Positions 1-64,000 of a stretch of DNA of 64,000 bases are shown here, piece after piece. The DNA comes from Bdellovibrio svalbardensis (GTDB lineage: Bacteria > Bdellovibrionota > Bdellovibrionia > Bdellovibrionales > Bdellovibrionaceae). Position 1 is the first letter of the stretch. Each line of letters begins with the position of its first letter. The notes beneath the pieces were generated by a model. It did no database searches and was not told where the DNA came from. It was given only the letters and a program-made list of their open reading frames with translations. The stretch is taken from the NCBI RefSeq assembly GCF_029531655.1, contig NZ_JANRMI010000002.1, positions 124,001 through 188,000 on the forward strand, written 5' to 3'. Made by a program: the position numbers and the translations under genes.

Positions 1-1
1 C

Positions 2-475
2 AGCAGTTTTCCAGAATTCAAAGAGACCACTTTGATTGGCAAGGAACTCTTTGTGGAGATGAAGTTGTCACTTTGGGCGTACTCTCGTGAAAGTTTTCCA
101 GAGGATATGACCGTCCCTGATTCAAGGAAAATAGCGCTGATCTTTGGCTATTCTTATGGCGGTCTGTTGAATGAACTAAAGCGCAAAAGAAGTGTTTCCC
201 TCGTTGAAGTGAAATCTGTGGATCAAGCCAGCCTGGTGTTAAAGAATCAAAGAGCCAGCTATCTGTTAAATTATGATGTAACCATGGAGCATTGGCTTGC
301 CAATAATTCCCATGAAAAAATGGTTTCTAAATCTATTAAGGTTATTCCCTGTTATATTGTAGTCTCAAAGAAGCATCCCCAAGCCGGAGAAGTTCTAAGA
401 AATCTTGAGCTGGCACTGCGAGATATGAAAGCCAAAGCCAACTCTGAGGAATTTATCCAAGGGGCGGTTCCCTAG
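2..475 (+). CDS. Periplasmic solute-binding protein, C-terminal part (5' end outside window)
   Basis: The reading frame is open from the first complete codon at base 2 to the TAG at 473-475, so the gene starts upstream of the window; the ATG at 32 is internal. The visible 157 residues resemble the second half of SBP_bac_3-type periplasmic binding proteins: a block resembling the start of lobe 2 (RKIALIFGYSYGG), a mixed alpha/beta stretch, and a final amphipathic helix. Such proteins bind amino acids or other small solutes for ABC uptake, or serve as sensor domains. A similar small binding protein lies at 6645-7388, and no transporter gene is adjacent to either. No substrate can be inferred. 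The family call is moderately sure. Confidence 0.55.
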   Translation, partial: SSFPEFKETTLIGKELFVEMKLSLWAYSRESFPEDMTVPDSRKIALIFGYSYGGLLNELKRKRSVSLVEVKSVDQASLVLKNQRASYLLNYDVTMEHWLANNSHEKMVSKSIKVIPCYIVVSKKHPQAGEVLRNLELALRDMKAKANSEEFIQGAVP

Positions 476-480
476 AAGTT

Positions 481-882
481 TTAAGTGCTTTGATTTTCTA
501 ATTTACGAATGCTGTCTTCAGCTTCTTTTAAAGCAGCCGTTGTGTTTTTCAAACGTTCGGCAAAAGACTTCAGCATGCAGTTGGCCCAGACGGGAAGTTC
601 TTCCAAGAGTTGCTGAAAGCCTTCTTCAGAAACACGCACCAATGTCACTTCAGTCGCAGCGACCGCAGAGGCCGAACGAGGTTTGTTTTCTAAAAGAGCG
701 AACTCTCCGAAAGATTCCCCATCGCGAACCTGTCCCAAAACCACAGCCTGGCCTTGGCGATTCATCGTACAGATAGAGACCACACCTGATTCGACGATAT
801 AGAAATGTCTTTCGATATCGCCCTCGAAGAAAATATAATCGCCAGCAGCATAAGTTTCTTTTACGATCGCATCAGCAGACAT
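481..882 (-). CDS. Cyclic nucleotide-binding (CNMP) domain protein
   Basis: This 133-residue protein is almost entirely one cyclic-nucleotide-binding domain. The beta-roll starts near residue 10 (YAAGDYIFFEGD), and the phosphate-binding cassette is seen as FGEFALLENKPRSASA (residues 58-73), with the cyclic-phosphate Arg at 69. The last 40 residues form a charged helix (LKNTTAALKEAEDSIRK) that may pair or contact a partner. There is no DNA-binding helix-turn-helix, so it is not a Crp-type regulator on its own. It starts 11 bp downstream of the radA stop codon on the same strand, so the two are probably cotranscribed. A cAMP or cGMP ligand is inferred from the family; the partner is unknown. 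Confidence 0.8.
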   Translation of the reverse strand: MSADAIVKETYAAGDYIFFEGDIERHFYIVESGVVSICTMNRQGQAVVLGQVRDGESFGEFALLENKPRSASAVAATEVTLVRVSEEGFQQLLEELPVWANCMLKSFAERLKNTTAALKEAEDSIRKLENQST

Positions 883-893
883 TCAAAATTCCC

Positions 894-2285
894 TCAGATT
901 AATTTACGCAGCTCATGCACGTTTTTGACAAATGAAATCTTCTTGTCTTTAGAGATTTTTATATCAGCCAGATGCCTTTTATTGGAAAGAGGCATGACGA
1001 AGTGCTTGAACCCAAGCTTATCGGCTTCCTTCACGCGAGCTTCAACAAAAGAGACCCCACGAACTTCGCCGGTCAAACCGATTTCGCCAAAATAGCAGGT
1101 GTGAGCGTCAAGATCCCTGCGGCTCTCTGTCGATAAGATGGCGGCTGCAACAGCCAAATCCGCAGCGGGTTCAATCAATTTCAATCCGCCGACCACATTG
1201 ATGAAGATATCATTATTGCCCAAACGAATATCCAAATGACGATCCAAAACTGCCGTCAACAAATGCAGACGGTTCACATCAATACCCAAAGCGGTACGAC
1301 GAGGCATTGGCATCGGACTGGACAGAGTTAAAGCTTGCACCTCACACAATAAAGGTCTTGTGCCTTCCATCGAAGCAAATACTGCTGAACCGATCAGTTG
1401 GTCCCCACGTTCTCCAAGGAACAGTTCCGATGGATTGGAAACTTCTTCCAAGCCTTTTGAGTTCATTTGGAAAACGCCCAATTCTTGAGCCGCCCCAAAG
1501 CGATTTTTCAAAGCGCGAAGCAAGCGGAAGTCATAGGAGATATCACCGTCAAATGAAAGAACGCAGTCGACCATATGTTCAAGTACTTTAGGACCGGCGA
1601 TATTGCCGTCTTTAGTGACGTGACCAATCAGAATCACAGTGATGTTGTCGTGTTTTGCCAGGCCCATCAAATGACCGGCACACTCACGCACTTGTGAGAC
1701 AGAACCAGGCGCCGCCTGTAGATCTGACAAATACATGGTTTGAATGGAATCGACGACTAAGACATCTGGCTTCTTATGACGAGCAAGCTCCATCACATTG
1801 TGCAAATTACTTTCGCAGCCAATTTCGATAAGCGGGGAGCGAATGCCTAAACGATGAGCACGAGAGCCCGTTTGTGAAACGCTTTCTTCTCCAGAAATAT
1901 AGAGCACCTTGTGCTTGTGATCGGCGAGACCGCCGGCCATTTGCAGTAAAAGAGTCGATTTACCGATGCCCGGAGAACCGCCCAAAAGCACGAAGCTTCC
2001 GCGCGCTAAACCGCCACCCAGCACGCGATTCAGCTCTTCGAAGCCGGTGTCGAAGCGATCTAATTTGATCTCTTCAAGTCTTTGGTCCAGGGAGACAGGT
2101 TTGTTAGCTGTACTGGCTGTGTCAGTACCACCGGTCGACCAACCTCTGGTTTTAACCTCTGGTAACTGCAATTCCTCTACGTAGGAATTCCACGCGCCGC
2201 AGTCAGAACATTTTCCTTCCCACCTAGGGCGTTGGGCTCCACAATTTTGACAGGTATAGATCGTTTTCGTCTTCGATTTTGCCAT
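894..2285 (-). CDS. radA: DNA repair protein RadA
   Basis: RadA is a RecA-like ATPase that promotes branch migration during homologous recombination and repair. The 463-residue length is usual. In order: an N-terminal four-cysteine zinc finger (Cys12, Cys15, Cys26, Cys29), a Walker A motif GGSPGIGKST near residues 102-111, the RadA signature KNRFGA near residue 260, and a C-terminal Lon-like domain (GEIGLTGEVRGV). All key motifs are intact. It is followed after 11 bp by the CNMP-domain gene, so it probably leads a two-gene operon. The start ATG at 2283-2285 precedes the MAKSKTKTIYTCQNCG zinc-finger start expected for the family. Confidence 0.97.
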   Translation of the reverse strand: MAKSKTKTIYTCQNCGAQRPRWEGKCSDCGAWNSYVEELQLPEVKTRGWSTGGTDTASTANKPVSLDQRLEEIKLDRFDTGFEELNRVLGGGLARGSFVLLGGSPGIGKSTLLLQMAGGLADHKHKVLYISGEESVSQTGSRAHRLGIRSPLIEIGCESNLHNVMELARHKKPDVLVVDSIQTMYLSDLQAAPGSVSQVRECAGHLMGLAKHDNITVILIGHVTKDGNIAGPKVLEHMVDCVLSFDGDISYDFRLLRALKNRFGAAQELGVFQMNSKGLEEVSNPSELFLGERGDQLIGSAVFASMEGTRPLLCEVQALTLSSPMPMPRRTALGIDVNRLHLLTAVLDRHLDIRLGNNDIFINVVGGLKLIEPAADLAVAAAILSTESRRDLDAHTCYFGEIGLTGEVRGVSFVEARVKEADKLGFKHFVMPLSNKRHLADIKISKDKKISFVKNVHELRKLI

Positions 2286-2383
2286 GGATATTCGGTATCA
2301 TTATTAAAGTAGAGATACAATCCTCCTTCGCGCTTTCGCGCTACGGCGGACGGTGTCCTGCTTCAGCCCGGACGGGGTTGATG

Positions 2384-2431
2384 AGTAAATAGGGCAGTAA
2401 ATAGAGCAGCAAATAGAGCAGCAAATAGAGC
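2384..2431. repeat. Four tandem copies of a 12-bp repeat upstream of the transglycosylase gene
   Basis: Four head-to-tail copies of a 12-bp unit (agtaaatagggc, agtaaatagagc, then agcaaatagagc twice) end 38 bp before the start of the lytic transglycosylase gene at 2470. The units differ at two positions. The array lies in the intergenic region between divergent radA and the transglycosylase gene, where promoter elements are expected. Confidence 0.85.
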
Positions 2432-2469
2432 ATAGAAGCTCTTGTTTTTTTTGAATGGAGTGGATGGAC

Positions 2470-4851
2470 ATGATGACCTCCCTGAAACGTATTTTTTCTT
2501 CGAGTGTTCTTTTCAGCTCTTTGGCTGTATCTCCGGCTTTTGCTCAATCTGGTAAAGATGAGCTCAATTCCTTTAAAGCAGCTCTTGAGCAGTTTAAAGC
2601 CGCGAAGTATGAGCTGGCCATCCCAGCCTTCCAAGAGATCGCAAATCAAAAGACCGATTTACAAGAATATGCGCATTTCTACCTCGCACAAGCCTATATG
2701 AAAACAGGCAAGATGGATGAGGCAGAAAAAGAATTGGTGCGGGTTCAAGATCTTTCGCCGAACGTGAAAATGAGCATTGATGCTTCAAATCTTGCTGGCC
2801 AGGTGGCGCTTGAAAAAAAGAATTTCAAGCATGCTTCCGCGCAATTTGTGAAATTGGAAAAAAGAACGCGCAACACAGAGGCTTATCCCGATGTGATCTA
2901 CAATTTGGCGGTGGCTGAAAAAGGTTTGGGTCATCACTCCCAAACTTGTAAATGGCTTGTTAAGCTGTATGAAAAGTATCCGGCGTATTCAAAAGTGCAA
3001 AACTGGAGCGTGGATCTGGCAGCCAATGAATTTGAAGGCAAGCCCTCAGACTGCCAAGTGACGACAGAAAATTTCCGCACTCGTGTGAGATATTTGCTTT
3101 TCGCCGGTCTTGATCAAAAGGCTCAAGGCGAAATCAATGTTATGAAAGAAAAGCTTGGCAAGACGGACAAATACTTAGCCGACAAGTTGCAAGCGCAGTT
3201 CTATCTTCAAGAAGGTGAATTGGTGAAGGGCGTGCAAATTCTGACGCCTTATTATGACAGCATGAAAAAGAACTTCGACTATTTGATCTTGTTTGCTTCT
3301 GCGACAGCCAGAGCCGGCGAAGTTCAACAAGCGGTGGGTTCTTATTACTCAGCTTATAAAATGAGCCCGCGCTCTAAAACCGGTCGTCAGGCACTTTATC
3401 AATCTGCCTTCCTGAGCTATCAGTTCCAGGATTACGATGGTGCCGCTCGCAGATTCCAAGAGTTCATGAAGGTGTATCCAAATTCAGGATTGAATCGCGA
3501 TGCAAAATGGCACTTGGCGTGGTTGAAGTATCTGAAGGGTGACTATCAAGGCGCTTACAAAGCGTTCTCTGATTTGCAAACTTTGAAAAAGAAAAATAAA
3601 AAAGTTTGGAAGGCCTTCCCGAATGATCGTGTGACTTACTGGATGGCGATGAGTCTTTTCCGCCAGGGGAAGACAGAAAAAGCCCGTTCTATGATGGAAG
3701 GTTTGGCGAAGGACCCATTATTGGGTTACTACGCGATTGCCGCTCAAGCCCGTCTTAAGAAAATGGAATCCATTCTGCCAGCAAAACTTGCGCAAAGTCC
3801 TTTGCCAATTCAGCCGCGTGTGATCTCCAGATTCTCAGCGAGTGAGTTCTTGATGCCTTCAGTGGAAGACTCTTACCGTGGTGACGAGTCCGAATCCGAA
3901 GAGAACATGATGATCACGCAGTACTCTGCCGATGATGAAAAAGGTGATGAAGAGGAAGCGGACGGGACGGATGCAACAGACAGCCAGTCTGTTGAGGTCG
4001 TGAAAAATGACAGTGAAGTAAATTCTGGCGACAGCACGGCATCTTTCTCAAGTCCGATTTTGATGAAACGCTTCGAGCGTGCCCGCGACTTGATGATTGT
4101 TGGTGAAAATGAATGGGCGCGTTGGGATCTGTACGATATCGAAAGAAAAACGGCCAATCGTGAATACCTACGTACTTTGATGACAGAGTACAGTACTGCA
4201 GGTCACTTCAATCGCTCTTCTTATATCGCGCAGGTGACTTTTGGTGGTCAAAGAGCCGCTAACGGAGTGGATGGGGTTCGTTATTTGTGGGAACTTGCTT
4301 ACCCGCGTGCTTATGGTGATTCAGTAGAAAAGTACACTAAAAAGTTCTCTGTGCCAGAAGAGTTGGTTTGGGGAATTATGAGAGCGGAAAGCAGCTACCG
4401 CAGAGATGCTATTTCTCCAGTAGGCGCTTTGGGGTTGATGCAGGTCATGCCATTTACCGGTCACAAAGTTGCAAGCATGTTGGGTGATAAGGATTTTAAA
4501 GCTCCCATGCTTTTGGAATCCGAAACGGCAGTCAAAGTGGGTTCTCGTTATTTGAAACGCCTTATGGACCGCTTCGATAACACGATTCCATTGGTCGCAG
4601 CTGGCTACAATGCGGGACCTCACAGAGTTAAAAACTGGTTGGTTTCATTTGGCAGCCTGGAAACCGATGAGTTCATTGAGCACATTCCTTTCCTTGAAAC
4701 TAGAAACTATGTGAAGCGCGTGGTTTCGAATGCTTATGTTTATGCAAAATTGTACGGCAACAAAAAAGATCTTTTCCCGTATTTGTCAGAACCGGTTCCT
4801 GTGAAAGTGAATGCGGAGCTTGTGGGTAAAGAAAACTGGGATGACATATAG
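2470..4851 (+). CDS. Exported TPR-rich soluble lytic transglycosylase (Slt family, GH23)
   Basis: A 793-residue exported protein. The start at 2470 is chosen over the in-frame ATG at 2455 because GGAG lies nine bases upstream of it and the signal peptide (LAVSPAFAQ) then starts at the N-terminus. Residues 25-440 are tetratricopeptide-like helical repeats, as in the superhelical ring of Slt70. A Ser/Glu/Asp-rich acidic linker follows (around 3880-4040). The C-terminal GH23 catalytic domain has the Glu of RAESSY near residue 640, then GALGLMQVMP and AAGYNAGPHRVKNW. It cleaves peptidoglycan glycan strands to 1,6-anhydromuropeptides in the periplasm, and a predator may also use it on prey wall. 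Two oligopeptide-type permease genes follow almost directly, suggesting a link between wall cleavage and muropeptide uptake. Confidence 0.93.
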   Translation: MMTSLKRIFSSSVLFSSLAVSPAFAQSGKDELNSFKAALEQFKAAKYELAIPAFQEIANQKTDLQEYAHFYLAQAYMKTGKMDEAEKELVRVQDLSPNVKMSIDASNLAGQVALEKKNFKHASAQFVKLEKRTRNTEAYPDVIYNLAVAEKGLGHHSQTCKWLVKLYEKYPAYSKVQNWSVDLAANEFEGKPSDCQVTTENFRTRVRYLLFAGLDQKAQGEINVMKEKLGKTDKYLADKLQAQFYLQEGELVKGVQILTPYYDSMKKNFDYLILFASATARAGEVQQAVGSYYSAYKMSPRSKTGRQALYQSAFLSYQFQDYDGAARRFQEFMKVYPNSGLNRDAKWHLAWLKYLKGDYQGAYKAFSDLQTLKKKNKKVWKAFPNDRVTYWMAMSLFRQGKTEKARSMMEGLAKDPLLGYYAIAAQARLKKMESILPAKLAQSPLPIQPRVISRFSASEFLMPSVEDSYRGDESESEENMMITQYSADDEKGDEEEADGTDATDSQSVEVVKNDSEVNSGDSTASFSSPILMKRFERARDLMIVGENEWARWDLYDIERKTANREYLRTLMTEYSTAGHFNRSSYIAQVTFGGQRAANGVDGVRYLWELAYPRAYGDSVEKYTKKFSVPEELVWGIMRAESSYRRDAISPVGALGLMQVMPFTGHKVASMLGDKDFKAPMLLESETAVKVGSRYLKRLMDRFDNTIPLVAAGYNAGPHRVKNWLVSFGSLETDEFIEHIPFLETRNYVKRVVSNAYVYAKLYGNKKDLFPYLSEPVPVKVNAELVGKENWDDI

Positions 4852-4904
4852 GCAACTGGCTGAGATTTCTTTTTAAGAAGACTTTCGAAATAATAGCGTC
4901 GCTG

Positions 4905-5777
4905 GTGTTCCTAGCGACGCTTAGCTTTTTGTTGCTCAAGCTTTTGCCCGGCGGTCCTTTTGATGACGAAGCGGCTCTCAATCCTCTGGTGAAGGAAACC
5001 CTGACAAAGCAGTGGGGTCTTCACGAATCCACGCTCACACAGATTGTTCGTTATATTTCTTCAGCCTTGCGCGGGGATTTTGGCATCTCAATGATGCATC
5101 CAGATCAAACGGTTGGATCTATTATTCAGCAGGGCCTTGGCAGCTCTTTAAGTCTTAGCCTTGTGACTTTGTTGTTTGTTCTGCTTGGGGCGTTCTCGCT
5201 GGCACTGGTTTCTATTCGGTTCCGTGGGACCTGGTTTGAAAGCCTGGTGGATCAAACTATGATCGCGATGCTGTCATTGCCAAGTTTGTTCTGGGGGCCT
5301 TTTCTGATTTATCTTTTTGGATTTTATTTCAATGTTCTTCCGGTGGCCTTTCTTTCAAGTCCGATCCATTATGTTTTGCCTGTCTTGACCTTGGGTTTCC
5401 GTCCTTTGGCAACATTGGTTCGTCTTTTGAAAACGTCCTTGAACGAAAACCTGCATTTGGATTATGTGCGAACGGCGAAAGCGAAGGGTCTGGGAACCTG
5501 GGGAATTTTAGTTCATCATGTTCTACGCAATTCGATGATTCCGTTCTTGAGTTATGCGGGCCCGCTGATCACCGGCCTGCTTTCAGGTTCATTTCTGGTG
5601 GAAATGCTTTTTGCCATCCCTGGTTTGGGCAGTCAGTTTATTTCCTCGCTGAATGACCGTGATTACACGTTGATTGTCGGACTGACCTTATTTTACGGCG
5701 CCATTTTGATTATCATCAATTCGCTAATGGATGTGTTCATGCGTCTTTTAGATCCTCGTTTGACGGAGGATGCGTGA
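4905..5777 (+). CDS. Oligopeptide/dipeptide-type ABC transporter permease (OppB/DppB family)
   Basis: An inner-membrane permease with about six membrane segments. The EAA-type cytoplasmic loop is clear (RTAKAKGLGTWGILVHHVLRN region), and the C-terminus (MRLLDPRL) is typical of OppB. The GTG at 4905 gives 290 residues but cuts into the first membrane helix. The same frame stays open back to 4845 and encodes a typical OppB N-terminus (NWLRFLFKKTFEIIASLVFLA), so translation may really begin at CTG 4860 or ATA 4848. There is no ATG in that stretch. The stop overlaps the next permease gene by four bases (GTGA). No ATPase or oligopeptide-binding protein gene is nearby, so these must come from elsewhere in the genome. 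Confidence 0.88.
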   Translation: MFLATLSFLLLKLLPGGPFDDEAALNPLVKETLTKQWGLHESTLTQIVRYISSALRGDFGISMMHPDQTVGSIIQQGLGSSLSLSLVTLLFVLLGAFSLALVSIRFRGTWFESLVDQTMIAMLSLPSLFWGPFLIYLFGFYFNVLPVAFLSSPIHYVLPVLTLGFRPLATLVRLLKTSLNENLHLDYVRTAKAKGLGTWGILVHHVLRNSMIPFLSYAGPLITGLLSGSFLVEMLFAIPGLGSQFISSLNDRDYTLIVGLTLFYGAILIIINSLMDVFMRLLDPRLTEDA

Positions 5778-6595
5778 AGAAGATTTTGCTATTCATTGCC
5801 GGATTGTTTTTGCTGTTGCTAGCAGCTGCCACCTTAGGCAGTTTCGTTTTTGTTCCTACAGGCGGAGTCCCTCAGGACGTCAGCACCATTTTGGCAGGCC
5901 CGAGCTGGGCGCATATTTTTGGAACAGACACCTTAGGCCGCGATCTGTTTGCCCGAGTTTTGGTCGGTGGGCGAGTCTCATTGTTGATTGGATTTGTTTG
6001 TTCGATACTTACTTTTGTATTTGGCTTTTTCTATGGCGCGGTGGCGGGATGGTTCGAAGGCTTCACAGATAAATTATTTATGAGAGCCTGTGACATCTTT
6101 ATGGCCATTCCAAGTTTTATCCTGGTGTCAGTGATTTGTCTTTCGATGCAAGTGATCCTGCCCTTTGAAGATCCGCACTTGGTGGCGGTTTTGGGTTTAT
6201 GCATTGGCATCTCGGCAACACACTGGATGAGTCTAGCGCGAGTGACAAGAGGCATGGTTTTGGAAATCAAAAGAAAGCCTTTTGTCGAAGCCGCCATTGC
6301 CTTGGGTGGAACACGTCGCCATATCTTGGTCCGCCATATTCTGCCAAACATGATCAGCACTTTGTTGGTCTTGATAGCCTTACAAATTCCCACCAATATT
6401 TTGTATGAAAGTTTTATGAGTTTTATTGGTTTAGGAGTTCATCCACCTTACACCAGCTGGGGAATTCTAGTTCGCGAGGGATGGAAGACGCTTTCCAGCT
6501 TCCCGCATCTGATCCTCTTCCCATCTTTGGTATTGTTCCTGACTGTCTGGAGTTTCCATATCGTCTTAGATCACTTGCGTGAACGAGATATGTAA
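5774..6595 (+). CDS. Oligopeptide/dipeptide-type ABC transporter permease (OppC/DppC family)
   Basis: The second permease half, 273 residues, starts at GTG 5774 and overlaps the previous stop by four bases, which implies translational coupling. It has the OppC features: an N-terminal membrane helix, the motif HIFGTDTLGRDLFARVLVGG, the EAA loop (EAAIALGGTRRHILVRHILPN), and the late SFIGLGVHPPYTSWG segment. With the preceding permease it would form the membrane channel for peptides. Given the lytic transglycosylase directly upstream, cell-wall peptides or muropeptides are plausible substrates. This is inference from context. Confidence 0.9.
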   Translation: MKKILLFIAGLFLLLLAAATLGSFVFVPTGGVPQDVSTILAGPSWAHIFGTDTLGRDLFARVLVGGRVSLLIGFVCSILTFVFGFFYGAVAGWFEGFTDKLFMRACDIFMAIPSFILVSVICLSMQVILPFEDPHLVAVLGLCIGISATHWMSLARVTRGMVLEIKRKPFVEAAIALGGTRRHILVRHILPNMISTLLVLIALQIPTNILYESFMSFIGLGVHPPYTSWGILVREGWKTLSSFPHLILFPSLVLFLTVWSFHIVLDHLRERDM

Positions 6596-6644
6596 TTTGC
6601 CGCTGGATCTGAGGCTGTCAGTTTGCTGAGCCTATTATGAAGAT

Positions 6645-7388
6645 ATGATCTGGAAGAATATCTTCATTCTATTTTTTCTTTGTGCATGGGTCTCTATCGG
6701 CCGCGCTGAAAGTGTGCGGGAAACTTGGAATATTGTGGTCGATGAGTTCCCGCCCTTTACCTGCGTAAGATGCCCAGACGGAGGCGCAGGTATCAAAGCT
6801 TTGAGTGAAGCTTTGCAGACGGTAAATATCGATATCGTGGTGACTTATCTGCCCTTTGTTCATGTCTTAAGAGAGGCCAGATCCCAAAAATATCTAGGAT
6901 ATTTTTCCTGGCTGGCCAGTATGCAGTCTGGGTACGCCAATCCAAGTAAGGCTTTATTCCTGTCGCGGCTGACTCTTGTAGAGCAAAAAAATCACCCTTT
7001 AGTGTGGAAAGAATTGTCGGATCTCAAAGGCAAACGCATCGGTCTGTACGAGGGTTCCGGATATTTCGAAGAATTTATGGATCTGGTGAATAGGGGAGTT
7101 ATCACGGTCTTGCTGTATCCTGGTGATGATGTCCGAATTCGACTTGTGGCCCAGGGAAAGTTAGATGGAGCATTGATGGACCGAGACAATGCGATTTATC
7201 ATATTAAACAATTGCAGTCTTCAATTCGAGAAAAAGTGCAAGTGAGTGAGCACATCCTTCACACTCAGGGAACCTATTTTGTTATCCAAAAAAAGCATGC
7301 CGAGAAAATGAAGATCCTGGAAAAAGCCTTGGGGAATGTCGACACTCAAAAGATAGTCGACGACTATCTTTTGAAGTATCAACAATAG
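6645..7388 (+). CDS. Periplasmic SBP_bac_3-like solute-binding protein
   Basis: A 247-residue exported protein with a signal peptide (MIWKNIFILFFLCAWVSIGRA). It has the order typical of amino-acid-type binding proteins: a first lobe (WNIVVDEFPPFTC), the hinge and second-lobe start (LSDLKGKRIGLYEGSGY), and the late LDGALMDRDNAIYHI segment. Two cysteines near residues 40-43 (CVRC) could form a disulfide. It follows the permease pair by 49 bp on the same strand but belongs to the small-ligand class, not the much larger OppA class, so it is probably not the partner of those permeases. Similar stand-alone binding proteins are common in Bdellovibrio. Ligand unknown. Confidence 0.7.
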   Translation: MIWKNIFILFFLCAWVSIGRAESVRETWNIVVDEFPPFTCVRCPDGGAGIKALSEALQTVNIDIVVTYLPFVHVLREARSQKYLGYFSWLASMQSGYANPSKALFLSRLTLVEQKNHPLVWKELSDLKGKRIGLYEGSGYFEEFMDLVNRGVITVLLYPGDDVRIRLVAQGKLDGALMDRDNAIYHIKQLQSSIREKVQVSEHILHTQGTYFVIQKKHAEKMKILEKALGNVDTQKIVDDYLLKYQQ

Positions 7389-7394
7389 AAATTT

Positions 7395-8873
7395 TTATTC
7401 TTTTGGAGGCACCCAGCCCCCAAAGGTTTGCTCTAAAAGTTCTGCGCATCCCAGGGTGAGGTGATCATTCATAGAGTTTGCCACCACTTGTACGCCCAAT
7501 GGAATTCCTTCTTCGTTCAGTCCCATAGGGATCGAGGTCGCTGGCATACCCAGAGTCGTAAAGATTCCCGTAAAGATAAAATCAAACGGAGACCACAATG
7601 GCTCACGATGTTTCGGAGCCACGCGAGGGTGCGGTGGTAAAATCAGGATCCCGTTAGGTCCCAGGATTTTACTGAGATCGTCATGCATTTTCTGTAGAGC
7701 CTGAAGTTCTTCAGCCAACTTCTTTGGCGAATCTTTTGAGCTTCCTTCCAAGATTTCCGCCAACGAGACAATCAGATTCGGGAAGATATAGCGACCTTTT
7801 CCAAAAGCCAGTTTGAAAAGCTCTTTACCGACAGAGAATTTTTCTTCCTTACCTTTAAGAACCTCAAAGAAGTTCTTATTCTTAGTTTTCTTAAGAGCCG
7901 CAAACCATAATTCTGTAGAGCGAACAAAAAAGCGGGGATCGAGTTCGATCACTTCAGCACCCAGCTCCTCAAAAAGTTTGCCGCAATTTTTGACCACTTG
8001 GACAAGTTCATAATCGGTCTGACGAGCCGTATGAAAAACCGGATCCGCACAAAGAACGACTTTAACTTTGGACCAATCTTTGGGACGCTCTTTGAGTTTT
8101 GCTCCAGCCAAAGTCGTCTGATCGTAACCATCAGGACCCATCATGATTTCCATCATTTTGTAAAGGTCGCCAGCTTTGCGGCTCATCGGCCCCAAAGTGG
8201 TGTAGGGATATTTATCGCCGACAAGAATGGTTTTAACTTCTTCTTTTGAGTAAGGGAAATGACCCGTAAATGGCAAAAGATATTGAGAAGGTTTGTGGCC
8301 AAAGATTCCACAGAAGGTTGCTGGCATGCGAATGCTGCCACCAATATCACTGCCCACACCAATCGGAGATGCGCCAGCACCAATCAAAGCGCCTTCGCCA
8401 CCGCTGCTGCCACCGGGTGTTCGCTCGAGACTGTAGGGGTTGTTCGTGAGTCCGTAAACTTTGTTGTAAGTCTCAAACCAAAATCCCAACTCAGGAACAT
8501 TGGTGGAGCCCATCGGAATAGCACCAGCATGTTTAAGACGAGCCACGATCGTCGCATCCCAATCCATCACATCGTTTTTGTGATGAACACTGCCACCAGT
8601 GCGCTTCATTCCTTGATAGGCGAACATTTCTTTGACGGTAAAGGGAACACCAAAAAGGGGAGGCAGAGGGGAGTGATTTTTTGACAGGATTTCGGTTTGC
8701 TCTGCCGCCAATTTTCTGGCGCGAACAAAATCCTTTTCCACCATCGCGTTCAACTGAGGATTTACTTCTTCGATGCGCGCGATATGCGCTTCTAAAACTT
8801 CTGTGGGTGTCACTTCTTTGGCAGCAACTTTTGCGGCGATTTCCAAAGCAGAAAGTTTAAGTAGTTCGTTCAT
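7395..8873 (-). CDS. Amidase signature family hydrolase
   Basis: A 492-residue amidase-signature enzyme. The Ser-Ser-Lys triad is visible: Lys in FTVKEMF, the first Ser in GGSSGGEGAL, and the nucleophile in GSDIGGSIRMPA. The ATG at 8873 is preferred over an upstream in-frame start at 8900 because GGAGG lies just before it and the family N-terminus (LSALEIAAKVAAKEVTP) then follows. The spacing and sequence are closer to fatty-acid-amide-hydrolase-like and generic amidases than to a GatA in a gatCAB operon; no gatB or gatC is nearby. It hydrolyses an amide whose identity cannot be told from sequence. Confidence 0.9.
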   Translation of the reverse strand: MNELLKLSALEIAAKVAAKEVTPTEVLEAHIARIEEVNPQLNAMVEKDFVRARKLAAEQTEILSKNHSPLPPLFGVPFTVKEMFAYQGMKRTGGSVHHKNDVMDWDATIVARLKHAGAIPMGSTNVPELGFWFETYNKVYGLTNNPYSLERTPGGSSGGEGALIGAGASPIGVGSDIGGSIRMPATFCGIFGHKPSQYLLPFTGHFPYSKEEVKTILVGDKYPYTTLGPMSRKAGDLYKMMEIMMGPDGYDQTTLAGAKLKERPKDWSKVKVVLCADPVFHTARQTDYELVQVVKNCGKLFEELGAEVIELDPRFFVRSTELWFAALKKTKNKNFFEVLKGKEEKFSVGKELFKLAFGKGRYIFPNLIVSLAEILEGSSKDSPKKLAEELQALQKMHDDLSKILGPNGILILPPHPRVAPKHREPLWSPFDFIFTGIFTTLGMPATSIPMGLNEEGIPLGVQVVANSMNDHLTLGCAELLEQTFGGWVPPKE

Positions 8874-8897
8874 TGCGGACCTCCGAATGGCCCAAGG

Positions 8898-8926
8898 CAA
8901 AAAAAAGGGCCCTTTTACAGGACCCT
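8898..8926 (-). terminator. Rho-independent terminator after ychF
   Basis: On the minus strand AGGGTCC pairs with GGGCCCT around a six- to seven-base loop and is followed by a run of Ts. It lies 13 bp past the ychF stop codon and before the amidase start, so it ends the prs-rplY-pth-ychF transcript. Confidence 0.8.
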
Positions 8927-8938
8927 CATTCGAACATA

Positions 8939-10039
8939 TTAAACGTTGAAACGGAAGAACAAGATGTCTCCGTCTTTAACGACATACTCTTTACCTTCGA
9001 CGCGGTATTTACCAGCATCTTTAACAGCCTGTTCAGATTTGTAAGTAAACAAATCTTCGCAGTGGTAAGTTTCTGCTCTGATAAAGCCTTTTTCGAAATC
9101 CGTATGAATCACGCCCGCAGCCTGTGGAGCTTTTGTGTTTGCACGAATCGTCCAAGCACGAACTTCTTTTTCACCTGCAGTGAAGTAAGTTTGTAGACCC
9201 AAAAGTGTGTAAGCTTCACGAATCAAACGATTCAAACCTGGTTCTTCGGCGCCCAAAGCAGCCAGGAAATCAGCACGATCTTCCGGTGGAAGGAGAGCGA
9301 TCTCTGCTTCCATTGCAGAACAAATCAAAATCGTTTGATTGTTTTCTTCAGCAGCACGTTTTTCAACTTGCTTCGTCCAATCATTACCGCCAGCAGCGAA
9401 ATCAGCATCATTGACGTTCATAGCGTAAAGAACTGGTTTCGCAGTCAAAAGATGCATCTCTTTCATGAAGGGAGCTTCTTGGTCATCCAAGGTCACTGAA
9501 CGAGCAGGAAGACCTTTGCTCAAAGCTTCAACGGCTTTTTTGGAAACTTCGTATTCCATTTTGATTTTTTTGTCGGTTGTACTCTTCGCCATTTTTTCAG
9601 TGCGCTTCATACGTTTTTCCGCAGAATCAAGATCGGCCAACATCAACTCAGTATTGATGATTTCGATATCACGAAGTGGATCCACGCTGCCCGCAACGTG
9701 AATGATATTTGGGTCGTCGAAACAGCGAACCACGTGAACGATCGCATCAGTGGCGCGGATGTGAGAAAGGAATTGGTTCCCCAAACCTTCACCTTGCGAA
9801 GCACCTTTAACGATACCTGCGATATCCACGAATTCCATTGTTGTTGGAATCACTTTTTGAGGCTTAATGAAAGTCGTAATTTTATCCATGCGTGGATCTG
9901 GGACTGTAACCACGCCGACATTGGGATCAATCGTACAGAAAGGGTAGTTAGCGGCTTCAGCTTTTGCAGAAGTAAGCGCATTAAAAAGGGTACTTTTACC
10001 AACATTAGGAAGCCCAACAATACCAACCTGAAGTGCCAT
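8939..10039 (-). CDS. ychF: Redox-regulated ATPase YchF (Obg-like)
   Basis: A 366-residue member of the YchF/OLA1 subgroup of Obg-type P-loop proteins, which prefers ATP over GTP and associates with ribosomes. The start at 10039 (MALQVGIVGLPNVGKST) has AAGGAG upstream; the frame open to 10147 is not needed. Visible motifs are Walker A GLPNVGKST (residues 9-17), the G3-like DIAGIVKGASQGEGLGN, and the C-terminal TGS domain ending DGDILFFRFNV. The NKxD-type specificity motif is replaced by YAMNVND, as is usual in YchF. It sits downstream of pth, a widespread gene order. Confidence 0.97.
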   Translation of the reverse strand: MALQVGIVGLPNVGKSTLFNALTSAKAEAANYPFCTIDPNVGVVTVPDPRMDKITTFIKPQKVIPTTMEFVDIAGIVKGASQGEGLGNQFLSHIRATDAIVHVVRCFDDPNIIHVAGSVDPLRDIEIINTELMLADLDSAEKRMKRTEKMAKSTTDKKIKMEYEVSKKAVEALSKGLPARSVTLDDQEAPFMKEMHLLTAKPVLYAMNVNDADFAAGGNDWTKQVEKRAAEENNQTILICSAMEAEIALLPPEDRADFLAALGAEEPGLNRLIREAYTLLGLQTYFTAGEKEVRAWTIRANTKAPQAAGVIHTDFEKGFIRAETYHCEDLFTYKSEQAVKDAGKYRVEGKEYVVKDGDILFFRFNV

Positions 10040-10061
10040 AAATCCAATCTCCTTAAGGGGG

Positions 10062-10160
10062 GGAAGTTGCCTTTTTGATTTTCTCTGCGTTGCTCCTCGT
10101 CGACGTACTTGCAGTACGCCTTCCTCGTCGCGCCTTGATAAAATCAAAAAATCAACTTCC
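10062..10160. repeat. 99-bp imperfect palindrome between pth and ychF (REP/MITE-like)
   Basis: The outer arms GGAAGTTG-NN-TTTTTGATTTT-N-TC (from 10062) and their complement (ending at 10160) are near-perfect inverted repeats. The centre is the small palindrome CGTACT-TGC-AGTACG. Between them, on both sides and in the same orientation, lies TCCTCGTCG. The whole would fold into one long hairpin or cruciform. It is 22 bp upstream of the ychF start, inside the operon. Confidence 0.7.
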
Positions 10161-10229
10161 TGGGGTGTTTGAGGTTTGTTCTTACTAAGAAAAACTCAAC
10201 GCCCTTGTAACTAATTTGGGAACTCTATA

Positions 10230-10793
10230 TTAACCGTTGAATTTTGTCGAAGCTTTTTGGATGCCATCAAGAATGATGCTCTCGAGGGCGTCGCAGCCTT
10301 TATTGAGGAAATCCGGAAGAACAGTGGTCTCTTCTTTAGTGAATTTGCCCAAGACATAGTCTGCCACAGGGAAGTTTGGATTGTCAGGGCGACCAACGCC
10401 GAGTTTAAGGCGAGCATAGTCTGCGGAGCCCATCAAACCTGAGATGCTTTTGATTCCATTGTGCCCGCCGTGACCGCGGTTTTTGTGAATTTTCATTTGA
10501 TTGAAGGGCTGATCAATATCGTCATGAATAACGATCAAATGGTCGAGGGGGATTTTATAAAAGCCCATCAAAGGCTGAACAGATTCGCCAGACAGATTCA
10601 TGAAAGTTTGCGGCTTACAGAAGATGACCTGATGGCCTTTGAACTCTACTTGAGCGATTTCAGCTTTGAACTTGTTTTGCAGGCGAGGATTGCCGACACC
10701 TTGGAGGAAATAATCAACAGCCATGAAGCCGATGTTGTGACGGGTGAATTTATATTCGTTACCTGGATTGCCAAGACCGACGACTAACCACAT
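10230..10793 (-). CDS. pth: Peptidyl-tRNA hydrolase
   Basis: Pth frees tRNA from peptidyl-tRNAs dropped by ribosomes. It has 187 residues, the normal length. The N-terminus WLVVGLGNPGNEYKFTRHNIG contains the conserved Asn and the catalytic His (RHNIGF). The substrate-contact motifs KPQTFMNLSG, IHDDIDQPF and GHGGHNGIKSI are all intact. It lies in the minus-strand cluster prs-rplY-pth-ychF. A hairpin terminator and two small palindromes separate it from rplY, so it may have its own promoter or receive read-through. Confidence 0.97.
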   Translation of the reverse strand: MWLVVGLGNPGNEYKFTRHNIGFMAVDYFLQGVGNPRLQNKFKAEIAQVEFKGHQVIFCKPQTFMNLSGESVQPLMGFYKIPLDHLIVIHDDIDQPFNQMKIHKNRGHGGHNGIKSISGLMGSADYARLKLGVGRPDNPNFPVADYVLGKFTKEETTVLPDFLNKGCDALESIILDGIQKASTKFNG

Positions 10794-10804
10794 AGAACCC
10801 TCTT

Positions 10805-10834
10805 AAAAAACAAAGGCAGCTCGGGTGAGCTGCC
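10805..10834 (-). terminator. Terminator-like hairpin between rplY and pth
   Basis: GGCAGCTC pairs perfectly with GAGCTGCC around a four-base loop, followed on the minus strand by TTTGTTTTTT. It lies only 12 bp before the pth start and downstream of rplY, so it may reduce rather than abolish transcription into pth. Confidence 0.75.
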
Positions 10835-10846
10835 TTGTCTGTTTGC

Positions 10847-10896
10847 ACTCCGACTTCGTCGGAGTAGAACTGTCTGCACTCCGGCGAAGCCGGAGT
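10847..10896. repeat. Two 19-bp perfect palindromes (ACTCCGRC-family)
   Basis: ACTCCGACTTCGTCGGAGT (10847-10865) and ACTCCGGCGAAGCCGGAGT (10878-10896) sit 31 bp apart, each flanked by TGC and AGA. The arms differ at a compensating base pair, so the hairpin rather than the sequence is kept. The same palindrome recurs at 15413-15458, indicating a dispersed REP-like family. Confidence 0.85.
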
Positions 10897-10935
10897 AGAA
10901 TTCCTTTTGGGAAAAAATAATTTCCCCGTAGGAGA

Positions 10936-11616
10936 TTACTTTTTCGCAGCTGGTTTTGCAGCAGCAGGGGCTTTCGCGCCAGCAGCAGCAGCAGGAGCTT
11001 TTGCACCCGCAGCAGGAGCAGCAGCCGGAGCCGCAGCAGCTGGAGTAGCAGCAACTTCTTCGTCTTGAGCGCTAACAACCGCAATTGTCAATTCGCCACC
11101 AGAGATAACTTTAACTGTAGAAGCAACTTTCAAGTCAGAAACGTGAAGAGCATCGCCCAAAGCCAAACCAGAGATATCAGCAGTGATGAACTCAGGGATG
11201 TCTGTAGGAAGAACTTCAACCTCAACTTGACGGTTAACAACGTTCAACAAACCGCCTTCAGAAAGACCGATTGGTTTGCCTTCAAGTTTAACTTCAACCC
11301 AAACGCGAACTGCTTTTTTAAGATCCAAAGCGTAGAAGTCAACGTGTTGAGGACGGCGAGAAAGAGGGTGAACGTCTACTGATTTAACAAGTACAACGAT
11401 ACCGTTTGCGTTTTTTTCAGATGATTTCAAATTGAATAGAGCATTTTCGTAAGCACGAGTGTTGTACTTAACGATTTCTTTTTCACCAACAGTTACGTTG
11501 ATAGGTGATACTGCTCCGTAGATAACTGCAGGAACTTGACGATTTACACGAAGTTCACGGCTGTTGCCTTTACCAGTTTGACGAGGTTCAACTGTTAGGT
11601 CGATTCTGTTTTTCAT
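10936..11616 (-). CDS. rplY: 50S ribosomal protein L25, general stress protein Ctc type
   Basis: This 226-residue L25 of the long Ctc type binds 5S rRNA in the large subunit. The N-terminal L25 domain (LTVEPRQTGKGNSRELRVN, then VDFYAL) is followed by the TL5-type beta domain (VEVEVLPTDIPEFITADISG). The last 45 residues are a low-complexity Ala/Pro/Lys tail (AAPAAAPAAGAKAPAAAA and similar) of the kind seen on other ribosomal and Bdellovibrio proteins. It lies directly downstream of prs, the usual order. AAGGAAAAAAA before the ATG at 11616 serves as ribosome-binding site. Confidence 0.96.
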   Translation of the reverse strand: MKNRIDLTVEPRQTGKGNSRELRVNRQVPAVIYGAVSPINVTVGEKEIVKYNTRAYENALFNLKSSEKNANGIVVLVKSVDVHPLSRRPQHVDFYALDLKKAVRVWVEVKLEGKPIGLSEGGLLNVVNRQVEVEVLPTDIPEFITADISGLALGDALHVSDLKVASTVKVISGGELTIAVVSAQDEEVAATPAAAAPAAAPAAGAKAPAAAAGAKAPAAAKPAAKK

Positions 11617-11705
11617 ATTTTTTTCCTTCTAGTCCAATAGAAAGGGTTATTAAAATGCCACCTTGCGGGCGGCGCTATTTCTTTGCGCTCAGTGCGCTTT
11701 AAAAT

Positions 11706-12656
11706 CTAAGCATCAAACAATGAACTGACAGAATCGTTGCCGTGGATTCTCTTGATGGCTTCCGCTAAAACGGGAGCGACCGAGACCACTTCAATTTTTC
11801 CGCAATTCTTCGCAGCTTCCGATAACGGAATCGTGTCGGTCACCCATACTTTTTCGATACGGCTTTCCTTCAGACGGCTGATAGCAGGACCCGATAAAAC
11901 GGGGTGCGTTGCGACGGCGAACACCTGTTTTGCCCCATTCTTGTAAAGGCTGTCAACTGCTTGTGTAAGGGTTCCAGCGGTATCAATCATATCGTCGACG
12001 ATCACGGCCGTTTTGCCGGTCACATCCCCAATTAAATGAAGCGCTTTGGCCTCGTTCGGGCCAGATCGGCGTTTATCGATGATCGCCATCGAGGATTCAA
12101 TGCGTTTGGCAAAGGCACGGGTTCTTTCGACCCCACCTGCGTCTGGACTCACCGCGACAAACTCAGAGCCTTGGCCATAAGCCTCTCTCCAAGCGCGAGC
12201 TAAAGTCGGAATAGCGAATAAATGGTCCACGGGAACGTTAAAGAACCCCTGGATTTGGGCGGCATGCAGATCCACGCAAACGACGCGGTTGGCTCCGGCC
12301 GTGGTCAGAAGATCAGCCATCAACTTGGCAGTGATGGGGGCGCGGGGAGCCACTTTGCGATCTTGGCGAGCATAACCGTAATAAGGAATCACGGCCGTGA
12401 TCGACGCGGCAGAGGCTCTGCGAAGAGCATCCAGCATCACAAAGAGTTCCATGTAGCTTTGATTCACCGGAGGGCAGGTGCTTTGGATCACAAAGACATG
12501 CTGTCCGCGAACGCTTTCATGGACTTCAACTTGAATTTCCCCATCGGCAAAGCTGCTGACTTCACAGAAGCCCAGCTCAACTCCGGCTGCTTCAGCAACT
12601 TTTTTGGCGAGGTTTGGATTGGAATTTGCGGTAAAGATTTTTAGGCCCTTCATCAC
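11706..12656 (-). CDS. prs: Ribose-phosphate pyrophosphokinase (PRPP synthetase)
   Basis: This enzyme makes PRPP from ribose 5-phosphate and ATP for nucleotide, His and Trp synthesis. It has 316 residues, the standard length. Conserved pieces are VIQSTCPPVNQSYMEL, the flexible-loop block YARQDRKVAPRAPI, DLHAAQIQGFFNVPVDHL, and the PRPP-binding motif VIVDDMIDTAGTL. Two ATGs in a row open the gene (12656 and 12653); either fits. It heads the prs-rplY-pth-ychF cluster, which ties nucleotide supply to translation functions. Confidence 0.97.
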   Translation of the reverse strand: MMKGLKIFTANSNPNLAKKVAEAAGVELGFCEVSSFADGEIQVEVHESVRGQHVFVIQSTCPPVNQSYMELFVMLDALRRASAASITAVIPYYGYARQDRKVAPRAPITAKLMADLLTTAGANRVVCVDLHAAQIQGFFNVPVDHLFAIPTLARAWREAYGQGSEFVAVSPDAGGVERTRAFAKRIESSMAIIDKRRSGPNEAKALHLIGDVTGKTAVIVDDMIDTAGTLTQAVDSLYKNGAKQVFAVATHPVLSGPAISRLKESRIEKVWVTDTIPLSEAAKNCGKIEVVSVAPVLAEAIKRIHGNDSVSSLFDA

Positions 12657-12753
12657 TCGAGTCTCCAGAGGTTGAATATACTCCGACGTCGTCAGAGCAG
12701 GCGTTTGCAGGACACTAACAAAGGGCCCGAAAAGAGTAAAGTTCGGAAATGGA

Positions 12754-12780
12754 AAAGGCGTCCTGAGAGACGCCTTTTTA
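12754..12780 (-). terminator. Rho-independent terminator after gltS
   Basis: AAGGCGTC pairs with GACGCCTT around a six-base loop, with A and T runs on both sides, so it can work in both directions. It lies 19 bp past the gltS stop and about 100 bp upstream of the prs start. Confidence 0.85.
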
Positions 12781-12799
12781 CATGCTTTTGAGGGGCTTT

Positions 12800-13984
12800 T
12801 TAGAGGGAACTAAAATAATTCAGACAAAAGGTCACGAAGGCCGCGTTAATAAAATCGATAAAGCAGGATCCAACCAGAGGGACAACCAGATAAGCCCGCG
12901 GGGCGGGGCCATATTTCTGCCTCAACGAAGACATATTGGCCATGGCATTTGCGGTCGTTCCCATCATAAAGCCAACATAGCCCGAACTCATGACCGCCGC
13001 CTCATAATCCCGTCCTGCCATCCAGAACGCCGGGCCTAAAGCTGTGATCATAACAAGAACCACCTGCACCGCTAAGAATACCAGAATCGGCAAGGCCGCA
13101 TGTCTGAGCTCTTCCAGCTTCAATGTCATAATGGCCATGGCAATGAAGAAAGTTAAAGCGACGGAGCCGATCTCCTCAATCCAGTTGGCTTCAATCTTAA
13201 AGGTCGGTTTGAAGTCTTCGATATTGCGAATGACCGCAGCGACAATCATAGAGCCGATGTAAATAGGCAAAGTCACGCCTTGATTGTTGATCCACGCACT
13301 GAGGGCCGTGCCCACTCCCATAATCACTGCTAAAGCCAAGAAGTGCAGCAAAAGATCTTTCCCTGACCTTGCACGCAGGTTGTGATCTTCATGAGTGGCT
13401 TCGCGAGACAGGTGAGGATGGTGGAGCTTCTTTTTGTTAATGAGGTGAGTGGCTAATGGAGTGCCAACGAGACCTCCCAAAAGAATTCCTCCCATGGCTG
13501 TGGTTAAGCCAATCGCGGAGGCTCCGGAAACGCCTGCCGATTCAAAAACGGGCCCGAAAGCCAAGGCGGTGCCTGGGCCGCCCGTAAGTGAAACCGCACC
13601 CGTCAGAACGCCCATCAAAGGAGGAAGGCCCATGAGTTTGGCGACACCAATGCCCGCGAAAATTTGCAGCAGCAATCCACCGACTGACAAAATCAGAAAA
13701 AAGACAACCGCTCGTCCGCCATCTCTGAGCAATCGAAAAGATGCGGCATAACCGACAGAGGCGAAGAAGGCGATCATCAAACCTTCCTGCATGGTTTTAT
13801 CGAAGGCGATTTCAAAAATGCCATAGGTTTTAAGGACAGCCAAAGCAAAGGCCACCAAAAAACCGCCGATCACGGGCGAGGGAAGATTGTATTTATCAAT
13901 GAAATGAATTTTGCTTTTAAGAAATTTGCCGAAATAGACAACCAAGGCTGCGAATGCAATTGTTTGAATAGATGTAAGTGTCAT
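12800..13984 (-). CDS. gltS: Sodium/glutamate symporter GltS
   Basis: An inner-membrane Na+/glutamate symporter of 394 residues, as is usual. It is almost wholly hydrophobic with about ten membrane segments in two inverted halves. The glycine-rich re-entrant loops appear as GAVSLTGGPGTALAFG and, in the second half, GYVGFMMGTTANAMANM. A charged cytoplasmic loop (HHPHLSREATHEDHN) separates the halves. It stands alone between a terminator and the rdgB end. A predator living on prey amino acids would use it for glutamate import. No regulatory site was recognised. Confidence 0.93.
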   Translation of the reverse strand: MTLTSIQTIAFAALVVYFGKFLKSKIHFIDKYNLPSPVIGGFLVAFALAVLKTYGIFEIAFDKTMQEGLMIAFFASVGYAASFRLLRDGGRAVVFFLILSVGGLLLQIFAGIGVAKLMGLPPLMGVLTGAVSLTGGPGTALAFGPVFESAGVSGASAIGLTTAMGGILLGGLVGTPLATHLINKKKLHHPHLSREATHEDHNLRARSGKDLLLHFLALAVIMGVGTALSAWINNQGVTLPIYIGSMIVAAVIRNIEDFKPTFKIEANWIEEIGSVALTFFIAMAIMTLKLEELRHAALPILVFLAVQVVLVMITALGPAFWMAGRDYEAAVMSSGYVGFMMGTTANAMANMSSLRQKYGPAPRAYLVVPLVGSCFIDFINAAFVTFCLNYFSSL

Positions 13985-14052
13985 GCATTGAGCTTAAGCG
14001 AGAAGAGTTCAAAAAGAAAACTCTTCTTCCACTTAAACCCGAATTGAATTCC

Positions 14053-14646
14053 TTAAAGTGTGCGCCACTTCTCCAGAAAAGCTTTCAGAGCATTCGCGCG
14101 ATGGGAGTGCTGTGTTTTATAACCAGTGCCCAGTTCTGCCAAAGTTTGCGTTTGCCCTTCAGGAATGAACACGGGGTCATAGCCGAAGCCATGCAGGCCT
14201 GCTGGCTTGGAGGCAATCTTGCCCTTCATTTCGCCAGTGAACACCCACTCTTCACCTTCGGGAGTGTAAATCACCGTGGAAGCAACGAACTTCGCATTGC
14301 GATTTGGCATTGGGCGGAAAGACATCATCTTGATCAACTTCGCGACATTTTCGCTGTCAGAAGCTTTCGGTCCGGCATAACGTGCAGAGTGAATGCCCGG
14401 AAGATTATTTAAACCTTCCACTTCAAGACCGGAATCTTCACCCAGCACCCACACGTTATTTTTAACGGCGCGCAAAGATTTGGCTTTGATGCGTGCATTC
14501 TCCAAAAACGTTTTGCCATCCTCGGGGCGAGGAGTGAACGAAGGAATGTCTGCCTGCGAGAAGATCTTGAGATCAGCAATCTCGCTTAAAAGAATTTTAT
14601 ACTCTGTGAGTTTACCCTTATTACCAGTCGCAATCCACAAATCCAT
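14053..14646 (-). CDS. rdgB: dITP/XTP pyrophosphatase (RdgB/HAM1)
   Basis: This enzyme removes non-canonical purine triphosphates (dITP, XTP) from the nucleotide pool. It has 197 residues, the normal length. The N-terminus WIATGNKGKLTEYK is the nucleotide-binding motif. EDSGLEVEGLNNLPGIHSARYAG carries the catalytic acidic residues, and GFGYDPVFIPEG and SHRANALKAF complete the family signature. It begins 13 bp downstream of rph, a common bacterial pair, and is probably cotranscribed with it. Confidence 0.96.
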   Translation of the reverse strand: MDLWIATGNKGKLTEYKILLSEIADLKIFSQADIPSFTPRPEDGKTFLENARIKAKSLRAVKNNVWVLGEDSGLEVEGLNNLPGIHSARYAGPKASDSENVAKLIKMMSFRPMPNRNAKFVASTVIYTPEGEEWVFTGEMKGKIASKPAGLHGFGYDPVFIPEGQTQTLAELGTGYKTQHSHRANALKAFLEKWRTL

Positions 14647-14659
14647 TTTTAGTTCCTAA

Positions 14660-15391
14660 CTACTTGCCGGCGATTCTGTAGATTTCGCCCATTACTGCTG
14701 CTTGGTGGATGAAGAGTTCGCGGCAACCTTTGTCTGCGACTTCCATCATTTTGAAAAGTTGATCGCGTGTGAAAGGTGTGTGCTCTGCTGTGCCTTGCAC
14801 TTCGACGAAAGCTCCTTTGTCGGTCATAACAAAATTCATGTCGGTGCCGATGGAAGAATCTTCTTCGTAGTTCAAATCCAGAAAGATGTTGTCGTTATGA
14901 AGACCCACGCTGATCGCAGAAACGTAATTGATCAAAGGCATGGTTTTGATTTCGCTCACGGCATGGAGCTTCTTCAGTGCCAGAGCCAATGCGACGAAGC
15001 CACCAGTTACAGAAGCCGTGCGAGTGCCGCCGTCAGCGTTGAGCACGTCACAGTCGATGATGATTTGTTTTTCGCCGAGTTGTTTTAAATCAACTGCTGC
15101 GCGAAGGGAGCGGCCAATCAAACGGGAGATTTCTTGGGTGCGTCCGCTGTTCAATGATTTTTCGCGTTTGTTACGAGTGTGCGTGGAGCGGGGAAGCATG
15201 CCGTATTCTGCAGTCACCCAGCCAGCGCCAGTTCCTGCCAACCATTGAGGGGCTTTGCTTTCGTAAGATGCTGTGCAAAGAACTTTGGTTTTTCCGAACT
15301 CAACCAGTGCTGAACCTTCAGCGTATTCAGAAACATTAGGGGTGATTTTGACGTTACGAAGTTGATCGAAAAGACGGCCGTCTGCGCGCAT
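14660..15391 (-). CDS. rph: Ribonuclease PH
   Basis: A phosphorolytic 3'-5' exoribonuclease that trims tRNA 3' ends. It has 243 residues. The start MRADGRLFDQLRNVKI matches the family (usual form: R-x-DGR). Further conserved blocks are EYGMLPRSTHTR, GRSLRAAVDLKQLGE, DCDVLNADGGTRTASVTGG (phosphate and catalytic region) and EVQGTAEHTPFTRDQL. It is first in a two-gene unit with rdgB. A pair of ACTCCGGCGAAGCCGGAGT palindromes lies in its immediate upstream region, which may affect expression. Confidence 0.97.
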   Translation of the reverse strand: MRADGRLFDQLRNVKITPNVSEYAEGSALVEFGKTKVLCTASYESKAPQWLAGTGAGWVTAEYGMLPRSTHTRNKREKSLNSGRTQEISRLIGRSLRAAVDLKQLGEKQIIIDCDVLNADGGTRTASVTGGFVALALALKKLHAVSEIKTMPLINYVSAISVGLHNDNIFLDLNYEEDSSIGTDMNFVMTDKGAFVEVQGTAEHTPFTRDQLFKMMEVADKGCRELFIHQAAVMGEIYRIAGK

Positions 15392-15412
15392 GGGAGCTCC
15401 TTTACTTTGCCT

Positions 15413-15458
15413 ACTCCGGCGAAGCCGGAGTGTAGATCAGCCCCGGCGAAGCCGGAGT
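15413..15458. repeat. Two palindromes of the ACTCCGGC family upstream of rph
   Basis: ACTCCGGCGAAGCCGGAGT (15413-15431) is identical to the copy at 10878-10896, and a slightly shorter second copy (CCCCGGCGAAGCCGGAGT) ends at 15458. They lie between the amidase gene end and the rph start, 22 bp before the rph ATG. Confidence 0.85.
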
Positions 15459-15477
15459 GCACACCAGTTGTGAGCCC

Positions 15478-16266
15478 CTAATTTAGAGTCTTGGCCTCAG
15501 CCTTGTCCACCTTTTCTTTGTAGGACACGAGGGCGGTGTAGATTTTTTGAGCAAGATCTGACTGATAGTCTGCCGAAGTGAGGCGCTTTGCTTCGCGAGG
15601 GTTTGTGAGGAATCCTACTTCAATGAGGACAGAAGGCATGGAGGTTTTTGAAATCACATAAAACGGGGCTTGCTTAATGGTAGCTTGCGAAGACCTCACA
15701 TCATTTTCCCAGGTTTGCGTCAAAGTTTGCGTAAGGCGCAGACTGGAGGTGATGCGATTTTGACGACGGAGGTCCTCCACGATGGCCGCGACGTCACCTT
15801 TTTTGGAAAGATCATTGCTGGTGTCATCTGTTGCATGCATGGAATTTAAGACGGCCTGGTTTTCCTGACTGGCGAGGAAAAGACTTTCTTCGTCAGGGGG
15901 TAAGTTGTTCTGAAAGAAAAACTCGACACCTTTGGCTCTTTGATCGGAAGCCGCGTTGGCGTGCAAGCTCACGAACAAATCAGCCTTGGATCCTTCCGCA
16001 AGTTTCACTCGATCGGGGAGGCTGATATTGCGGTCCGCCGCACGGGTCATGGTGACTTTGAATTTTTCATTTTTCTCAAGCAGCGCTTTGAGTTTGTTGG
16101 CGACCTTTAATACCAGATCTGCCTCTTTGATATTGCTATGAACAGCGCCTGTGTCAGTGCCGCCATGGCCGGGATCTATGACGATATGAAAGGCCGATGC
16201 AGGTCCAGCCCACAAGCCTGATATCGCGATGGCGGCAATAAGCTGTCTCAAATTGAGAATATTCAT
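15478..16266 (-). CDS. Exported N-acetylmuramoyl-L-alanine amidase (Amidase_3, AmiC type)
   Basis: A zinc amidase that cuts the MurNAc to L-Ala bond of peptidoglycan. It has 262 residues with a signal peptide (cleavage after GPASA). The zinc site is complete: His in VIDPGHGGTDTGA, Glu in KEADLVLKVA, and His in FVSLHANAA. The catalytic Glu is in VLIEVGFLTN. An insertion around residues 150-185 contains the region that blocks the active site in division amidases regulated by EnvC/NlpD-like partners; whether it does so here is inference. There is no AMIN localisation domain, so it is a short form. It could act in septation or on prey wall. Confidence 0.92.
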   Translation of the reverse strand: MNILNLRQLIAAIAISGLWAGPASAFHIVIDPGHGGTDTGAVHSNIKEADLVLKVANKLKALLEKNEKFKVTMTRAADRNISLPDRVKLAEGSKADLFVSLHANAASDQRAKGVEFFFQNNLPPDEESLFLASQENQAVLNSMHATDDTSNDLSKKGDVAAIVEDLRRQNRITSSLRLTQTLTQTWENDVRSSQATIKQAPFYVISKTSMPSVLIEVGFLTNPREAKRLTSADYQSDLAQKIYTALVSYKEKVDKAEAKTLN

Positions 16267-16501
16267 TTATGTAGAGTAGAAATTTACAAGGCTTCCTGTC
16301 GAGTCCAGCTTCTTGAAATCACTCAATATGTGCCCGCTAAAAGAGCAGGAGCTGTGAGATTGCGAAGTTCAAAGCACAAATTGCCAGCGCCAATTGTCGG
16401 TTTTCGTCTAAATCCTCGACAGAGGTTTTGCTTTCCCTGTGAGTTGTTTTGGATTTGACGAACATTTGGTCTTGGCACCTCCGTTGCTTTATAGACTGGT
16501 A

Positions 16502-16535
16502 CCCCCCCCATGGCGGCCAGGAGATCCCCCCCCCC
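16502..16535. repeat. Poly-C tracts (C8 and C10) upstream of the coiled-coil gene
   Basis: The 355-bp gap 16267-16621 holds a run of eight Cs (16502-16509) and a run of ten Cs (16526-16535), followed by nine Ts ending about 64 bp before the ATG at 16622. Such homopolymers are prone to slipped-strand length change. No further gene was seen in the gap. Confidence 0.8.
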
Positions 16536-16621
16536 AATCCTGGTCGTCTTTTTTTTTGCCCAAACATCCGATATTCTATTGCTTGTTAACATCGACCGGG
16601 AACACCAATAGGAGACATTCA

Positions 16622-17860
16622 ATGTATCTTAAACCACTTAGTATTCTTCTCTTAGCTGCGCTTGCAACAACGGGAGTTTCTCAAAGAGCTTTCGCTCAAG
16701 CTGATTCAAAACAAATTGAAGCTGAGGAAGCAACTGCGGACGCAGAAGGCTCTAAGGCTGAAGCGGCTGAAGCCAAACGTCGCGCCGAGGAAGATCGCAA
16801 ACGTCGCGACAAAGCTCGTGCGGAGGCACAGTCTGCTATTAATAAAGCTCGTTCGATGGAAAGTGATGCCAAAAAAGAGCAAGCTGAGTCCGAGCGTGAA
16901 TCTGCAAAGCTAAAGGCGGAAGCAGCAGAGCATGATCGTGAACAGAAGAATGCGGAAAAAGAACAAGCCGCTGCTTCAGCACGCATCAAAGCCGCTCAAG
17001 AAAAAACTAAAAAGGCCATTGAAGTCCGCGACGAAGCGCAAGCTCGCCGTAAAGTGGCTGAGAAAAAAGAAGACGAGTTGAAGAGCCAGGCGAAAGATCT
17101 TGAAAAAGAAGCAGCTTCGGCAACGGAAGCTGGATTGAAAGCCACGAAGGAAGCTGAAGAAGCTAAGCTCGCAACGCAAAAAGCAGAACAAAACTTGGCG
17201 AAGACAAAGTTGCTCGTGCAAAAAGCCGTGGCAGAATCCAAAGCCCGCGATGCCAAAGCAAAACAAGAGATTGCTCGCGCCGAGGCGGATAAAGCCAGAG
17301 CCGAAGCTGAGACCGCTCGCTTGAAAGCTCAAGGGGAGCAGTCTGTGGCGATGACTGAAAAAATCGAAGGCGAATTGAAAAGCGCCCTTGCCGCTTCAAA
17401 AGACGCTCTTTCTCAAGCAGAAAGTGAACGTAAGAAGCTGAACGATGTGAAGTCGCAAGAAGAGAAGTCAAAACAAGCGGCTGCCAAAGCTCGCCAAGAA
17501 TTGAATAGCAATCAGAATACTTTGAAGAAAGAGCAAGCGACGGCGGCTTTGGAAATTGCGAAAGCGAAAAAAGCAATCGCGGAATTCGAAGCAGACACCG
17601 CAAGATCTGAGTCCGAGCTGAAACGTTTGCAGGGTGAAGCTGAGAAGGCAAAGCAAGAACGCGAAAAATTGGAAAAGCATTTGGATTCAGCAAAAAGCAA
17701 CGCTGAAGACGCAAAAATCAAAATGGAAACAGTGAAAGCAGAAGCTGAAGCTGAAAGACATAAACTGGAAGCTGCAAAAATCCGCGCGGAAGGCAAAGTT
17801 GCCACAGCCGTAGGAGCTGCGGTGGAAGAAAAAGCGACTCCGAAGAAGAAAAAGAAATAA
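16622..17860 (+). CDS. Exported Ala/Glu/Lys-rich coiled-coil protein
   Basis: A 412-residue protein of unknown function. The ATG at 16622 follows TAGGAGACATTCA and gives a clean signal peptide (LAALATTGVSQRAFAQA). Essentially everything after residue 30 is charged heptad sequence rich in A, E, K, Q and R (for example AEAAEAKRRAEEDRKRRDKA), predicted to be one long coiled coil, ending in a Lys tail (TPKKKKK). The composition resembles TolA-like or stalk proteins but no TolA C-terminal domain is present. It stands alone, ends at a strong terminator, and has poly-C tracts in its promoter region. A periplasmic spacer or structural role is a guess. Confidence 0.85.
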   Translation: MYLKPLSILLLAALATTGVSQRAFAQADSKQIEAEEATADAEGSKAEAAEAKRRAEEDRKRRDKARAEAQSAINKARSMESDAKKEQAESERESAKLKAEAAEHDREQKNAEKEQAAASARIKAAQEKTKKAIEVRDEAQARRKVAEKKEDELKSQAKDLEKEAASATEAGLKATKEAEEAKLATQKAEQNLAKTKLLVQKAVAESKARDAKAKQEIARAEADKARAEAETARLKAQGEQSVAMTEKIEGELKSALAASKDALSQAESERKKLNDVKSQEEKSKQAAAKARQELNSNQNTLKKEQATAALEIAKAKKAIAEFEADTARSESELKRLQGEAEKAKQEREKLEKHLDSAKSNAEDAKIKMETVKAEAEAERHKLEAAKIRAEGKVATAVGAAVEEKATPKKKKK

Positions 17861-17882
17861 GAGTTGTTAAGTGAAGATTAAT

Positions 17883-17911
17883 AAAAAAGGGAGTCTGACG
17901 ACTCCCTTTTT
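17883..17911. terminator. Bidirectional terminator between the coiled-coil gene and mntP
   Basis: AAAAAAGGGAGTC pairs perfectly with GACTCCCTTTTTT around a four-base loop. It lies between two convergent genes and can end both transcripts. Confidence 0.92.
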
Positions 17912-17915
17912 TGTT

Positions 17916-18467
17916 TTAGATCTTCAACATCTGGATTGATAAGAAACCCAGGATTGCGGCTGCAACCAGAGTGAAGATCGGTCCCATTTTATCAGAAAGT
18001 CGTTTAGCCAAGTAAAGTCCAACCAAAGTCGCTACGAAAGCCCACAACCCAATGGACGCCAGGAAAGGGATGATCGGTTTGTTGGCGACTCCTAAAGTAA
18101 CGCCGACGCCGAACGCGTCGAGACTTGTTGCGAAAGATACGATCAGAACCTTGGTAAAGCTATGAAAGTCGACTTCTTCCGCCTCCTTGTGGGGATGACG
18201 TAGACCCTCAATACCTTCCATCGCCATATGAATAGCGACAGCGGCAAGCAATCCGAAGGCGATCCAATGATCTATGGAAGAAATCATGCTGATGATATGG
18301 GAGCCTGCTAAGAAGCCAACCAAGGTCGCTATAAGCTCGGCTCCGCCGGAACTTAATGCAAACTTGAGAGCATCATTTTTGGTAAAGGGGCGTGAGCCCA
18401 TGGCAAGAGCGGCAGAAAATGAATCGGCACTAAGAACTAAACCCAAAACGAGTACTTCGAGAAGCAT
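17916..18467 (-). CDS. mntP: Manganese efflux pump MntP
   Basis: An inner-membrane Mn2+ exporter with 183 residues and six predicted helices. It has the two duplicated Asp motifs of the family: ADSFSAALAMG in helix 1 and TSLDAFGVGVTLG in helix 4. A His-rich cytoplasmic loop (GLRHPHKEAEEVDFHSF) may bind metal. AAAGGA precedes the ATG. The 277-bp region between this gene and the HNH gene includes a structured leader at 18582-18682 that resembles the Mn2+-sensing yybP-ykoY riboswitch, the usual controller of mntP. Confidence 0.94.
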   Translation of the reverse strand: MLLEVLVLGLVLSADSFSAALAMGSRPFTKNDALKFALSSGGAELIATLVGFLAGSHIISMISSIDHWIAFGLLAAVAIHMAMEGIEGLRHPHKEAEEVDFHSFTKVLIVSFATSLDAFGVGVTLGVANKPIIPFLASIGLWAFVATLVGLYLAKRLSDKMGPIFTLVAAAILGFLSIQMLKI

Positions 18468-18581
18468 GCAAAAAATCCTTTAAGTATGTGCCGTGAAGTC
18501 TTTTTAGAATAGAGACGACACGGCGTTGTTAAACAGTTGTTTAAAACTCCAGTGTCAGTCTCATCAACAAATCCGCTTAAT

Positions 18582-18682
18582 CTCATAAAGATGGCGGTTT
18601 CGCGAATTGGCCGGGGTTTAATCCCAGTGTGTCGACCAATTCCTCAGCAGGGGCTGCTGAAAGATTACTCCCTAACGATGAG
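18582..18682 (-). promoter_or_regulatory. Probable yybP-ykoY (Mn2+) riboswitch upstream of mntP
   Basis: Read on the minus strand, the element opens with CTCAT (pairing with ATGAG at the far end, P1). Next comes the L1 signature GGGAGTA, then a hairpin CAGCAG-CCC-CTGCTG (P2). A longer stem GAATTGG...CCAATTC (P3) follows, with an internal loop containing GTCGACACACTGGG and AACCCCGGCC, similar to the known family core. It lies 115 nt upstream of the mntP ATG. A weak point is that the usual AAGACC core near the 3' end is not clearly present (CCATCTTT instead), so a variant or partly decayed copy is possible. Confidence 0.55.
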
Positions 18683-18744
18683 GACAGTATATGGTTTGAG
18701 CCTGTCAGTGTCAAGGGTGGGTCACTGTTTAATCGAGTTCCAAA

Positions 18745-19692
18745 TTAAGTTCTAACAACCCCGAATGTCTTTTCAGCCCGCCATCGGTTGTGGCTCGCGC
18801 AAAGTAGCCTCAGATTGGACTCGGTCGTTTGTCCACCGAGGGCAAATGGCACGATGTGATCTATTTGAATCTGATATTTTGAATCGCAGCGTTTTTTGCT
18901 TTTTGGATCAACATAGGAGCAGCAGGAGTTATCGCGTTTAAATATGAGTCTTCTTAGTGCTTCTGGTACATAGCGGTTTCTTTCGGCTTTCGAGTTTAGC
19001 CCCATTTCTTTTGAACTTACCCCCATTTTTACTTTCGGCGCCGGTGTCGCTCTGCTTCTTGGTTTTGTCTGTTCTGGATCAAGTTGCAATAAAGCTTTTG
19101 AACTGAGGTATTCAATAAGTTGCTGATAGTTCATTTCAGGATGAACATGCGAAAGCAAAAGCTTTAGTTGATCCATCTTTTCTTTAAGTTCAGCGGGAAT
19201 GACCAGACGAATTTCTACGCGAGTGTCTGAGACTTGTTTAACTTTTTCGCCAATAGGAAGGTTGTTGGGATTTAGTTCGAGTAGATGTTTTTCAACCTCT
19301 CGTGAAGACTTGTTTTGGACTGCTTGCAAGACTTTTTTCTTGTCGAATCTTGGGGGCGTCTGATTGTTTTTCTGCTCATTGCGGAAGAAGGCTTGAACTT
19401 GAGCCGCCGAGGTCAAAGTAAGTGAGCCGTCGATAATTTGTTTTTCTACTTCAGGAAGATCCTTGAGTAGACGCATAGCTTGAATTCTTCTGTAGGCCGA
19501 GCTTTCACTATAGCCCAGTTCTTTGGCAACGAAATCAAACAAACTGCCATAACCGCGTTCAAGAAAGAGCTTTCTTCGCTCAATCTCTTTGAGATAGTGA
19601 AGCAATTCAGCTTGTATATGTCGCTCCTGTGACACCAGTTCTTGAGTTTTTCGAAGTAGTTCCTCGCTATCGAGGTCGTTGAGTAGCTCCAT
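18745..19692 (-). CDS. HNH endonuclease domain protein
   Basis: A 315-residue protein. Residues 1-110 are helical (ELLHYLKEIERRKLFLERGY, then GYSESSAYRRIQAMRLL), a DNA-binding-like region found ahead of HNH domains in many Bdellovibrio proteins. A basic, low-similarity middle follows. The C-terminal HNH nuclease contains KRDNSCC, QIQIDHIVPFALGG (the DH pair), NLRLLCASHNRWRA and further zinc-binding Cys residues. The motif is intact. There is no toxin, phage or intron context; it stands alone between the mntP leader and a minisatellite. The biological role is unknown. Confidence 0.88.
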   Translation of the reverse strand: MELLNDLDSEELLRKTQELVSQERHIQAELLHYLKEIERRKLFLERGYGSLFDFVAKELGYSESSAYRRIQAMRLLKDLPEVEKQIIDGSLTLTSAAQVQAFFRNEQKNNQTPPRFDKKKVLQAVQNKSSREVEKHLLELNPNNLPIGEKVKQVSDTRVEIRLVIPAELKEKMDQLKLLLSHVHPEMNYQQLIEYLSSKALLQLDPEQTKPRSRATPAPKVKMGVSSKEMGLNSKAERNRYVPEALRRLIFKRDNSCCSYVDPKSKKRCDSKYQIQIDHIVPFALGGQTTESNLRLLCASHNRWRAEKTFGVVRT

Positions 19693-19874
19693 AGGGTCTC
19701 CCGTTCAACTTTAAGAAGTGAGTTGCAAGAATCGTCACTGATTGATGTTCGGTATACGCCTCTTTAACGGATTTGATGTGCGGGATTCGGACAGTGGTTG
19801 GTCCGGAGGATTTTGCCCGAGGATTTTGATTGGGTTGTTTATTTTATATTGGTTGTGATTTGGAGAGGAGCCGA

Positions 19875-19994
19875 AAGTCGGTGCGGAAGTCGGTGCGGAA
19901 GTCGGTGCGGAAGTCGGTGCGGAAGTCGGTGCGGAAGTCGGTGCGGAAGTCGGTGCGGAAGTCGGTGCGGAAGTCGGTGCGGAAGTCGGTGCGG
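19875..19994. repeat. Minisatellite: ten exact copies of a 12-bp unit
   Basis: The unit aagtcggtgcgg is repeated ten times without a mismatch over 120 bp. It sits in the 569-bp gap (19693-20261) between the HNH gene and the trypsin-like gene. Long frames across it encode only monotonous tetrapeptides (KSVR on plus, APTS on minus) and lack other support, so it is treated as non-coding. I see no gene or RNA in the rest of the gap. Confidence 0.95.
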
Positions 19995-20261
19995 CGATTA
20001 AACAGTGCGACACCGGCGCAGGAAGTAGAACTGAAATTTATCCAATTGTTTGCGAGTGTTTGCGAGCGGTTTTCCCGGGAGGTATTGATTTAGCTTTTGC
20101 GCAGGGACTGACTCAATTAGAACTGGTTGCGAGGCATTCAAAGTGCAACCCAAATTATCTTTCAACGAACAAATTCAAAATTCAAATTCCAGCTTTCGCT
20201 GGAAAGATTGTGGCTGAAGGCGGGTGGTGGTTGTACAAGGCCCACCTTCAGCACTAAAAAA

Positions 20262-21524
20262 TTATTTTGAAGCGATCTCAGAACAGAAAGGAACGGTGAA
20301 CTGAGTTTTATCCACTTTGATAGCCACTTGGGACTTCATCAAATCTTTCTTGGAAAAACTCAAAACACTATTCACCTCAGTCGCGGCCAACTGCGGTGCT
20401 GGGCGGCCCTCTGAATCCAAGTGAAGTTGCACACCCCACTCCGAGTAATTAACTTTCAAAAGGGACTCTTGCATCTTCAACAAGCTTTCGCGAGAAGCAG
20501 AGATACACTTGGGTTTAAAAGCAACTTTCGCAATCGCCATAGTTGCATCCCCTGTATAAGGGATATCTTGCTGATCCGTTTGCCATTGCAAGAAGTTCTT
20601 GGTCTGCTCATGAAGTTTTTTATACTGCTCGCCAACGTTCTTCGCAAAGTTAGGCATCAAAGGATGAACAGCATCGCGCACAAGCACACCCGAAGCATTG
20701 CGGATCGCCGCGCGGTCCATACTGTCTTTGCAATCAGAACCCTTACTAGACAAGCCCAACTCTGGAATATTCAAACAAGAAAAATTCGAAGCAAAGGCCA
20801 CACTAAAACGATCCGCATTGACAGGGATGTCGTCAGGAAGTCCTTGAGAATTGATAATGGCTTTAACCTCGCCCGAAGCAGAAAAAATCGGAGAGCCCGA
20901 ATTGCCAGAAACAATATCACAAGGAACCAAGCTAATCACAGAGCTTTGCGCCGTTAAGAACAACGGATTCAGCATCGACTTCTGGGCGGCCTTGCAGGAA
21001 GTCTTTTTTAAAATACCCACATCTTCATGTGGATCGACTTTATAGATAGTCAAAGCTTCATTATTCGCCACGCCCGTGGTGTTGATCACCACCGGTTTGC
21101 GGGAAGCCTTTTTCGTAAGTTTCAAAAAAGCATAATCAGGAGTCAGGGGAGTGTCCTTCAACTGACTGGATATAGAAAGGACTTGGTCGCAATCAGCAAA
21201 CTCTTGCGACTCTTTTTTATTCTCAGGGAATGTAAAGCTAATGCGCCCTTTGCAAGAAGCGCCTTCTTTGCGCATGTTCTCAGGCACGCAGTGCAGATTG
21301 GTGGCGATGATATCTTCCCGAACTAAGACACCCGTGCAGACATTGGATTCATCATTTAAGATGCCCGCCACTGCAGAGTGACAGTCGTCTGGGTTTTCGC
21401 AGACAACAAAGTAACGACCAAGATCGTTCTTTTTATTAGAGGTTGGTTTGCTCCAGCTAGTAGCAGGTACGAGGAAAGCTGGAAGGACGATAAGAAGAGC
21501 GGCTGTCAGATTTCTTTTAATCAT
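20262..21524 (-). CDS. Exported trypsin-like serine protease (S1 family)
   Basis: A 420-residue exported protein with a signal peptide (LIVLPAFLVPATSWS). The chymotrypsin-fold triad is visible: His in IIATNLHCVPENM, Asp in TPDYAFLKL, and the nucleophile Ser in VSGNSGSPIFSASGEV. The C-terminal 170 residues match no domain I recognise and may be a regulatory or binding region. Several cysteines suggest disulfides. Predatory bacteria encode many such proteases for prey digestion. It is a single gene with no partners nearby. Confidence 0.85.
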   Translation of the reverse strand: MIKRNLTAALLIVLPAFLVPATSWSKPTSNKKNDLGRYFVVCENPDDCHSAVAGILNDESNVCTGVLVREDIIATNLHCVPENMRKEGASCKGRISFTFPENKKESQEFADCDQVLSISSQLKDTPLTPDYAFLKLTKKASRKPVVINTTGVANNEALTIYKVDPHEDVGILKKTSCKAAQKSMLNPLFLTAQSSVISLVPCDIVSGNSGSPIFSASGEVKAIINSQGLPDDIPVNADRFSVAFASNFSCLNIPELGLSSKGSDCKDSMDRAAIRNASGVLVRDAVHPLMPNFAKNVGEQYKKLHEQTKNFLQWQTDQQDIPYTGDATMAIAKVAFKPKCISASRESLLKMQESLLKVNYSEWGVQLHLDSEGRPAPQLAATEVNSVLSFSKKDLMKSQVAIKVDKTQFTVPFCSEIASK

Positions 21525-21607
21525 GAAGCTCAGTATGGATGTGATCCGACAGCACTGAAAGACTTCTGGACGTCCTATTTTTTACGCAAAAGTAATATGT
21601 AATCTTA

Positions 21608-21637
21608 CACCGGCCAATTTTAAATCAGCCGGTGTTT
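21608..21637. terminator. Hairpin downstream of the MscS-type gene
   Basis: CACCGGC pairs with GCCGGTG around a long AT-rich loop, ten bases past the end of the MscS gene. The T-run is short on either strand, so termination is only likely. Confidence 0.4.
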
Positions 21638-21643
21638 AAGAAG

Positions 21644-22765
21644 CTAGCCTTGGGCCCCGCGGTAGTAAACCGTATTGGTTGGATATGCGAAATCTACTTT
21701 CAATTCAGCAGCAATTTTCACGATCTCTAGAAAAATACGCTGTTGATGCGCGAGCTCTTCAGGTCCCGTAAACACCTGCAAGTGGAAGTTCACCAACACA
21801 TCCAGGCTTGAAGAGTTGAAGTTATTAAAGGCAACAGTCACCGTGTCAGTAATGACTTTCTCATCTTGTATAATCAAGTAACGAACGCGATCACAGAACT
21901 CTTCAATTTTTTCAATCGGAGTTTCATAAGTCAGTCCCAAGATCTGACGAATACGACGAGCCGGGCGCACGCCCATGTTGTCGATCGTTTCTTTGGCCAT
22001 CGTTCCATTTGGAATCGTAATTACAGAATTATAGAATGTACGAATGCGGGTCGAGCGGAAGCCAATCTCTTCCACGGTTCCTTCAACGTCTTTTACTTTC
22101 ACCCAGTCGCCAATTTTACAAGGATTATCGACCAAGATCGTCACCGAGCCAAAAAGATTCGCTGCCGTATCTTGCGCAGCCAAGGCGAGGGCCAAACCGC
22201 CCAGTCCCAGACCGGCTAACAGCGACATCACGTTCAAGCCAAAGCTTTGCAACACCGTCAAGAAACCCAGAACGACGACAAGAATTTTTAAGATCTTGCT
22301 GGCGAAGGGAACCAACTGGTCGTCCATAGTTGATTCCGTTTTCGCTGCGATATCCGCGAACACAGAACCAAGAGCGTCAACTGCATAGTATATCAAACGA
22401 ATGACGTGGATCGCGATGAAGGCCTTTAAGAAATGTTCGTAGTAAGTTTGAAACTTCCCAGTCAGTTCAATGGAGTCACCACAAGCAAACCAGATCAGTC
22501 CCAGGATAACCCAAGCTGCAGGTCGCTCGATCTCGCCGCGAAACAAATAAGAAGTAAAGCTCTTCGGAAACTTTTTAGTCCAAGGATTGTGCAGTTTGAT
22601 TTCCTTCAAACCAAACTGAATCAAGGGGCGAATCAAAACTCCGATAATAATGAACGCCACCAAGGCCAGCCATTTCCAGTTGGGCATGATCAGCATCGTG
22701 TGTTTTAGAAGGGCAGCAATTTCTGCCGAAAAAATATGTGACTCTTCAAAAAGAAACTTTTCCAT
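21644..22765 (-). CDS. MscS-family mechanosensitive ion channel
   Basis: A small-conductance mechanosensitive channel of 373 residues that relieves turgor on osmotic downshock. About five membrane helices come first. The last is the pore helix TM3 with its Gly/Ala packing (LAGLGLGGLALALAAQDTAANLFG). It is followed by the MscS beta domain (KIGDWVKVKDVEGTVEEIGFRSTRI, IPNGTMAKETIDN) and the alpha/beta C-terminal domain. It is longer than E. coli MscS (286) because of extra N-terminal helices, as in the YnaI class. The start is taken at the ATG at 22765. uppP follows 22 bp upstream on the same strand, so the two may be cotranscribed. Confidence 0.93.
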   Translation of the reverse strand: MEKFLFEESHIFSAEIAALLKHTMLIMPNWKWLALVAFIIIGVLIRPLIQFGLKEIKLHNPWTKKFPKSFTSYLFRGEIERPAAWVILGLIWFACGDSIELTGKFQTYYEHFLKAFIAIHVIRLIYYAVDALGSVFADIAAKTESTMDDQLVPFASKILKILVVVLGFLTVLQSFGLNVMSLLAGLGLGGLALALAAQDTAANLFGSVTILVDNPCKIGDWVKVKDVEGTVEEIGFRSTRIRTFYNSVITIPNGTMAKETIDNMGVRPARRIRQILGLTYETPIEKIEEFCDRVRYLIIQDEKVITDTVTVAFNNFNSSSLDVLVNFHLQVFTGPEELAHQQRIFLEIVKIAAELKVDFAYPTNTVYYRGAQG

Positions 22766-22787
22766 TTTAGATCCTCAAGGCAATGAA

Positions 22788-23579
22788 CTAACCAAGATGC
22801 AACTGATGGCCGGAGTAAATTAAAACCAAAATCACAACACCCAAGACAATGCGGTAGTAGCCGAAGCCTCGGAAGCCGTATTTAGTGACAATCCCCATAA
22901 AGAATTTAATCGCAAGCATCGCCACGACAAAGGATACAAAAGTTCCCATCGCAAGAATGCCGATCTGTTCTGGTTGAATCGTTTTATAGATTTTCAAAAG
23001 CTTATACAAAGTCGCGGCGGCCATTGTTGGAACAGCCAGGAAGAAAGAAAACTCTGCCGCTTCTTTTTTCTGCATTCCCAAAAACAAACCGCCCATGATT
23101 GTAGCGCCAGAGCGGGAGACTCCAGGAATCATCGCGATGGATTGGAACAGACCTAATTTGACAGAGTCCTTGTATGTCAAATCACTCGTCTTGCGACCGA
23201 CTGCGGTCAAGTGCGCGAATATTTTATCGGACCAGACCAAGACGAATCCCCCCAAGATCAAGGACCACGCGACGACTTGAACGCTCTCCAAAAGTTGATC
23301 AACGACATGCTTAGCCGCGAAGCCGATGATTGCGGTTGGCAGGAAGGCCACGAAAAGTTTTTTATAGAAACCCCAGTTGGGAAGAAAGCGTCTCCAGTAA
23401 AGGACCAGAACTGATAGGATAGCTCCGAACTGAATGATGACTTCAAAGGCCTTGGTAAAATCGCTTTCGTTGATGCCCATGATCGAGCTTGCGATCACCA
23501 TATGACCGGTGGAAGAGATCGGCAAAAACTCCGTGATGCCTTCGATGATTCCAAGAATGATCGAGTGAAGATAACTCAT
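22788..23579 (-). CDS. uppP: Undecaprenyl-diphosphate phosphatase (UppP/BacA)
   Basis: An integral membrane enzyme that recycles undecaprenyl diphosphate to the monophosphate carrier for cell-wall synthesis, giving bacitracin resistance. The start at 23579 (MSYLHSIILG) has GAGG upstream and gives 263 residues, the usual length; the frame open to 23945 is unlikely to be translated. The signature EGITEFLPISSTGHM and the second motif PGVSRSGATI are intact, with about eight membrane helices. It is upstream of the MscS-type gene. Confidence 0.96.
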   Translation of the reverse strand: MSYLHSIILGIIEGITEFLPISSTGHMVIASSIMGINESDFTKAFEVIIQFGAILSVLVLYWRRFLPNWGFYKKLFVAFLPTAIIGFAAKHVVDQLLESVQVVAWSLILGGFVLVWSDKIFAHLTAVGRKTSDLTYKDSVKLGLFQSIAMIPGVSRSGATIMGGLFLGMQKKEAAEFSFFLAVPTMAAATLYKLLKIYKTIQPEQIGILAMGTFVSFVVAMLAIKFFMGIVTKYGFRGFGYYRIVLGVVILVLIYSGHQLHLG

Positions 23580-23802
23580 ACTGCCTCGCTGTCGAATGCT
23601 TAGTTGTTGAAAGTCTAATTGTTGAAAGTCAGCCGCTGGGCTCAATATGTCCAACTCAGCGTGCGAAGTCATTCTTGAAAAGTTCCCAGGTGTGTTCAAC
23701 TTTCGATGAGGGGTGTCAATTAAATAAAATCCATTTTGCAGCTTAGTAGTGCAGCCAATGGAGCAAATCTGAATATCCTTGAGGACACCACGGAGGGGTT
23801 TT

Positions 23803-25344
23803 ATGAAACGGACGATTCTATTGAGTGCGTTGCTATTCGGCTCCCAGGCATTCGCTGGCGAGTTCTTAGTAAAGTACACGAACACAAACGGTCTTAATTT
23901 CATCAACAATTTAGGCGTCGAAAAATCAATAGGCATGCAGGTCATGGATCACAATCCAACCGCATCCCTGGTGAAAGTCGACATCGCCAAAAGCAAGGAA
24001 GCGCAAACATTGGCAGAGCTTTTAGCCACGCCAGGGATTGAGTATGTTGTTCCGAATTTTAAGCTCAAAGCTTTCTCAGCACCGGTTAATGCCGCAGCTT
24101 TGCGAGATCAATGGGCCATCAACAAAGTTCAAGCTGAAAAAGCCTGGAAACGCGCGGGAAATCGCGGCAATAAAAACGTCATTGTGGCGGTGATTGATAC
24201 GGGCGTGGACTACAAGCATGAGTCTCTCGCTCCGAATATGCTCCAAGGATATAACTTCAAAGATAAGAACAACGATCCTATGGATAAAACCAGCTTTCAA
24301 AATCCCGGACATGGGACTCATTGCGCGGGAGTCGTTGGCGCCACAGGGCTGATCGATGGCGGAACAATCGGAATGGCTCCGGGCATTTCCATTATGCCGC
24401 TTCGATTCTTGGATGAAAAAGGATCTGGCGACCTGAATGACGGTATCAAGGCGATCGATTATGCCATCGAAAAAGGTGTGCATGTGATCTCGGCTTCTTG
24501 GGGTGCCAGCGTGCCTCGTTCAACAGCGCAACCACTGCTTGAGGCGATAAAGCGCGCGGACGATAAGGGCATCATCTTTGTGTCGGCGGCTGCGAATGAT
24601 GGCAAAAACAATGACTCCACAGAGGTTTATCCAGCCAACAATGGCTATCCCAATTCTATCACGGTGGCAGCATCAGGTCCTTCTGACGCGAAACCTTCTT
24701 GGTCTAATTACGGAACCGCGATGGTGCATTTGGCATCACCGGGGGAGGGGATTGTCAGCACCTTGCCTAAAAATAAATACGGAGATCTTTCCGGAACATC
24801 GATGGCGACTCCTTTAGTGGCGGGCCTGGTGGCTTTCTTGAAATCCCAAGACAGTTCTTTGACGGGTTCGCAGATCCGCGCCATTTTGCAAACAACTGGT
24901 GCGAAAGTGTCAATTCAAACGGCATGTAACTGTCGCATTGACGCTTTTAATGCTGTGGACGCAGTTTTGTCCAAAAAGATGTTTGTCGTACCTGCGGCGG
25001 GAACTTTGAGTCCACAAGGGACCTTGAACCTTTCTGTTTTGAACGGCAAGGCACCATTTAAATATGCGAGCAGTAACTCTTCAACAGCCACAGTCTCTGA
25101 TGCGGGTGTTGTGACGGCAGTTGGCAATGGGAAAACCTCTATCACGGTGACCGATGCCGATGGCAAGACTGCCAGCACTTTGGACATCAACGTGGGAAAG
25201 TCGCAAAGCCCCCCAGGAAATGATCCAGGCAATCCGGGGCAGCCTGGGCAACCACCTGGTGACGGCTCATGTCCAATTGGCGATGCCTCTCTTTGTCAGA
25301 TTATCTGTCAAATTAAGCCTGATCTTCCATTCTGCAAACAATAG
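23803..25344 (+). CDS. Exported subtilisin-like serine protease (S8) with Ig-like C-terminal domain
   Basis: A 513-residue exported protease. ATG 23803 follows GGAGGGG and begins a signal peptide (ALLFGSQAFA); the in-frame start at 23779 is rejected. A short inhibitor-like propeptide (residues 20-85) precedes the S8 domain with triad Asp132 (AVIDTGVDYKH), His170 (GHGTHCAGV) and Ser333 (GTSMATP). After residue about 390 comes a bacterial Ig-like (Big_2-type) domain (SSNSSTATVSDAGVVTAVG), then a Gly/Pro/Gln-rich spacer (GQPGQPPGDG) and a short tail with four cysteines. It probably digests prey or extracellular protein. A terminator follows. Confidence 0.95.
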   Translation: MKRTILLSALLFGSQAFAGEFLVKYTNTNGLNFINNLGVEKSIGMQVMDHNPTASLVKVDIAKSKEAQTLAELLATPGIEYVVPNFKLKAFSAPVNAAALRDQWAINKVQAEKAWKRAGNRGNKNVIVAVIDTGVDYKHESLAPNMLQGYNFKDKNNDPMDKTSFQNPGHGTHCAGVVGATGLIDGGTIGMAPGISIMPLRFLDEKGSGDLNDGIKAIDYAIEKGVHVISASWGASVPRSTAQPLLEAIKRADDKGIIFVSAAANDGKNNDSTEVYPANNGYPNSITVAASGPSDAKPSWSNYGTAMVHLASPGEGIVSTLPKNKYGDLSGTSMATPLVAGLVAFLKSQDSSLTGSQIRAILQTTGAKVSIQTACNCRIDAFNAVDAVLSKKMFVVPAAGTLSPQGTLNLSVLNGKAPFKYASSNSSTATVSDAGVVTAVGNGKTSITVTDADGKTASTLDINVGKSQSPPGNDPGNPGQPGQPPGDGSCPIGDASLCQIICQIKPDLPFCKQ

Positions 25345-25387
25345 CTGTTTTTGGGGGTAGGGACTGATCACTTTAAGTTAGAAAACG

Positions 25388-25424
25388 AGGGGGCTTGAGA
25401 CATTCCATCAAGGCCCCCTTTTTA
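25388..25424 (+). terminator. Rho-independent terminator after the subtilisin gene
   Basis: GGGGGCTTGA pairs with TCAAGGCCCCC (one bulge) around a nine-base loop and is followed by TTTTT. It lies 44 bp after the protease stop codon. Confidence 0.85.
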
Positions 25425-25461
25425 GTTGTCTACAACTAGGTTTCTCCAATATCCTTTTGAT

Positions 25462-26256
25462 ATGAAAAGAAAACCTTGGGCCATTATCATACTCGCTATT
25501 CTTCATATTCTTGCACCCATCGGAAACTTGATCGCCAATGCTCATCGAGCAGGAAACACGCCGCTCCAACATTGGAACTATTGGGTGCACTTCATGCCAA
25601 TGCCATTGTTGCTTAGCTACACGGTGTTGCCGATTCTTGCTGGGATCTTCATCTTTATCTGTAAGCGTTGGAGTTACTGGGCTTATCTGGGCTGCCTGGT
25701 TTTGGTTTTCGCATCTAACTTGTATGGCTATTCAACAAACGCGAACACAGCCAATTTGATCTTCTTAATCACTCTTTTGCTTGTCGATCTTTTGGCGGTG
25801 GCTTACTTCGTGGTTCCAGCAGTTCGTAACGTGTACATGGATCCAAGAATGCGTTGGTGGGAGGCCGCTCCTCGTTTTACCTTTGAAAACGCGGTGGAAA
25901 TTAATGGTTCGCACGAGTCAGGTCAGATCAAAAATATTTCTGAAGGCGGACTTTTCGCCTTGTCTTTGATCAACCTGAAAGAGGGCGACAATGCTAAGCT
26001 TGTTTGGAACTTTGAAAACACGGTTTATCAAGTAGCCGGCAAGATCGTCTACAAAAGCACCCGTGCCAAAGCCGAAGGTTTTGGTATTCAATTTGCGCAC
26101 ACTCCGGAATCACAGAAGCAAATCAAAATGCTTTGTGCCGTTTTGCGTGAACGTGGTCAGTTGGTGCCGGATCGTTTGCCGGGACCTGAAGACAGCTTCG
26201 GTCATTGGTTAAAAAATCTTCTTGTGAAACACGAAGGCCTTTTCCCTAAGAGATAA
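25462..26256 (+). CDS. Four-helix membrane protein with C-terminal PilZ domain
   Basis: A 264-residue protein. The ATG at 25462 (MKRKPWAIIILAILHILAP) is preferred to an upstream TTG at 25426 because it begins directly at the first membrane helix. Four membrane segments (residues about 8-130) are followed by a PilZ domain: the Arg-containing start (APRFTFENAVEI), the D/N-x-S-x-x-G motif as NISEGG, and the end strand AEGFGIQFAH. PilZ domains bind cyclic di-GMP, which controls the predatory and motile states of Bdellovibrio. The upstream RxxxR half is weak here, so binding is not certain. The enoyl-CoA hydratase gene starts two bases after its stop. Confidence 0.88.
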   Translation: MKRKPWAIIILAILHILAPIGNLIANAHRAGNTPLQHWNYWVHFMPMPLLLSYTVLPILAGIFIFICKRWSYWAYLGCLVLVFASNLYGYSTNANTANLIFLITLLLVDLLAVAYFVVPAVRNVYMDPRMRWWEAAPRFTFENAVEINGSHESGQIKNISEGGLFALSLINLKEGDNAKLVWNFENTVYQVAGKIVYKSTRAKAEGFGIQFAHTPESQKQIKMLCAVLRERGQLVPDRLPGPEDSFGHWLKNLLVKHEGLFPKR

Positions 26257-26258
26257 TT

Positions 26259-27074
26259 ATGAATTTCTATGCTCCTGATTTTGCGCATCTCAAGGTGACT
26301 CTGAAGGGTCACCAGTTATGGATCACTTTAAATAACCCCGAGCAAAGCAATGCGATCAGCTATGAAATGACGGACTCTTTGGTTTCCGTCTTAAAGTACG
26401 CTGATTTTGATCCGCAAGTGCGTGTGATCGTTATCACCGGAGAAGGAAAGAACTTCTGCGCCGGTGGTGATGTGAAAGCCATGGAAAATAAAACCGGTAT
26501 GTTTCAGGGCGAAGCCAATGAGTTGCGCATGAGATATATGAGCGGCATCCAGCAAATTCCTAAATGCATTGAAGAGCTTTCCACTCCGGTGATCGCAATG
26601 GTCAATGGCGCCGCGATCGGGGCGGGTTGTGATCTGGCGATGATGTGTGATCTCAGAATCGGTTCCAACAGCTCCAAATTTGGAGAAACCTTTGTGAAGC
26701 TGGGGTTGGTCCCGGGCGATGGTGGAAGTTTCTTCCTGCAGCGAGTGATCGGATTTAGCAAAGCGATGCAAATGTCTTTGACCGGTGACTTGGTTGCCGG
26801 AGAAGAAGCCCATCGTTGGGGTTTGCTCAATTATTTCGTGAATGAAACAGATCTGGTTGCGGAAACTGAAAAGCTCGCGGAAAAAATCGCAGGCAATGCG
26901 CCGGTGGCGGTGCAGATGACCAAGAAAACAATGAAGCAGGCTTACTTAAATGACCTGCATAGTGTTTTGGATTTGGCGGCGGCTTATCAAGGTATCACGC
27001 AAAGAACAGCGGATCATTTCACAGCTTTGCAGGCCATCAAAGAAAAGAAGAATCCAGAATTCCAAGGCAAATAG
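26259..27074 (+). CDS. Enoyl-CoA hydratase/isomerase family protein
   Basis: A crotonase-fold enzyme of 271 residues. The oxyanion-hole segments are visible: GEGKNFCAGGDVKAM and NGAAIGAGCDLAMMCD. The active-site region reads FGETFVKLGLVPGDGG; one catalytic Glu (FGE) is present, while the position often holding the second Glu is Asp (PGDGG). That is consistent with either a hydratase or another family activity such as isomerase. It is probably translationally linked to the PilZ gene (two-base gap). It converges on the nitronate monooxygenase gene eight bases away. The substrate cannot be fixed from sequence. Confidence 0.9.
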   Translation: MNFYAPDFAHLKVTLKGHQLWITLNNPEQSNAISYEMTDSLVSVLKYADFDPQVRVIVITGEGKNFCAGGDVKAMENKTGMFQGEANELRMRYMSGIQQIPKCIEELSTPVIAMVNGAAIGAGCDLAMMCDLRIGSNSSKFGETFVKLGLVPGDGGSFFLQRVIGFSKAMQMSLTGDLVAGEEAHRWGLLNYFVNETDLVAETEKLAEKIAGNAPVAVQMTKKTMKQAYLNDLHSVLDLAAAYQGITQRTADHFTALQAIKEKKNPEFQGK

Positions 27075-27082
27075 TTGAAACC

Positions 27083-28144
27083 CTAAGGGGACATTTCGCC
27101 AACAAGGGTGTGCAGAAGGTCTGCGGCACCTATTTCATTGCGCGAATGGTTCAGTTGATCAAAGGCTGCCCCAGCCCATAAAGAACAATAATCAGAAATT
27201 CCCAGCTCAGCAGATTTTTTGCGAATATCCTGAGTTAAAGTATTCTGGATCGGGAAGGGCAAAGGCCTTTTGCTCTTCGCTTTAAACTCTTTCATAAATT
27301 GATTCAGCAAGCCTCTAGCCCGGTGCCCACTAAAGGCATCAGTGATTTCCGTATGCTTTTGCGGAGAGTGAGACAGCAAAGCGTCCCGGTAACATTTGGA
27401 AGTTCCCGCCTCTTTACACAGCAGAAAAGCCGTTCCCAATTGCGCCGCCGACGCGCCGGCCGCCAAAGACTTATGAATATCGAAGCCGGTCATTAAACCA
27501 CCGGCGGCAATCACCGGAACTTTGATTCTGCCACGCACGCTTTCCAGCAAAGTGAAAAGCGGAATTTCAAAGTCCTGATGACCAAAAAAGACGCCGCGAT
27601 GTCCGCCTCCTTCAAAGCCTTGCAGAGTGATGGCATCTACACCGCTGTCTTGAAGTTGTAAGGCCTCTTCCAAAGTCGTCGCCGTTCCGATTGTTTTGAT
27701 TCCGGCATTTTTTAAATCTCTTAGATAGTGAGTTCGCAGAAGACCGAGTGTAAAACTAAAAACCGGTGGTCTTTCTGTTAAAACCACATTCATTTGCTCT
27801 TCGAAATTATTCTTGGTCGGGGGAATTTTTTCTAAAGGTGTCAGGCCCAGTTTGCGACGAAGATCATTGGTATAATCCAGCATCTCTTGAGTTTCTTTGG
27901 CGGCAGGTTGCGCGGGCTCATAGGGAACAAAAAGATTCACCGCAAAGGGTTGCGAGGTCAAAGATTTGACTTTTTGAATCTCGGCCGCGAGGCCCTCTGG
28001 GGAAAGATAGTTGCCACCCAAGGATCCCAATCCGCCAGCATTCGAAACAGCTGCAACAAGTTCGGGGGTACTGGGGCCGCCGGCCATGGGGGCTAGGATG
28101 ATTGGATTTTGAATGCCCACAAGTTTTGTAAATGCATTTTCCAT
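27083..28144 (-). CDS. Nitronate monooxygenase (2-nitropropane dioxygenase family)
   Basis: An FMN-dependent TIM-barrel enzyme of 353 residues. Conserved pieces are the FMN-binding N-terminus (PIILAPMAGGPSTPELV), GGLGSLGGNYL, the central QGFEGGGHRG with the catalytic His, and the phosphate-binding AAGGLMTG and GASAAQLGTAFL. Class I enzymes detoxify propionate 3-nitronate; several relatives have other or unknown roles. The C-terminal YCSLWAGAA motif is typical of this clade. It has no evident functional link to its neighbours. Confidence 0.92.
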   Translation of the reverse strand: MENAFTKLVGIQNPIILAPMAGGPSTPELVAAVSNAGGLGSLGGNYLSPEGLAAEIQKVKSLTSQPFAVNLFVPYEPAQPAAKETQEMLDYTNDLRRKLGLTPLEKIPPTKNNFEEQMNVVLTERPPVFSFTLGLLRTHYLRDLKNAGIKTIGTATTLEEALQLQDSGVDAITLQGFEGGGHRGVFFGHQDFEIPLFTLLESVRGRIKVPVIAAGGLMTGFDIHKSLAAGASAAQLGTAFLLCKEAGTSKCYRDALLSHSPQKHTEITDAFSGHRARGLLNQFMKEFKAKSKRPLPFPIQNTLTQDIRKKSAELGISDYCSLWAGAAFDQLNHSRNEIGAADLLHTLVGEMSP

Positions 28145-28172
28145 CGCGCAGCCATCCTTTTTGGAATGATCT

Positions 28173-28811
28173 TTATTGTTGTTCTAGCTTTTGTTTGGCG
28201 GCTTCCAAATGTTGTCGGATCAATTCTTCTTTGTGCTCTTTCATAATTGTCTGACGAAGTAGGATGCCTTCAAAGCCCAAATACATAATAAAGCTGACTG
28301 TCAAACCAACGCCTTTTAACAAAGCCCAATTTGTCGTGCTCCACGCTATGGCAGCCCAGATAGCGAGTGCTGTGTGAATCGCAAAAAACAAACCGGTGCG
28401 CAAAGTGACGCCCCACATTTTGTCTTTCAAGACGTCAGGGAATTGCTGACCTTGTTGCTCGGCTAAGTACACAATCAAGGGCTTTCCAAATAACAAAGAT
28501 CCCCAGCAGAAAATGGCAAAAAGACCTTCCATCAAGGCGGGCTGCAATTTAAACCAAATGCCTTCCGAAGAAATCAAAGAGATCCCACCCAAAACCAGCA
28601 ACATGCCGTTACCGATCCAAGTGATCTTTTGGACTTTTTTATGTTTATAAAGTTCCCAGCTGATTTCACCCACACCAAACACCATGCCGGCGATCAAGCC
28701 CGCAATGGTGCCGTAGTACTCTTCAATAATCGTAAAGGCGATCACCGGCAGAATGCCGGCGACAAATAAACCCATGGCTTGAGTTTTCGGTGAAGCGGAT
28801 TCAGACGACAT
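28173..28811 (-). CDS. Inner-membrane protein of the YciB/IspZ (septation protein A) family
   Basis: A 212-residue polytopic protein with about six membrane segments. Conserved-looking features are the central LYKHKKVQKITWIGNGMLLVLGG and WFKLQPALMEGLFA blocks, as in YciB/IspZ, a family linked to envelope integrity and division in Gram-negative bacteria. Its ATG overlaps the dihydroorotase stop codon (TAATG), implying translational coupling. A charged C-terminal helix extends beyond the membrane part. The family call is moderately sure and the exact role is unknown. Confidence 0.75.
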   Translation of the reverse strand: MSSESASPKTQAMGLFVAGILPVIAFTIIEEYYGTIAGLIAGMVFGVGEISWELYKHKKVQKITWIGNGMLLVLGGISLISSEGIWFKLQPALMEGLFAIFCWGSLLFGKPLIVYLAEQQGQQFPDVLKDKMWGVTLRTGLFFAIHTALAIWAAIAWSTTNWALLKGVGLTVSFIMYLGFEGILLRQTIMKEHKEELIRQHLEAAKQKLEQQ

Positions 28812-30187
28812 TAATTTGTACCCTCAAAATTCACGGGCTGACCTTGCGCGGGCATTGTCACTTGATCATCTTCCATCACAACATGGCCGCCAACGATGGT
28901 ATGAGTCACCCAGCCGTGAACTTGCATACCATGGAACGGAGTCCATCCGCATTTGCTGGCAATCCAGGAGTTGTCGATGGTTTTAACTTTTTTCAAGTCA
29001 ACGATGGTGATGTCTCCGTCAAAACCTTGGCGAAGTTTGCCTTTGTTTTTCACGCCGAAAACTTGGCAGGGATTCACAGTCACCAGCTCGACAAATTTAT
29101 GTAAACTCAAGCGGCCGTCATGAACGTGATTGAGCATGATCGGCACCAAAGTTTGCACTCCCGGAACTCCTGACGGAGATGTCGGATAGGGGCGATCTTT
29201 TTCCTCACGAGTGTGGGGAGCATGGTCAGAACCAATGACATCGACGGTTCCATCCAGCAATGCTTTCCATAAGCGATCCAAATGCCTTTTCTCACGGATC
29301 GGCGGATTTTGCTGAGCATAAGTTCCCAAACGATCATAACAGTCCGGAGCATACAAAGTGAGATGTTGTGGCAGAACCTCAACAGTGACTTGGGCACTGA
29401 CATTACCAGTGGCGTTGTCTTTGGCGTCTTTTAAAAGATCCATTTCTTCCGCGGTCGAAACATGCAGAACGTGAATTTTTCGTCCCGTCTTGCGGGCCAA
29501 TCTCAGCAGGCGAGTTGTCGAGCTGACGGCCGTTTCAACGTCTCTCCAGACAGGATGATAGTGCGGATCTGCTTGTTCGACGGCGATATGCTTTCTTTCG
29601 CGCAGACGCATTTCATCTTCACTGTGAACGATCACGCGACGACTTCCTTGATTGAGGATTTTTTCAAGGCTGTCGTCATCCTCCACCAAAAGATTCCCGG
29701 TTGAACTGCCCATAAAGATCTTAATCCCCGAGCAGTGCGGCTGTTTTTCAAGTGTGGAAATTTCAGCGACATTGTCATGGCTGGCCCCCATAAAGAAGGC
29801 ATAGTTGGCATGAGCACGACCTTTGGCTCTATTCAATTTGTCTTGAAAGGCCTCAACGGTCGTAGTCGGAGGGTTGGTGTTTGGCATCTCAAAAATACTC
29901 GTAACTCCACCCAAAATAGCAGCTCGTGTTCCCGATTCGAGATCCTCTTTGTGAGTCATTCCGGGTTCGCGAAAGTGAACCTGGCTATCTATAACTCCCG
30001 GCAGGACATGCAAGCCATGGGCATTGATAGTTCTGAGGGCGGGCTCATTGATGCTTTCGCGGATTTTGACGATGCGGCCATCTGTGATAGCGATATCGGC
30101 CGATTGCTCAATCAGGCTTTGGTCTGAAGGATGGGGCAGTAGGCAGGTGCCGCCTTTTATGAGGAGATCATAGGGTTGTGAAGACAT
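28811..30187 (-). CDS. pyrC: Dihydroorotase (class I type amidohydrolase)
   Basis: A 458-residue amidohydrolase expected to cyclise carbamoyl-aspartate to dihydroorotate in pyrimidine synthesis. The barrel motifs are VIDSQVHFREPG, EMPNTNPPTT, VHSEDEMRL, IHVLHVST and GSDHAPHT. The usual DxHxH metal motif reads DSQVH, so the first His is Gln, as I recall from a dihydroorotase subclade; the other metal ligands are present. Allantoinase or hydantoinase-like activity is less likely. It is translationally coupled to the YciB-like gene downstream. Confidence 0.85.
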   Translation of the reverse strand: MSSQPYDLLIKGGTCLLPHPSDQSLIEQSADIAITDGRIVKIRESINEPALRTINAHGLHVLPGVIDSQVHFREPGMTHKEDLESGTRAAILGGVTSIFEMPNTNPPTTTVEAFQDKLNRAKGRAHANYAFFMGASHDNVAEISTLEKQPHCSGIKIFMGSSTGNLLVEDDDSLEKILNQGSRRVIVHSEDEMRLRERKHIAVEQADPHYHPVWRDVETAVSSTTRLLRLARKTGRKIHVLHVSTAEEMDLLKDAKDNATGNVSAQVTVEVLPQHLTLYAPDCYDRLGTYAQQNPPIREKRHLDRLWKALLDGTVDVIGSDHAPHTREEKDRPYPTSPSGVPGVQTLVPIMLNHVHDGRLSLHKFVELVTVNPCQVFGVKNKGKLRQGFDGDITIVDLKKVKTIDNSWIASKCGWTPFHGMQVHGWVTHTIVGGHVVMEDDQVTMPAQGQPVNFEGTN

Positions 30188-30216
30188 CGAAAGCTCCTAA
30201 TTATTAGACCAGTCGT

Positions 30217-30238
30217 TATCCAAACCATAGCTTGGATA
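30217..30238. promoter_or_regulatory. Inverted repeat in the divergent pyrC / membrane-protein intergenic region
   Basis: TATCCAA and TTGGATA are perfect 7-bp arms separated by eight bases. They lie 29 bp upstream of the dihydroorotase start and 54 bp upstream of the divergent gene at 30292. The position and shape suit an operator, but no regulator is identified. Confidence 0.4.
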
Positions 30239-30291
30239 TATTCGCAGGTCTAGCATTGACGACCCCTCGCTGATGGGCGAGAATTTGAATT

Positions 30292-31305
30292 GTGACAATC
30301 GAACATTTTCTAACAATATGGAACCAGCACAATACAGTCATCATTGAAGGGCTTGTTGGGCTTATTATATTACTATCCTTGTTTCTCGGATACCGATCTT
30401 TTTTCGGCAATAAATCTGCGGGCGGGGAGCATGGTGTTGGTGGCAGTCTTGATACTGCACAGTTGGAAAAAACACTGCAAAAAATTTTAGATGCTCAAGG
30501 GACCGCGGCGAAGCACACTGGCGCTCATCATGAAGACGCGTCAATGGATATCGATGTCGCAGGCATGAGTGAAAAATCCGCATCAGCCGTTTCTGCGGGT
30601 GCCGCAGGTGGCGCTGTTTCTGCCGATGTAGAAAAACTCAGAAGCGTTGTTTCTGAAAATCAAAAAACCATCGAAGTTTTGCAAAGTCAGTTGGCAGAAG
30701 CCAAAGCTCAGGCCGCCTCAGCGCAAGCCGGGGCTCCGGCAGCGGCGGACTCTGGCATGAGCAGTGCGGAAAAAGAAGATCTCAGTGGCAAGATTCGCGA
30801 TTTGGAATCTCGCCTGGCTGAATACGAAATTATCAGCGAAGACATCGCCGATCTTTCTAGATATAAAGACGAAAATGAAGCCTTAAGAGCTGAACTTGAA
30901 GCTCTTCAAAAGGCCGCGGCAGCAGCTCCGGCGGCAGCACCAGTGGCTCCGGTTGTAGCAGAGGCAGCTCCGGCTCCAGAACCAGTTTCGACACCGGAAC
31001 CTGAACCGACTCCAGTTGCTGAACCTGTAGTTGAAGCGGCTGCATCCACTGAAGATATGGTCGATGCCGCACTTGCAGAGGCTGCAGCACAGATGGCTCC
31101 AGAGCCAGCTCCAGCAGAAGCACCAGGTGCTGATTTGATCGATGACGAACTGATGAAGGAGTTCGCAGCCGCAGTTGAGGGTCAAAAGACCATCAGCAAA
31201 GTTGGTGAGAAAGCCGGTTCGGGTAAAGTGGCTGCTGATAAGAAGACTGACGAGAATGAGCAGTTGATGAACGAGTTTGAAAACTTCGTGTCTAAAAAGT
31301 CCTAA
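30292..31305 (+). CDS. Membrane-anchored Ala/Pro/Glu-rich protein
   Basis: A 337-residue protein with one N-terminal membrane helix (TVIIEGLVGLIILLSLFLGY) and no cleavage site, so it is anchored with a long cytoplasmic or periplasmic tail. After a Gly-rich segment, residues 110-210 form coiled coil (VEKLRSVVSENQKTIEVL, then DLESRLAEYEIISEDIADLS). A low-complexity Ala/Pro/Glu stretch (PEPEPTPVAEP) and a short charged C-terminal region follow. The start is a GTG at 30292 with a weak ribosome-binding site. Similar architecture occurs in cell-pole or envelope organisers, but no domain is recognised and function is unknown. The stop codon is the first unit of a repeat array. Confidence 0.7.
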   Translation: MTIEHFLTIWNQHNTVIIEGLVGLIILLSLFLGYRSFFGNKSAGGEHGVGGSLDTAQLEKTLQKILDAQGTAAKHTGAHHEDASMDIDVAGMSEKSASAVSAGAAGGAVSADVEKLRSVVSENQKTIEVLQSQLAEAKAQAASAQAGAPAAADSGMSSAEKEDLSGKIRDLESRLAEYEIISEDIADLSRYKDENEALRAELEALQKAAAAAPAAAPVAPVVAEAAPAPEPVSTPEPEPTPVAEPVVEAAASTEDMVDAALAEAAAQMAPEPAPAEAPGADLIDDELMKEFAAAVEGQKTISKVGEKAGSGKVAADKKTDENEQLMNEFENFVSKKS

Positions 31306-31434
31306 ACCTTCGGTTTAAGAAAATCCTAAGCCTTCGGCTTAAGAAAGTCCTAACTCGTCGGTTTAAGAAAAAGCTAAGTCAGAAGCTTAAAGCCCTAAGC
31401 CTTCGGTGTAAGAAAGTGCTAAACCTACGGTTTA
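31303..31434. repeat. Array of six 15-bp mini-palindromes at 24-bp period
   Basis: Starting with the stop codon at 31303, six units begin TAA at 31303, 31327, 31351, 31375, 31396 and 31420 (period 24, once 21). Most fold as short hairpins with compensating changes: TAAACCTTCGGTTTA, TAAGCCTTCGGCTTA, TAAACCTACGGTTTA. Units three to five carry mismatches. Every TAA is in the frame of the preceding gene. The array fills most of the gap before the HEAT-repeat gene; there is no T-run, so it is not a standard terminator. Confidence 0.85.
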
Positions 31435-31492
31435 AGAAGAAGCTTTCAGCGTAAGAAGTTCTAAGTGGTCCGTTTTTGGAAAGAGTGAATCA

Positions 31493-32227
31493 ATGAAAAC
31501 TAAAATTGTCGCCTCTCTTTTAATTGCAGGGTTTTCTTCAAGTGCTTTCGCAGCCCTGACTAAACCTTCATCCAGCACTTTAACTTCTGCGGCTGAGATG
31601 TTGAAACTTCCCACAGAAAACCGCAGAAATGCGTTGATGGGGAAGGGTGATAAGTTCTATAGCTCATTCATCTCTATCGCCTTTAATGACGCCCAACCCA
31701 TGAGCCTTCGTTGGAGAGCCTTGATGGCAGCAGCGGAAGCGGGCGGCGATAAAGCAACGGCCGATTTGATGAAAGCCGGCGATCATTCCCAGTGGTACAT
31801 GAGAAACGCAGCCTTGGTTGCACTTTCTGAAGTGAACCCATCTCAAGGCGTAAAGCTCGCGCAAAAGTTGATCAAAGACAAAGCCCTGGTGGTTCGTTCT
31901 GCCGCGGTGGAAGTTTTGGACAAAAGCGCGACCGCCGAAGTGCGTGACCTTTTGTGGGAAGAACTCAATCAGACCTACAACTTTAAAGGCGCCCAAAGTC
32001 TTTGGATTCGCCACCAAATCGTGGAAGTTTTGGCCAAGAAGCCCAAGGATCACGAACTTAAAATCTTCGCCAGCCTGCTTTCAGATAAAGACACGCGGGT
32101 TCAATTGCCAGCGGTGGGCGGTTTAGAAAAACTGACCGGCACAAAATTGGGCGAGGGTCCCATGAAGCAATCAGAGCTGATCGGTCTTTGGAAGAACTAC
32201 GTTAAGAAAGAAAACATCGCTCTTTAA
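31493..32227 (+). CDS. Exported HEAT-repeat protein
   Basis: A 244-residue protein with a signal peptide (LIAGFSSSAFA). The rest is helical repeats of HEAT/PBS-lyase type: MSLRWRALMAAAEAGGDKA, WYMRNAALVALSEVNP, KALVVRSAAVEVLDKSA, and DTRVQLPAVGGLEKLTG. Such repeats form protein-binding solenoids. Being exported, it probably works in the periplasm. It is followed by a terminator and shares its strand with the anchored protein upstream across a 187-bp gap filled by the mini-palindrome array. The partner is unknown. Confidence 0.82.
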   Translation: MKTKIVASLLIAGFSSSAFAALTKPSSSTLTSAAEMLKLPTENRRNALMGKGDKFYSSFISIAFNDAQPMSLRWRALMAAAEAGGDKATADLMKAGDHSQWYMRNAALVALSEVNPSQGVKLAQKLIKDKALVVRSAAVEVLDKSATAEVRDLLWEELNQTYNFKGAQSLWIRHQIVEVLAKKPKDHELKIFASLLSDKDTRVQLPAVGGLEKLTGTKLGEGPMKQSELIGLWKNYVKKENIAL

Positions 32228-32253
32228 TTGATGACAGAAAAATGAAAGTGGAA

Positions 32254-32281
32254 AAAGGAAGCTGAAAAGCTTCCTTTTTTA
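32254..32281 (+). terminator. Rho-independent terminator after the HEAT-repeat gene
   Basis: GGAAGC pairs with GCTTCC around a six-base loop, with an A-run before and TTTTTT after. It lies 27 bp past the stop. The remaining 194 bp to the next gene hold only AT-rich promoter-like sequence. Confidence 0.9.
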
Positions 32282-32475
32282 TTGCCGCTTTGAGCGGTGT
32301 CGCAGGGTGTGGCTCGACATCTAAGCCCTTTAAAGAAGACACCTTTTGGGCACGTCGTCTAAATCTGAGACAGCCGTCTTACTCTTAAACACGGTTTAAT
32401 TGCTCCTAATAAAATTTAAGACAGGCATATTAATTGGAGGAAGGCTCTCGACTTTAAAACTTGAAGGAGCTTTTC

Positions 32476-33828
32476 ATGAAACGCTATTTGATCGCGTCTG
32501 TTCTTGCGTCCCTAACTATGATGCAAATGCCAGCTCATGCTGAAATGTTGGATTTGCCGGATCCAGGGTTATCTGCGGTGCCGTCGCTTCCAGTAAGCCA
32601 GCCGCAAGCACCAGTAAGCCAACCGCAAGCGGCAGTGCAGTCCGAAACTGTTCAAAGAGAGCGCATGGGCTCAGTGGTTGTGAACTCGATGACAAGACAA
32701 AGCGGTGGCGAGATCTATCGTATTGATCTCAGCCCTTCGTTAAATCTTAGCAGAGTCGAAGTCAAAGTTTTGAAGAGTCGCCTAAAAATCAGCAAGGCAG
32801 AAGCCGTGATGGCCAGCGGTCAACGCATTCTTTTGCGCGAATTGATGGCAGGGGCGGCGGCAGAAACAGGGACGACATTGGTCTCTGAAAGTATCAATGC
32901 TGAAATCAAAGCTCTTGAAATCACCGGCGAGTCTTATTCTGCGGAAGCAGATATTCGTGTAACCGGAGTGTCCATGGTCGGTCAGCCTGTTTTGACGCTT
33001 AAAAGAGCGCCGGTCGTGGTGAAGCCCGCAAATCCTCCAGTTCAAGATTCTTGTCAGGTGGGTCGTTCTGACGAGGCCTTGCTGAAAACACACCTGGATC
33101 AGATCGCTTTGTGGGGCGGACGTGCACAGGCGGCGTTAGCTGGCTCGGCGGTGCAGTCATTTGCGATCAATGAGATGGATCGTTCCGTGCAAAATGTAGT
33201 TTCAATTGTTGAGTCGCAGAATCTTAAAGCCTCTGCGGAATATCTTCAGCAGCTGATGGATTTTTATACACAAAAATTCGCCGAGGCTGCGGCTGGCAGC
33301 AAGGTTGAAGCCAGATACAAAACACTGCGCAGAGCTTTTGCCGGGGCATTTGAGTCAGCTTCAAACATGGCGATGGATTGCAAAATCAGAAATATGCGTG
33401 GTACCTCAGAAGAGTTGATTACTCAGACTCAAGTTTATTACGAGAAATACACGAAGACCCCGAACGGATCTGTAGAGGAAACTCTGTACCGAAGACTTGC
33501 TCGTGCGGCGGCAGATAGAGTTTTGCCTGCTTACGATGCGGAACTCGCCCGCAATAATAGTTTCAGAAAGTTAGAAAAGGAATATCAGTTCAATTATTCA
33601 AGATATACGAAGGTTCCAACTGGAAGTATTCTAGAGAGTACTTATAGAGCAATGGCCCGTAAAGCCATTGACAGAGCCTTGGTGGTTCTGGCAAATGAAG
33701 TGCGTTCTATGGATGCCGAACAAAAATACCGATTGCTTGAAGAGTACCAAGGAAAATACCAAGCAACGGAGGTGGGCAGTATTCATGAAAGTTTTGCGAA
33801 AAGCGTTTTAAGAACTGTCGGCAACTAA
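32476..33828 (+). CDS. Exported protein with four internal C-terminal repeats
   Basis: A 450-residue exported protein of unknown function. ATG 32476 follows AAGGAG and starts a signal peptide (LASLTMMQMPAHA); the ATG at 32461 is rejected. The N-terminal region has a Pro/Gln repeat (VSQPQAP, VSQPQAA) and a beta-rich domain (residues about 65-190). The C-terminal half is helical with four related units of Y-x(5)-GS-x-E-x-x-Y-R-x-x-A type: FAEAAAGSKVEARYKTLRRA, YTKTPNGSVEETLYRRLARA, YTKVPTGSILESTYRAMARK, and YQATEVGSIHESFAKSVLRT. The unit matches no repeat family I know. A terminator follows. Confidence 0.8.
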   Translation: MKRYLIASVLASLTMMQMPAHAEMLDLPDPGLSAVPSLPVSQPQAPVSQPQAAVQSETVQRERMGSVVVNSMTRQSGGEIYRIDLSPSLNLSRVEVKVLKSRLKISKAEAVMASGQRILLRELMAGAAAETGTTLVSESINAEIKALEITGESYSAEADIRVTGVSMVGQPVLTLKRAPVVVKPANPPVQDSCQVGRSDEALLKTHLDQIALWGGRAQAALAGSAVQSFAINEMDRSVQNVVSIVESQNLKASAEYLQQLMDFYTQKFAEAAAGSKVEARYKTLRRAFAGAFESASNMAMDCKIRNMRGTSEELITQTQVYYEKYTKTPNGSVEETLYRRLARAAADRVLPAYDAELARNNSFRKLEKEYQFNYSRYTKVPTGSILESTYRAMARKAIDRALVVLANEVRSMDAEQKYRLLEEYQGKYQATEVGSIHESFAKSVLRTVGN

Positions 33829-33854
33829 GCAATCGGCACTCTAAAAAGAAAAAC

Positions 33855-33887
33855 GCCCGTACCATTTTTGGTGACGGGCTTTTTTTA
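33855..33887. terminator. Terminator between convergent genes
   Basis: GCCCGTACC pairs with GGTGACGGGC (one bulged base), followed by TTTTTTT on the plus strand. It ends the exported-repeat-protein transcript and overlaps the end of the opposing lipoprotein gene. Confidence 0.85.
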
Positions 33888-34397
33888 TTGAGCTTTCTTC
33901 AAAGCTTCCAAGATCACCAGTTCGCGCTCGATGCGATAGAATAAGATCTTCTCTTCCAAGCCATCGCTTTCAATAGGTTCCGGGTCCGAGAAGAAGTCGC
34001 GCAGGATTTCCATTTTCTTATCAATCGTCACACGAGTTGACTCACGTCCTTCCGCCGTTCCCTTGGCAAAAGTGAAAGTCAGCTTGTAACGAATACCGCT
34101 GGAAGGTGGCTTCGTGGTCCCAGGTGGCAACCAGCCGTCGACGCCCTTGATGTACTCTGTTTCGATAATGCCCGTGTCTTGATTTTCTTGAGCGATCGGA
34201 TATTTGATCACGGCATGGGCTGCGCGCCAAACATTGTCGTAAGGGGCGAAGAACAATTTCTGTTTGTTGATTTTTGCCATGCTGGCATGAGCGGAGGGTC
34301 TTTTATCAAAAAGGCTGCAACCCAATAGGGTGCAGCCTGTGATGATCACAAAAATTAGAACGATACGCTTAGTAAGAAATTGAGCTGTGTGTGACAT
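33885..34397 (-). CDS. Putative small lipoprotein
   Basis: A 170-residue protein with a membrane-type leader and a lipobox (TLLGC), so probably lipid-anchored. The body is mixed alpha/beta (YDNVWRAAHAVIKYPIAQEN), ending in a charged helix. The pattern resembles small lipoproteins with a DUF3576- or BamC-like fold, but I cannot place it in a family. The ATG at 34397 lies inside the end of the preceding lipoprotein gene (29-bp overlap), implying coupling; an in-frame TTG at 34412 is a less likely start. The two lipoproteins probably form one operon and may work together. Confidence 0.7.
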   Translation of the reverse strand: MSHTAQFLTKRIVLIFVIITGCTLLGCSLFDKRPSAHASMAKINKQKLFFAPYDNVWRAAHAVIKYPIAQENQDTGIIETEYIKGVDGWLPPGTTKPPSSGIRYKLTFTFAKGTAEGRESTRVTIDKKMEILRDFFSDPEPIESDGLEEKILFYRIERELVILEALKKAQ

Positions 34398-35826
34398 GTG
34401 TTGCGGCTTCAATCATAGCTGGACCAAGCTGCGCTTGTGAAGCAGTTTGTGAGCCAATGAAGCTGACTTCCCAACGCTTCTGGTTAGCTTTTGGGCCATT
34501 TCCTTTAGATTGAACTGGCCAGTTCGGAAGCTTCATGTTCGTCACCCATTTAGAAGCATACACTTCCCACTCTGGATTCATGATTTTCACTTTCGCCGGA
34601 CCTTGCTGAACTTCGATCTGAGACGAGATCACAGAGTAAGTCGCAATCGGGTTTACGCCATCAATAGAGTTAAACTGCGGGAAAACCACTTCGTTCGGTC
34701 CGATCAAAGAAGGATCGTTGATCAAAGGAAGCATTTTCGGCGCCGTTTGTGCTGCGAAAGGAAGCAAAGTCGCGCTCATACGGTCGTTGCTGGCTTTCAA
34801 ATCCGCAGTTCTTTTAACCACTGACAAGACAAGTTGATCAGCATTAGCCAAAGTTCCTAGCTCTTGTTTCTTTCCAGACGCGACACTTTTGATATCCGTC
34901 GGGATCATGTAGCCAGATTGGTTGGCCACGCCCACCGCAATAAACATCTCATCGCCACGCACTGAAGGGGCAATAACAGTTTTCTTGTCAGTGAAGTTCA
35001 ACTCTGTCGAAGGGATGTTCAATTGTGAACTTCCGTTTTGCACATTCAAATCACGAACGCCGCCGCCAGAGATCTTGAACATATTGATAAGCTCATAGAA
35101 CTCTTTCCCGCCGCGCATTGCATCGACTGTATCTCTGAACGGGAATCTGCCGCGGATAGAAACCAAGCGGTTGACGCCTTTTTGACCGAAGTAAGTGCGG
35201 TACAAAGGTTTATCCAGGTTGATTGTGAAGAAAGAGTATTTCTCCCACTGTTTAGGGATCGAGATGTTTGACGGAACAGAGATGTCCTGACCCATTGCCG
35301 AGATCGTGTCGTTCTGCGGGCTGATCACGTTGTTCAAATCAAAGCTCAAAAGATCCAGCTTCGTGAATGCTGACATCACCAAGCCGAAGTCGATTTGGTC
35401 ATCGCCATTTTTTACCGGCAAATCTTGGGAAGCACCTTTCACTTCATACTGAGTCGTGCCGTTTTTCACGGGACGCAAAGTGATAGTCATATTGCCCGGC
35501 ATTTGCGCCATATAAGTAGAGCGGATAAAGCCCGCGGCTTGCACCGTCACTGAAGCGGGTTGATTCCAAGCTGCAGGGATTGTGATCTGTCCTGCTGAAT
35601 TTGTAGTCAAAAAATTCCCAGCAAACGGGGAGTTCAAAGCATCGCCGATAAGGATCTGAGCATTCGCGATTGGCTGGTCATCAATAGTCTTGATCGTGAT
35701 GACATTGGACTGAATCGTCCAAAAAGCCTCAGCATTGTCAGTAGCTTGCTGTGAGTGTTGTTTATTGTGCTCACTACATCCGAGTAGGAGGGCAGGAACC
35801 ATGGCTGCCATAAGTAGATGTTTCAT
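34369..35826 (-). CDS. Lipoprotein with carboxypeptidase-regulatory-like domain
   Basis: A 485-residue lipoprotein. The start at 35826 (AAGGGA upstream) begins a leader ending at the lipobox ALLLGC. Residues about 45-125 form a carboxypeptidase-D regulatory (Ig-like) fold: TIKTIDDQPIANAQILIGDA, then QPASVTVQAAGFIRSTYMA and ITLRP. The remaining 350 residues are beta-rich with no recognised domain. It is cotranscribed with the following small lipoprotein gene. The location is probably outer membrane; the function is unknown. The gap upstream to the tRNA (35827-36039) holds promoter sequence only. Confidence 0.75.
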   Translation of the reverse strand: MKHLLMAAMVPALLLGCSEHNKQHSQQATDNAEAFWTIQSNVITIKTIDDQPIANAQILIGDALNSPFAGNFLTTNSAGQITIPAAWNQPASVTVQAAGFIRSTYMAQMPGNMTITLRPVKNGTTQYEVKGASQDLPVKNGDDQIDFGLVMSAFTKLDLLSFDLNNVISPQNDTISAMGQDISVPSNISIPKQWEKYSFFTINLDKPLYRTYFGQKGVNRLVSIRGRFPFRDTVDAMRGGKEFYELINMFKISGGGVRDLNVQNGSSQLNIPSTELNFTDKKTVIAPSVRGDEMFIAVGVANQSGYMIPTDIKSVASGKKQELGTLANADQLVLSVVKRTADLKASNDRMSATLLPFAAQTAPKMLPLINDPSLIGPNEVVFPQFNSIDGVNPIATYSVISSQIEVQQGPAKVKIMNPEWEVYASKWVTNMKLPNWPVQSKGNGPKANQKRWEVSFIGSQTASQAQLGPAMIEAATHVTHSSISY

Positions 35827-35952
35827 TAGAATCCCTTTCCGTGGTTTTCTTACTAGAACTGTTATTCCAGTTTGATAAAGGGAGGCCGTCAATACCAAAG
35901 CCGAGGGGCTCTAATCTTTTGTATTTTTCTTCGACCGACGCAGAGCGCATGA

Positions 35953-35980
35953 TTGACTTAAGGACGCAATATCATTAAAA
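35953..35980 (+). promoter_or_regulatory. Possible tRNA promoter
   Basis: TTGACT (35953-35958) and TTAAAA (35975-35980) are 16 bp apart, 59 bp upstream of the tRNA-Met gene. The -10 match is weak. Confidence 0.25.
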
Positions 35981-36039
35981 ATCGCAGTTCACGTTTCGAA
36001 GAGTTTCTGTACTTACTTGTTCTTCGACGCGTCATGGAT

Positions 36040-36116
<77 letters not shown>

Positions 36117-36266
36117 ATTTTCTCTAATTATCCAATAAAATCAAATAGTTAGAGTTGACGACCACCTACCCACGGGTAGGCGGTGTAGTCATTCCTCATT
36201 ACGTTTGAGTTGAATCTGGCATCAGATTTTGCAAACTAGCTCCCAAGTAAGCCTTGGGAGGCGATT

Positions 36267-37412
36267 TTGGGTTCCTATTATCTCAAAAAAATTAAAGAGA
36301 GCGGTTGGACTTTGTACAAGCAGGAGTACAAAGACGGAAAGCGTTCGCAAGAGCGAGTGCCAGTGCTTGCTTATCTTGATCTTGGGATCTCTCCCGCGTG
36401 GCCGTACATCAAAGCCAGTGAAGCAGTCAAAAATCTAAACAAGTCTAATTCTGTTGAAAAAGAAAAGATCAGAAATGCAGCGAAGCGTGCCGTTGAGTAC
36501 GTTTCATTAAATGAAGATCTCTTTCCTTCAGAACTCATGTCTAAATTTAAAGAAAAGTTAGAAGAAGAAAATTTTGGTTCCGATGAGCATTTAAAAAAAC
36601 TCTATTCACACTTTAATTTCATTCAGCAGATGGCCATTGAACTTCGTTTGGATGCTCGTGACTACAAAGGTTCAGCAAAGAAGATCTACAAGTATTTTAT
36701 CCAAAGAAAAATCTCAGTAAATTACTCGGGCCGTATTCTATCATTGGTAAATCGCTGGGGTGCATTTGTTGCGAAAGAAAGAAATCAATTCTTCGAAGAA
36801 GTGCCAGCACCTCGCGGTCGGGAGTTGTCTGCCATTGCCGATGCTCAAAAGACAAAAAGAGGAGTGGAGACTGAGCTAGGGGTCAGAACAGAATCTTTAC
36901 CTTTAACCGTTGAAATTCTTGAAAGTTCGAAAAAGTTTTTGCTACCTGAACACTACAATTGGTTAAAACTATCCGTTTGGTTCGGTCTACGTCCGGAAGA
37001 GGTTGACTTACTAACTGACGAAAGAAGATTTAGACTTGAGATGAGTCTAAAGAGTGGTGTGAAGGTTTTAAATGTTTACCAATCCAAACTACAATCGGTA
37101 GCAGAATCAAAACGTTGGAAGCGCATTCCGATTATCTTTGATGAGCAAGATCAATGTTTGCAGATTATTGTGTCTGGTGAGTTTAGAAGACCTTTACATA
37201 AAACAGTGCGCAAACATTGCGGTAAAGGGATTACTCTTTATGGCGGCCGTAAGGCTTTTGTGGACATGATGCTTGATAAAGGTCAGAAGATCGAAGACAT
37301 TTCTCAGTGGTTGGGGCATACATCGCTGGATACAACCTGGGCACATTATAAAAATAAAGAGATCGTAAACTTCGTTCAGACAGCATCTACTGTTGAAGCT
37401 AGGCAAGCTTAA
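36267..37412 (+). CDS. Tyrosine recombinase / integrase of the island
   Basis: A 381-residue phage-type integrase that presumably inserts and excises the island at the tRNA. It starts at TTG 36267 behind TTGGGAGG. The N-terminus (SYYLKKIKESGWTLYKQEYK) resembles arm-site-binding domains, the middle is the core-binding helical domain, and the catalytic domain contains Arg242 (FGLRPEEVD), box II as LYGGRKAFVDMML with Arg328, His351 (LGHTSL) and the nucleophile Tyr361 (TWAHYK). The usual His of the HxxR box is Tyr325. A second, decayed relative of this gene lies at 39807-39998. Confidence 0.9.
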   Translation: MGSYYLKKIKESGWTLYKQEYKDGKRSQERVPVLAYLDLGISPAWPYIKASEAVKNLNKSNSVEKEKIRNAAKRAVEYVSLNEDLFPSELMSKFKEKLEEENFGSDEHLKKLYSHFNFIQQMAIELRLDARDYKGSAKKIYKYFIQRKISVNYSGRILSLVNRWGAFVAKERNQFFEEVPAPRGRELSAIADAQKTKRGVETELGVRTESLPLTVEILESSKKFLLPEHYNWLKLSVWFGLRPEEVDLLTDERRFRLEMSLKSGVKVLNVYQSKLQSVAESKRWKRIPIIFDEQDQCLQIIVSGEFRRPLHKTVRKHCGKGITLYGGRKAFVDMMLDKGQKIEDISQWLGHTSLDTTWAHYKNKEIVNFVQTASTVEARQA

Positions 37413-37446
37413 CCTCATTCGTTCCTCCATCGTCAAATTCCCTGTA

Positions 37447-37500
37447 GCAGGTGCGCTGCGACCACCTGCGGCCCGCTCTACATATGCCCGCAGGGCATAT
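37447..37500. repeat. Two perfect hairpins downstream of the integrase gene
   Basis: GCAGGTG/CACCTGC (37447-37469, nine-base loop) and ATATGCCC-GCA-GGGCATAT (37482-37500) lie 35-90 bp after the integrase stop. They may end integrase transcription or be part of the structured non-coding stretch 37413-37927, where no gene was seen. Confidence 0.7.
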
Positions 37501-37593
37501 CGCCAACCATTTTGTATTCCTCTGTTGTCACCCTAGAGGGCACCCTGCGGAATGGTGTATGGGGGAGGGGGCGTTCTTATAAAAGCTCACTGA

Positions 37594-37706
37594 TTTCACC
37601 TGCCTGGCGGCAGGCCTCCGTTCCGAGCACAGTTAACTACCCCCACTCTACGAGCGGAGGTAGTTAACTGTGCTCTCCACTACGGCCTGCCACCAGACAG
37701 GTGAAA
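37594..37706. repeat. 113-bp imperfect inverted repeat with 48-bp arms
   Basis: The left arm 37594-37641 (TTTCACCTGCCTGGCGGCAG...) and right arm 37659-37706 are inverted copies. They match at both ends (TTTCACCTG, and AGCACAGTTAACTACC) with a central block of mismatches, around a 17-base loop. The two single-base differences in the outer part are C to T, which leave G-U pairs in an RNA read from the minus strand. It lies in the non-coding part of the island. Confidence 0.85.
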
Positions 37707-37927
37707 AAGATGATTCTGTGGTTTTAATGAAATGGATTGATGCTCTGTTTAAGAAGGAGTTCATCTAATACATTAGTTCGGGAAATGGGAACCCCGATGT
37801 CCCTGCGGGCCATGGAAGAGGGGGTGGGGAGGTTGGTGAAAGGGGGCAATATGATAGGGTTATTACAAATCCGAAAGTTGTTTATAAAGGGCTAAGTCAT
37901 AAAGATAACCAACCGAAAATATACAAT

Positions 37928-38557
37928 ATGATAATCAAAAGAAAAGCGGCGCAAATATTCGTTTTGTTCATGCCAATTGCGGCATGTTTTACTTTACTTG
38001 TAGGCCTGTCGGCTTGCCAAAAACCAAAGGAAACCTCTTCTACCTGCGACGTTAAGAAGCATATCGAAGATAATTGGGCTACGGCATGCAATATTAGTTT
38101 GTACACAATTGGTGGGGTACCTATTGAGTGGAGTCAAATAAGTTTAATTTACTCATCGAGCAATGTTGTTGAAACGGTGAATAAATATAATAACTCGACC
38201 TGTACAGGGACGCCGCAGAAAACTATTACAGTAAATGCTCAGTATCAGTTGGGTAGCGAGACAAATGTATCTACGACCTCCTTTACTCAAATCGACTTCA
38301 CGCTGACATCGGTCACTGAGACGCCGTCTACCGGTAGTAGTTTTCCAGCGAGCGGCACCGTTTTCAAAAGACTCGTTGCTGTAGGTAACTCTGCGGATCC
38401 CAATAGTAGCAGCCCGGTGAAAATCGCCAATTGTATTGGGGACGCCACCAATGTCATGACTTTTAATGGGACGTACGATGCAGATTCTTTAATCACTAGT
38501 GGTAATACGGGTGCTTATCCTACCACCGACGCAGGATATTGGTTTGTAAAATACTAA
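37928..38557 (+). CDS. Putative lipoprotein carried by the island
   Basis: A 209-residue protein with a leader of hydrophobic residues ending in the lipobox LSAC, followed by a Thr/Ser-rich beta-type sequence (NTSVSTTSFTQIDFTLT-like region, GTVFKRLVAVGNSADPNSSS). Three Cys residues beyond the lipobox could form disulfides. There are no recognised domains. The weak ribosome-binding site (ACCGAAAATATACAAT) and AT-rich upstream region differ from chromosomal neighbours. A surface protein carried as island cargo is likely; the function is unknown. Confidence 0.7.
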   Translation: MIIKRKAAQIFVLFMPIAACFTLLVGLSACQKPKETSSTCDVKKHIEDNWATACNISLYTIGGVPIEWSQISLIYSSSNVVETVNKYNNSTCTGTPQKTITVNAQYQLGSETNVSTTSFTQIDFTLTSVTETPSTGSSFPASGTVFKRLVAVGNSADPNSSSPVKIANCIGDATNVMTFNGTYDADSLITSGNTGAYPTTDAGYWFVKY

Positions 38558-38663
38558 TAATGCCTAAGAAATGATTTTTTACTTCGATGATATAACGACA
38601 GAACAAAAAAGCTATCCACCAAGCCCGTTCAGGAATGAAGGGGCTTGTAAATTTCAATGATCG

Positions 38664-39059
38664 TCAGCCGATTCTTCCGCTTAATTCCACATAAACCGCG
38701 TCCGCCAGAGCGAGACTTCGAGTTACAGTTTCATTGTCGATCACAACATCCAAGCCTTGAGCATCAGGGTAACGAATTGCTACGGCGTACTTAGAGAGGA
38801 TTTTTGAGGAATCCAAAAGTTGTGCAAGTCCGGCATCAATCTTTGCCACTAGCAATAATAGCTCGCCAATATCATGAGTTTTTCCAAAGGGCTCTTTATG
38901 GAAAGTAAGAAAGGCTTTGATGGACTTCTCTACAGACTGTTGGCAATGAAAAACAATTTCATCGAAGAACTGCTCCTCTAGGGTGAGTGCCGCTTTAGAG
39001 AAGCGTAAATCACGTCCTGCCTTCTTAAGCCAGAGATCTACCATCTTTGACTTAGCCAA
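38664..39059 (-). CDS. HEPN-domain protein (toxin of an MNT/HEPN pair)
   Basis: A 131-residue all-helical protein of the HEPN nucleotide-binding superfamily. The N-terminus LWLKKAGRDLRFSKAAL and the block FHCQQSVEKSIKAFLTFH are typical of HEPN proteins paired with minimal nucleotidyltransferases; KTHDIGELL and the RYPD motif follow. In such pairs the HEPN partner is usually an RNase toxin. Its start overlaps the MNT gene end by eight bases, so translation is coupled. It is island cargo and may stabilise the island or act against phage. Confidence 0.88.
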   Translation of the reverse strand: MAKSKMVDLWLKKAGRDLRFSKAALTLEEQFFDEIVFHCQQSVEKSIKAFLTFHKEPFGKTHDIGELLLLVAKIDAGLAQLLDSSKILSKYAVAIRYPDAQGLDVVIDNETVTRSLALADAVYVELSGRIG

Positions 39060-39372
39060 GATCTAACTCCAGGCCTTCGCGTGAGGCAACCTCGGGGATA
39101 GAGCTGAACTCATCCTTCCAGTCGTTAAACTCTTGTTCCGAATAAAAAAAGACATCGGCAGTTACGCCGAGTGGATAGAGAAGATCCGATGCTCGCTGCA
39201 TTCTTTCAACTTTAGGAAGGGATGAAGAAGCGCCGATTAAGACCAAATCGTAATCGCTGGCAGCGTGATTGTCTCCACGCGCTCGCGATCCAAAAAGTAA
39301 GATCCTTTTTGGGTGGAATTCCTTCGTCAGAATTCGAATGATATTTGGGAGTTTTTCGTCAGCGACTGCCAT
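39052..39372 (-). CDS. Minimal nucleotidyltransferase (MNT, antitoxin of an MNT/HEPN pair)
   Basis: A DNA-polymerase-beta-type minimal nucleotidyltransferase. The active-site motif GSRARGDNHAASDYDLVLIG carries the GS pair and the two catalytic Asp residues. The ATG at 39372 gives 106 residues and the usual N-terminus (LPNIIRILTKEFHPKRILLFG); a TTG at 39402 would add ten residues but lacks a ribosome-binding site. In characterised pairs the MNT neutralises HEPN by transferring AMP to it. The gene order is MNT first, then HEPN. Confidence 0.88.
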   Translation of the reverse strand: MAVADEKLPNIIRILTKEFHPKRILLFGSRARGDNHAASDYDLVLIGASSSLPKVERMQRASDLLYPLGVTADVFFYSEQEFNDWKDEFSSIPEVASREGLELDLG

Positions 39373-39667
39373 CTCTAAAAATATAGGACTGTCGCTGCCC
39401 AATAGTCATCAATGTAGACTCTTGACGCTTGTGGCAATTAGGCTTACGCAGAAAAATGTCCGAGCATCGTTATCCCAAGCAAAATATCGCCTTTCCAAGG
39501 TCTGAACAGAATTTGCTTATATGTCGTGTAGGCGGTTGTGATGTGTCCAAAGATGTCTTTTCACTTCAAACGTCAATTTTCATGATAACTACACCACACT
39601 TAAAATAGCGATATTTCTAGGCATTTTGAATCTGCAAGAAATTTATTTGTGTAGGTGGTGCGTTAAT

Positions 39668-39682
39668 GCCTCTCACTACCAA
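39668..39682. repeat. Right attachment site (attR), 15-bp direct repeat
   Basis: An exact second copy of gcctctcactaccaa. Bases further left (TAGGTGGTGCGTTAAT) weakly resemble the tRNA T-arm, as expected for an element-borne att region. Confidence 0.85.
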
Positions 39683-39689
39683 ATTTTTA

Positions 39690-39718
39690 AAAACCCGCTT
39701 CTGGCGGGTTTTTTTTTG
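39690..39718 (+). terminator. Terminator right of attR, probably the displaced tRNA terminator
   Basis: AACCCGC pairs with GCGGGTT around a five-base loop, followed by a run of Ts. It begins eight bases after the right repeat of the tRNA end. Before insertion this would have been the terminator right behind the tRNA gene. Confidence 0.85.
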
Positions 39719-39806
39719 TCCGGAATTCAATTACTTAGAAAAATGATGTTTTTAATGGGCTCGGCGAGATGCCGATTGCGAGGTTCTTCTCCAAAGGTTG
39801 GGGTAG

Positions 39807-39998
39807 CAAGGTAGCAAAAACTCTGTCGATATGATGATGGAGAAAGGCCAAAAGCTTGAGGATGTTTTGCTCTGGCTTGGCCAGGCTTCGATTGAGACCA
39901 TCTGGTCACGCAATAAAGATAAAGATCACGTTAAGTTTGTTGAAACTTCGGAGACAAAGCGAACGAAGGTCAAAAGCGTAAGTAAGCGAAGGTTTTAA
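39807..39998 (+). pseudogene. C-terminal remnant of a second tyrosine recombinase
   Basis: The frame ending at TAA 39996-39998 encodes SVDMMMEKGQKLEDVLLWLG and IWSRNKDKDHVKFVET. This aligns with the last 60 residues of the island integrase (FVDMMLDKGQKIEDISQWLG, TWAHYKNKEIVNFVQT). In-frame it is open only from 39807, after a TAG. The catalytic His of LGH is Gln and the nucleophile Tyr is Asn, so it is inactive. It shows that an earlier, related element used the same tRNA site. Confidence 0.8.
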
Positions 39999-39999
39999 G

Positions 40000-40560
40000 A
40001 TGGTGAGCAATAAGTTTGAAGTTAATGATGAAATTGTGGCGATTCAATACACGAAGATGCAGATAGCAAAAGTTCAAATTGAATCAGCAATTGAAATGCT
40101 GTTCGAGGGACACCATCCAGTATCGGTTCATACAGTTGGACAGGCTGGATTTCAGATAGTTAGAGATATTGCTAGAGTAAAAAATCTTGATGTTCTCATG
40201 AAGATTGAGAGAGCTGACAACAAGTTCTGGAGAAAAGCGAATTATGCCTGGTCGTTCTGCAAGCATGCATTGCATGACTCAGAGGATATATTTCCAGGAT
40301 TTAAACAGGAACTTAACGAGCTTTCATTGTTTTGGGCAATACATCTTTATTCTCATCTAGGTGGAAAAGTTACGGCTGCAATGGCGGCCCTTTCTTCATT
40401 AGTAATGACTAAATACCCGGAGATGTGGAACTACTCTAATCCCAACGTGACAAGTGAGATGATAGAGGCGTCAAAAGGACTAACAAGAGCAGAGTTTCTA
40501 GAGGTGGGGAGGCAGATGATAGCATTAGCTAGAGTAAAGCCTGCGTATGCTGAAAATTAG
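40000..40560 (+). CDS. Conserved hypothetical protein of accessory regions
   Basis: A 186-residue, mostly helical protein whose ATG comes one base after the stop of the integrase remnant. The block QIESAIEMLFEGHHPVSVHT followed by GQAGFQIVRDIA resembles a widespread uncharacterised family with a HPVSIHTLA-type motif, to which I cannot assign a function. The middle part carries His and Asp residues (HALHDSEDIFPGF) that could form an active or metal site. The protein has no signal peptide. Placement between an integrase remnant and a restriction enzyme suggests cargo. The following 176 bp hold no gene. Confidence 0.7.
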   Translation: MVSNKFEVNDEIVAIQYTKMQIAKVQIESAIEMLFEGHHPVSVHTVGQAGFQIVRDIARVKNLDVLMKIERADNKFWRKANYAWSFCKHALHDSEDIFPGFKQELNELSLFWAIHLYSHLGGKVTAAMAALSSLVMTKYPEMWNYSNPNVTSEMIEASKGLTRAEFLEVGRQMIALARVKPAYAEN

Positions 40561-40736
40561 TCTTTAATTTGCATAAGAAGCTGGTCTAGCTTTCTTCGGA
40601 TTTTGTAAGTCCACTCTCGTGTTGCGATGGATCATTTTACATCATCAGTCCTTACGACTAGATGTTCGCATTATTCACATTCTGGTCTGCCTGTGGCCAT
40701 TCGTCTTGTGAGAACCTAGACCTACGGGGGACCTAG

Positions 40737-43700
40737 GTGGCAAAAGCATCACAGAGAGAAAGATTTGCAGCAACAGTTGAAAAACTAGTTAGAAAATTTG
40801 ATGCCGACAAAGAATTTTATATGTCGAGTGAATACAACGAATCTCAAGCGCGCCTTGATTTCATTGATCATTTTTTCGTAGCTCTCAATTGGGATCTGTC
40901 GAATAAAGATGGCGTTCCCTATCATAGACGTGATGTTATTGTTGAGCGCGGTGATACTACATCTCGTGTGCGACCAGATTACACTTTTAGATTAAGTGGA
41001 CGAGCGAAGTTCTTCGTTGAAGCTAAGGCTCCAAATCAGCCGCTCGATAATATCTATCATGTCTTCCAAGCTAAGTCTTATGCATGGAGTTCTCCCGATG
41101 CAGATGTTGCAATCTTAACTGACTTTGAAAGACTTAAGGTGTTTGACTGTAGGGCTACTCCAGAAGTCGACAAGCCGAATAAGGGATTAATTAAGGATAT
41201 CAAGTATTCAGACTTCTTGAAGGAAGTTGATTTCCTTTGGCAGTTTTCAAAGGAAAATGTTCAAGCCGGATCGCTATCTAAACTCCTTGTTGATAATGAG
41301 ACTTCCAAAAAGAACAGAGTTAAAGTAGACAAGCAATTCTTAAAATTCCTTATGGAGTGGCGGTTAGATTTTGCTAATCAAATTTGGAAAGGTAATAAAG
41401 GATATGATGAATCCAAATTGGATGAAGTCGTCGATTTGATTGTAAATCGAATTATCTTTTTAAGAGTTGCAGAAGATCGTGAGATCCTTACTCGTCCGAC
41501 ATTGATTTCAATGTCTGCTCATTGGAATGAGACTAAAAAGTACAGTCTTTGGGAGAAAATTCTTTCTCATTTCGAAGACATTAATGATGATCTGAATGGT
41601 ATCTTATTCAAAAAATCAGTTTTGACTGACAAGCTGAGAGTTCCTGATCAGTTACTTTTCGACTTCATTCAAAATCTATATTTTCCAAATAGTCCGTATC
41701 GTTTTGACGAAATTCCAATTGAATTACTTGGCACAATCTATGAGCAATATCTTGGAAAGCAATTTGAGGTTAATGGAAAAAATATCGTACTTGTAGATAA
41801 GCCTGAAGTCAGAAAAGCCGGTGGAGTTTTTTATACTCCGCAAAATGTAGTTGATACGATTGTTCAGAAAACTTTGTCAGAGTTTAGTAAAGGAAAGAAA
41901 TATTCTGAACTCTCGAAGATTTCGATTCTTGATCCAGCCTGTGGGTCGGGTTCATTCTTAATTACGGCATTCTCGAAATTGTTGAATCTTCACTTAGATT
42001 ACCTCATTGCGAATCCAAGTAAGGTTGAGCAAGGTAAATTCTTTCCTGATCTCGTCAAGGATGATCGTGGCGAATGGAAGTTATCTATTGAGAAAAAACG
42101 GGATATTCTTCAAACAAATATTTTTGGTGTAGATATAGATCAACAAGCAATCAACATCTGTGTCATGAGTTTGTACTTAAAGGCATTGGAGGGCGAACAG
42201 AGACTTCCGACCAAAAAATCTTTATTACCAACTCTCGATAAAAATATTAAGTGCGGAAATTCTTTAGTTAGCGGAAATACAAAAGAGCTCAAACAATTGA
42301 TTGGCGAGGATTACGATTCGCGAAAGCCATTTAATTGGGTTTTGAATTTTACAAAGGTGCTAAAGGATAAAAATGGTTTTGACGTAATCATAATGAATCC
42401 ACCCTATGTAAAGATTCAGAAACTTTTGGAAGATGAGACGAATGACGTTAAGTATATTCAAGAGAAATACCGAACGGCTGCAGAAGGATCCGCGGATATT
42501 TATGTGGCATTCATTGAAAAGAGTTTAGAACTTTTGAATCCGTCAGGGCAACTTGGATTGATTTGTCCACATAAGTTCTTTCAGGCGGAGTACGGTCAAC
42601 CACTCAGAGATTTATTGAGTGAGAGCCACTTTTTGAATGAAATAGTATCCTTTGGCGATATCCAAATTTTCGAGAAAGCAAGCACCTACACATGTCTGTT
42701 GTATTGCTCCAAACAGCCTCACGAGGAAATTAAGTTCTCTAGAGTTAAGGATGAGGAAAGCCTTCAGCTTTCACTGACGGCCACATTGGAAAGAAAAGAG
42801 CGCTTTGAAGACAAGACTTTGGTAATCGACTTCGTTAAAGCAAAAGAACTTAGAGAGTCTGCAGAGTGGAATTTTGTAGTTGGCAGTGAGCGAAAGCCTT
42901 TTGATTTGTTATCTTCGCAGCGGGTATTTTTGGGAAGTCTTACTAAAGATATCTACCAGGGAGTCATTACTGGGGCTGATGATGCCTTTATTTTGCAAGG
43001 AAATATCAAAAAGAACTCTAGGACAGCTCTTTTGAGATCGCTTGAGTTGGGTACTGAAGTTGAAGTGGAAACAGATCTCTTGATGCCTGTTATGCAGGGC
43101 TATACGGATGTAAAACACTTCAAAGTGAACAAACCTTCGGCGTACATTATTCTTCCTTATCAACGAAATGAAGCTGGGAAGGCTCTGCTAATTCCAAATC
43201 AAGAAATGAAATCGGATTATCCTCTTACATGGCGCTATCTGAAGGAAAATAAACCGCTTTTAGAAAAAAGAGAAAAAGGAAAATGGGCGGGACCGGATTT
43301 CCATTGTTTCTCGAGAAACCAAAACCTTCTGAGATTTCAAGATCCTAAAATAATGATACCTTATATGGTTGATAAGCTATGCGGATTCTATGATGGAGCT
43401 GAGAAGCGTTATTTCGTAAACGTAACTACGGGTGGCTACGGTCTCGAATTGAATCCTAACTCAGGAGTTAGCTATAACTATATTCTCGGTTTGATTAACA
43501 GTACTGCCATGAACTTTTTTATCAAGAAGATCGGAAGTACTTTTAGGGGCGGATACTTCCCGTGTAGCACTCAATTTCTCAGAAAACTTCCTATAGTCAT
43601 GCCAAGCACCAAGATGGAAAAAGAAATTGTTAAAAAGATTGAAGATCTAGTAGCTGCAATAAATATTCAACTACTAAAAGGGATTCATTTTACAGATGAT

Positions 43701-43790
43701 GAGGTGTTCGAGAATCAAGCTGAGCTCGATCAATTGGTGAACCAGCTGTATGCGGTAGACAAATTCTACGAAATTATGTCTGTCGCCTAG
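40737..43790 (+). CDS. Type IIG-like restriction-modification enzyme (fused nuclease and N6-adenine methylase)
   Basis: A 1017-residue single-chain R-M enzyme. GTG 40737 follows GGGGGACCTAG. The N-terminal PD-(D/E)XK nuclease has RPDYTF (residue about 78) and FVEAKAP (about 95). A helical connector follows. The gamma-class methylase has motif I DPACGSGSF (about residue 399), FGVDIDQQAINIC, and catalytic motif IV NPPYVK (about 554). The last 350 residues (from about 660) are the target-recognition region, ending with a coiled segment (MEKEIVKKIEDLVAA). It should methylate and cut the same site, so no separate methylase is needed. All key motifs are intact. Its stop codon overlaps that of the convergent cold-shock gene. 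Confidence 0.92.
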   Translation: MAKASQRERFAATVEKLVRKFDADKEFYMSSEYNESQARLDFIDHFFVALNWDLSNKDGVPYHRRDVIVERGDTTSRVRPDYTFRLSGRAKFFVEAKAPNQPLDNIYHVFQAKSYAWSSPDADVAILTDFERLKVFDCRATPEVDKPNKGLIKDIKYSDFLKEVDFLWQFSKENVQAGSLSKLLVDNETSKKNRVKVDKQFLKFLMEWRLDFANQIWKGNKGYDESKLDEVVDLIVNRIIFLRVAEDREILTRPTLISMSAHWNETKKYSLWEKILSHFEDINDDLNGILFKKSVLTDKLRVPDQLLFDFIQNLYFPNSPYRFDEIPIELLGTIYEQYLGKQFEVNGKNIVLVDKPEVRKAGGVFYTPQNVVDTIVQKTLSEFSKGKKYSELSKISILDPACGSGSFLITAFSKLLNLHLDYLIANPSKVEQGKFFPDLVKDDRGEWKLSIEKKRDILQTNIFGVDIDQQAINICVMSLYLKALEGEQRLPTKKSLLPTLDKNIKCGNSLVSGNTKELKQLIGEDYDSRKPFNWVLNFTKVLKDKNGFDVIIMNPPYVKIQKLLEDETNDVKYIQEKYRTAAEGSADIYVAFIEKSLELLNPSGQLGLICPHKFFQAEYGQPLRDLLSESHFLNEIVSFGDIQIFEKASTYTCLLYCSKQPHEEIKFSRVKDEESLQLSLTATLERKERFEDKTLVIDFVKAKELRESAEWNFVVGSERKPFDLLSSQRVFLGSLTKDIYQGVITGADDAFILQGNIKKNSRTALLRSLELGTEVEVETDLLMPVMQGYTDVKHFKVNKPSAYIILPYQRNEAGKALLIPNQEMKSDYPLTWRYLKENKPLLEKREKGKWAGPDFHCFSRNQNLLRFQDPKIMIPYMVDKLCGFYDGAEKRYFVNVTTGGYGLELNPNSGVSYNYILGLINSTAMNFFIKKIGSTFRGGYFPCSTQFLRKLPIVMPSTKMEKEIVKKIEDLVAAINIQLLKGIHFTDDEVFENQAELDQLVNQLYAVDKFYEIMSVA

Positions 43791-43996
43791 GTAGGGTCTT
43801 CGAAGCTTAATTCTTTTACTCTGAGAATCTCGCCGTCTTTTTCTTGTGTGAAATTGACGGCAGTACCTTCTTTCAAGTCTTTTAAGCGATCCGTAGATAC
43901 CGCAGAGTAATGCAGAAAGACTAAATCTTTCTTGTCAGTTTCTATAAATCCGTATCCCTTTTTTTCGTCAAACCATTTAATACGACCTGATTTCAT
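43787..43996 (-). CDS. CspA-family cold-shock domain protein
   Basis: A 69-residue single OB-fold nucleic-acid chaperone. RNP1 reads KGYGFI and RNP2 reads VFLHYSA; the start MKSGRIKWFDEKKGYG is typical. It differs from housekeeping CspA (usually VFVHFSAI) and is rather charged. Its TAG and the TAG of the restriction enzyme share the tetranucleotide CTAG. It binds single-stranded RNA or DNA. Whether it belongs to the defence cargo or is a normal chromosomal gene cannot be told. Confidence 0.9.
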   Translation of the reverse strand: MKSGRIKWFDEKKGYGFIETDKKDLVFLHYSAVSTDRLKDLKEGTAVNFTQEKDGEILRVKELSFEDPT

Positions 43997-44087
43997 ACTT
44001 ATATACCTACCACGGCTTAGATTTTAATGGAAAGCGTGATTCAGGTGCATTTCTTGAATCACCCTAAACTAGACTTTAGTTGGGTTT

Positions 44088-44148
44088 AATTTCCGGCATT
44101 TGAATTTTAAATTCAGAATCCTGATTTATTCTAACGCACCCGGAAATT
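44088..44148. repeat. Inverted repeats in the gap between the cold-shock gene and the operon end
   Basis: AATTTCCGG (44088-44096) and CCGGAAATT (44140-44148) are 9-bp inverted arms, and the perfect palindrome TGAATTT-T-AAATTCA lies between them (near 44101-44115). The gap 43997-44183 has no gene. The structure may end the minus-strand operon or regulate the divergent cold-shock gene. Confidence 0.5.
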
Positions 44149-44183
44149 TGACCTAGCATTCCCTTTACGTAAGGGGGTGCCGC

Positions 44184-44402
44184 TTAAGCAAGTCCCAGGA
44201 ATCTGTCGATGATAGAAATTTTCAATGCCTCACGGAAGATCAAGAAGAATTCTCGAGTCATCTCAAGGTATAGCCCTTGATCGTAACTCTCAAATATTGA
44301 ACTTTTACTGGCAAACTTCTCAATTGGCGCAGCATATCGAGTAAGATTGTGCTCTGCTTGTACTTCAAAACGCCATGCATCTCTAGCTGATGAGTTTCCC
44401 AA
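44184..44402 (-). CDS. Small unknown protein, second of two overlapping frames
   Basis: Seventy-two residues (SSARDAWRFEVQAEHN, then EMTREFFLIFREALKIS). The only start is TTG 44402, lying inside the end of the frame before it (20-bp overlap, +1 relative frame). It reads as a natural continuation of that frame, so either the two are translationally coupled, or one 150-residue protein has been split by a one-base change or programmed frameshift. No domain is recognised. It is the last frame in the minus-strand operon 47146-44184. Confidence 0.45.
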   Translation of the reverse strand: MGNSSARDAWRFEVQAEHNLTRYAAPIEKFASKSSIFESYDQGLYLEMTREFFLIFREALKISIIDRFLGLA

Positions 44403-44628
44403 TTTCCAATGCTTCAGCTTCTGTAAAGATCGCTGTGATTTGAAAGTCTAGACGTGTAGGCCCCCAATTCTCGAGTTGAAGTTCATTTTTCGAAAAACTT
44501 TTTAGGCTTTTTCTCTCTATTTTTTTTGCTCGAAAATCACTTAATGCCCCGTGGGTAGCCCAATCCCATCCTCTATGCTGGTATAGAATAGAAGCAGAAT
44601 TGAAGGTTATCTCTGTTAAAAGTTCCAA
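44383..44628 (-). CDS. Small unknown protein, first of two overlapping frames
   Basis: Eighty-one residues with a TTG start at 44628, six bases after the membrane-protein stop. The sequence MELLTEITFNSASILYQHRG and LDFQITAIFTEAEALEIGKL suggests a beta-alpha fold truncated at its end. See the overlapping frame 44184-44402, which probably supplies the missing C-terminal part. No family is recognised. Tight spacing makes it part of the operon. Confidence 0.5.
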   Translation of the reverse strand: MELLTEITFNSASILYQHRGWDWATHGALSDFRAKKIERKSLKSFSKNELQLENWGPTRLDFQITAIFTEAEALEIGKLIS

Positions 44629-44634
44629 ATGTGA

Positions 44635-45243
44635 CTATTTAGTCTGTGGGTTTCTCAGTCTTGGGTAGATTAATACATTTGCGCTAATTAATATTTTTAA
44701 GACATTTACCAAGCTCAAGCATCCAAAAAAATAGAATAAGAAATCGCTAATGGTCTTGAAGATTCTTAACGCCAGTAGGTGAAGTCCGTCGTAGATGAGA
44801 AAGTGATTTGTTTCTAAAGGAAACTGTGAACTTGAGAATAAAAATAGTAGTGTTAATAGAGCGCTAAATATTGAGAATGTTACTTGACCAAAAAGTATCT
44901 GATACTGCTTAATTCTATCTTCTGATTTTTCGCGCATTACTCGGGCATCATATGTTTCACTAAGAATTTTCTTTGGAACTTTGGCGTCTTGACTTTCGAT
45001 AAACGTAAAGAACGGAACTAAGATATTAATTAAGAATCCGATGAAAATCGAAGCAGTTGAGATTATGTTGGCAATTTCATTGCTGCTTAATATTGGGCCA
45101 TCTTTTGTTATAATGATAGAGATTAGAGCAGGGGTGCCAAATACATATAGTATTTCTTTCCACGATAGTTTGCCATTGTTGCTAACTTTGAACCCTTCCA
45201 GGTAGTTTGATAAAATTGATGATAATTGCCTTAACATATACAT
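44635..45243 (-). CDS. Predicted four-helix membrane protein of a candidate defence operon
   Basis: A 202-residue protein with four predicted membrane helices: about residues 31-47 (ILYVFGTPALISIII), 58-80 (IISTASIFIGFLINILVPFF), 118-137 (FGQVTFSIFSALLTLLFLF) and 166-190 (LFYFFGCLSLVNVLKILISA). A charged loop lies between helices 2 and 3 (KVPKKILSETYDARVMREKSEDR). It starts two bases after the stop of the 319-residue gene. No family is recognised, though the topology resembles membrane effectors such as RexB and SLATT-type proteins. Local AT content is high, in keeping with transfer. Confidence 0.75.
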   Translation of the reverse strand: MYMLRQLSSILSNYLEGFKVSNNGKLSWKEILYVFGTPALISIIITKDGPILSSNEIANIISTASIFIGFLINILVPFFTFIESQDAKVPKKILSETYDARVMREKSEDRIKQYQILFGQVTFSIFSALLTLLFLFSSSQFPLETNHFLIYDGLHLLALRIFKTISDFLFYFFGCLSLVNVLKILISANVLIYPRLRNPQTK

Positions 45244-45245
45244 TT

Positions 45246-46205
45246 TTATACAACTTGGCCTATAGCATGCTCTATATATTGATTAACTATTCTCGCCATT
45301 CCAGCTAAGCTAAATCTGCGTCTCATGTCGCGATTTACATCTGCAGATATGTCGAAACTCATATCGAATTTGATTTCCTGCCCCATTCTGACAGTCTTTT
45401 TTTGTCCATCCATATCTATGGTGACATCGAACGTAGAATTTTCAATTTCTCTTCCATCTACATACCGTCTAAAGAGTCGCGCGACTGGAACAGATGGATC
45501 CTCGGCCTGTATTAAATTATCAAAATTAATTAGGGGATTATGGATGCTTCGTCCAATCCGAACTTCGGTCTCTACAATAATTTGCTCTTCAACTCTACCG
45601 CCTCCGGCATTGCGGTCTTCAACTCGGCGAGGAACATATGCTCTTCTCTTGATTTTTTCCACACGAAAGTGGTTATGGAATCGCTCAGCATCTTCTTGGA
45701 AGTCCAATTTTAAGGGGCGAATATCTATTTTTAAATGTGGGTACTGCGCTACTAAAAAGTCTTTGAAAGCATTGTGAAACATTGTTTTGCATCCTCTGTT
45801 TCCAATTGCATGCAAGGCCAATACCCCGCGTTCTCCACCAGGGGGAAGGAAGAGTTCAAAATAGTGGTCGAATGCTGGAGCATGCTCGGCTGGAATTGGA
45901 CTTTTCACGCCATTTGCTGTGTTTATCATTTTTCCTTCGTATCCATAGGAGCCTGCTGATAGAAATCCCTTTATTTTTCTTTGAGTACGTAAATAGTCTA
46001 CATTAGCTGTGGCCGCTTCAATTACCGTTTCATCTTCATCATCCTGATGAAACGTCGAGATATTGTTTAAAAATTCACGAGCGACGTCATAAAAATCTTT
46101 TGCTTGACCGGCTCTATCAATGACCATTTCAAAGGGTATAAAGGCTCGATGTGCATTAAGTGCCACGCGAATTACATATAGATTGAGGAAGTGATTTCTA
46201 GCCAT
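45246..46205 (-). CDS. Unknown cytosolic protein, first half of a RexAB-like arranged pair
   Basis: A 319-residue soluble protein with AAAGGA before ATG 46205. I recognise no domain. The N-terminal part (NHFLNLYVIRVALNAHRAFI) is followed by the block FELFLPPGGERGVLALHAIG and GNRGCKTMFHNAFKDFL, then DIRPLKLDFQEDAERF and a basic patch (VEKIKRRAYVPRRVEDR), and a C-terminal beta/alpha region. Basic residues and size suit a nucleic-acid sensor. The membrane-protein gene follows after two bases. Lambda RexA (279 residues) with RexB (four helices) has the same gene order and sizes, but I see no convincing sequence identity. Confidence 0.7.
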   Translation of the reverse strand: MARNHFLNLYVIRVALNAHRAFIPFEMVIDRAGQAKDFYDVAREFLNNISTFHQDDEDETVIEAATANVDYLRTQRKIKGFLSAGSYGYEGKMINTANGVKSPIPAEHAPAFDHYFELFLPPGGERGVLALHAIGNRGCKTMFHNAFKDFLVAQYPHLKIDIRPLKLDFQEDAERFHNHFRVEKIKRRAYVPRRVEDRNAGGGRVEEQIIVETEVRIGRSIHNPLINFDNLIQAEDPSVPVARLFRRYVDGREIENSTFDVTIDMDGQKKTVRMGQEIKFDMSFDISADVNRDMRRRFSLAGMARIVNQYIEHAIGQVV

Positions 46206-46243
46206 TTTTTTTCCTTTGTAGAATAATTTTACGACGAATTTGC

Positions 46244-47146
46244 CTATGAAGCGGCCTTGTTGCTGTCTGTGTTGTTAGAAGTATTTGCTATGGCTTCTGT
46301 CATTAGACATTCGGTCGTTGAGGCATCTCGTTTAGATTTTTTTGTCTTCCGCGAAGCACGTTTTTGAGCCTTTACATACTTATGAATCTCCGCCGCCTTG
46401 GTTTCGTTCCAACCAGCAATGGCGTCGTTCAAACCTTGCTCTAACAACCAATAAAGGCGATCCGTTAGAATTTCGTGATTCGCCTTGAATTCATGTTCAC
46501 CGCGAACAAACTTCGCAATGTAACGAACGACATCTACAGACAGAATAGCTTTTGAAAGAGACTCTGGCGAGAACGCCATTGCTTCCTTAGATAGCTCAGG
46601 CCAGCTGCTCTCTGTGAATGATGATTCATGGAAATCAAAGAACTCATAGCATTGCTCTTCAACTGATTTCTTAGTGACGTTGATCATGTCGCCATCAGAT
46701 TTCAAATCGAAAGCTGAAATTTCGATGCCGCCATATTGTGTTTGAGAGAAATCAAAGAGTTTCCACTCAACACCGTTGGTAAGCATACCCCAACGAACAT
46801 TTCCGATTTGATTTAGATACTCAGCAAGTTGAGTTTTCCCAGATCTGAAGTCTGATTTTGAAAGATCGAAGCCGATTTTTTTGACTTCGACAACGAAGAC
46901 GGGCTTGTCTTTGTGTAAAACAATCAGATCAGGGCGTGTTTTACCTTTGGTTTCTTGAGCACGGATTGTATAGCCTGCAGAAGCAGTGTAGCCAAGACAG
47001 TTTCGCAAGAAGCTTTGCGCCCATCTTTCGACATCAAGTTCTTTGGAAGACACGCTTGCGTCTAAAGTTTTTAATTCATGAAGATGTTCGATTGTTTGAT
47101 CGAGTATTGCGCGTACAGTTCTATCTTGTTTTGTTTCTCTAGCCAT
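46244..47146 (-). CDS. Stand-alone HSDR_N-type PD-(D/E)XK protein
   Basis: A 300-residue protein carrying the N-terminal nuclease-like domain of Type I restriction subunits without the helicase. ATG 47146 follows AAGGAG. The catalytic-type residues are in RPDLIVLHKDKPVFVVEVKK (Asp, then E-x-K); the preceding YTIRAQETKGK is also typical. The C-terminal 130 residues are helical and end in a basic segment (KAQKRASRKTKKSKRDAS). It leads the minus-strand operon, with 38 bp before the next gene. It may cut DNA on a cue from its partners, or be independent. Confidence 0.82.
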   Translation of the reverse strand: MARETKQDRTVRAILDQTIEHLHELKTLDASVSSKELDVERWAQSFLRNCLGYTASAGYTIRAQETKGKTRPDLIVLHKDKPVFVVEVKKIGFDLSKSDFRSGKTQLAEYLNQIGNVRWGMLTNGVEWKLFDFSQTQYGGIEISAFDLKSDGDMINVTKKSVEEQCYEFFDFHESSFTESSWPELSKEAMAFSPESLSKAILSVDVVRYIAKFVRGEHEFKANHEILTDRLYWLLEQGLNDAIAGWNETKAAEIHKYVKAQKRASRKTKKSKRDASTTECLMTEAIANTSNNTDSNKAAS

Positions 47147-47349
47147 ACTGGACTCCTTGATGATGAAGTCCATTTCGGCTTGTTTATATTAAAGTTAACT
47201 TAATTTATAAATTAATATCAATTTAACAGTTCCTTGTCGGAGAAATGTTTGGAATTGAGATTTTTATTAAATAGCGAAAGTTTGATAGTGGCTGAATTGG
47301 GTTCGAGAATTTGTTTGTGAATGCAGTCGCAAATCCATAAACTTTTTCT

Positions 47350-47916
47350 ATGCACAAAAGCCTTTTCTCAAGCCTAAAAATAGTCGCAATGATGTTAGCG
47401 ACAGACAACGAACTCCATCCAAAGGAAAAGGCTTGGTTCTTAGCGATTGCAAAAAACTACGGCGCAACATTTCGGGAGCGATCACAGCTCGAAGAATATC
47501 TTCGTGGTCGACCAACCGAAAGTCTGGAAGAAGCTCTAAGTGATGTTGTGGGCGAGTTCGACAGGCGCCGCCTGCTTAATTTTGTAAAGATGGCCATGCG
47601 CCAGGATGGCATTGTCAGGAATTCTGAAATTACATTTTTCTATAAGATTCAAGAAGCGTTGGGGGCGAATCCGCAGAATGACTATCTTCAATTGGGAAGG
47701 TCATTGCTTAAGCGTGATCGAGAGATGAGAGTTTGGAACGAGCTCGATCGCTTGGGGAATGTATGGTCGCGCAAGCTTCCGATATTTGGGATATCAGGTT
47801 ATTTTTATTATACAGACGGAGTCTTCTGGGAAGCCCTTGGGGATCTTCTTATAAACAACAAGTTTACGATGTTCTTTGTAGGGGCGATCATTGCTGCTTA
47901 CATCTTTCTGGTGTAG
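47350..47916 (+). CDS. TerB-like domain protein with C-terminal membrane helix
   Basis: A 188-residue protein. Residues 1-105 look like the helical TerB/DjlA-type domain: MMLATDNELHPKEKAWFLAI, then LLNFVKMAMRQDGIVRNSEI, with paired acidic residues that bind divalent metals in relatives. The C-terminus has one membrane helix (FTMFFVGAIIAAYIFLV). TerB domains occur in tellurite-resistance and phage-inhibition gene sets, and in stress membrane complexes. It diverges from the HSDR_N operon across a 203-bp AT-rich gap that must hold both promoters. Confidence 0.6.
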   Translation: MHKSLFSSLKIVAMMLATDNELHPKEKAWFLAIAKNYGATFRERSQLEEYLRGRPTESLEEALSDVVGEFDRRRLLNFVKMAMRQDGIVRNSEITFFYKIQEALGANPQNDYLQLGRSLLKRDREMRVWNELDRLGNVWSRKLPIFGISGYFYYTDGVFWEALGDLLINNKFTMFFVGAIIAAYIFLV

Positions 47917-48085
47917 CTATTTTTGCACCTTTGGCGTTCTTTTGGTCGAGTTTTTTATTGGCCATCGCTATTCATCTGGTTTGCTATTGTGGTCGTGTTC
48001 GCCGCATCATTTTTAGGCAAAAGGTATCCATTGAGCTGCCTTTTTTGTTTCTAGCCGAAGCCAAATCCTGTTAGCATTTTCACAT

Positions 48086-48529
48086 ATGCGAAACATCAAA
48101 TTTAAAAAAATAGCGATCCTAGCAAGCGTCCTTCTTCTTCAACCCATGTTGAGCCCAAGCTCCTTCGCGTTAGCGAAGAAAAAAGCCCCGATGAAAGCCT
48201 ACAGCTTCATCGTAGAAGGCGGAAAAGCGTCTCAAGCTGAATGCGACGGCGAACGCAAGCTTCCTAAGCTAAAGCGCCTTAAGGAATATTCTAAAGCCAG
48301 TTCATACATGGGATCGGAGCTGCAAAGCCCCGAGATCAAGGGAAAGGCCAATGAAGAGATGTGGAAGCATGTCTTTAAAACAAAAGAAGCCTGCAACTCG
48401 GTGCTAGCTAAAACCCCATCAACTTTGGAAAATAAAACGGTAAAGGGTGCCAAGCCAGAACTTCCGCCGGATGACTCTGCGGATTCAGATAATGATGGTG
48501 ACCAGACTGACGGACCAGATACGGAATAG
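48086..48529 (+). CDS. Small exported protein of unknown function
   Basis: A 147-residue protein with a signal peptide (LLLQPMLSPSSFALA). The body is Lys-rich with two Cys (QAECDGERKLPKL, KEACNSVLAK), so a disulfide is possible, and it ends in an acidic tail (DDSADSDNDGDQTDGPDTE). No domain is recognised. A strong terminator follows. Chromosomal character (codon use, terminator) seems to resume here, so the accessory region probably ends near 47.9 kb. The stretch 47917-48085 contains no supported gene. Confidence 0.7.
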   Translation: MRNIKFKKIAILASVLLLQPMLSPSSFALAKKKAPMKAYSFIVEGGKASQAECDGERKLPKLKRLKEYSKASSYMGSELQSPEIKGKANEEMWKHVFKTKEACNSVLAKTPSTLENKTVKGAKPELPPDDSADSDNDGDQTDGPDTE

Positions 48530-48540
48530 ACGCTTAAACG

Positions 48541-48567
48541 AAAAAAAGGCAGCCAAGGCTGCCTTTT
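48541..48567 (+). terminator. Rho-independent terminator
   Basis: AAAAAAAGGCAGCC pairs with GGCTGCCTTTTTT around a two- to four-base loop, 11 bp after the stop of the small exported protein gene. It can also serve the convergent gene ending at 48599. Confidence 0.9.
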
Positions 48568-48598
48568 TTATTATCTAACGTCTGGGATGATCAATTCA

Positions 48599-49039
48599 CT
48601 AAAACGCTTTATGAAGAAGCGTAATCACCGTCTCGTCAGTTGTTTGAACGGTCACATGCATAGTTTGATTTTCAGTGTGAAGCACCAAAGCCGCTTCATG
48701 ACGCGCAATCACCTGGCAGGCAAGTCCTGCTCCAGCAAAGTACAAGTCGACCACTTTACCGCTTTGAGCGTTGGCCAATTCCTCAGCAGTCCATTGAACC
48801 GTGTGCTCACTGGGAATCGTTTTCTTTGTCGTATCATGTTTTGAACGGCGAACTGCGATCAACATCGCAGCAAAGATACCGAACGCGATGAGCGGTGACC
48901 AAGCGACGATCCATAGATGGTGGGTGATCTTTTTTGCCATGGCGGCATCGAAGAAGAAATCAGAAACAGCCAAGCTGCTTCCAATAATCCAAACTGCCCA
49001 CAAAGCAAGTGTGCTTACTGTTTCAATTATCTTTCGCAT
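48599..49039 (-). CDS. Small two-helix membrane protein, PgaD-like partner of the glycosyltransferase
   Basis: A 146-residue protein with two membrane helices (TVSTLALWAVWIIGSSLAVS and IVAWSPLIAFGIFAAMLIAV) and a cytoplasmic C-terminal domain of about 75 residues. Its start overlaps the end of the glycosyltransferase gene by 17 bp. Poly-N-acetylglucosamine synthase needs PgaC (glycosyltransferase) and PgaD (about 137 residues, two helices), and the size, topology and position match. Sequence similarity to PgaD is not obvious to me, so the role is inferred from context. Confidence 0.6.
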   Translation of the reverse strand: MRKIIETVSTLALWAVWIIGSSLAVSDFFFDAAMAKKITHHLWIVAWSPLIAFGIFAAMLIAVRRSKHDTTKKTIPSEHTVQWTAEELANAQSGKVVDLYFAGAGLACQVIARHEAALVLHTENQTMHVTVQTTDETVITLLHKAF

Positions 49040-50252
49040 AGGTTACTCCACCACGATCGGGACTGATCCAAGAACTGAATTGGCGTTTTGGACCAAAAAG
49101 AACTTTGGGAATCGCCACAAATAACACAAAACTATTAATCATCCAATAGGCAAACGGATACCAAATAGCGACAAAGCCCAAACCCGATGATTTTTCATAG
49201 CGTCCGTGCAGGAACAAACCTACCAGGAACTGCATGAAGCTCATCACTCCGGTCAGCAGAATCGCGTAATGGATATTGATGTCGTGCAAGTTCTTACCGA
49301 AAATCGCAAAACCAATGGTCACAGGCAAAAGAAACGCCCAGGTCACAGAGAAAATATATTCCAAAAGAATCAAACGAAGACCGGTATCACGGCTTTTTAA
49401 AACAGATCTGCCGTGTTTTAGAACAACTTCAAATCCACCTTGAGCCCAACGAAGGCGTTGCTTCCAAAGTCCCTTCAAGGTGTCAGGCATAAGCACGTCA
49501 CAGGTCGCCTTGGGCTCGTACTTAAGAGCCCAACCAGAGGTTTGCAATTTCCAGCTAATACCAACATCTTCAGTCACGGTATCAGTGTCCCAGTATCCAA
49601 TGCTTTCAATGGCTGACTTACGGAACATCACCAAAACACCTGACAGGGCAAACAAACGACCCAAAGTTTGATGATAGCGTTTGATCATCCCCACCAGGGC
49701 CGAGAATTCTCCGACCTGAAGGCGTCCCACCAAAGTGCCACGATTTTTCACACGCGGATTGCCTGTCACACCGGCGATGTGTTCATCGCGGAAGTGTTCC
49801 AGCATAAAGCGGGGAGCCTCAGCATCCAATTCAGAGTCGGCATCGATGCACAAAATAAACTCATAGCGACTGGCCATGGCTCCCAAGGTCAATGCCGCCG
49901 CTTTGCCGCGATTTTGGACTAAATTAATAACTCGCATATGAGGGCGCGACATCGCCAATTTTTCTAGAACAGCTTGAGTCTTATCGCGGCTTCCGTCGTT
50001 GATCGCAATGATTTCGCATTTTCCCAATGGCAAATGATCCAAGGAGCGAATGGTCGCTTCGACCGTCTGTTCCTCATTGTAGCAGGGGATAAGAATCGTG
50101 TACGGCCGATCGGAAAACTCAGAAAGAGGAGCGCGCTTGCGTTCTCTTTTGAAGTAAAAAACAAAGGCCCCCATAATCCAGATCACTGGCAGGACAAAGG
50201 GAATGATCATAAACAAGATTTTAATAATTTTAGGCAGATAAGAAATGATCAT
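49023..50252 (-). CDS. Membrane glycosyltransferase family 2, PgaC/HmsR-like
   Basis: A 409-residue processive glycosyltransferase. An N-terminal membrane hairpin (FVLPVIWIMGAFVFYF) precedes the GT-A domain: IPCYNEEQTVEATIRSLDHL, the metal-binding DADSELD, GNPRVKNRGTLVGRLQ, the acceptor motif TEDVGISWKLQTSGW, and QRLRWAQGG (Q-x-x-R-W, typical of processive polymerases). Three or four C-terminal helices follow. This fits poly-beta-1,6-GlcNAc synthase (PgaC, 441 residues) or a related polymer synthase. No pgaA or pgaB is nearby. It probably forms an operon with the small membrane protein gene. Confidence 0.85.
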   Translation of the reverse strand: MIISYLPKIIKILFMIIPFVLPVIWIMGAFVFYFKRERKRAPLSEFSDRPYTILIPCYNEEQTVEATIRSLDHLPLGKCEIIAINDGSRDKTQAVLEKLAMSRPHMRVINLVQNRGKAAALTLGAMASRYEFILCIDADSELDAEAPRFMLEHFRDEHIAGVTGNPRVKNRGTLVGRLQVGEFSALVGMIKRYHQTLGRLFALSGVLVMFRKSAIESIGYWDTDTVTEDVGISWKLQTSGWALKYEPKATCDVLMPDTLKGLWKQRLRWAQGGFEVVLKHGRSVLKSRDTGLRLILLEYIFSVTWAFLLPVTIGFAIFGKNLHDINIHYAILLTGVMSFMQFLVGLFLHGRYEKSSGLGFVAIWYPFAYWMINSFVLFVAIPKVLFGPKRQFSSWISPDRGGVTYAKDN

Positions 50253-50500
50253 ATTGCCTCTCCTTTGAAAAATGCGGCTGATTTGGACGTCAATTTTGAA
50301 AATTTCAGGCCGTGGGGGGAGATCATTTTTTCACCATTTATACGGAGAGCGGTAATGTTGCTGGCAATTCTGTAATCCAAATTGCCCTGGGCGTCAATTG
50401 CCATACTTGGGGAGGGGCTTCTTTTAAAGGAATCTCGTAATCAGATAAGTTTTTTTTAATCTGGAGGGGCTTAAATGAATTGAGGCACAGCTGCGACCCC

Positions 50501-50527
50501 GGGGGCCTAAGGGGGCTGGGGGGAGGG
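50501..50527 (+). other. G-quadruplex motif in the pgaC-like / ycaQ-like intergenic region
   Basis: Four G-runs (GGGGG, GGGGG, GGGGGG, GGG) separated by loops of five, two and one bases satisfy the usual G-quadruplex pattern. They lie 159 bp upstream of the YcaQ-like gene in the 433-bp gap 50253-50685. No gene was seen in the gap. Confidence 0.75.
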
Positions 50528-50685
50528 TGTGAAATATTTTTTTGTCTATTCTTTTGCCAGCTTCGGGCTGGGGAGCTTAAAGGGTGGTTTTCTTTGGCCA
50601 AAAATGGACCGGGACTCTCCGTGAAGCCCCCATTCTTGTCAGCACCTTCTCAGCAAGTTATATTCAAATAAATCGGTGAAATCCA

Positions 50686-51825
50686 ATGTCTGAACCCACT
50701 CTCTCAAAAGCACAAGTCCGTTCCCTCTGGTTGAAGTCCCAAGGTCTTCACGAGTCGAATCCTTTTGGCAGTGGCCCGAAGGCAAGCGTAAGGGCCATCA
50801 AGCACCTTGGGTACGTGCAAATCGATACGATCAGTGTGATTGAAAGATGCCATCATCATATTCTTTATTCGCGCATTCCTGATTATAAAAAGTCCCATCT
50901 GCAGCAAGCGCAAAGCAAAGATAAAACAGTTTTTGAGTATTGGACTCATGCTCTTGCCTATGTCGCGACGGATGACTTTAAATATTTCATCAACGATATG
51001 AAGCGCCGAAAGAAAGATCCCTGGTATTCGTCGGTGACGGAAGCGGATGTCAAAAAAGTTGTGGCCACAATTAAAAAACAAGGGGCTATTTCAATTCGCG
51101 ATGTGAATGATGAAGTTCTGGTGGATAAGGATCATGCGTGGGCAAGTAAGAAGCCGACCAAGAAAACTCTGCAATGTGCTTTTAATGGCGGGGACTTAGT
51201 CATTAGTGAGCGCCAAGGAATGCTAAAGAAGTACGAACTTCCGGATCGTCATTTTGGTTGGACAAAAAGGCCCAAGGCGGCCTCGGCTGCGGAGGTTTTT
51301 GAATACCACATTGATCGTGCTCTGCGCTCGCAAGGGGTGGTCAGTGTTGAGTCGATTTCTTACATGCAGAAAGTTGCGCATAAAAAAGAGATTCTTAAAC
51401 GCCTTGAAGCCCGCGTTCGTCAGGGCGGCTTGATGCCAGTTCAAGTTGAAGGTGTTGAGAAAGTTCAATTTTGGATGGAGCCTTCTCATCTTGATGAGGG
51501 GATTGATGACGCCAATGATTTGACGCATATCCTGTCGCCATTTGATCCGTTAGTGATTCAAAGAAAACGTTTTAATATGTTCTTTGATTACGATCATCGC
51601 TTTGAGGCCTACCTGCCGAAAGAGAAAAGAAAATACGGATACTTCACCTTGCCCGTGATCATCGGGGATCAAGCGGTGGCTGTTCTTGATTTAAAGACCG
51701 ACCGTCAAAATCAGGAACTGCTGATTCAGCAGTGGAGCTGGTTGGGGAAGCATAAGTCTCAAGGTAATAAGAAGTTGATTGAACAAGAGCTTCAGCGCTT
51801 CGAGAAGTTTCAGCTCGCGAAATAA
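50686..51825 (+). CDS. YcaQ/AlkX-type winged-helix DNA glycosylase (HTH_42 family)
   Basis: A 379-residue member of the HTH_42 family of DNA glycosylases that unhook interstrand crosslinks and remove bulky alkylated bases. The catalytic Q-x-D motif of the YcaQ branch is clear in HLGYVQIDTISVIERCHHHI. Conserved neighbours include the tandem winged-helix blocks and the late DPLVIQRKRFNMFFDYDHRFEAYLP region with RKYGYFTLPVI. Related enzymes in Streptomyces (AlkZ) protect against their own toxins. It is a single gene; a G-quadruplex motif lies upstream. Confidence 0.93.
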   Translation: MSEPTLSKAQVRSLWLKSQGLHESNPFGSGPKASVRAIKHLGYVQIDTISVIERCHHHILYSRIPDYKKSHLQQAQSKDKTVFEYWTHALAYVATDDFKYFINDMKRRKKDPWYSSVTEADVKKVVATIKKQGAISIRDVNDEVLVDKDHAWASKKPTKKTLQCAFNGGDLVISERQGMLKKYELPDRHFGWTKRPKAASAAEVFEYHIDRALRSQGVVSVESISYMQKVAHKKEILKRLEARVRQGGLMPVQVEGVEKVQFWMEPSHLDEGIDDANDLTHILSPFDPLVIQRKRFNMFFDYDHRFEAYLPKEKRKYGYFTLPVIIGDQAVAVLDLKTDRQNQELLIQQWSWLGKHKSQGNKKLIEQELQRFEKFQLAK

Positions 51826-52074
51826 TGAATCTTCGCCGGGTTTCTGGTCCGGGCTTCCGTTTCAACTATCTGACTGACCACCAAGAGTATTGGTTCAAGG
51901 GGTGGGGAAAGCCCATCATCATTAATCCTTTTCTAACGCATCTTTTCTTCGCGCCGGTGTTGCATTGCGTTCCTTTGAGGCGCCTGTGGCTTGCTCTGAG
52001 ATTTTTAATCCCAATCTTATGAGGTGAAAAGTGTTAGGTTTACGACTCCTGGGGGGCTTTGAAGCTCTAAACCT

Positions 52075-52527
52075 CTAAACCTTATAAGGATCAAAATTGC
52101 TTTCAAGCGTATTGGTCCAGTCTTCAGGCTGACAATAGCGGGGAGCAAAGACCACTTCCAGTTTGATTCGATCAGGGTCTTCAAAGAAGACCGCATAGTA
52201 ATCATCATCTCCGGACGGAGATTTTTCGTACAAACAAGCAATTCCATTTTTGACTAGAACAGTTGAATAAAACTGATCGACCTCTTCTTTTGAAGAGGCA
52301 TAAAAAGCCAAATGATTTAGTCCGGTTCTTTTGCGATGAAAACCTGCTGCGATGTATTTCTCTTCGGTGGGGCATAGGCAGATCTTCATGGCGCCATCGC
52401 TGTAGGTGGTGAATTCCTTTTGGCAGACCAGACGTTTCCAGCCTAATGGAGTCAGAATCAAATCATAAAAACGAATACTCGCTGCATAATTGGAAACATT
52501 CAGATCGATGTGACTTAGTTTGGTCAT
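52075..52527 (-). CDS. VOC (glyoxalase/bleomycin resistance) superfamily protein
   Basis: A 150-residue protein of two beta-alpha-beta-beta-beta halves. The likely metal ligands are His in LSHIDLNVSNY, His in GLNHLAFYASS and Glu in IKLEVVFAP, as in VOC enzymes and their lactoylglutathione lyase-like relatives. The substrate cannot be told. It is a single gene. An imperfect hairpin (around 52548-52580) lies in the 94-bp gap up to the end of the fibre gene. Confidence 0.85.
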   Translation of the reverse strand: MTKLSHIDLNVSNYAASIRFYDLILTPLGWKRLVCQKEFTTYSDGAMKICLCPTEEKYIAAGFHRKRTGLNHLAFYASSKEEVDQFYSTVLVKNGIACLYEKSPSGDDDYYAVFFEDPDRIKLEVVFAPRYCQPEDWTNTLESNFDPYKV

Positions 52528-52621
52528 AGTCTCTTTCTGCTCTTTCGAAGATCAACACCCATAGTGTTGGATGATCTTAGCGCAGGAAGAGATGAAAGAG
52601 AATAGAACCTGAACCTCTATT

Positions 52622-55600
52622 TTACTTTTTGCACTGAGTTTTCACTCCATCGAGTTCTTTCTTAAGCTCTTTGTTCATATCACGTAAGTCTTTGAGTTCC
52701 TTCATAAGCTCGTTGTTGATCTTGCTTTGCTCGTCTTTGAAGCTCGCAAGCTCTCTGATCGCTTCGATGATCGGTGCAATCAAAGAAGGGTAGTTGACTG
52801 ATTTGTATCCTTTCTTGTCAGTATCAACAGCTTCAGGGAATTGCTTTTCAACTTCTTGGGCGATCACGCCAAGTTGTTTGCGGGCAGAGAATTGTCTTTC
52901 AGGGAACTCCGCTCGTCTCCAGTCATAGGTGACCCCACGCAGAGCCAGTATTTTTTCAAGGGGATGCGTGATCGTCTCGATATTTGTTTTAAAGCGTCTG
53001 TCGGAAGTAAGGGCGACACCTGCGGCGCGCACACTGCCGGAAGCGTTGATATCGCCACCTTGAACATCCAGTTTGTAACCTGGGGATAGGGTTCCAATAC
53101 CAACGCTACCTCCAGCAAGCACAGTGACCCTGTTCGCATTATTTGTATTGATATAAAAATCATGGTTAGTGACAGTTCCAACACCTGCATTGCTCGAGTT
53201 CGCGAACAGTCCTGCGTAAGCTCCTCCTGTGTATTTCGCGCCGACAGTGGCTCCTGATGAACCTTCGACCATGCTCGCTGTAGCAGAGGTGCTATAGACA
53301 TGAAGATTGTAGATCGGATTCGTCGTACCCATACCGACATTACCTGCGTTATCGATGCGCATACGCTCTGCAGGCGCAGCAATGTTATCAGGCTTGGTTT
53401 TAAACGCTAAGTAAGCTCCATAGCCATTGGCCCCACCAGCTCCCGAAGCCGCTGATGTGAGGACTGCAAGGTCTCGATTCGACGAAGATCCTGCATTGTT
53501 AGCTGTGCTAAATCTTATTTCACCACCGATGGAGCCCGCCGCGAAGGAAGAATAATTTGAGGCTACCGCAAGAACGCCGTAAGAGGACGGGCTGGCGGCG
53601 CTGTTCCCTGTGACTGTAAGGAGTCCACCATTGGTATTTGTGCTGGCGACTAACAATCCAGGATTTGTCGAGCCAAGGCCGACGCCCCCACCTGCTGGAT
53701 TCAACAATAAGCTCCCTTTGCTTGTATAGTCAGCCGAGGATCGAGATTGAATCCAGGCGTTTGGTGAGAAGGTGTCGATTCCCATGTCTAAGACATAGTT
53801 TCCTGAACTTTGGTTTATTCTTAGGATTCCATTGGCTGCGGAGCCAGACGTGGCAACAGCTGAAGAAGTGCCGTTCACCTCAAGACGTGAAAGTGGACTT
53901 GTTGTTCCAATGCCGACGTTACCTGCGTAATTGATGCGCATACGCTCTGTCGGACTTACAGTGCCAATTGGAGTTGTATAAAACAACATATTTGAAGGAG
54001 CGTTTGACGTCGTAAAGGTCTGCTGGGCTGTCACATTAATTCCCGCAGAATCTACGAAGGAGCTTCCAGTGTGTCCAGCAAACCAAAAGCGACCAAGATT
54101 ATTGCCGGCAGTCACCGCTGTTGGGGCGGCCTTTGTCCCCATGGCGCTATTGATCCAAAGTCCATTATTTCCACCACTACCATAGTCACTAATTTGCATT
54201 GCAGTCCAATCACCAAACTGATTGTCAGTGTTCTCAACTGTTGAATACACGGGGCCTTGCGAGCCCGATACAACAAGCTTGTCAGTAGGATTCGAAGTTC
54301 CGATACCAACGTTACCAGTAGCTCCGACTGTCATTCTGGTCGTGTTGCTTGTTTCAAGATTCAATGCAAATGCGTCAGTTGTACCAAGGGTTGCAGCTGC
54401 GCCAAAGCTATTGCCACCATTGAGGAAGCCATTTGCACCGGTAAGGGCTGTGATCCAAGAAAGTGTTCCAGTGCCATCAGTACTTAAAACCTGACCGCTG
54501 GTGCCCGCAGTGGCTGGCACAGTAAGAACCACATTAGCCGCCACAGTTGCTGGGGATCTTAAAGCGACATAGTTTGAGGAGTCAGCATCTGCCAAGCGAA
54601 GTTGATTTTGTGCGCTCATTTGAACATAGTTAGTAAAAGCTTTTGCACCACTAATCGTTTGCGTCGAAGTTTTATCAACGAGACCAGCAGTATCGGGAGT
54701 TCCGCTACCCCAAGAGGTGATGCCTGTCGCATAGACAACATTTCCTGCGGAACCCGCTGCAAGTGAAGTGACAGCACCGGTTCCCGCACCAACCATCAGA
54801 TTCCCTGAGCCGATTGAAGTGGCACCAGTGCCTCCGTTGGCAACAGGAAGAGTTCCCGTAATGTCAGTACTGATGTTGAGGAGAGCATTGACCCAGTTGG
54901 TTCCATCATAACGAAGAACTTGTCCCGCAGAATAAGCGACGGGCGCAACAGATTTCCCTTTGATTTTATCAACACTCATCGTACTGCTGGTGCCGCTGAC
55001 ATCACCACTGAAGGTGCTAGCAGTACCAAGTTTTGTATTAAAGGCATCATAGTCTGTTTTGCTAATAAGGCCCGCCGTCACTGACGCGGTTGATGCCATG
55101 GGAATATTCAAAGTATGAGTGCTTGTCGCCGAGCTAAATGCCGGCGCGGTTCCTGCAGTGCCAATTGCAAATGTTTGAGCGGAAGCTGTCAATCCGCCCA
55201 ATGATGTAATACCGCCAGCAGAAGGAGTTGTCCATCCTAAGTTTCCGGCGCCGTCAGTTTTTAAAACTTGGTTCGCTGTTCCGTCGCCAGCAGGCAAAGT
55301 CCAAACAACGTTACTTGAAGTTGCCGCAGGTTGAAATCCTACATAACCAGAAGTGGAAGCGGTGAATCGCATCGCTCCTTTAACATCGAGAGGCGCGGCA
55401 GGGGAGGTTGTTCCGATACCGACATTGCCGTTTTTCAAAACAGTCACAGCATTGGCTTTGGCGGCTCCGCTGGTTCCAATCCCGACTTCAAACAAAGGAT
55501 CTGTCGCAACCCATGTCGTTGCGTTTCCTCCGCCAACATTAAAACGTCCGATGGCAGTTGAGTACATAGCGTCCGCGCGAGCATTCCCGCCCAGAGCCGT

Positions 55601-58600
55601 CGAGTAGTCACCGCCCGCATAAGTACTGTCACCTAGAGCTACTGCGGAATAACCAATTGCATTTGCAGTTCTTCCCAGACCAACAGAATTTGCACCTGAA
55701 GAGTAGGCGCCGCCCATAGCGATAGAGCTATTTCCGATAGCGTAAGCTCCATTACCCGCAGCAACTGAATATTGTCCTGAAGCTTGCGTCGCATATCCAA
55801 AAGCAGTCGAGTAAGTTCCTACGTTGACATCATTCCACTCGCCAGACGCGGTTACTGTACCTGCTCTAAATGCTGCCTTTTTCGGATACCATAGCATTCT
55901 TGTGCCGGCTCCTGCTGTTACGAGAGAGGCGCCGCTGCCAAATGTTCCTGTGGAAAGAATCCCGCCGTCGCCACTCAGTGAAAGTTTGAATTCTGGGGTT
56001 CCGGTGCCGACGCCAACGTTTCCGCTGGCATCAACGCGAATGCCCTCATTTCCGCCATCGCCACTGAGCCAGAATGAACCTAATTGAATATTTTGAGTCG
56101 CGATGTGATTGCCAAGATTGTCAGGGCCTGCAGGCTGATTGCTCCAAGCCAAAGTTCCAGCACCGTCAGTGCTAAGAACTTGTCCGCTAGAACCATCTGC
56201 TGCTGGTAAAGTCCAAATTTTATTTGCTGCAACAACACCAGGGGATTTAAAGCCGACATAGTTGGAAGAATCTGTATCTGCAAAACGAATTTCATTTGCA
56301 GCAGACATTTGCACATAGTTTGTGAAAGCCTTAGCGCCGCTGATCGTTTGAGTCGAAGTTTTATCGACCAGACCTGCGGTGTCAGGAGTGCCACTCGCCC
56401 AAGAAGTGATGCCGGTTGCATATACAACATTTCCTGCCGAACCTGCAGCCAGAGACGTCACGGCACCGGTTCCCGCACCAACCATCAAATTCCCAGATCC
56501 GATTGAAGTGGCACCCGTGCCACCGTTGGCGACAGGAAGAGTTCCTGTAATGTCGGTGCCGATGTTGAGAAGAGCATTGACCCAGTTGGTGCCGTCATAG
56601 CGAAGAACCTGTCCCGCAGAATAGGCGACTGGCACAATAGATTTGCCTTTGATTTTATCGACACTCATCGTGCTGCTTGTCCCGCTCACATCACCACTGA
56701 AGGTGCTCGCTGTACCAAGTTTTGTATTAAAGGCATCATAGTCTGTTTTGCTGATCAGGCCCGCCGTCACTGACGCGGTTGATGCCATTGGAATATTCAA
56801 CGTATGAGTGGTTGTCGCCGAGCTAAATGCAGGAGCGGTGCCCGCAGTGCCAATTGCAAATGTTTGCGTTGATCCACTTAAACCATTCAATGAAGTTAAA
56901 CCTGAACCTGCAACTCCAAGAGTTTGCGCGGCGGCTCCATCCCAATATTTCACTTGGTTCGTATCGGTGCGGTACCACATTTTACCTTTATCTCCAGCCA
57001 CAAGACCGCCTGGATCCGCGGCGACTCCGTTAAGACCCAACAAACCAGTCATCACATCGCCAGCTTTGTTGAGCGGAGTATAACCCAGTGCTGTCGTCAC
57101 ATCGCCGGAAGCGATGTTTGCGCCCACGGTTACGCGACCTTTGGCATCGACAGTGACTTTAGAATAAGTTCCCGCAGTCACACCAGAACTTGCGAGCGTC
57201 AATGCTCCGGTATTGGATAAGGTCGCATCGCCAGTCATTGTCTGAGCGGTCGCTACATTCGTACCGCTACCCACTAAGATTTTTCCAGAGGCCAAAGTAG
57301 TTGATAGAGCATCAGTGATACCGTAACCCGCAAGAGTTGTTGGAGTTGCAGTGATAGAAGACCAAGCCGGAGTCACAGTGACGTTACTTGCGGCAGTCAA
57401 ACGACCTTGAGCATCAACCGTAAATGTTCCAACTTGCGTAGCTGATCCGTAAGAGCCGGCAGTTACCGCTGTGTTCGTCAAAGAAATTGTGCCAGAGCCT
57501 GTGATCGGACCACCGCTAAGTCCTGTGCCGGTCGCAACACTCGTTACAGAGCCACCAGAATCTGAAGCCCAACCTAAGTTGCCAGCGCCGTCCGTTTTCA
57601 AAACTTGGTTCGCAGTTCCATCCGCGGCAGGAAGAACCCAAACCTTATTGGCTGCGACAACACCTGGGGATTTGAAACCAACATAGTTAGAAGAATCCGT
57701 ATCAGCAAAGCGAATTTCATTGGTCGCATTCATGGTCAAGGCACCAGTCATTGCGTCGCCAGCTTTATTTACCGGGGTGTAGCCCAAGGCTGTTGTGACA
57801 TCACCTGAAGCGATATTCGCGCCCACTGTGACGCGGCCTTTTGCGTCGACAGTGACTTTAGAATAAGTTCCTGCAGTTGCACCTGAAGCGGCTAACGTCA
57901 ATGCACCCGCATTTGAAAGAGTCGCATCACCGGTCATTGTTTGTGCAATAGCTGTGTTCGTTCCATCACCCACCCAAATTTTTCCGCTGGTTAAAGCAGG
58001 AAGAAGGGGAGTTGGTGCTTGGCAGGCAAAACCTGAAGCCGTCCAAGTTGGAACATGGCCTGCAGTCGCGCAGGCAAAGTTGAAGAACTTACCAGTTGAA
58101 TCCACGACCGCAATACCCGAAGTCGCAGTGTTCACGCCAGTGAAGTTCAAATCAGCACCCAAGATCGTTCCATCTAAAATTTTCCCAGTTGTCACTGCAT
58201 TAGCAGCAATAGTTGCTGCCGCAGAACCCGGACCTGCCGCCGTTACATCACCAGTCAAAGCGGTAACGTAGTTTCCTGCAGGTTGCTTCGCCGCGAAAGA
58301 ATCATAATCAGTTTTATTTAAAAGACCTGCTGTAGTTCCCGCAGAAGAAGCCATCGGAATATTCAGTGTGTGCGTATTCGTCGCAGAACTAAATGCCGGA
58401 GCTGTGCCTGAAGTTCCGATGGCAAAAGTTTGAGTCGAACCACTTTGCCCGTTTAGTGAGGTGAGACCAGCACCAGACACACCCAGCGCAACGGCAGCGG
58501 ATCCATTCCAATATTTAACTTCATTGGTATCAGTGCGATACCACATTTTACCTTTATCGCCAGCGACTAGTCCGCCAGGGTCCGCGGCAACGCCATTAAG

Positions 58601-61600
58601 ACCCAAAAGACCTGACATTACATCACCGGCTTTGTTGAGAGGTGTATATCCAAGTGCTGTTGTAACATCGCTGGAAGCGATGTTTGCGCCCACGGTCACG
58701 CGACCTTTAGCATCGACAGTGACTTTAGAATAAGTTCCCGCAGTCACGCCACTTGAAGCGAGTGTCAATGCACCAGCATTTGACAAGGTCGCGTCGCCAC
58801 TCATTGTCTGAGCTGTCGCGACATTTGAACCATTACCTACCAAGATTTTTCCTGAGGCCAACGTCGTTGATTGAGCATCAGTGATGCCGTAGCCAGAAAG
58901 AGTTGTAGGTGTCGCAGTGATAGAAGACCAAGCCGGAGTCACGGTGACGTTACCAGCTGCAGTCAAACGTCCTTGAGCATCGACGGTGAATGTTCCAACT
59001 TGTGTAGCTGAACCATAAGCACCAGCAGTGACAGCTGTGTTGGCCAGTGAAATCGTACCAGTTCCTGTGATAGGCCCACCAGTTAATCCTGTTCCAGTTG
59101 CGACACTGGTCACAGTACCGCTTGTTGCCGGTGCTTGACAGGTCCAGCCCGTCGCAGTCCAAGTCGCGACATGACCTGCAGTTCCGCAGGCGAAGTTATT
59201 AAACTTTCCAGTTGAATCCACGATCGCGATTCCCGAAGTTGCGGTGTTCACACCAGTAAAGTTCAAATCAGCACCAAGAATAGTACCATCCAAAATTTTC
59301 CCAGTGGTCACGGCGTTCGCAGCAATGGTTGCCGCGGCAGAACCCGGGCCTGCCGCAGTCACATCACCAGTCAAAGCGGTGACATAGTTGCCAGCGGGTT
59401 GTTTGGCAGCGAAAGAATCATAATCCGTTTTATTCAAAAGACCTGCAGTCGTACCTGCAGAAGAGGCCATCGGAATATTCAGCGTGTGTGTGTTCGTCGC
59501 CGAACTAAATGCCGGTGCGGTGCCGGAGGTGCCAATAGCAAAAGTTTGTGTGGAACCATTTTGACCATTCAAGGAAGTGAGGCCTGCACCAGAGATGCCC
59601 AGGGCTTGCACTGCGGAACCATCCCAATACTTTACTTGGTTTGTTGTCGTGTTAAACCAAGTTTTACCTTTGTCGCCAACTCCATAGCCAGAAACTAAAG
59701 TTGTTTCTGTCGCATTAGTGTAGTTACCTAACCCAATGCTGCCAGTCATGACATCGCCAGCTTTATTAAGTGGGGTATATCCCAAGGCAGATGTTACGTC
59801 ACTCGACGCGATATTGGCGCCTACAGTGACGCGACCTTTTGCATCGACAGTGACTTTCGAATAAGTTCCTACAGTTACACCTGAAGCTGCTAAAGTGATT
59901 GCACCCACATTTGAAAGAGTGGCATCCCCAGACATCGTTTGAGCAACTGCTGTATTGGTGCCATCACCTACCCAAATTTTTCCGCTGGTCAAAGCAGGAA
60001 GAAGGGGAGTCGGAGCCTGACAGGCGAAACCAGAGGCCGTCCAGGTTGGAACATGGCCCGCGGTCGCGCAGGCAAAGTTAAAGAACTTGCCGGTTGAATC
60101 CACAACGGCAATTCCTGAGGTCGCTGTGTTCACGCCAGTAAAGTTCAAGTCAGCACCAAGAATAGTTCCATCCAAAATTTTCCCAGTGGTCACGGCGTTG
60201 GCAGCAATGGTTGCCGCGGCAGAACCCGGACCTGCCGCAGTCACATCGCCAGTCAAAGCGGTGACATAGTTGCCCGCGGGTTGTTTGGCAGCAAAAGAAT
60301 CATAATCAGTTTTATTTAAAAGACCCGCAGTGGTTCCTGCAGAAGAGGCCATTGGAATATTCAGCGTGTGTGTGTTTGATGCTGAGTTAAACGCGGGCGC
60401 TGTTCCTGCAGTACCTACAGCAAAAGTTTGGGTTGATCCGGTTTGTCCTCCCAATGAAGTAAGACCAGCACCAGAGATGCCGAGTGCAATGGCAGCAGAG
60501 CCATTCCAATATTTTATTTCATTGGTGTCTGTGCGATACCACATTTTACCTTTGTCGCCAGCGACTAGTCCGCCAGGATCCGCAGCGACTCCATTAAGGC
60601 CCAAAAGACCTGACATCACATCGCCGGCTTTGTTGAGCGGAGTATAGCCCAATGCGGTCGTTACATCGCCAGATGCGATGTTGGCGCCAACGGTCACTCT
60701 TCCTTTTGCATCAACTGTTACTTTTGAATAAGTGCCAGCAGTAACGCCAGAACTAGCCAAGGTTAAAGCACCAACGTTAGACAAAGTCGCATCGCCGGTC
60801 ATAGTTTGGGCTGTCGCGATGTTAGAACCGTTACCCACCAAAATTTTTCCGTTAGCCAATGTTGAAGATTGAGCGTCCGTGATACCGTAGCCAGCAAGAG
60901 TTGTAGGCGTCGCAGTAATAGAAGACCAAGCCGGAGTCACAGTGACGTTGCTTGCTGCAGTCAAACGACCTTGAGCATCGACTGTGAAAGTACCAACTTG
61001 TATTGCAGAGCCATAGGCCCCAGAAGTCACAGCTGTATTTGCCAATGAGATGGTGCCAGAGCCCGTGATGGGACCACCACTTAATCCTGTGCCAGTCGCA
61101 ACACTTGTTACAGTTCCGCTTGTTGCCGGTGCCTGACAGGCCCAACCAGTTGCAGTCCAGGTCGCCACATGACCTGCAGTTCCGCAGGCAAAGTTATTGA
61201 ATTTGCCAGTCGAATCGACGACTGCAATTCCAGAAGTCGCGGTATTCACTCCAGTAAAGTTTAAATCTGCACCTAAGATAGTCCCATCTAAGATCTTCCC
61301 AGTCGTCACCGCATTCGCAGCAATGGTTGCCGCGGCAGAGCCGGGACCAGCAGCCGTTACATCACCAGTCAAAGCAGTGACATAGTTGCCTGCGGGTTGT
61401 TTTGCCGCGAAGGAATCATAGTCTGTTTTACTAAGAAGACCCGCAGTTGTTCCTACGGAAGAAGCCATCGGAATATTCAATGTGTGCATATTCCCAGAAG
61501 ACGACCAAGCGGGAGCAGTACCCGCAGTTCCTGGTGTTGTCAGAGTTTGTGATGATCCGGTTTCGCCATTGAATGAAGTTAAGCCGGCACCGGCAACACC

Positions 61601-63466
61601 AAGTGCAACGGCTGCAGAGCCATCCCAGTATTTCACTTCATTGGTATCCGTGCGGTACCACATTTTACCTTTATCACCAGCAGCTAAGCCTGTTGGATCA
61701 GCAGTGACTTTATTTAATCCCAATGGGCCAGCCATGACATCGCCTGCTTTATCGAGGGGAGTGAAGCCTAGTGCCGTTGTCACATCGCCTGAGCCAATAT
61801 TTGCACCAACAGTGATGCGACCTTTCGCATCGACCGTGACTTTAGAATAAGTTCCCGCAGTCACACCCGATGCTGCCAATGTTAAAGCTCCCGCATTAGA
61901 CAGCGTCGCATCGCCAGATACAGTTTGAGCGGTGGCAATGTTGGAAGCATTACCAATCAAAATCTTTCCATCCGCCAGAGCTGAAGATTGTGCGTCGGTG
62001 ATACCATAACCTGAAAGTGTGGTTGGGGTTGCAGTGATTGAAGACCAAGCGGGCGTCATAGTCACATTCGAAGCCGCCGTCAAACGACCCTGGGCATCGA
62101 CTGTGAAAGTTCCCACTTGAGTAGCGGATCCATAAGAGCCCGCAGTTACGGCGGTATTATTTAAAACCAAATTCCCCGCAACCATGGCGAGGGGAGCGGT
62201 CACACCCGCGGTCGTGTAATTGCCAACACCATTTCGAACGACCAGTCCTGTTCCTGTGATCGAACTCAATTCGGAAGCTTGAGTTCCTTCGCTAATAGTT
62301 TTGACGGCGGATCCATCCCAGTATTCGATGGCATTCGAGGCCGAGTTGAACCAGACCTTCCCTTTATCCGCTCCGCTCAGTCCAGAGGGGGCGGTTGCAT
62401 TGTTCGATAAATGCAAGGTGACGCTAGGATTCATGGTGATATAGCCGGTGTTTGTTAAATGCTGCCCATTCATATTGATGTCACCACTCATAGTGCCACC
62501 AGCTTTTGCTAAATAGACAGTGGCGGCGTTATTGATATCATCAACCGCCGTGGCAATCTGCGCGGCGGTTTTTCCGCCAACGGAATTTACAGTCGCAGCC
62601 ACAGATCCATTTCCCGAAGCAGAAACATCTCCGGTTAGGTCAGTGATGGCGGCACTCAATCCCGTATTGTCAGTTCCACAAGACCAGCCAGTGCCATTCC
62701 ATTTAAGAATTTCATTGGTGGCACAAGCAGTTCCATTTGGAGCATATGAAAAGTATTTTCCCGCGCCTGATGTGATTTCATCCGCGCCGTGGGTGTGGGC
62801 GGAAGGTGCGAAGGCAGTCGGTTTGTTAGCGATAGCAGACCAATCAACGGTGAGGGAGGCAATAGGAGTACAAGTTAAAGAGGTGCCATCAAAACCGATG
62901 ACCCCAGCGGCGCAGGCCGCGGCAGGTTTTTGCAGGAAGTTGGCGGCATCTACACCGCCCAGCTTTAATGAGTCATTGGCAGAAGTGGCTATATTGGCTC
63001 TTTCCGCTTGGCTGGCAAAGGGAACTGAATTGATCGCGATCTTCTCATTGAGTGTATTCCAGGTGGCTCCATCCCAGAACCGTACAGTCAACTTTCTGTT
63101 GGCAGTCGCTGATGGGGTATAGGTAGACGAGTTTTCGCAGGTTAAAGCAACACCACTTTGAAAGATCCCGTGAAAGTTTACCGCGCCGGTTGCTATATAG
63201 AGGGGGGTCGTTCCGATGACGACGTCGAAGACTCCAGAAGTGTTTGATAAATCCACGCCGTTGACCTGCTCTTTATAGAGAACACAATTGTCGTCATTAT
63301 CAGCAGTGATACGAAACTCAAAGCTGACGTTGTTGAACGTCAAGGGCGTTTTATCAGACTTCACAATGCGACCTTGATAGCTCAAAGTGCCAGGGTTGGC
63401 TTGGGCGGCGGTGCCGAGCGCGACAATTAATAATGAAGTTATGGAAACGAGCTTGATATTCTTCAT
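52622..63466 (-). CDS. Giant mosaic fibre/adhesin with C-terminal S74 intramolecular chaperone
   Basis: A 3,614-residue exported fibre protein. The start is ATG 63466, which begins a signal peptide (SLLIVALGTAAQA); the frame open to 63679 is not used. The N-terminal domain (GTLSYQGRIVKSDKTPLTF) precedes a long run of tail-fibre-type repeats (for example GTVTSVATGTGLSGGPITG, TFTVDAQGRLTAASN). Near residues 2555-2635 come YadA/collagen-like head repeats (YAIGNSSIAMGG, GYSAVALGDSTYAGG). The C-terminus is a peptidase S74 chaperone (SDRRFKTNIETI, GVIAQEVEKQFPEAV) with a coiled-coil tail. The S74 domain trimerises the fibre and may cleave itself. Such chimeric trimeric fibres (MAT proteins) on Bdellovibrio help recognise prey. 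Confidence 0.92.
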   Translation of the reverse strand: MKNIKLVSITSLLIVALGTAAQANPGTLSYQGRIVKSDKTPLTFNNVSFEFRITADNDDNCVLYKEQVNGVDLSNTSGVFDVVIGTTPLYIATGAVNFHGIFQSGVALTCENSSTYTPSATANRKLTVRFWDGATWNTLNEKIAINSVPFASQAERANIATSANDSLKLGGVDAANFLQKPAAACAAGVIGFDGTSLTCTPIASLTVDWSAIANKPTAFAPSAHTHGADEITSGAGKYFSYAPNGTACATNEILKWNGTGWSCGTDNTGLSAAITDLTGDVSASGNGSVAATVNSVGGKTAAQIATAVDDINNAATVYLAKAGGTMSGDINMNGQHLTNTGYITMNPSVTLHLSNNATAPSGLSGADKGKVWFNSASNAIEYWDGSAVKTISEGTQASELSSITGTGLVVRNGVGNYTTAGVTAPLAMVAGNLVLNNTAVTAGSYGSATQVGTFTVDAQGRLTAASNVTMTPAWSSITATPTTLSGYGITDAQSSALADGKILIGNASNIATAQTVSGDATLSNAGALTLAASGVTAGTYSKVTVDAKGRITVGANIGSGDVTTALGFTPLDKAGDVMAGPLGLNKVTADPTGLAAGDKGKMWYRTDTNEVKYWDGSAAVALGVAGAGLTSFNGETGSSQTLTTPGTAGTAPAWSSSGNMHTLNIPMASSVGTTAGLLSKTDYDSFAAKQPAGNYVTALTGDVTAAGPGSAAATIAANAVTTGKILDGTILGADLNFTGVNTATSGIAVVDSTGKFNNFACGTAGHVATWTATGWACQAPATSGTVTSVATGTGLSGGPITGSGTISLANTAVTSGAYGSAIQVGTFTVDAQGRLTAASNVTVTPAWSSITATPTTLAGYGITDAQSSTLANGKILVGNGSNIATAQTMTGDATLSNVGALTLASSGVTAGTYSKVTVDAKGRVTVGANIASGDVTTALGYTPLNKAGDVMSGLLGLNGVAADPGGLVAGDKGKMWYRTDTNEIKYWNGSAAIALGISGAGLTSLGGQTGSTQTFAVGTAGTAPAFNSASNTHTLNIPMASSAGTTAGLLNKTDYDSFAAKQPAGNYVTALTGDVTAAGPGSAAATIAANAVTTGKILDGTILGADLNFTGVNTATSGIAVVDSTGKFFNFACATAGHVPTWTASGFACQAPTPLLPALTSGKIWVGDGTNTAVAQTMSGDATLSNVGAITLAASGVTVGTYSKVTVDAKGRVTVGANIASSDVTSALGYTPLNKAGDVMTGSIGLGNYTNATETTLVSGYGVGDKGKTWFNTTTNQVKYWDGSAVQALGISGAGLTSLNGQNGSTQTFAIGTSGTAPAFSSATNTHTLNIPMASSAGTTAGLLNKTDYDSFAAKQPAGNYVTALTGDVTAAGPGSAAATIAANAVTTGKILDGTILGADLNFTGVNTATSGIAIVDSTGKFNNFACGTAGHVATWTATGWTCQAPATSGTVTSVATGTGLTGGPITGTGTISLANTAVTAGAYGSATQVGTFTVDAQGRLTAAGNVTVTPAWSSITATPTTLSGYGITDAQSTTLASGKILVGNGSNVATAQTMSGDATLSNAGALTLASSGVTAGTYSKVTVDAKGRVTVGANIASSDVTTALGYTPLNKAGDVMSGLLGLNGVAADPGGLVAGDKGKMWYRTDTNEVKYWNGSAAVALGVSGAGLTSLNGQSGSTQTFAIGTSGTAPAFSSATNTHTLNIPMASSAGTTAGLLNKTDYDSFAAKQPAGNYVTALTGDVTAAGPGSAAATIAANAVTTGKILDGTILGADLNFTGVNTATSGIAVVDSTGKFFNFACATAGHVPTWTASGFACQAPTPLLPALTSGKIWVGDGTNTAIAQTMTGDATLSNAGALTLAASGATAGTYSKVTVDAKGRVTVGANIASGDVTTALGYTPVNKAGDAMTGALTMNATNEIRFADTDSSNYVGFKSPGVVAANKVWVLPAADGTANQVLKTDGAGNLGWASDSGGSVTSVATGTGLSGGPITGSGTISLTNTAVTAGSYGSATQVGTFTVDAQGRLTAASNVTVTPAWSSITATPTTLAGYGITDALSTTLASGKILVGSGTNVATAQTMTGDATLSNTGALTLASSGVTAGTYSKVTVDAKGRVTVGANIASGDVTTALGYTPLNKAGDVMTGLLGLNGVAADPGGLVAGDKGKMWYRTDTNQVKYWDGAAAQTLGVAGSGLTSLNGLSGSTQTFAIGTAGTAPAFSSATTTHTLNIPMASTASVTAGLISKTDYDAFNTKLGTASTFSGDVSGTSSTMSVDKIKGKSIVPVAYSAGQVLRYDGTNWVNALLNIGTDITGTLPVANGGTGATSIGSGNLMVGAGTGAVTSLAAGSAGNVVYATGITSWASGTPDTAGLVDKTSTQTISGAKAFTNYVQMSAANEIRFADTDSSNYVGFKSPGVVAANKIWTLPAADGSSGQVLSTDGAGTLAWSNQPAGPDNLGNHIATQNIQLGSFWLSGDGGNEGIRVDASGNVGVGTGTPEFKLSLSGDGGILSTGTFGSGASLVTAGAGTRMLWYPKKAAFRAGTVTASGEWNDVNVGTYSTAFGYATQASGQYSVAAGNGAYAIGNSSIAMGGAYSSGANSVGLGRTANAIGYSAVALGDSTYAGGDYSTALGGNARADAMYSTAIGRFNVGGGNATTWVATDPLFEVGIGTSGAAKANAVTVLKNGNVGIGTTSPAAPLDVKGAMRFTASTSGYVGFQPAATSSNVVWTLPAGDGTANQVLKTDGAGNLGWTTPSAGGITSLGGLTASAQTFAIGTAGTAPAFSSATSTHTLNIPMASTASVTAGLISKTDYDAFNTKLGTASTFSGDVSGTSSTMSVDKIKGKSVAPVAYSAGQVLRYDGTNWVNALLNISTDITGTLPVANGGTGATSIGSGNLMVGAGTGAVTSLAAGSAGNVVYATGITSWGSGTPDTAGLVDKTSTQTISGAKAFTNYVQMSAQNQLRLADADSSNYVALRSPATVAANVVLTVPATAGTSGQVLSTDGTGTLSWITALTGANGFLNGGNSFGAAATLGTTDAFALNLETSNTTRMTVGATGNVGIGTSNPTDKLVVSGSQGPVYSTVENTDNQFGDWTAMQISDYGSGGNNGLWINSAMGTKAAPTAVTAGNNLGRFWFAGHTGSSFVDSAGINVTAQQTFTTSNAPSNMLFYTTPIGTVSPTERMRINYAGNVGIGTTSPLSRLEVNGTSSAVATSGSAANGILRINQSSGNYVLDMGIDTFSPNAWIQSRSSADYTSKGSLLLNPAGGGVGLGSTNPGLLVASTNTNGGLLTVTGNSAASPSSYGVLAVASNYSSFAAGSIGGEIRFSTANNAGSSSNRDLAVLTSAASGAGGANGYGAYLAFKTKPDNIAAPAERMRIDNAGNVGMGTTNPIYNLHVYSTSATASMVEGSSGATVGAKYTGGAYAGLFANSSNAGVGTVTNHDFYINTNNANRVTVLAGGSVGIGTLSPGYKLDVQGGDINASGSVRAAGVALTSDRRFKTNIETITHPLEKILALRGVTYDWRRAEFPERQFSARKQLGVIAQEVEKQFPEAVDTDKKGYKSVNYPSLIAPIIEAIRELASFKDEQSKINNELMKELKDLRDMNKELKKELDGVKTQCKK
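57400..62150 (-). repeat. Higher-order DNA repeats inside the fibre gene
   Basis: The anchor encoding VTALTGDVTAAGPGSAAATI occurs at 61377, 60261, 59379 and 58263. The spacings are 1116, 882 and 1116 bp, so a two-part unit of 1998 bp (666 codons) has been duplicated. All periods are multiples of three. A further pair of segments near 56760 and 55071 is 1689 bp apart. Confidence 0.85.
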
Positions 63467-63693
63467 GCTTAATAGTTCGGTCAATGTGAGTGTTTTTTGA
63501 AGTAGGGCGACCATAATAGCGTTGCGGTCGAAATAGCCGGTTGCAACGCTTCGATCTCGGCCTGCGCCGGTTGATAATCGAATGATGTTGCAGGCCTTGC
63601 GAACTGGGCAACGATAGTTTTTTGAGGAAGTCTTACTTTGTGCCGATTTGTTTTCTAAACTAAAAAATATGTTCAACATACCTACGAGGCGTT

Positions 63694-64000
63694 AATGGGT
63701 TGTCCAGTAGTTACGAAAGTTCGCAAGCCGGCATCAGTGGTCAATGGTTCTGTAGAGGGTGATGTCCGTGAGGCTGATCGACTTCTTCTGCTAACAATAC
63801 TCAATGAGCTCGTGAGTGATCCTAATAGCATTCGAGTTGAAATTATGCAGGGCGAGCGCACGACTGTTTTCAATGTTTCGTGCGAGCAAATATGCATTGG
63901 GCAGATCATTGGGACACGCGGAAAAAATATTTCTGCAATCAGAAATATCATTGCGTCGATCGCTGGTCGGAAAGGCTATCGTGCCATTATTGAAATTCCG
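63694..64000 (+). CDS. KH-domain RNA-binding protein, KhpA-like (3' end outside window)
   Basis: The frame runs from ATG 63694 (GAGG upstream) off the end of the window with no stop, giving 102 residues. From about residue 26 it matches small KH-domain proteins (KhpA/YlqC type): LLLLTILNELVSDPNSIRVE, then the RNA-binding GTRGKNISAIRNII loop (G-x-x-G) and GRKGYRAIIEI. About 25 extra residues precede the usual start. KhpA relatives bind many RNAs and affect cell size or ribosome function. It diverges from the fibre gene; the 227-bp region between must hold both promoters. Confidence 0.82.

Follow-up and report, generated by a model that had tools for sequence, protein, structure and literature searches.

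A stop-led tandem array of near-palindromes in Bdellovibrio svalbardensis, probably expanded from the 3' end of the adjoining gene

We analyzed a stretch of 64,000 nucleotides from the genome of Bdellovibrio svalbardensis (the window), in which two co-directional genes are separated by a row of short, near-palindromic units (Table 1). The upstream protein has a hydrophobic N-terminal segment followed by a coiled-coil and an Ala/Pro-rich middle. It matches no Pfam family, and its C-terminus, ENFVxKKS*, is conserved among the orthologues of the genus. The 3' end of its ORF reads ...GAAAACTTCGTGTCTAAAAAGTCC-TAA.

Table 1. Positions of the array and its flanking genes, numbered within the window
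Feature	Position	Strand	Remarks
Upstream gene	30292..31305	+	337-aa ORF; orthologues in 24/24 genomes of the genus
Unit 0, putative repeat source: last 8 codons of upstream gene (GAAAACTTCGTGTCTAAAAAGTCC)	31279..31302	+	TRF start 31280; rank 7 with unit profile
Six clear tandem units, TAARCCTTCGGYTTAAGAAARTCC type	31303..31438	+	starts 31303, 31327, 31351, 31375 (21 bp), 31396, 31420
Two decayed units, starts 31439 and 31462	31439..31485	+	31439 is the best profile match after the six units
Downstream gene (HEAT repeats, signal-like N-terminus)	31493..32227	+	adjoins upstream gene throughout the genus

The clear units are spaced by 24, 24, 24, 21, and 24 bp from 31303 to 31420. Their starts can be read directly and agree with a preliminary description of six units with a 24-bp period and one step of 21. 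Tandem Repeats Finder (TRF) likewise reports a period of 24, 6.8 copies, and a score of 120 for an array at 31280-31438, which begins inside the upstream gene. Identity at a lag of 24 is 0.67 in the array versus 0.28 for the window background, and by both measures head-to-tail units of constant length are present above chance. The array had been placed at 31303-31434, which takes in the starts of the six units but omits the two decayed ones that extend it to about 31485. In the decayed unit at 31439 the stop is gone, with GAA as the first codon in place of TAA, and the one at 31462 carries GGAAAGAG, the Shine-Dalgarno-like stretch of the downstream gene. All six clear units do open with a TAA that is in frame with the upstream ORF, as had been noted, and seven such codons lie between 31303 and 31462. 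They share one frame because the TAA-to-TAA steps, or their sums, are divisible by three, and the shared frame is thus no separate line of evidence.

The array occurs once. Similarity searches and exact or one-mismatch searches of the bacterium's own genome (3.9 Mb, 10 contigs) gave no second copy; a genome-wide search of this kind had been proposed in the preliminary description. The upstream gene and the HEAT-repeat gene are neighbors in the same order in all 23 congeneric species, none of which has the array, so that its copy number there is zero. The junction was read directly in 21 of the 23; the other two, G004 and G015, were judged from match coordinates, which leave no room for an array. 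From stop to start the congeners have gaps of about 3-39 nt (typically a stop, 3-8 nt, and ATG), compared to 187 nt in the window species, and an insertion or expansion in the lineage of the latter therefore follows. The expectation that relatives would share the array thus fails at the species level. The longest congener gap, about 39 nt, is found in G010 (G010:C36, L035, just before position 1501), where GTTCCT and AGGAAC can pair across the HEAT gene's ribosome site. Matches to the array DNA in the genome and 60 relatives were scattered, 17-46 bp long, with E values from about 6e-4 to 0.1, and were taken as chance resemblances to short A-rich stretches. A search of the available literature on tandem or palindromic repeats in Bdellovibrio found nothing relevant.

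Other repeats are present in the window. At 10839-10900 there are two tandem 31-bp units with a perfect palindrome, ACTCCGACTTCGTCGGAGT and ACTCCGGCGAAGCCGGAGT, with the loop inverted. Its 19-bp core, ACTCCGNCTTCGNCGGAGT, occurs 38 times in the genome (0 for a reversed control pattern) and is present in half of the genus's genomes (12 of 24), with 17 occurrences in G005. This palindrome looks like a dispersed, REP-like element with matched arm changes (A-T, G-C, and C-G at the variable pair). In the same genome (G000), six transposase-like genes score above the curated cut-off for Y1_Tnp (PF01797), for example C1:376227-376562 and C4:566385-566726, and these are candidates for the enzyme that spreads it. 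A 12-bp unit, AAGTCGGTGCGG, is present in ten perfect copies at 19875-19994 inside a short ORF, and another, AAATAGAGCAGC, in nearly four copies at 2387-2432, just upstream of an ORF at 2455.

The units resemble the end of the upstream gene. Compared position by position, unit 1 (TAAACCTTCGGTTTAAGAAAATCC) is 67% identical to the last 24 coding bases (GAAAACTTCGTGTCTAAAAAGTCC). When the roughly 64,000 window positions outside the array were ranked with a profile made only from the units, the gene end came 7th. Conversely, with a profile of 27 columns, covering the stop as well, from the gene ends of 19 relatives, the gene end itself came first in the window, and the units at 31396, 31351, 31303, and 31327 took ranks 2, 7, 8, and 29 of about 64,000. 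In both directions, the likeness falls at the phase predicted for a duplicated gene tail. The earlier suggestion of repeated duplication of the final 24 bases, stop codon and all, is thus supported by the relatives' gene ends, by the phases of the units, and by the junctions that lack an array. Two such junctions, ...AAAGAGCTAAACCATG in G014 and ...AACTTCGTTTCTAAGAAG... in G005, indicate the source of the two palindrome arms: TAAAC at and after the stop, and CTTCGTTT from the Phe-Val-Ser codons. The end of the last unit (31462), GGAAAGAGTGAATCAATG, is similar to AAAGAGTTAATCCATG in G018; the similarity is weak, with P between 0.02 and 0.58 across relatives, so that this unit can only tentatively be taken for the original gene end.

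Each unit can be drawn as a stem-loop, TAAACC-TTC-GGTTTA, with a 6-bp stem and a TTC triloop, rather than a UUCG tetraloop. Perfect stems are confined to units 1, 2, and 6 (-4.7, -7.1, and -3.7 kcal/mol). Clean hairpins number three of eight, and the remaining units lie between 0 and -2.8 kcal/mol. For units 3, 5, and 7 the folding energy is 0 to -1.1 kcal/mol, and unit 8 adopts a different fold. The stems had been described as changing on both sides together, and pairing is indeed retained above random. In units 1-6, 33 of 36 stem cells are paired, whereas random placement of the same substitutions gives 27.5 on average (P 0.003). Covariation across all nine sequences, with the gene end counted among them, is higher than in nearly all shuffles. 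Both tests ignore the shared ancestry of the units. However, the covariation is mainly at one or two positions, and few stems are perfect. Most of it is an A-T/G-C change at stem position 4, where G-T intermediates are also present; at position 6 there are single both-side changes, in decayed units. When whole 3' arms were permuted among units, P was 0.4.

The retained pairing is a modest signal with two possible readings, weak selection on the palindrome or correction of one arm from the other by template switching. Template switching between the arms of short inverted repeats is outlined as a mutation process in E. coli and yeast (PMC7202029, PMC8604942). Such correction would give paired changes with no need for a function.

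The divergence among copies bears on their age. Units 1, 2, 3, 5, and 6 are mutually 71-88% identical (12-29% different), whereas 58% of 88 fourfold-degenerate sites in the HEAT gene differ between the window species and G005, the nearest relative compared. With a Jukes-Cantor correction, the separation of the copies comes to roughly one-fifth as deep as the split between the two species. Since the units have diverged much less than the fourfold sites, a fairly recent, unconstrained expansion is sufficient to account for them.

Functions proposed for the array in the preliminary description (stabilizing the 3' end, blocking RNases, binding a protein, or guarding against read-through) find no support, given that no congener has the array, the genome has a single locus, the array is no more stable than its shuffles, and the coding strand has no T-run. 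If the array were a functional RNA, its small hairpins slowing 3'-to-5' RNases or giving each half of an operon mRNA a stability of its own, then its place between two co-directional genes, the retained pairing, and the ability of units 1, 2, and 6 to fold alone would all fit. We nevertheless consider this unlikely, because five of the eight units barely fold, dinucleotide shuffles of the whole 171-nt array fold just as stably (z = -0.49), an Rfam covariance-model search of the array gave no match at E up to 1, and the same gene pair does without the array in 23 congeners. Nor does the array contain an intrinsic terminator (a GC-rich hairpin plus T-run) on the + strand; the scan gave only weak - strand matches, as many as chance alone would give. 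Binding of a dimeric regulator or nucleoid protein to a cluster of DNA sites would explain why palindromic units recur at a regular 24 bp, about two helix turns, and why their TAA...TTA ends are nearly invariant. This reading is very improbable: the 21-bp and 19-bp steps break the helical phase, no such site was found elsewhere in the genome with exact, one-mismatch, or similarity searches, and congeners lack the array.

Two further readings concern translation. Selection for multiple stops as a guard against read-through would account for the seven same-frame TAA codons, but in-frame stops follow automatically from the unit length, a single extra stop would be enough, and every congener does without; TAA alone is an efficient stop. 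We give this reading hardly any credence. Slippage on AAA-AAG before the stop could instead shift some ribosomes into the -1 frame and give a fraction of the upstream protein a basic, leucine-rich, repetitive tail. Frame 0 is stopped in all six clear units, and from the AAAAAG stretch onward the -1 frame meets no stop until a TAA near 31450. It reads KVLNLRFKKILSLRLKKVLTRRFKKKL... and would encode an extension of some 50 residues made up of 8-residue repeats. That openness comes by construction, however, from a unit with no stop in the -1 frame, and 71% of simulations are likewise open. No frame of the three has an excess of third-position substitutions, and conservation scores are as high in frame 0 as in the -1 frame (P 0.018 for both). 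Programmed -1 frameshifting calls for an X-XXY-YYZ heptamer and a conserved downstream frame; the heptamer here is T-AAA-AAG, not A-AAA-AAG, and the relatives have no array. A frameshift is accordingly most improbable; if it did take place, the tail would have been born from a duplicated stop-codon region.

Taken together, these observations lead us to favor, with considerable though incomplete confidence, the view that the 3' end of the upstream gene expanded in tandem in this lineage alone and has since drifted. The array is most likely an ordinary copying accident and not a functional RNA device, and it is probably neutral. We infer that about 24 bp, running from the last codons through the stop to a few bases past it, would first have been duplicated, then amplified via slippage or unequal exchange, after which the copies would have drifted. 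The upstream protein still terminates at the first TAA, and the ribosome site of the downstream gene is retained in the last, decayed copy. At each head-to-tail junction, a copied TAAAC would meet a copied CTTCGTTT, creating the palindrome. Near-palindromes of this type themselves promote slippage, and template switching from arm to arm can change both arms together, so that pairing could be partly conserved with no selection on RNA. Two observations count against neutral expansion: the stem pairing beyond random could reflect selection on the palindrome, and the last unit (31462) is only weakly like the ancestral gene end. The array may also have uncoupled two genes that lie nearly back to back in related species.

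As a clean example of how a duplicated gene tail alone can yield a row of hairpin-like, stop-led units, the array cautions against taking paired arms and in-frame stops, where a tandem repeat is young, for marks of a selected RNA. In comparison with known systems, it shares with REP/BIME elements the arrangement of short palindromes between co-directional genes, but it is derived from the adjoining gene and occupies one locus, and the many dispersed genomic copies typical of REP/BIME were not found, only the window locus. As outlined in PMC7202029 and PMC8604942, correction of quasipalindromes by template switching would also change both arms of a short inverted repeat together; the difference is that it is a mutation process, which for the array we infer. 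The array is like a bacterial minisatellite or VNTR formed by slipped-strand duplication in having head-to-tail units of constant length at a single locus, lineage specificity, and imperfect copies. It differs in that its unit spans a gene end plus stop codon and happens to be palindromic.
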